In this document: positions 1 to 11,428 of the stretch, in pieces
How positions within the stretch are numbered: the stretch's first letter is position 1
How the letters are laid out: the number at the start of each line of letters is the position of its first letter
Source: Candidatus Latescibacterota bacterium
Lineage (GTDB): Bacteria; JAAXHH01; JABIQT01
Reading direction: 5' to 3'
DNA length: 11,428 bases
Assembly (NCBI GenBank): GCA_018667995.1
Contig: JABIQT010001076.1
Span: 1-11,428 of the forward strand
Program-made: the position numbers and the translations under genes
Notes under the pieces: generated by a model
What the model saw: the letters and a program-made list of their open reading frames with translations, nothing else
Told to the model about the DNA's origin: nothing
Database searches by the model: none

Positions 1-203
1 AGTTTCTCGGACATGGAATTCTGAATTTCGTCCCAGGTGTGCCCCATTCGAACCGCTACGATCCCTGCTACTATGGCCGCTCCAATAATCAAGAGTTCGA
101 TCTTGACATCGTATATTCCGTATCCAACAATGACGAAAATAAACATGGCCACGAGTGGCAGGAGGGCGGCAAACATACCGGGTTCACGAATGGGTCTTGA
201 CAT
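1..203 (-). CDS. nhaC: Na+/H+ antiporter NhaC family, N-terminal fragment (runs off left edge)
   Basis: I read the reverse strand from the ATG at 203 and found 67 open codons to the window edge; an in-frame TGA lies nine codons upstream of that ATG. The peptide starts MSRPIREPGMF. It has a hydrophobic segment at about residues 10-31 (FAALLPLVAMFIFVIVGYGI) and a second at about 36-51, followed by VRMGHTWDEIQNSM. The order of a short polar N-terminus, two membrane helices and then an R-x-G-x-x-W-x-E-I stretch is what I recall for NhaC-type sodium/proton antiporters, inner-membrane proteins that expel Na+ in exchange for protons. No clear Shine-Dalgarno precedes the ATG, so ATG at codon 10 is an alternative start. 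It diverges from the dimethylformamidase-like gene. The family call rests on only 67 residues, so the exact substrate is open. Confidence 0.68.
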   Translation of the reverse strand, partial: MSRPIREPGMFAALLPLVAMFIFVIVGYGIYDVKIELLIIGAAIVAGIVAVRMGHTWDEIQNSMSEK

Positions 204-327
204 TGTTGGTCCAAGGGGATGGTCTTGACGTCAAAGGGAGGATCCAAAAAGTGGAACGATTTCCCTAAGTAACCGGCTCACCACGGGACTCACAAGACTT
301 TTGTGGCAGCAAGACAGGTAAGGAGCA

Positions 328-355
328 TTGACGGTTACACTGTCACATGTAGATT
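328..355 (+). promoter_or_regulatory. Possible sigma70 promoter of the dimethylformamidase-like gene
   Basis: TTGACG at 328-333 matches the -35 consensus in five of six positions. It is followed after 16 bp by TAGATT at 350-355, a four-of-six match to the -10 box. Transcription would start near 362 and give a leader of about 50 nt before the ATG at 412. The weak -10 makes this tentative. Confidence 0.35.
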
Positions 356-397
356 ACCTGTGTTCAATCCCAGAAAGCACAGACTAAAACTCCCCAA

Positions 398-411
398 CTG
401 GAGGTCTCCAG
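398..411 (+). promoter_or_regulatory. Shine-Dalgarno inside a short palindrome, before the 412 start
   Basis: GGAGG at 400-404 lies 7 nt before the ATG at 412 and fixes that start. The site is embedded in CTGGAGGTCTCCAG (398-411), whose 6-bp arms are complementary around two central bases. In RNA the arms could form a small hairpin that hides the Shine-Dalgarno. It could also be a fortuitous dyad. Confidence 0.55.
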
Positions 412-2007
412 ATGCTTGTCGGATATGTGAGCGACGAACGATATGTATCAATTCCCGATGTACCGCTGGAATTTGAGGATGCAAAGGGCCAGTCCATCGA
501 AGCACATTCGCGTGCAACCGGAGCGGTGTATGCGGAGGTAACGGCAGGACGTGAATACCGCGTAACCCTCGCTAAATCCGGATTCGGATTCAAGACAATA
601 ACGATGACGCCAGATAGCTCCGAGCCGTACCACTTCCGCCTGCTCTCAGATTGTCTGCTGGGATATATGTGGCCAAAGTGGGTGAAGGCGGGCGAGAAAT
701 CGGAGTTTCGCGTGCATGCAGTGGAGCAGTATAAACTGGAACTGTGGCGATACGGATGGAAGAAGGAGTTCATCAAAACTGTAGGGTGGTACGATGAGCA
801 CGGCCCCCGTGCGACCATGCAGATCACGCCGGACGGCGACTATACACGCACAGGCGTCCAGTGGAATAGACAGGGCTTCACCAACCCCCACCACTTTCAA
901 TACCTTGAAGCACCGGATAGGACGGGCCTCTACTACCTTCATGCCACGGCCGACTCCGGGCATTTCTTCTCATTTCCATGGATCGTGGCGCCCAGAGAGC
1001 CTGGGGCAGAGATTGCGGTACTTGCATCGAACATAAACTGGAATGCCTACAATAACTTCGGAGGCAGGAGCAATTACATTCATCCAGACGCATGTCCACC
1101 GAAGCCAACCGTGAACGCCCGCTACGATCTAAAGCGCTACACCGACCCTCAACACCGCAACTACGACACAGAGGATTACGCTCCTTTGTCCTTCGACAGA
1201 CCGGAACCTATCAACTTTATCCCAGAAACGGATCAGGTAACGGATCCCATCGAGGGGCGCGCAGGTTGTCATATTGCTCCGGCAGAGTGGCGTTTTTTGG
1301 GCTGGATGGAACGGGAGGGATTCGACTACGATCTCTACGCGGAAACCCAGTTTGACTCCGGCGTTCTGAACCTGGATGACTACAAGATCCTGATTATCAC
1401 GACGCATCCTGAATACTGGTCAAAAGAGATGTATTACACACTAAAGTCGTGGGTGTTCGAGCAAGGAGGCCGCCTTATGTATCTGGGTGGAAACGGCCTC
1501 AACTGCGAAGTGGAAATGCTGGACGAGTACACGATGAAAGTGAAGAACGGAGACGTTACCAGCCTCGATCGACCAGCCGAGGGGCTTGAAAGCCGCTTCA
1601 ATATATACAATGAGTCAGAAGCCAATCTGCTCGGTGTAGCATTTACCGGAACCGGAATAATGACCAGCGCTCCTTACAAGGTAATCGATGCGGATCATTG
1701 GGTCTTTAACGGCGCCGGCGTGCAAAACGGGGATGTCTTCGGGGAAGCGAGTCTGCACATGCGAGTACCCGGGGGCGCGTCCGGACATGAGACTGACAAG
1801 ATCACTGCCAGTTCCCCGGACAATGTCGAGTTGGTAGCCAAGGGCATGAATATAGATGATGGCGGCGCGGAAATCGTAGTCCATGAACCTGGTAAGGGCG
1901 GCATGGTCTTCTCTGCGGGATCTATCACATACCCCGCGTCCATCCTGGTGGACGACGTGATCTCTCGAATGACTTCCAACGTGATCAGCCGATTCCTGAC
2001 GCAATAA
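412..2007 (+). CDS. N,N-dimethylformamidase large-subunit-like protein (531 aa)
   Basis: The 531-residue protein has no signal peptide or membrane segment. Residues 1-75 look like a small beta-sandwich of the carboxypeptidase-regulatory type (inference). From about residue 200 it resembles the C-terminal region of the large subunit of N,N-dimethylformamidase, which hydrolyses dimethylformamide to dimethylamine and formate. Telling segments are NWNAYNNFGG (209-218), LSFDRP (259-264), the glutamine-amidotransferase-like HPEYWS (332-337) and GGNGLN (359-364). The characterised Paracoccus enzyme has an iron site made of two tyrosines and one glutamate. Tyr213 and Glu334 are plausible counterparts by motif and spacing; I could not place the second tyrosine. 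The Paracoccus large subunit is about 760 residues, so this protein is considerably shorter, and no gene for the small subunit is adjacent. The substrate is therefore unknown; I would call it an amidohydrolase of this family. It converges with coaA. Confidence 0.75.
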   Translation: MLVGYVSDERYVSIPDVPLEFEDAKGQSIEAHSRATGAVYAEVTAGREYRVTLAKSGFGFKTITMTPDSSEPYHFRLLSDCLLGYMWPKWVKAGEKSEFRVHAVEQYKLELWRYGWKKEFIKTVGWYDEHGPRATMQITPDGDYTRTGVQWNRQGFTNPHHFQYLEAPDRTGLYYLHATADSGHFFSFPWIVAPREPGAEIAVLASNINWNAYNNFGGRSNYIHPDACPPKPTVNARYDLKRYTDPQHRNYDTEDYAPLSFDRPEPINFIPETDQVTDPIEGRAGCHIAPAEWRFLGWMEREGFDYDLYAETQFDSGVLNLDDYKILIITTHPEYWSKEMYYTLKSWVFEQGGRLMYLGGNGLNCEVEMLDEYTMKVKNGDVTSLDRPAEGLESRFNIYNESEANLLGVAFTGTGIMTSAPYKVIDADHWVFNGAGVQNGDVFGEASLHMRVPGGASGHETDKITASSPDNVELVAKGMNIDDGGAEIVVHEPGKGGMVFSAGSITYPASILVDDVISRMTSNVISRFLTQ

Positions 2008-2159
2008 TGGTTGGAGCACCGGGATGTAACTCAGCACGATCGCCATCGTATCCGGCCACGGGCGGGTGGGATGGTGGCCCACAGTTATGTAAGACAGATT
2101 ACGGTTGCCAATTTAAGATTTATTGGAGGCAAGACGTAGCGCGAGTCTTGCACACCCCA
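2008..2159. terminator. Convergent intergenic region with two hairpin candidates
   Basis: This 152-bp gap lies between the convergent 412-2007 gene and coaA. GCAAGAC (2129-2135) pairs with GTCTTGC (2145-2151) around a 9-nt loop. GGCCAC (2054-2059) pairs with GTGGCC (2074-2079) around a 14-nt loop. Neither is followed by a clear T-run on either strand, so they are weak candidates for termination of the two converging transcripts. Confidence 0.3.
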
Positions 2160-3116
2160 TTACAGTTTTCTAAGCCGGACCTGATCAACGATGTGCTGTG
2201 CACCTTTATCAATGATAAGATCTGCCCGGCCGCGGGTTGGGAGGATATTCTCGCGAAGGTTGACGCCGTTGATATCGCGCCAGATACCTCTGGCCACCTC
2301 CACGGCTTCTTCGATGGAGAGCGATCCGTAGTGGTGGAAGTAGGATTTGGGGTTCTGGAAGGAGGTCTCGCGGAGTCGTAGAAACCGCTCCACATACCAC
2401 TGCTCCAGATCGTACTCTTCGGCACTGACGTATATGGCAAAATCGATAAAATCAGATAGAAAGGTGCGATCGCCCTCGCGACCAGTCTGCAGAATATTCA
2501 AACCCTCGAGAATCATAATGTCAGGCCGGTCGACCGTCTGCAACTGGTCTGGTACAATATCATATGAGAGGTGCGAGTAGACGGGCCCCGTCACGGGAGA
2601 CACGCCCGATTTCACATCCGCCACAAATCGCACCAGCCGCTTTACATCGTAGCTTTCAGGAAACCCTTTTCTGTGCATGATGCCCCGCGTCTCAAGATCT
2701 CTGTTTGAACAGAGAAAGCCGTCTGTGGTCACGAGGTCCACACGCGGGTGATCGGGCCAGCGACTCAGAAGGGCCTGCAGAATCCGTGCGGTAGTACTCT
2801 TCCCTACTGCCACACTACCCGCTATTCCAATGACATAGGGCACTTTTGCCGCAGGTTGGCCGAGGAATGTATCCATCACCTGATACAGGCTCTGTGCGGC
2901 AGCAACATGCAGATTCAGAAGCCGCGACAGTGGCAGGTAGATCTCGGCCACTTCGGTGAGCGACACCTCCTCATTGATACCGCGTAACTCGGCGAGATCC
3001 GCTTCGGTCAATGTGAGTGGCGTGGCAGCTCGAAGTCCGGCCCAAGCATCACGGGCAAATTCCACATAAGGCGTGAACGTCGTGCTCTCGTGTAAAATTG
3101 TCATCCTATATTCCAT
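2160..3116 (-). CDS. coaA: Type I pantothenate kinase
   Basis: This gene encodes a bacterial type I pantothenate kinase, the cytosolic ATP-dependent enzyme that makes 4'-phosphopantothenate in the first step of coenzyme A synthesis. The 318-residue product matches Escherichia coli CoaA (316 aa) along its whole length from memory, with the N-terminal [15 protein letters not shown] and the C-terminal end VRLRKL. The Walker A motif GSVAVGKS is at residues 100-107. TTDGF (130-134) carries the likely catalytic Asp132. KGFPESYD (150-157), YSHLSYD (180-186) and ILEGLN (202-207) are all intact. In E. coli this type is feedback-inhibited by CoA, and Arg111, likely equivalent to its Arg106, is present. 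An ATG four codons downstream (at 3104) is an equally plausible start. It lies 87 bp downstream of the enolase-superfamily gene on the same strand and may be co-transcribed with it. Confidence 0.97.
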
Positions 3117-3203
3117 TGTTGCTGCGCATTACTAATTGTGAGATACATTGATACACACACTATCATTCACCGAAGCGGTTGTCCAGATTCCAGTATTCCG
3201 GGG

Positions 3204-4313
3204 CTACGAAATCTGGGCATAATCGATCTGCTGCCGATCAAGCCGCTCCTGGATAGGTTCGGCACCAGCACCGGGTCGATCTGAGAGCGTCATGGTCGAT
3301 GGTCCTGATAGTGTAATATCCGGTTCTGACAGATCCTCTGTATAGAAACGTGAACTCGGAAACACGTCCGACGGATACTTCATTCCGGGCAAAGTGGCCA
3401 ATGCTTTGCAGACCGACGCGCCCAGGGCCGATTCCAGCATACCTCCAGTCCAGCAGGGAATATCCGCCTCCTGACAGATTCGATGAATCTCGAGAGCATG
3501 CGTGATGCCACCCACGCGACAGGGCTTGATATTCACCCACTGACATGCCTTTATCTTCAGCGCCCGACGTACCTTTGCTGGCGATGTTATACTTTCGTCC
3601 AGGCAGACAGGGGTATCGATTTGTCGCTGCAATTCAGCGTGATCTACCAGGTCATCGTGCATTAGCGGCTGTTCGATCATGGCCAGGTTGTACTGGTCCA
3701 ACTTCTTGAACATATCCAGATCATCGAGGGTATATCCACTATTGCAGTCAATATGGAAGACCTGGTCGGGAAACGTAGATCGGACGGCAGAGACCATATC
3801 AACACCCCATCCGGGGCAGTACTTTAGCTTAATGCGAGAAAATCCTGCGGAATTGGCCTTCTCAATGTTGGCCAGGAGCATATCGATATCATCCTGTACT
3901 CCGAAATCGGCACCCACCTCGATCACATCCGAGGTTCCCCCGATGGCCTTCCACAGGGGTTGACCTGCTTGACGCGCGTGTAAATCCCACCATGCCGAAT
4001 CAAGCCCACCCTTGGCAAAGAAATTCCCTTTCACCCAGGAAAAGCACCCATGAAGTGCCGATCCGGAATCCACATCATTCCCCACCACAGCCGGTGCCAG
4101 CACGTTCTTAATCACCTGGTAGACCCCTGCTGTATACTCCGGACTATATGCCGGACTACTCAGTGGGGTAGTTTCCCCCCAGCCAAAATCCGACCCGGCC
4201 CACATGCGAACAAGCACACTCTCAATCACATCATCACTGCCATAGGCTGTCCGCCAAGGATAAATCAACGGCATGGCGACGTGAAAGAGTTCGATCCGAT
4301 CGATCTTCGGCAT
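3204..4313 (-). CDS. Enolase-superfamily enzyme, N-succinylamino acid racemase / o-succinylbenzoate synthase type
   Basis: The 369-residue protein belongs to the muconate-lactonising (MLE) subgroup of the enolase superfamily, whose members abstract an alpha proton from a carboxylate bound to Mg2+. The acid/base motif K-x-K is at Lys162/Lys164. Metal ligands are Asp189 (HIDCNSGY), Glu214 (IEQP) and Asp239 (LDES), and the opposing base is Lys263 (NIKPCRVGG). The segment TGGMLESALG (289-298) is characteristic of the NSAR/OSBS family. This fold is shared by o-succinylbenzoate synthase (MenC, menaquinone pathway) and N-acyl or N-succinyl amino acid racemases. No other men gene is in the window, so I favour a racemase or unknown dehydratase/racemase role. 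GGAG lies 7 nt before the ATG and supports the start. The GxxExxY repeat unit begins 38 bp upstream of the start codon. Confidence 0.88.
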   Translation of the reverse strand: MPKIDRIELFHVAMPLIYPWRTAYGSDDVIESVLVRMWAGSDFGWGETTPLSSPAYSPEYTAGVYQVIKNVLAPAVVGNDVDSGSALHGCFSWVKGNFFAKGGLDSAWWDLHARQAGQPLWKAIGGTSDVIEVGADFGVQDDIDMLLANIEKANSAGFSRIKLKYCPGWGVDMVSAVRSTFPDQVFHIDCNSGYTLDDLDMFKKLDQYNLAMIEQPLMHDDLVDHAELQRQIDTPVCLDESITSPAKVRRALKIKACQWVNIKPCRVGGITHALEIHRICQEADIPCWTGGMLESALGASVCKALATLPGMKYPSDVFPSSRFYTEDLSEPDITLSGPSTMTLSDRPGAGAEPIQERLDRQQIDYAQIS

Positions 4314-4350
4314 TTTCTTGCTCCGGTTTGTTTAACGGCAGAGACACTTT

Positions 4351-4374
4351 TTCACCACAAAGACACAAAGGTAC
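4351..4374 (+). repeat. Left inverted repeat, tandem CACAAAG units
   Basis: After TTCA come the 8-bp units CCACAAAG and ACACAAAG, then a degenerate GTACAATG that runs past the perfect repeat. The first 20 bases match the inverted right copy with a single A/G difference at position 13. Confidence 0.85.
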
Positions 4375-4450
4375 AATGAACTTACGAATTTCTTGATTCC
4401 TGTGCGACTGTAAATCTGGAAGAGATTCGGTCGTTCACGAGCCACATTTC

Positions 4451-4864
4451 TTGGAGGATGGGTACTTGAAAGGAGCCTTCTGCAGTATTTCACCTGCAAC
4501 CAATAGAGTCTCGCGCTATGTAGTCGATGCTTCCTATAGGATTCATTCTCGCCTGGGCCCGGGCCTACTTGAAAGCGTTTACGAGTCCTGCCTTTTCTAC
4601 GAGCTGACAAACAAAGGTCTTCAGGTGCGTCGCCAGACTCTGGTTGCAATCAAATACGATGATATCGAAATCAATGCAGGACTGCGATTAGACCTATTGG
4701 TAAACGACTGCCTGATAGTGGAGCTAAAATCTGTTGAGTCAATTCTTCCGATTCATCATGCCCAAGTGTTGACGTATCTCAAGCTAACCGGCCATCGCCT
4801 TGGTCTGTTGATAGACTTCAATGTACCGCTGATAAAGACTGGAATAAAACGAATAGCGCTCTGA
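4451..4864 (+). CDS. GxxExxY family protein (predicted PD-(D/E)XK nuclease)
   Basis: The C-terminal 120 residues are a typical GxxExxY protein. The signature G38-L-L-E41-S-V-Y44 is followed by RLDLLV with Asp81, IVELKSVE with Glu91 and Lys93, then a glutamine helix HHAQVLTYLK (102-111) and the end LLIDFNVPLIKTGIKRI. The D...ExK arrangement is the catalytic core of the PD-(D/E)XK nuclease superfamily, so a DNA- or RNA-cutting activity is possible but unproven. The start is uncertain. The longest frame begins at a TTG (4451), gives about 14 residues more than usual, and has no good Shine-Dalgarno; an AAGGAG at 4469-4474 would suit a later non-ATG start. No ATG lies in frame before the conserved domain. 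The gene is antisense to both neighbours and sits alone between inverted repeats. Confidence 0.88.
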   Translation: MEDGYLKGAFCSISPATNRVSRYVVDASYRIHSRLGPGLLESVYESCLFYELTNKGLQVRRQTLVAIKYDDIEINAGLRLDLLVNDCLIVELKSVESILPIHHAQVLTYLKLTGHRLGLLIDFNVPLIKTGIKRIAL

Positions 4865-4875
4865 CATCAGGTCTT

Positions 4876-4899
4876 GTGGCTTTGTGCCTTTGTGGTGAA
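4876..4899 (-). repeat. Right inverted repeat, tandem CTTTGTGN units
   Basis: On the plus strand this reads as a degenerate unit ending TTGTGG, followed by CTTTGTGC, CTTTGTGG and TGAA. It is the inverted partner of 4351-4370 and lies 11 bp after the GxxExxY stop codon. Confidence 0.85.
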
Positions 4900-4907
4900 T
4901 TGGGGAG

Positions 4908-6119
4908 CTACCGACTGTCCAGGTACCCCAATAAGCACTCGGTCACAGCTTCCGCCAGTTCCGGATCGTTGATATTACAGTCCAGCTCGGTTACCGTGAT
5001 ATCTGGTCGTACGTTTTCCCTGATGGCATCGAAGAGTGCTCTGTCCGCCTCCGGCCACCAGTACTCGCCGTCCGGGCTGTCCAGAATGGACAGGCCTTTC
5101 AGAGGGAGGAAGAAGGCCACCGGTCCTGTGGCGGCATTGGCTTTCTCCGCCAGAATTTGACCAAGTCGGGCGTTTTCGGCCACGTCGGTTCGCATCAAGG
5201 TGATATTGGGATTCCACTTGTGGAGATTCCGCTCTCGATAGACTTCGGGTACCGTGTCCGGCGCCCAGAAATTGGCCATATCCATGCAACCTGGAACTAT
5301 GACCTGTGGGATGCCAGCTTTGGCAGCACCGTCCAGGCGAGTGGGACCGGCGGACAAGACTCCGCCCACGAGCTCATCGGCCCATTCCGTGGTGGTAATG
5401 TCGAGAACACCTTCAATCATGCCATCCGCTATCAGTCCCTCCATGGTCTGACCACCGGTGCCCGTGCAGTGAAACACCAGCACCTCATACCCCTTTGCTT
5501 CCATGAGTGCTCGAGCCTGGTCCACCGCCTGTGTCGTATTTCCGAACATAGTTGCGGCGATCAGCGGTTTCTCTTCAACCGGAGCCGGTTCTGTCTCAAC
5601 CATACCGACAATGGCACCTACGGCATTGGAATATATCTGGCGACTGATTCTGTTGATCCCGGCCACATCCACAACGGAGGGGATCATCACTATGTCCTTA
5701 ACGCCTACATAGGGAGCCGTGTCTCCTGAGGCCACCGTCGACACCATCACCTTGGGAAATCCCACCGGTAGTACGCGCATAGCGCTCGTTCCCACCGATG
5801 TGCCCGCCGAGCCGCCCATGCTGAGTATCCCATCAATCGTGCCGTTGTGATGAACGATCTCGATAATCTCAGCGACACCGTGGGCCATTGCCGCAATGGC
5901 CTCCCCGCGATCGTTCTGCGTCTTCAGCGTATCAATAGAGGTACCCGCGGCAACCGCAACTTCCTCCCGCGACACATCTGCCTTGAACAACGGCGGATCT
6001 ATGACACCGGTATCCACCACAAAGGTACGGTGGCCACGTCGTTCAATTTCATCCTTTACGAACCGGAACTCCTCGCCCTTGGAATCCAGTGCCCCTACGA
6101 TGGTTATCGTCTTCGGCAT
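4908..6119 (-). CDS. Tm-1-like / UPF0261 family protein
   Basis: The 403-residue product is a full-length UPF0261 protein, the family of the ATP-binding N-terminal domain of the tomato Tm-1 virus-resistance protein. Recognisable segments are the start TITIVGALDSKGEE (4-17), VVDTGVIDPP (34-43), the glycine-rich ILSMGGSAGTSVGT (98-111), MFGNTTQAVDQA (191-202), HCTGTGGQTME (217-227) and VPGCMDMANFW (275-285). The bacterial role is not established. Members often sit in catabolic gene clusters with dehydrogenases or hydrolases, in line with the enolase-superfamily gene downstream here. The C-terminal TIM-barrel domain fused in some homologues is absent. I chose the ATG at 6119 because GGGAG lies 8 nt before it; an in-frame GTG at 6134 would add five residues but would contain that Shine-Dalgarno. 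Confidence 0.9.
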   Translation of the reverse strand: MPKTITIVGALDSKGEEFRFVKDEIERRGHRTFVVDTGVIDPPLFKADVSREEVAVAAGTSIDTLKTQNDRGEAIAAMAHGVAEIIEIVHHNGTIDGILSMGGSAGTSVGTSAMRVLPVGFPKVMVSTVASGDTAPYVGVKDIVMIPSVVDVAGINRISRQIYSNAVGAIVGMVETEPAPVEEKPLIAATMFGNTTQAVDQARALMEAKGYEVLVFHCTGTGGQTMEGLIADGMIEGVLDITTTEWADELVGGVLSAGPTRLDGAAKAGIPQVIVPGCMDMANFWAPDTVPEVYRERNLHKWNPNITLMRTDVAENARLGQILAEKANAATGPVAFFLPLKGLSILDSPDGEYWWPEADRALFDAIRENVRPDITVTELDCNINDPELAEAVTECLLGYLDSR

Positions 6120-6258
6120 GCGATATACTCCCACTCAATTCAGTCTATTACTTATTGTGCTGTTTGGGCTATAGAGAAACGTAGAGGATCAAGTCTGTCA
6201 ACCGAAATATATCTACCGTTTCTTGACCCAGCCTCGCAGTCGTTTTATACTTAATGTT
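6120..6258. other. Divergent intergenic region between the Tm-1-like and zinc-ribbon genes
   Basis: This 139-bp region separates two divergent genes. On the minus strand, TTGACA (6196-6201) could be the -35 box for the Tm-1-like gene, but no good -10 box sits at 16-18 bp, so I do not call a promoter there. The plus-strand promoter is listed separately. Confidence 0.5.
6223..6251 (+). promoter_or_regulatory. Sigma70-type promoter of the zinc-ribbon gene
   Basis: TTGACC (6223-6228) and TATACT (6246-6251) each match the consensus in five of six bases and are separated by the ideal 17 bp. The expected start of transcription, about 7-8 nt after the -10 box, falls at or beside the A of the ATG at 6259. 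This makes the mRNA probably leaderless and rules out the upstream in-frame TTG at 6223 as a start codon. Confidence 0.7.
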
Positions 6259-6459
6259 ATGCCTGAACAATTCCATTGCACCTCCTGCGGAGCTCCGCTC
6301 ATTTCAATCAAGGGCGCACGATTCAGATGCGAAGCCTGCTCTTCGGAATTTGGGATATTTCGCAAGGTACCTCCATATACGGGAATCCGGACCGTCAAAC
6401 TATCTACAGAGGCCCAAATTCGCTTAGCAGAGGGCAAACCTGATCCACGTCGGCCATGA
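6259..6459 (+). CDS. Small zinc-ribbon protein (66 aa)
   Basis: The product starts MPEQFHCTSCGAPL and has two CxxC knuckles, Cys7/Cys10 (CTSC) and Cys23/Cys26 (CEAC), twelve residues apart. That spacing is typical of a small zinc ribbon. The C-terminal 35 residues are polar and end KPDPRRP, with no known domain. I do not recognise the family; its role could be nucleic-acid binding, protein contact or metal storage. No Shine-Dalgarno precedes the ATG, and the promoter places the transcript start at the initiation codon. It diverges from the Tm-1-like gene and converges with nrdJ. Its stop codon (6457-6459) abuts the terminator hairpin shared with nrdJ. Confidence 0.72.
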   Translation: MPEQFHCTSCGAPLISIKGARFRCEACSSEFGIFRKVPPYTGIRTVKLSTEAQIRLAEGKPDPRRP

Positions 6460-6493
6460 AAAAAGGGCGTGAGATCAAGAATCTCACGCCCTT
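6459..6493 (-). terminator. Strong intrinsic terminator of nrdJ, shared with the zinc-ribbon gene
   Basis: AAGGGCGTGAGAT (6463-6475) and ATCTCACGCCCTT (6481-6493) form a perfect 13-bp stem with a 5-nt loop. On the minus strand the stem runs straight into six T residues (6464-6459), a canonical intrinsic terminator 26 bp after the nrdJ stop. On the plus strand the following sequence, TAGATGTTTTCG, is a weaker tail, so the hairpin may also end the zinc-ribbon transcript. Confidence 0.9.
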
Positions 6494-6519
6494 AGATGTT
6501 TTCGTCTAACCGAACGGTC

Positions 6520-9306
6520 TTACGAACAGCCGCTTGTATTCCCACATTCTCTGCAAAGATAACAAGAGCCGTTACGCGTCATCAGACTGCCACAGTCAGG
6601 ACATGAAGGTGCATCAGCTTGAGCCACGTAGACGGCCTGTTCATGAGCCTCGAGATGGTTGGCTCTTGGCGTGGCGTCAGACTGGATTACGGCATCTGTA
6701 TCATCGGAAGCTGCTACAGCCTGCGCTTCTTCCGGCAGAAATTTCACACCTAGCCACCTGAATATGTAATCCATGATTGACTTGGCGATAGGCACATCTT
6801 TGTTACCCGTAAATCCTGCGGGTTCAAAGCGCATGTGGCTGAACTTGCGCACAAGGCTCTCAAGCGGCACGCCATACTGGAGTGCGACCGAGATGGCCGT
6901 GGCGAACGCGTCCATCAGGCCAGACACCGTGCTTCCTTCCTTCGACATGCGCAAGAAGATCTCGCCCGGCTGACCATCCTCAAAGAGACCTACTGTCAAA
7001 TATCCCTCGTGGCCTGCAATACTGAATTTGTGAGTAATCGCTTGCCGCTCATCGGGTAGTCGGCGACGACTGGGCCGAATCTCGGGATCATCCGATTCTG
7101 TTGACTCGGACGCTTTGGTGCTGAGAGGCTGTGTGCGCTTCGACCCATCCCTATATACTGCAAGTGCTTTCAGTCCTAATTTACCACCCTCAAGGTAGGC
7201 CCGGGTAATATCATCAACAGTGGCATCATTAGGCAGATTAACGGTCTTCGAAATCGCGCCTGAAATGAACGGTTGGGCGGCACCCATCATCTGAATATGC
7301 CCCATATAACTAATGGTGCGAGACCCTTTTTCGGCTCTGAATGCACAGTCGAATACTGCGAGATGCGCCTCATTCAGATCAGGAGCACCCTCTATGGTAC
7401 CATGCTCATCAATGAAGGCGGTAATGGCTTCGATCTTCTTATCCTGATATCCCAGACGCTTCAATGCGGAGTGAACGGTCCGATTGACGATCTTCATAAT
7501 GCCACCACCCACGAGGCGTTTGTACTTAACCAGGGCGATGTCAGGTTCGATACCCGTAGTGTCGCAATCCATCATAAAGGCTATGGTACCCGTCGGTGCT
7601 AAAACCGTAGCCTGAGAATTCCGGTAACCGTTCTTGGCCCCCAAGTCCACGGCATCATCCCAGGCGTCCCGCGCTTCGGACCAAAGAGTTGGATCAATGA
7701 GATCCTGATCTATGGAGTCCACTGCCTCACGGTGTTTACCAATCACCCGTAACATAGGCTCACTGTTTATTTCATAGCCGGCAAACGGACCCATCTCACT
7801 CGCAATCCGGGATGATTGACGGTACGCCCTTCCGGTCATCAACGCAGTGATTGCACCCGCATAGGCACGTCCGCCGTCACTATCGTATGGCAATCCAAGG
7901 GCCATCAGCATGGCTCCCAGATTTGCATATCCGAGACCGAGTTGGCGGTAGGCCCGGGCGTTGTCTCCGATCTTTTCGGTAGGATAGCTGGCCTTATCCA
8001 CGATGATATCCTGTGCCAGTATCATGATGTCCACCGTGTGTTTGAACGCCTCGGTGTCGAAAGTACCATCGTCCTTCAGATATTTGAGCAAATTGATGGA
8101 AGACAGATTACATGCACTGTTATCGAGATGCATGTACTCAGAGCATGGGTTGCTTGCATTGATCCGGTCCGTATTCGAGCAGGTATGCCAATCGTTAATC
8201 GTAGTATCATATTGCATTCCCGGATCACCGCAATGCCATGCGGCATCTGCAATTTTCTGCATGAGGTCCCGGGCTTTATGTGTCTCCACTGGTTGATCAT
8301 CGGTCACGGCCCGCAACTGCCAATCCCCATCATCCTTCACGGCTTTCAAAAAGTCTTCCGATACCCGCACGGAGTTGTTCGCATTCTGAAACTGAATCGA
8401 ACTCCAGGCATCTCCATTGAGCGTCATGTCCCAACCGGCATCTCCGAGGGCATACGCTTTCTTTTCCTCATTAGCTTTGCATTCGATAAACTCCAGCACA
8501 TCAGGATGATGAATGTTGAGCACCACCATCTTGGCAGCCCGACGGGTCTTGCCACCGGACTTGATCGAGCCAGCTACAGAATCAGCCGCGCGCATGAAAG
8601 AAACAGGCCCGGAAGCCTGTCCACCGGTCGAGAGCATTTCCTTGGAGGATCGGATCTTCGACAAATTGACACCGGCCCCTGAGCCCCCCTTGAATATCAT
8701 GCCCTCTGTTTTGCACCAATCAAGAATGGACTCCATGGAATCTTCAGCGGCCAGAATAAAGCACGCAGAGCACTGTGGCTTGTCTTCAACGCCCATGTTG
8801 AACCAGACGGGGCTGTTAAATGTAGCCTTCTGATGCAGGATAATATGGGTCAACTCATCACGGAAAGTATCTGCATCGGACTCCGTGGCGAAATAGCCCT
8901 GCTCCTTGCCCCATGACTCAAGCGTGTTCGTTATGCGCCCGATCATCTGACGAATGCTTTGCTCCCGCTGTGGCTTACCCAAGGGGCCTCTGAAGTATTT
9001 AGAGACCACAACGTTTGTGGCTAACTGTGACCAGTCTGCGGGAATTTCGACATCCTTCTGTTCGAATACGACCTCTCCGTTCTCGCCTGAAATGGACGCG
9101 GCCCTCTTTTCCCACGCTACCAGTTCATATGGATTCTGATCGGATTTGGTAAATCGACGACCGACCGCGAGGCCCTTGCCCCTGGCGGCGCCATCCGGCG
9201 AACCGTCATTATTCTCTTGGCCGACGGTATCAGCGGCAGCGCCGTTAGCTGTTTTCATTTTAATCTCATCTTGTACTAAATCAGAAGTGGTCTCGTTAGT
9301 CGCCAC
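6520..9306 (-). CDS. nrdJ: Class II (adenosylcobalamin-dependent) ribonucleoside-diphosphate reductase
   Basis: This 928-residue protein is a vitamin B12-dependent ribonucleotide reductase, which turns ribonucleotides into deoxyribonucleotides using adenosylcobalamin to create a thiyl radical. It therefore works with or without oxygen. NPCSEY (386-391) holds the radical Cys388 with Asn386 and Glu390. The redox pair is most likely Cys182 (SACFI) and Cys399 (SACNLSSINL). FNSPVWFN (163-170), GGSGAGVNLS (207-216) and LAPTGTIAFMMD (569-580) are further family motifs. The tail has a cysteine cluster (Cys902, 905, 915, 918, 921, 927), the region expected to relay reducing power from thioredoxin. There is no N-terminal ATP cone and no intein. 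The start is a GTG at 9306 with GGGAGG 5 nt upstream. nrdR lies 68 bp upstream on the same strand, suggesting one operon. No other reductase class is in the window. Confidence 0.97.
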   Translation of the reverse strand: MATNETTSDLVQDEIKMKTANGAAADTVGQENNDGSPDGAARGKGLAVGRRFTKSDQNPYELVAWEKRAASISGENGEVVFEQKDVEIPADWSQLATNVVVSKYFRGPLGKPQREQSIRQMIGRITNTLESWGKEQGYFATESDADTFRDELTHIILHQKATFNSPVWFNMGVEDKPQCSACFILAAEDSMESILDWCKTEGMIFKGGSGAGVNLSKIRSSKEMLSTGGQASGPVSFMRAADSVAGSIKSGGKTRRAAKMVVLNIHHPDVLEFIECKANEEKKAYALGDAGWDMTLNGDAWSSIQFQNANNSVRVSEDFLKAVKDDGDWQLRAVTDDQPVETHKARDLMQKIADAAWHCGDPGMQYDTTINDWHTCSNTDRINASNPCSEYMHLDNSACNLSSINLLKYLKDDGTFDTEAFKHTVDIMILAQDIIVDKASYPTEKIGDNARAYRQLGLGYANLGAMLMALGLPYDSDGGRAYAGAITALMTGRAYRQSSRIASEMGPFAGYEINSEPMLRVIGKHREAVDSIDQDLIDPTLWSEARDAWDDAVDLGAKNGYRNSQATVLAPTGTIAFMMDCDTTGIEPDIALVKYKRLVGGGIMKIVNRTVHSALKRLGYQDKKIEAITAFIDEHGTIEGAPDLNEAHLAVFDCAFRAEKGSRTISYMGHIQMMGAAQPFISGAISKTVNLPNDATVDDITRAYLEGGKLGLKALAVYRDGSKRTQPLSTKASESTESDDPEIRPSRRRLPDERQAITHKFSIAGHEGYLTVGLFEDGQPGEIFLRMSKEGSTVSGLMDAFATAISVALQYGVPLESLVRKFSHMRFEPAGFTGNKDVPIAKSIMDYIFRWLGVKFLPEEAQAVAASDDTDAVIQSDATPRANHLEAHEQAVYVAQADAPSCPDCGSLMTRNGSCYLCRECGNTSGCS

Positions 9307-9374
9307 AATGGCCTCCCGGACGGTGAAAATGGTCTATTTAATTGAAAAAGTTTTGGGGGTTTTTAGATCCGTCG

Positions 9375-9833
9375 TCAGTTGTTTCGCTGCTCCATTTGCT
9401 GCAATTCTTCGATAAACTCATTGCGATCTTTGAACTCCCGATAAACGGAAGCGAATCGGACATAGGCCACATCATCCAGTTTTCGTAGTTCCTGCATGAC
9501 GAACTCACCTATGCGTTTCGCCGGGACTTCTCTTTCATTGAGACTCGTGAGATAGAAGGCCACGCGATCTACAATTTCGTGTATCTGGTCCACGGAAACA
9601 GAGCGTTTGGTAAACGCCAGCTGCAGACCATGAAAGACCTTGCCACGATCGAAAGATTCGCGACGTCCGTCTGACTTCACAATCATCATTTCTTCTTCTT
9701 CTATGGTCTCGTATGTCGTGAATCGCTTCTGACAGGCGAGACACTCTCGTCGACGACGAATAGCCCTGCCCTGCTGGGCAGTCCGAGAGTCAACAACATG
9801 GCTATCGAGTGCGCCACACGCCGGGCATCTCAT
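9375..9833 (-). CDS. nrdR: Transcriptional repressor NrdR
   Basis: NrdR represses ribonucleotide reductase genes when dATP is high. The 152-residue product is standard in length and layout. It starts with a zinc ribbon using Cys3, Cys6, Cys31 and Cys34, with a DSRTAQQGRAIRRRRE stretch (15-30) that contains the basic DNA-binding residues. An ATP cone follows from about residue 49 to 139, containing VKSDGRRESFDRGK (52-65). The ATG at 9833 has GAGAGAGG about 6 nt upstream. nrdR is the first gene of a likely nrdR-nrdJ operon, so it should regulate itself together with the reductase. This fits the two NrdR-box-like dyads at the promoter 370 nt upstream. Confidence 0.97.
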   Translation of the reverse strand: MRCPACGALDSHVVDSRTAQQGRAIRRRRECLACQKRFTTYETIEEEEMMIVKSDGRRESFDRGKVFHGLQLAFTKRSVSVDQIHEIVDRVAFYLTSLNEREVPAKRIGEFVMQELRKLDDVAYVRFASVYREFKDRNEFIEELQQMEQRNN

Positions 9834-10203
9834 GATAGGCCTCTCTCAGAATATACTACATATATGTTTAGTGGCAAGATTATTAACTGATATGTTAAGA
9901 TCGTATACGGGCGGTCACGCAAAACAGGACGGATATCTATCTACCAAACTCGGTGCCAAAAGGCACTACAAGTCCAGGCTTCGATTAGTAATCTTCGGTA
10001 CGTTCAAATGTCCTGAAAGGCGGGGTCGAAATAAAGACCTGATGAGCAGTATGACAAGAGCAACATAAGAGGGTTTAGCACCGTTCGGTCAAGTTACGAA
10101 TTTCTCGCTGGCAAAGGCTTGAAAAGCCTATTTAGCAGGCGAATCAGACGATTGTTGACAACGTGCATTTTTGGAGAAAAAACCTACTTATTGTGTCAGA
10201 CGT
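9834..10203 (-). other. Long untranslated leader of nrdR-nrdJ
   Basis: If the promoter at 10210-10238 is used, about 370 nt lie between the transcript start and nrdR. I see no convincing gene on either strand. There is potential RNA structure: CAGGAC (9925-9930) pairs with GTCCTG (10010-10015), enclosing GTGCC-AAAA-GGCAC (9953-9966), and GGCTT/AAGCC forms a short hairpin around 10126-10138. A 24-codon minus frame (10094-10168, ATG start, basic product, no Shine-Dalgarno) could be a leader peptide, but support is weak. I found no cobalamin-riboswitch B12 box, although B12 control would make sense for nrdJ. Confidence 0.45.
10181..10196 (-). promoter_or_regulatory. NrdR-box-like site 1 (promoter-distal, downstream of the start)
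   Basis: On the minus strand the site reads ACACAATAAGTAGGTT, twelve of sixteen matches to the NrdR consensus acaCwAtATaTwGtgt as I recall it, with a perfect first half. It lies just downstream of the predicted transcript start, 16 bp from the second box. Confidence 0.6.
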
Positions 10204-10209
10204 TCGGCC

Positions 10210-10238
10210 ATAATACAAGATATAGTATATAGCGTCAA
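10210..10238 (-). promoter_or_regulatory. Sigma70-type promoter of the nrdR-nrdJ operon
   Basis: On the minus strand TTGACG (10238-10233) is followed after exactly 17 bp by TATTAT (10215-10210); each box matches five of six consensus bases. A run of seven A residues just upstream of the -35 (T at 10242-10248 on the plus strand) may act as an UP element. Transcription should begin at the A at about 10203. The spacer and -10 box are overlapped by an NrdR-like box. Confidence 0.75.
10213..10228 (-). promoter_or_regulatory. NrdR-box-like site 2 (overlaps spacer and -10)
   Basis: The minus strand reads ATACTATATCTTGTAT, thirteen of sixteen matches to the recalled NrdR consensus. Its centre is 32 bp from the centre of the first box, which equals the three-helical-turn spacing known for paired NrdR boxes. 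Repressor binding here would block RNA polymerase directly. Confidence 0.7.
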
Positions 10239-10329
10239 TACTTTTTTTGTTCTGGACTGCATATTTCAAAATCATCACGTGCAAGCCCTTACGCGTCATT
10301 GACTTCCGGTTTTTGGTACTATCACAGCT

Positions 10330-10373
10330 GCATTGACAAACGCATTGACAGCAAATCCTGGCCGATCTATTAT
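10330..10373 (+). promoter_or_regulatory. Sigma70-type promoter of rarA
   Basis: TTGACA (10345-10350) is a perfect -35 box, followed after 17 bp by TATTAT (10368-10373). Transcription would start near 10380 with a 67-nt leader. GCATTGACA occurs twice, at 10330-10338 and 10342-10350, giving a second -35-like element 12 bp upstream without a matching -10 box. Confidence 0.75.
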
Positions 10374-10446
10374 CCTGAAGTTTCTACGAAGTCGAACGCT
10401 CCAGCAGACATGCTTGCAGCACAGATAAAAACTGACGGGAGATGCG

Positions 10447-11428
10447 GTGCCAGACCTATTTGACCAGCAGGCCGACGAGCAACTCCTCAGGGATGCACCA
10501 CTGGCCGCCCGGATGCGGCCACGCAACCTGGAGGAATTCCTGGGGCAGGATGATATTGTAGGCGAGGGTCGGGCGCTTCGTACGGCTATCGAACAGGACA
10601 CCCCATTTTCGATTATCCTATGGGGACCACCCGGAAGCGGCAAGACAACGCTTGCCACAGTAATCGCAAACGCAACCCATTCACATTACATAGCGCTAAG
10701 CGCCGTATCAGCCGGCGTCAAAGACTTGCACCAAGCCGCGAGAGATGCCCGAGATCGACGCGGCATGCACAGCCAGCGTACAATCCTATTCATTGATGAA
10801 ATTCATCGGTTCAATAAGTCACAACAGGATGCGGCGCTGCCGCATGTAGAGGACGGCATACTGACACTGATCGGTGCCACCACCGAGAATCCCTCATTCG
10901 AGGTAAATGCTGCGCTGCTGTCTCGCTGCCGCGTCTTCCGACTGCGATCTCTCGAAGACGACGAACTGCGGGAGCTCGTGAAGCGTGCGATCGAAGACGA
11001 CGTAAGGGGACTGGGCCGGCATCGTGTTGAGATAGACGAGGACGCACTGGACTATCTGGTCTCTGTCTCAGGAGGTGACGCTCGTGTTGCACTGAATACC
11101 GTTGAGGTAGCGACATTGACTACCCCTCCAACCGACACCGGTCTAACGAATCTTTCGTTGACTGCAATCCAGAACACAATACAGCAGAAGGTTCCGCAGT
11201 ACGACAAGTCGGGCGACTGGCATTACGACGCCATTTCCGCTCTGCACAAAACGCTGAGAGATTCAGATCCCGACGCGGCCTTGTATTGGTTGGGCCGCAT
11301 GCTGATCGCTGGCGACGACCCGCTATACATCGTGAGGCGCCTGATCCGCTTTTCGGTGGAGGATATCGGCATGGCAGATCCCCACGCGTTGACCCTGGCG
11401 ATGGCGGCTCAGCAAGCCGTTCACTTCA
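10447..11428 (+). CDS. rarA: Replication-associated recombination protein A (AAA+ ATPase), C-terminus beyond window
   Basis: RarA (MgsA) is an AAA+ ATPase of the clamp-loader clade that acts at stalled replication forks and single-stranded DNA gaps. The 327 visible codons start VPDLFDQQ and contain MRPRNLEEFLGQDD, Walker A GPPGSGKT (60-67) and Walker B ILFIDEIHRFNKSQQD (113-128). Sensor 1 LIGATTENPSFE is followed by LLSRCRVFRLRSL, and then by the family-specific C-terminal segments KSGDWHYDAISALHK and GRMLIAGDDPLYIVRRLI. The normal length is about 430-450 residues, so roughly the last quarter is missing at the window edge. The start is a GTG at 10447 with GGGAG 5 nt upstream; the ATG at 10442 is in another frame. 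It diverges from the nrdR-nrdJ operon, with both promoters in the shared 613-bp region. Confidence 0.96.
   Translation, partial: MPDLFDQQADEQLLRDAPLAARMRPRNLEEFLGQDDIVGEGRALRTAIEQDTPFSIILWGPPGSGKTTLATVIANATHSHYIALSAVSAGVKDLHQAARDARDRRGMHSQRTILFIDEIHRFNKSQQDAALPHVEDGILTLIGATTENPSFEVNAALLSRCRVFRLRSLEDDELRELVKRAIEDDVRGLGRHRVEIDEDALDYLVSVSGGDARVALNTVEVATLTTPPTDTGLTNLSLTAIQNTIQQKVPQYDKSGDWHYDAISALHKTLRDSDPDAALYWLGRMLIAGDDPLYIVRRLIRFSVEDIGMADPHALTLAMAAQQAVHF

Follow-up and report, generated by a model that had tools for sequence, protein, structure and literature searches.

What does a single small gene represent when it stands between two near-perfect inverted repeats and no transposase accompanies it? 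The question is raised by an 11,428-nt stretch of DNA from a Candidatus Latescibacterota bacterium, referred to here as the window. The 20-bp sequence TTCACCACAAAGACACAAAG is found at 4351-4370 on the forward strand and, with one mismatch (19/20), at 4880-4899 on the reverse strand, a pair expected only 0.01 times by chance (200 shuffles). The match continues inward to yield 26-nt arms of 88% complementarity, the top entry among the inverted repeats of the window, and the flanking inverted-repeat score of the enclosed gene is 17 compared with 7-9 for the other open reading frames (ORFs) of the window. This gene, the only one between the repeats, encodes a GxxExxY protein. The original prediction, made from the letters of the sequence alone, had described such repeats framing exactly one GxxExxY gene without a transposase; the repeats, the profile matches of the gene, and the absence of a transposase bear this out. 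Its unit of 549 bp is real as the part bounded by the repeats, while the inserted DNA is slightly larger (Table 1). One further stretch, TTTAACGGCAGAGACAC, may tentatively be regarded as what decay has left of the outer end of another such array. Rfam, PADLOC, and PHROGs gave no match, and no close relatives were found in viral contigs and phages.

Table 1. Position of the GxxExxY unit, its parts, and the neighboring host genes within the window
Feature	Position	Strand	Remarks
Inserted stretch	4314..4907		594 bp, from UPF0261 stop to MLE start
Left arm	4351..4376	+	three 8-nt units, inverted array: TTCACCACAAAG ACACAAAG GTACAA
Right arm	4874..4899	-	TTCACCACAAAG GCACAAAG CCACAA, read on the - strand
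TTTAACGGCAGAGACAC	4331..4347	+	by eye; resembles the Flavobacterium TTTAACCGCAAAGA ends
GxxExxY PD-(D/E)XK nuclease gene (predicted fold)	4466..4864	+	132 aa, TTG start, GGAGG at 4453-4457
UPF0261 (Tm-1-like) protein, upstream host gene	4908..6134	-	profile match
Enolase-superfamily (o-succinylbenzoate synthase-like) protein, downstream host gene	3204..4313	-	profile match
Type I pantothenate kinase, next gene in conserved operon	2160..3116	-	profile match and operon comparison

The unit is located in a host operon with the conserved order UPF0261, MLE-type enzyme, and pantothenate kinase (PanK). In all 14 relatives keeping this order (G001-G014), the UPF0261-MLE junction is empty, consisting of about 0-15 nt without an array, as had been proposed for a check of the Tm-1-like/enolase junction. 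The fifteenth examined genome of the phylum does not carry the MLE gene after UPF0261. Among the genomes compared, the 594-bp insert is present in the window genome only. The 14 genomes represent three genera of one family and are not 14 independent witnesses, and a loss in their common ancestor is formally possible. Judged from these sequence comparisons, an insertion of the unit into an intact operon junction is the simpler reading.

The gene is oriented antisense to the host operon, and its product exceeds the curated cut-offs of the GxxExxY / PDDEXK_3 family with 140.8 bits for TIGR04256 (cut-off 35) and 135.3 bits for PF13366 (cut-off 22). The likelier start, judged by eye, is the TTG listed in Table 1, eight bases past the GGAGG. 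The active-site residues D81, E91, and K93 named in the original prediction are correct for a TTG start at 4451, and this D...ExK pattern (D76, E86, and K88 in A3) is invariant in 78 aligned homologues. An AlphaFold2 model of the protein (pLDDT 94, pTM 0.87) has PD-(D/E)XK nucleases as its nearest solved folds, namely Cas4 SSO0001 (Z 9.2), 3ijm from Spirosoma (Z 8.1), BglII (Z 7.3), and Hjc (Z 6.6). Foldseek alone returned no match for the model at E <= 0.001, leaving the fold assignment to rest on profile, motif, and model together; a sequence search found no solved structure for the protein. The predicted fold is that of a PD-(D/E)XK nuclease, and nuclease activity itself is inferred. In terms of identity, the protein is closer to homologues from Acidobacteria and Verrucomicrobia (63-67%) than to the two homologues of its own phylum (43% and 31%), which points to a putative horizontal arrival of the gene. 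The TIGR04256 and PF13366 entries give name and superfamily only and assign no role in mobility. A literature search found no paper on GxxExxY mobility (mentions concern other topics), no paper carrying the repeat strings, and no description of an element combining GxxExxY with arrays.

To what extent the repeats belong to the family was evaluated on the best 80 GxxExxY loci from a scan of GTDB genomes, covering many phyla, with 78 of them testable. The score was defined as the best ungapped inverted match between the 150 bp before and the 150 bp after the gene, with a threshold of at least 12. This was reached by 63 of the 78 genes, compared with 13 of 1560 random placements of the same geometry and 6 of 230 other ORFs on the same contigs; the original prediction had likewise mentioned similar repeats around GxxExxY genes elsewhere. 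A two-unit motif on both sides was found for 41 of the 78 genes vs 1 of the 230 other ORFs. The arms are tandem arrays of 8-9-nt units (identity 0.42 at lag 8 and 0.41 at lag 9; background 0.25-0.29) of the type C[A/G]CNNAG[G/A], the outer end often being ACC[A/G]C. The unit sequence varies by locus (CACAAAG, CGCAAAG, CACCAAG, CACGACGG, GCAATGG), and within one locus both arms agree in it. Cassettes elsewhere span 423-653 bp.

Pairing at the RNA level was considered as a cause of the lasting similarity between the arms and was rejected, as arm mismatches on the sense strand showed no G-U bias (29 vs 43); this indicates that arm symmetry is maintained at the DNA level. The similarity of arms correlates with that of proteins overall (Mantel r 0.23, p 0.001), only weakly below 65% identity (p about 0.04-0.05), and not at all below 55% identity. 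Mean arm cosine amounts to 0.70 at protein distances <0.3 and to 0.27 at 0.4-0.6, and the arm-protein comparison revealed no long-range co-evolution of protein and array. Since arm flavor tracks the protein only among close relatives, recognition of the arrays is not proven; the pattern would fit a fast joint drift of both. Apart from this, individual loci showed particularities. In Sphingomonas parapaucimobilis, the GxxExxY gene is located within the fatty-acid operon, with fabD and fabG as its neighbors (L045, 2971-3399), and the gene of G012 is followed by tandem copies of a G+C-rich analogue, CCGCGGAGGACGCGGAGGGACGCGGAG on the other strand (L013, 1262-1500). GxxExxY genes of Fusobacteria and Treponema are located near another repeat flavor, AATCCGTGT/ACACGGATT (L048, L049).

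The repeats also exist without the gene. Besides its one GxxExxY gene, the window genome contains several inverted pairs without a gene, about 115-150 bp in length, and G015, a genome of another family, carries one gene together with 30+34 repeat copies forming about 30 pairs; the expected recurrence of the repeat in host and relatives was thereby met. In 13 measured doublets of G015 the arms are alike, while loops and flanks are unrelated, with one duplication-like pair as exception (L197/L198). Twelve of them are 74-84 bp and one is 124 bp long, and the loops bear no trace of a GxxExxY gene. Folding of one doublet as single-stranded DNA gave a strong hairpin (z -6.3). No consistent target-site duplication was found in 16 doublets. 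The combination of conserved arms and unrelated loops makes the doublets unlike MITEs and like REPINs, and the MITE reading was rejected on account of the unrelated loops. In one doublet of G015 (L202), the loop contains the GTCATGCCCGCGAAAGCGGGAATCC repeat, representing one repeat family nested in another.

Extension toward the genome level was based on 247 Bacteroidota genomes, one per species and without correction for relatedness between species. The doublet flavor ACCGCRRAG-N1-2-CGCRRAG was searched, and genomes with two or more sites were counted as positive. This applied to 50 of 120 genomes with a GxxExxY gene vs 2 of 127 genomes without (Fisher 2.7e-16, relatedness uncorrected), and the association was present in each of three genome-size classes. 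In total, 449 sites were detected in gene-bearing and 21 in gene-lacking genomes. Sites outnumber genes (e.g., 24 sites for one gene in G311), and over half of the gene-bearing genomes contain fewer than two doublets of the single flavor searched. Among genomes encoding the four-helix family TIGR02436, repeats occur in 49 of 111 with GxxExxY vs 1 of 74 without; TIGR02436 does not explain the Bacteroidota repeats. When 400 kb of one Flavobacterium chromosome were scanned without bias, arrays were almost absent, indicating that they are not a general sequence feature. Repeats being widespread without association to GxxExxY genes would have refuted the original prediction; gene-less repeats do outnumber the gene, yet they are found in gene-bearing genomes. 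In combination, empty junctions, family-wide repeats, and genome-level association provide good support for the mobile unit it had envisaged.

Turnover could be followed at one site between the same two genes in 66 sequences of the Flavobacterium group, classified by eye and motif. These comprise 21 gene-less arrays of the GxxExxY type, 14 clean sites, 10 GxxExxY cassettes, 11 gene-less arrays of another flavor (CGCTGAT/ATCCGCG), 3 small GIY-YIG genes within an inverted repeat of their own, and 7 other genes. On a quick tree of the flanking proteins, the states require 30 changes vs a shuffled mean of 39.3, and supported sister pairs differ in state (L237/L291, GxxExxY vs clean; L189/L276, array vs clean). 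Between sister species, the arms of gene-less and gene-bearing states are unlike in sequence. Further observations concern single loci. The gene-less hairpin of L172 is, by eye, nearly the reverse complement of that of L168 (cf. L171), implying a flipped hairpin between close species. An additional gene-less flavor, AACGCTGAT...ATCCGCGTT, is found at the same Flavobacterium site in L173, L174, L178, L181, L185, and L186. In L235, a stretch made up of the upstream arm and the terminal part of the neighboring gene is present three times in tandem.

Among bacterial populations of short repeats tied to an enzyme gene, REPIN/RAYT appears to be the best known. It consists of REP doublets forming hairpins and a REP-associated tyrosine transposase, the GI type displaying a spacing of 71 bp, conserved ends, a less conserved spacer, and a repeat-flanked enzyme gene (PMC3116915). 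The GxxExxY system likewise comprises intergenic inverted doublets of about 70-80 bp in many copies per genome, and the repeat of the doublets also stands on either side of an enzyme gene; conserved ends and a variable spacer are displayed by the doublets of G015. In contrast, the gene between the window repeats is of the PD-(D/E)XK type and not a Y1 HUH transposase, its arms are tandem 8-9-bp arrays beginning with TTCACCAC without a GTAG/CGTC-type tag (by eye), and the gene is sometimes found in several copies per genome and spread across phyla. Without Y1 transposase and GTAG-type tag it is not a REPIN/RAYT member; in layout it works like one, with an unrelated nuclease replacing the Y1 transposase. 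Free-standing homing endonucleases share the small nuclease gene, presence or absence at orthologous sites, horizontal spread, and decaying copies, but the GxxExxY unit has its own inverted arrays and gene-less arrays spread too; the likeness extends to presence and absence only, as cutting of an empty allele is not shown. MITEs with an autonomous IS resemble it by short gene-less and longer gene-bearing copies with common terminal inverted repeats, and differ in that the interiors of its short copies are unrelated and no transposase lies within the unit, with no consistent target duplication observed in the 16 doublets; the transposase and the homologous short-copy interior of an IS/MITE are both lacking. 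The intervening sequence of 23S rRNA with its four-helix-bundle (S23) gene also places a small gene within inverted repeats, although with another protein, the GxxExxY unit being located in protein operons; genomic four-helix genes differ by period-7 arrays of other sequence.

We consider it probable that the window unit is an inserted member of a mobile repeat family with two parts, a GxxExxY cassette between inverted arrays of 8-9-bp units and many gene-less doublets of these arrays. The insertion at the junction, the family-wide arrays, the dependence of repeats on the gene across genomes, the conserved fold and active site, and the turnover at one site are established, whereas recognition of the arrays, cutting, and copying by repair are inferred in the absence of cleavage or binding data. 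The nuclease would recognize the arrays, or a hairpin or cruciform formed by them, and cut at or near them; break repair or template switching might then place copies of both the arrays and the cassette at further intergenic positions. The original prediction had left the choice between the nuclease and a partner in trans, and naming the nuclease itself as driver of the spread is an inference. Altogether, this suggests a widespread, little-described selfish element needing no ordinary transposase.

The main rival explanation, that another enzyme acting in trans (RAYT/Y1 or a classical transposase) moves cassette and doublets with GxxExxY as passenger or accessory, appears unlikely to us. It accommodates a unit without transposase and gene-less doublets far more numerous than the gene, and a separate RAYT is thought to move REPINs in published systems (PMC3116915, PMC8266576). 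However, the arrays track GxxExxY and not the four-helix family in the 247 genomes, they surround the gene in many phyla while a passenger would need none, and the active-site residues are invariant in 78 proteins. Homing proper, in which gene-less arrays pre-exist and are cut by the nuclease, with the gene being copied in via arm homology, could draw on the ready homology of the arms and on the Flavobacterium site, where close species have either a gene-less or a gene-bearing state. We judge it quite improbable, given that the window site is clean and array-free in all relatives, that clean sites exist elsewhere too, and that, with arms differing between sister species, the gene is not seen to have simply been added to an array already in place. 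It is a variant of the mobile two-part family rather than its opposite.

Two further explanations receive still less credit. Host-functional hairpins acting in mRNA stability, termination, or supercoiling, with GxxExxY as an ordinary neighbor by chance, would be in line with intergenic arrays forming strong hairpins (z -6.3) and with a co-directional upstream gene in 54 of 71 loci. Empty orthologous junctions, mismatches without the G-U bias expected if mRNA pairing kept the arms alike, and the finding that the repeats depend on the gene at the genome level already disfavor this reading and leave it only a slim chance. That the gene-less doublets are mere remnants of cassettes after internal deletion of the gene seems scarcely tenable: doublets and cassettes do have the same arms, and internal stops in 3 of the 80 genes (best 80 loci) demonstrate that decay occurs, but G015 holds about 30 doublets vs one gene, 12 of 13 being 74-84 bp long with loops lacking any gene trace.

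Other small proteins are associated with arrays of their own. Inverted arrays flank 22 of 30 four-helix-bundle (TIGR02436) genes (L131-L160) vs 13 of 600 controls, but their units are 7 nt long and differ in sequence (TCAGCTT, GGGCACTA, GAGTGTTC; identity 0.66 at lag 7 and 0.72 at lag 14), and these genes are present in 35 of 38 GxxExxY genomes vs 0 of 14 control genomes. Heptamer repeats are known from the literature without a mechanism (PMC4679880). Small GIY-YIG genes of about 100 aa (L327-L351, L353) are likewise framed by inverted repeats, here of the GTCATNCTGAG.., GTCATTCCCGCGAAGGCGGGAATC, and TCATTTCGACGAAGGAGAAATC types, with scores of at least 12 in 21 of 25 vs 28 of 435 controls; no inverted repeats were found at four uvrC genes. 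It is quite possible, though short of likely, that these form a general class in which unrelated small proteins (GxxExxY with 8-9-bp, four-helix with 7-bp, and GIY-YIG with GTCATNCTGAG/GTCATTCCCGC-type arrays) each drive their own inverted arrays; many of the anonymous palindromes between bacterial genes would then be explained without a classical transposase. If true, such a class, comprising three or more unrelated proteins with own arrays, would be categorically new. For the GxxExxY family itself, a second, unrelated enzyme with a REPIN/RAYT arrangement across phyla would mean, if true, that this arrangement has more than one origin. A family of which only the name GxxExxY protein is known would gain a first role, and a single gene with a single repeat would suffice to test where many intergenic palindromes come from.
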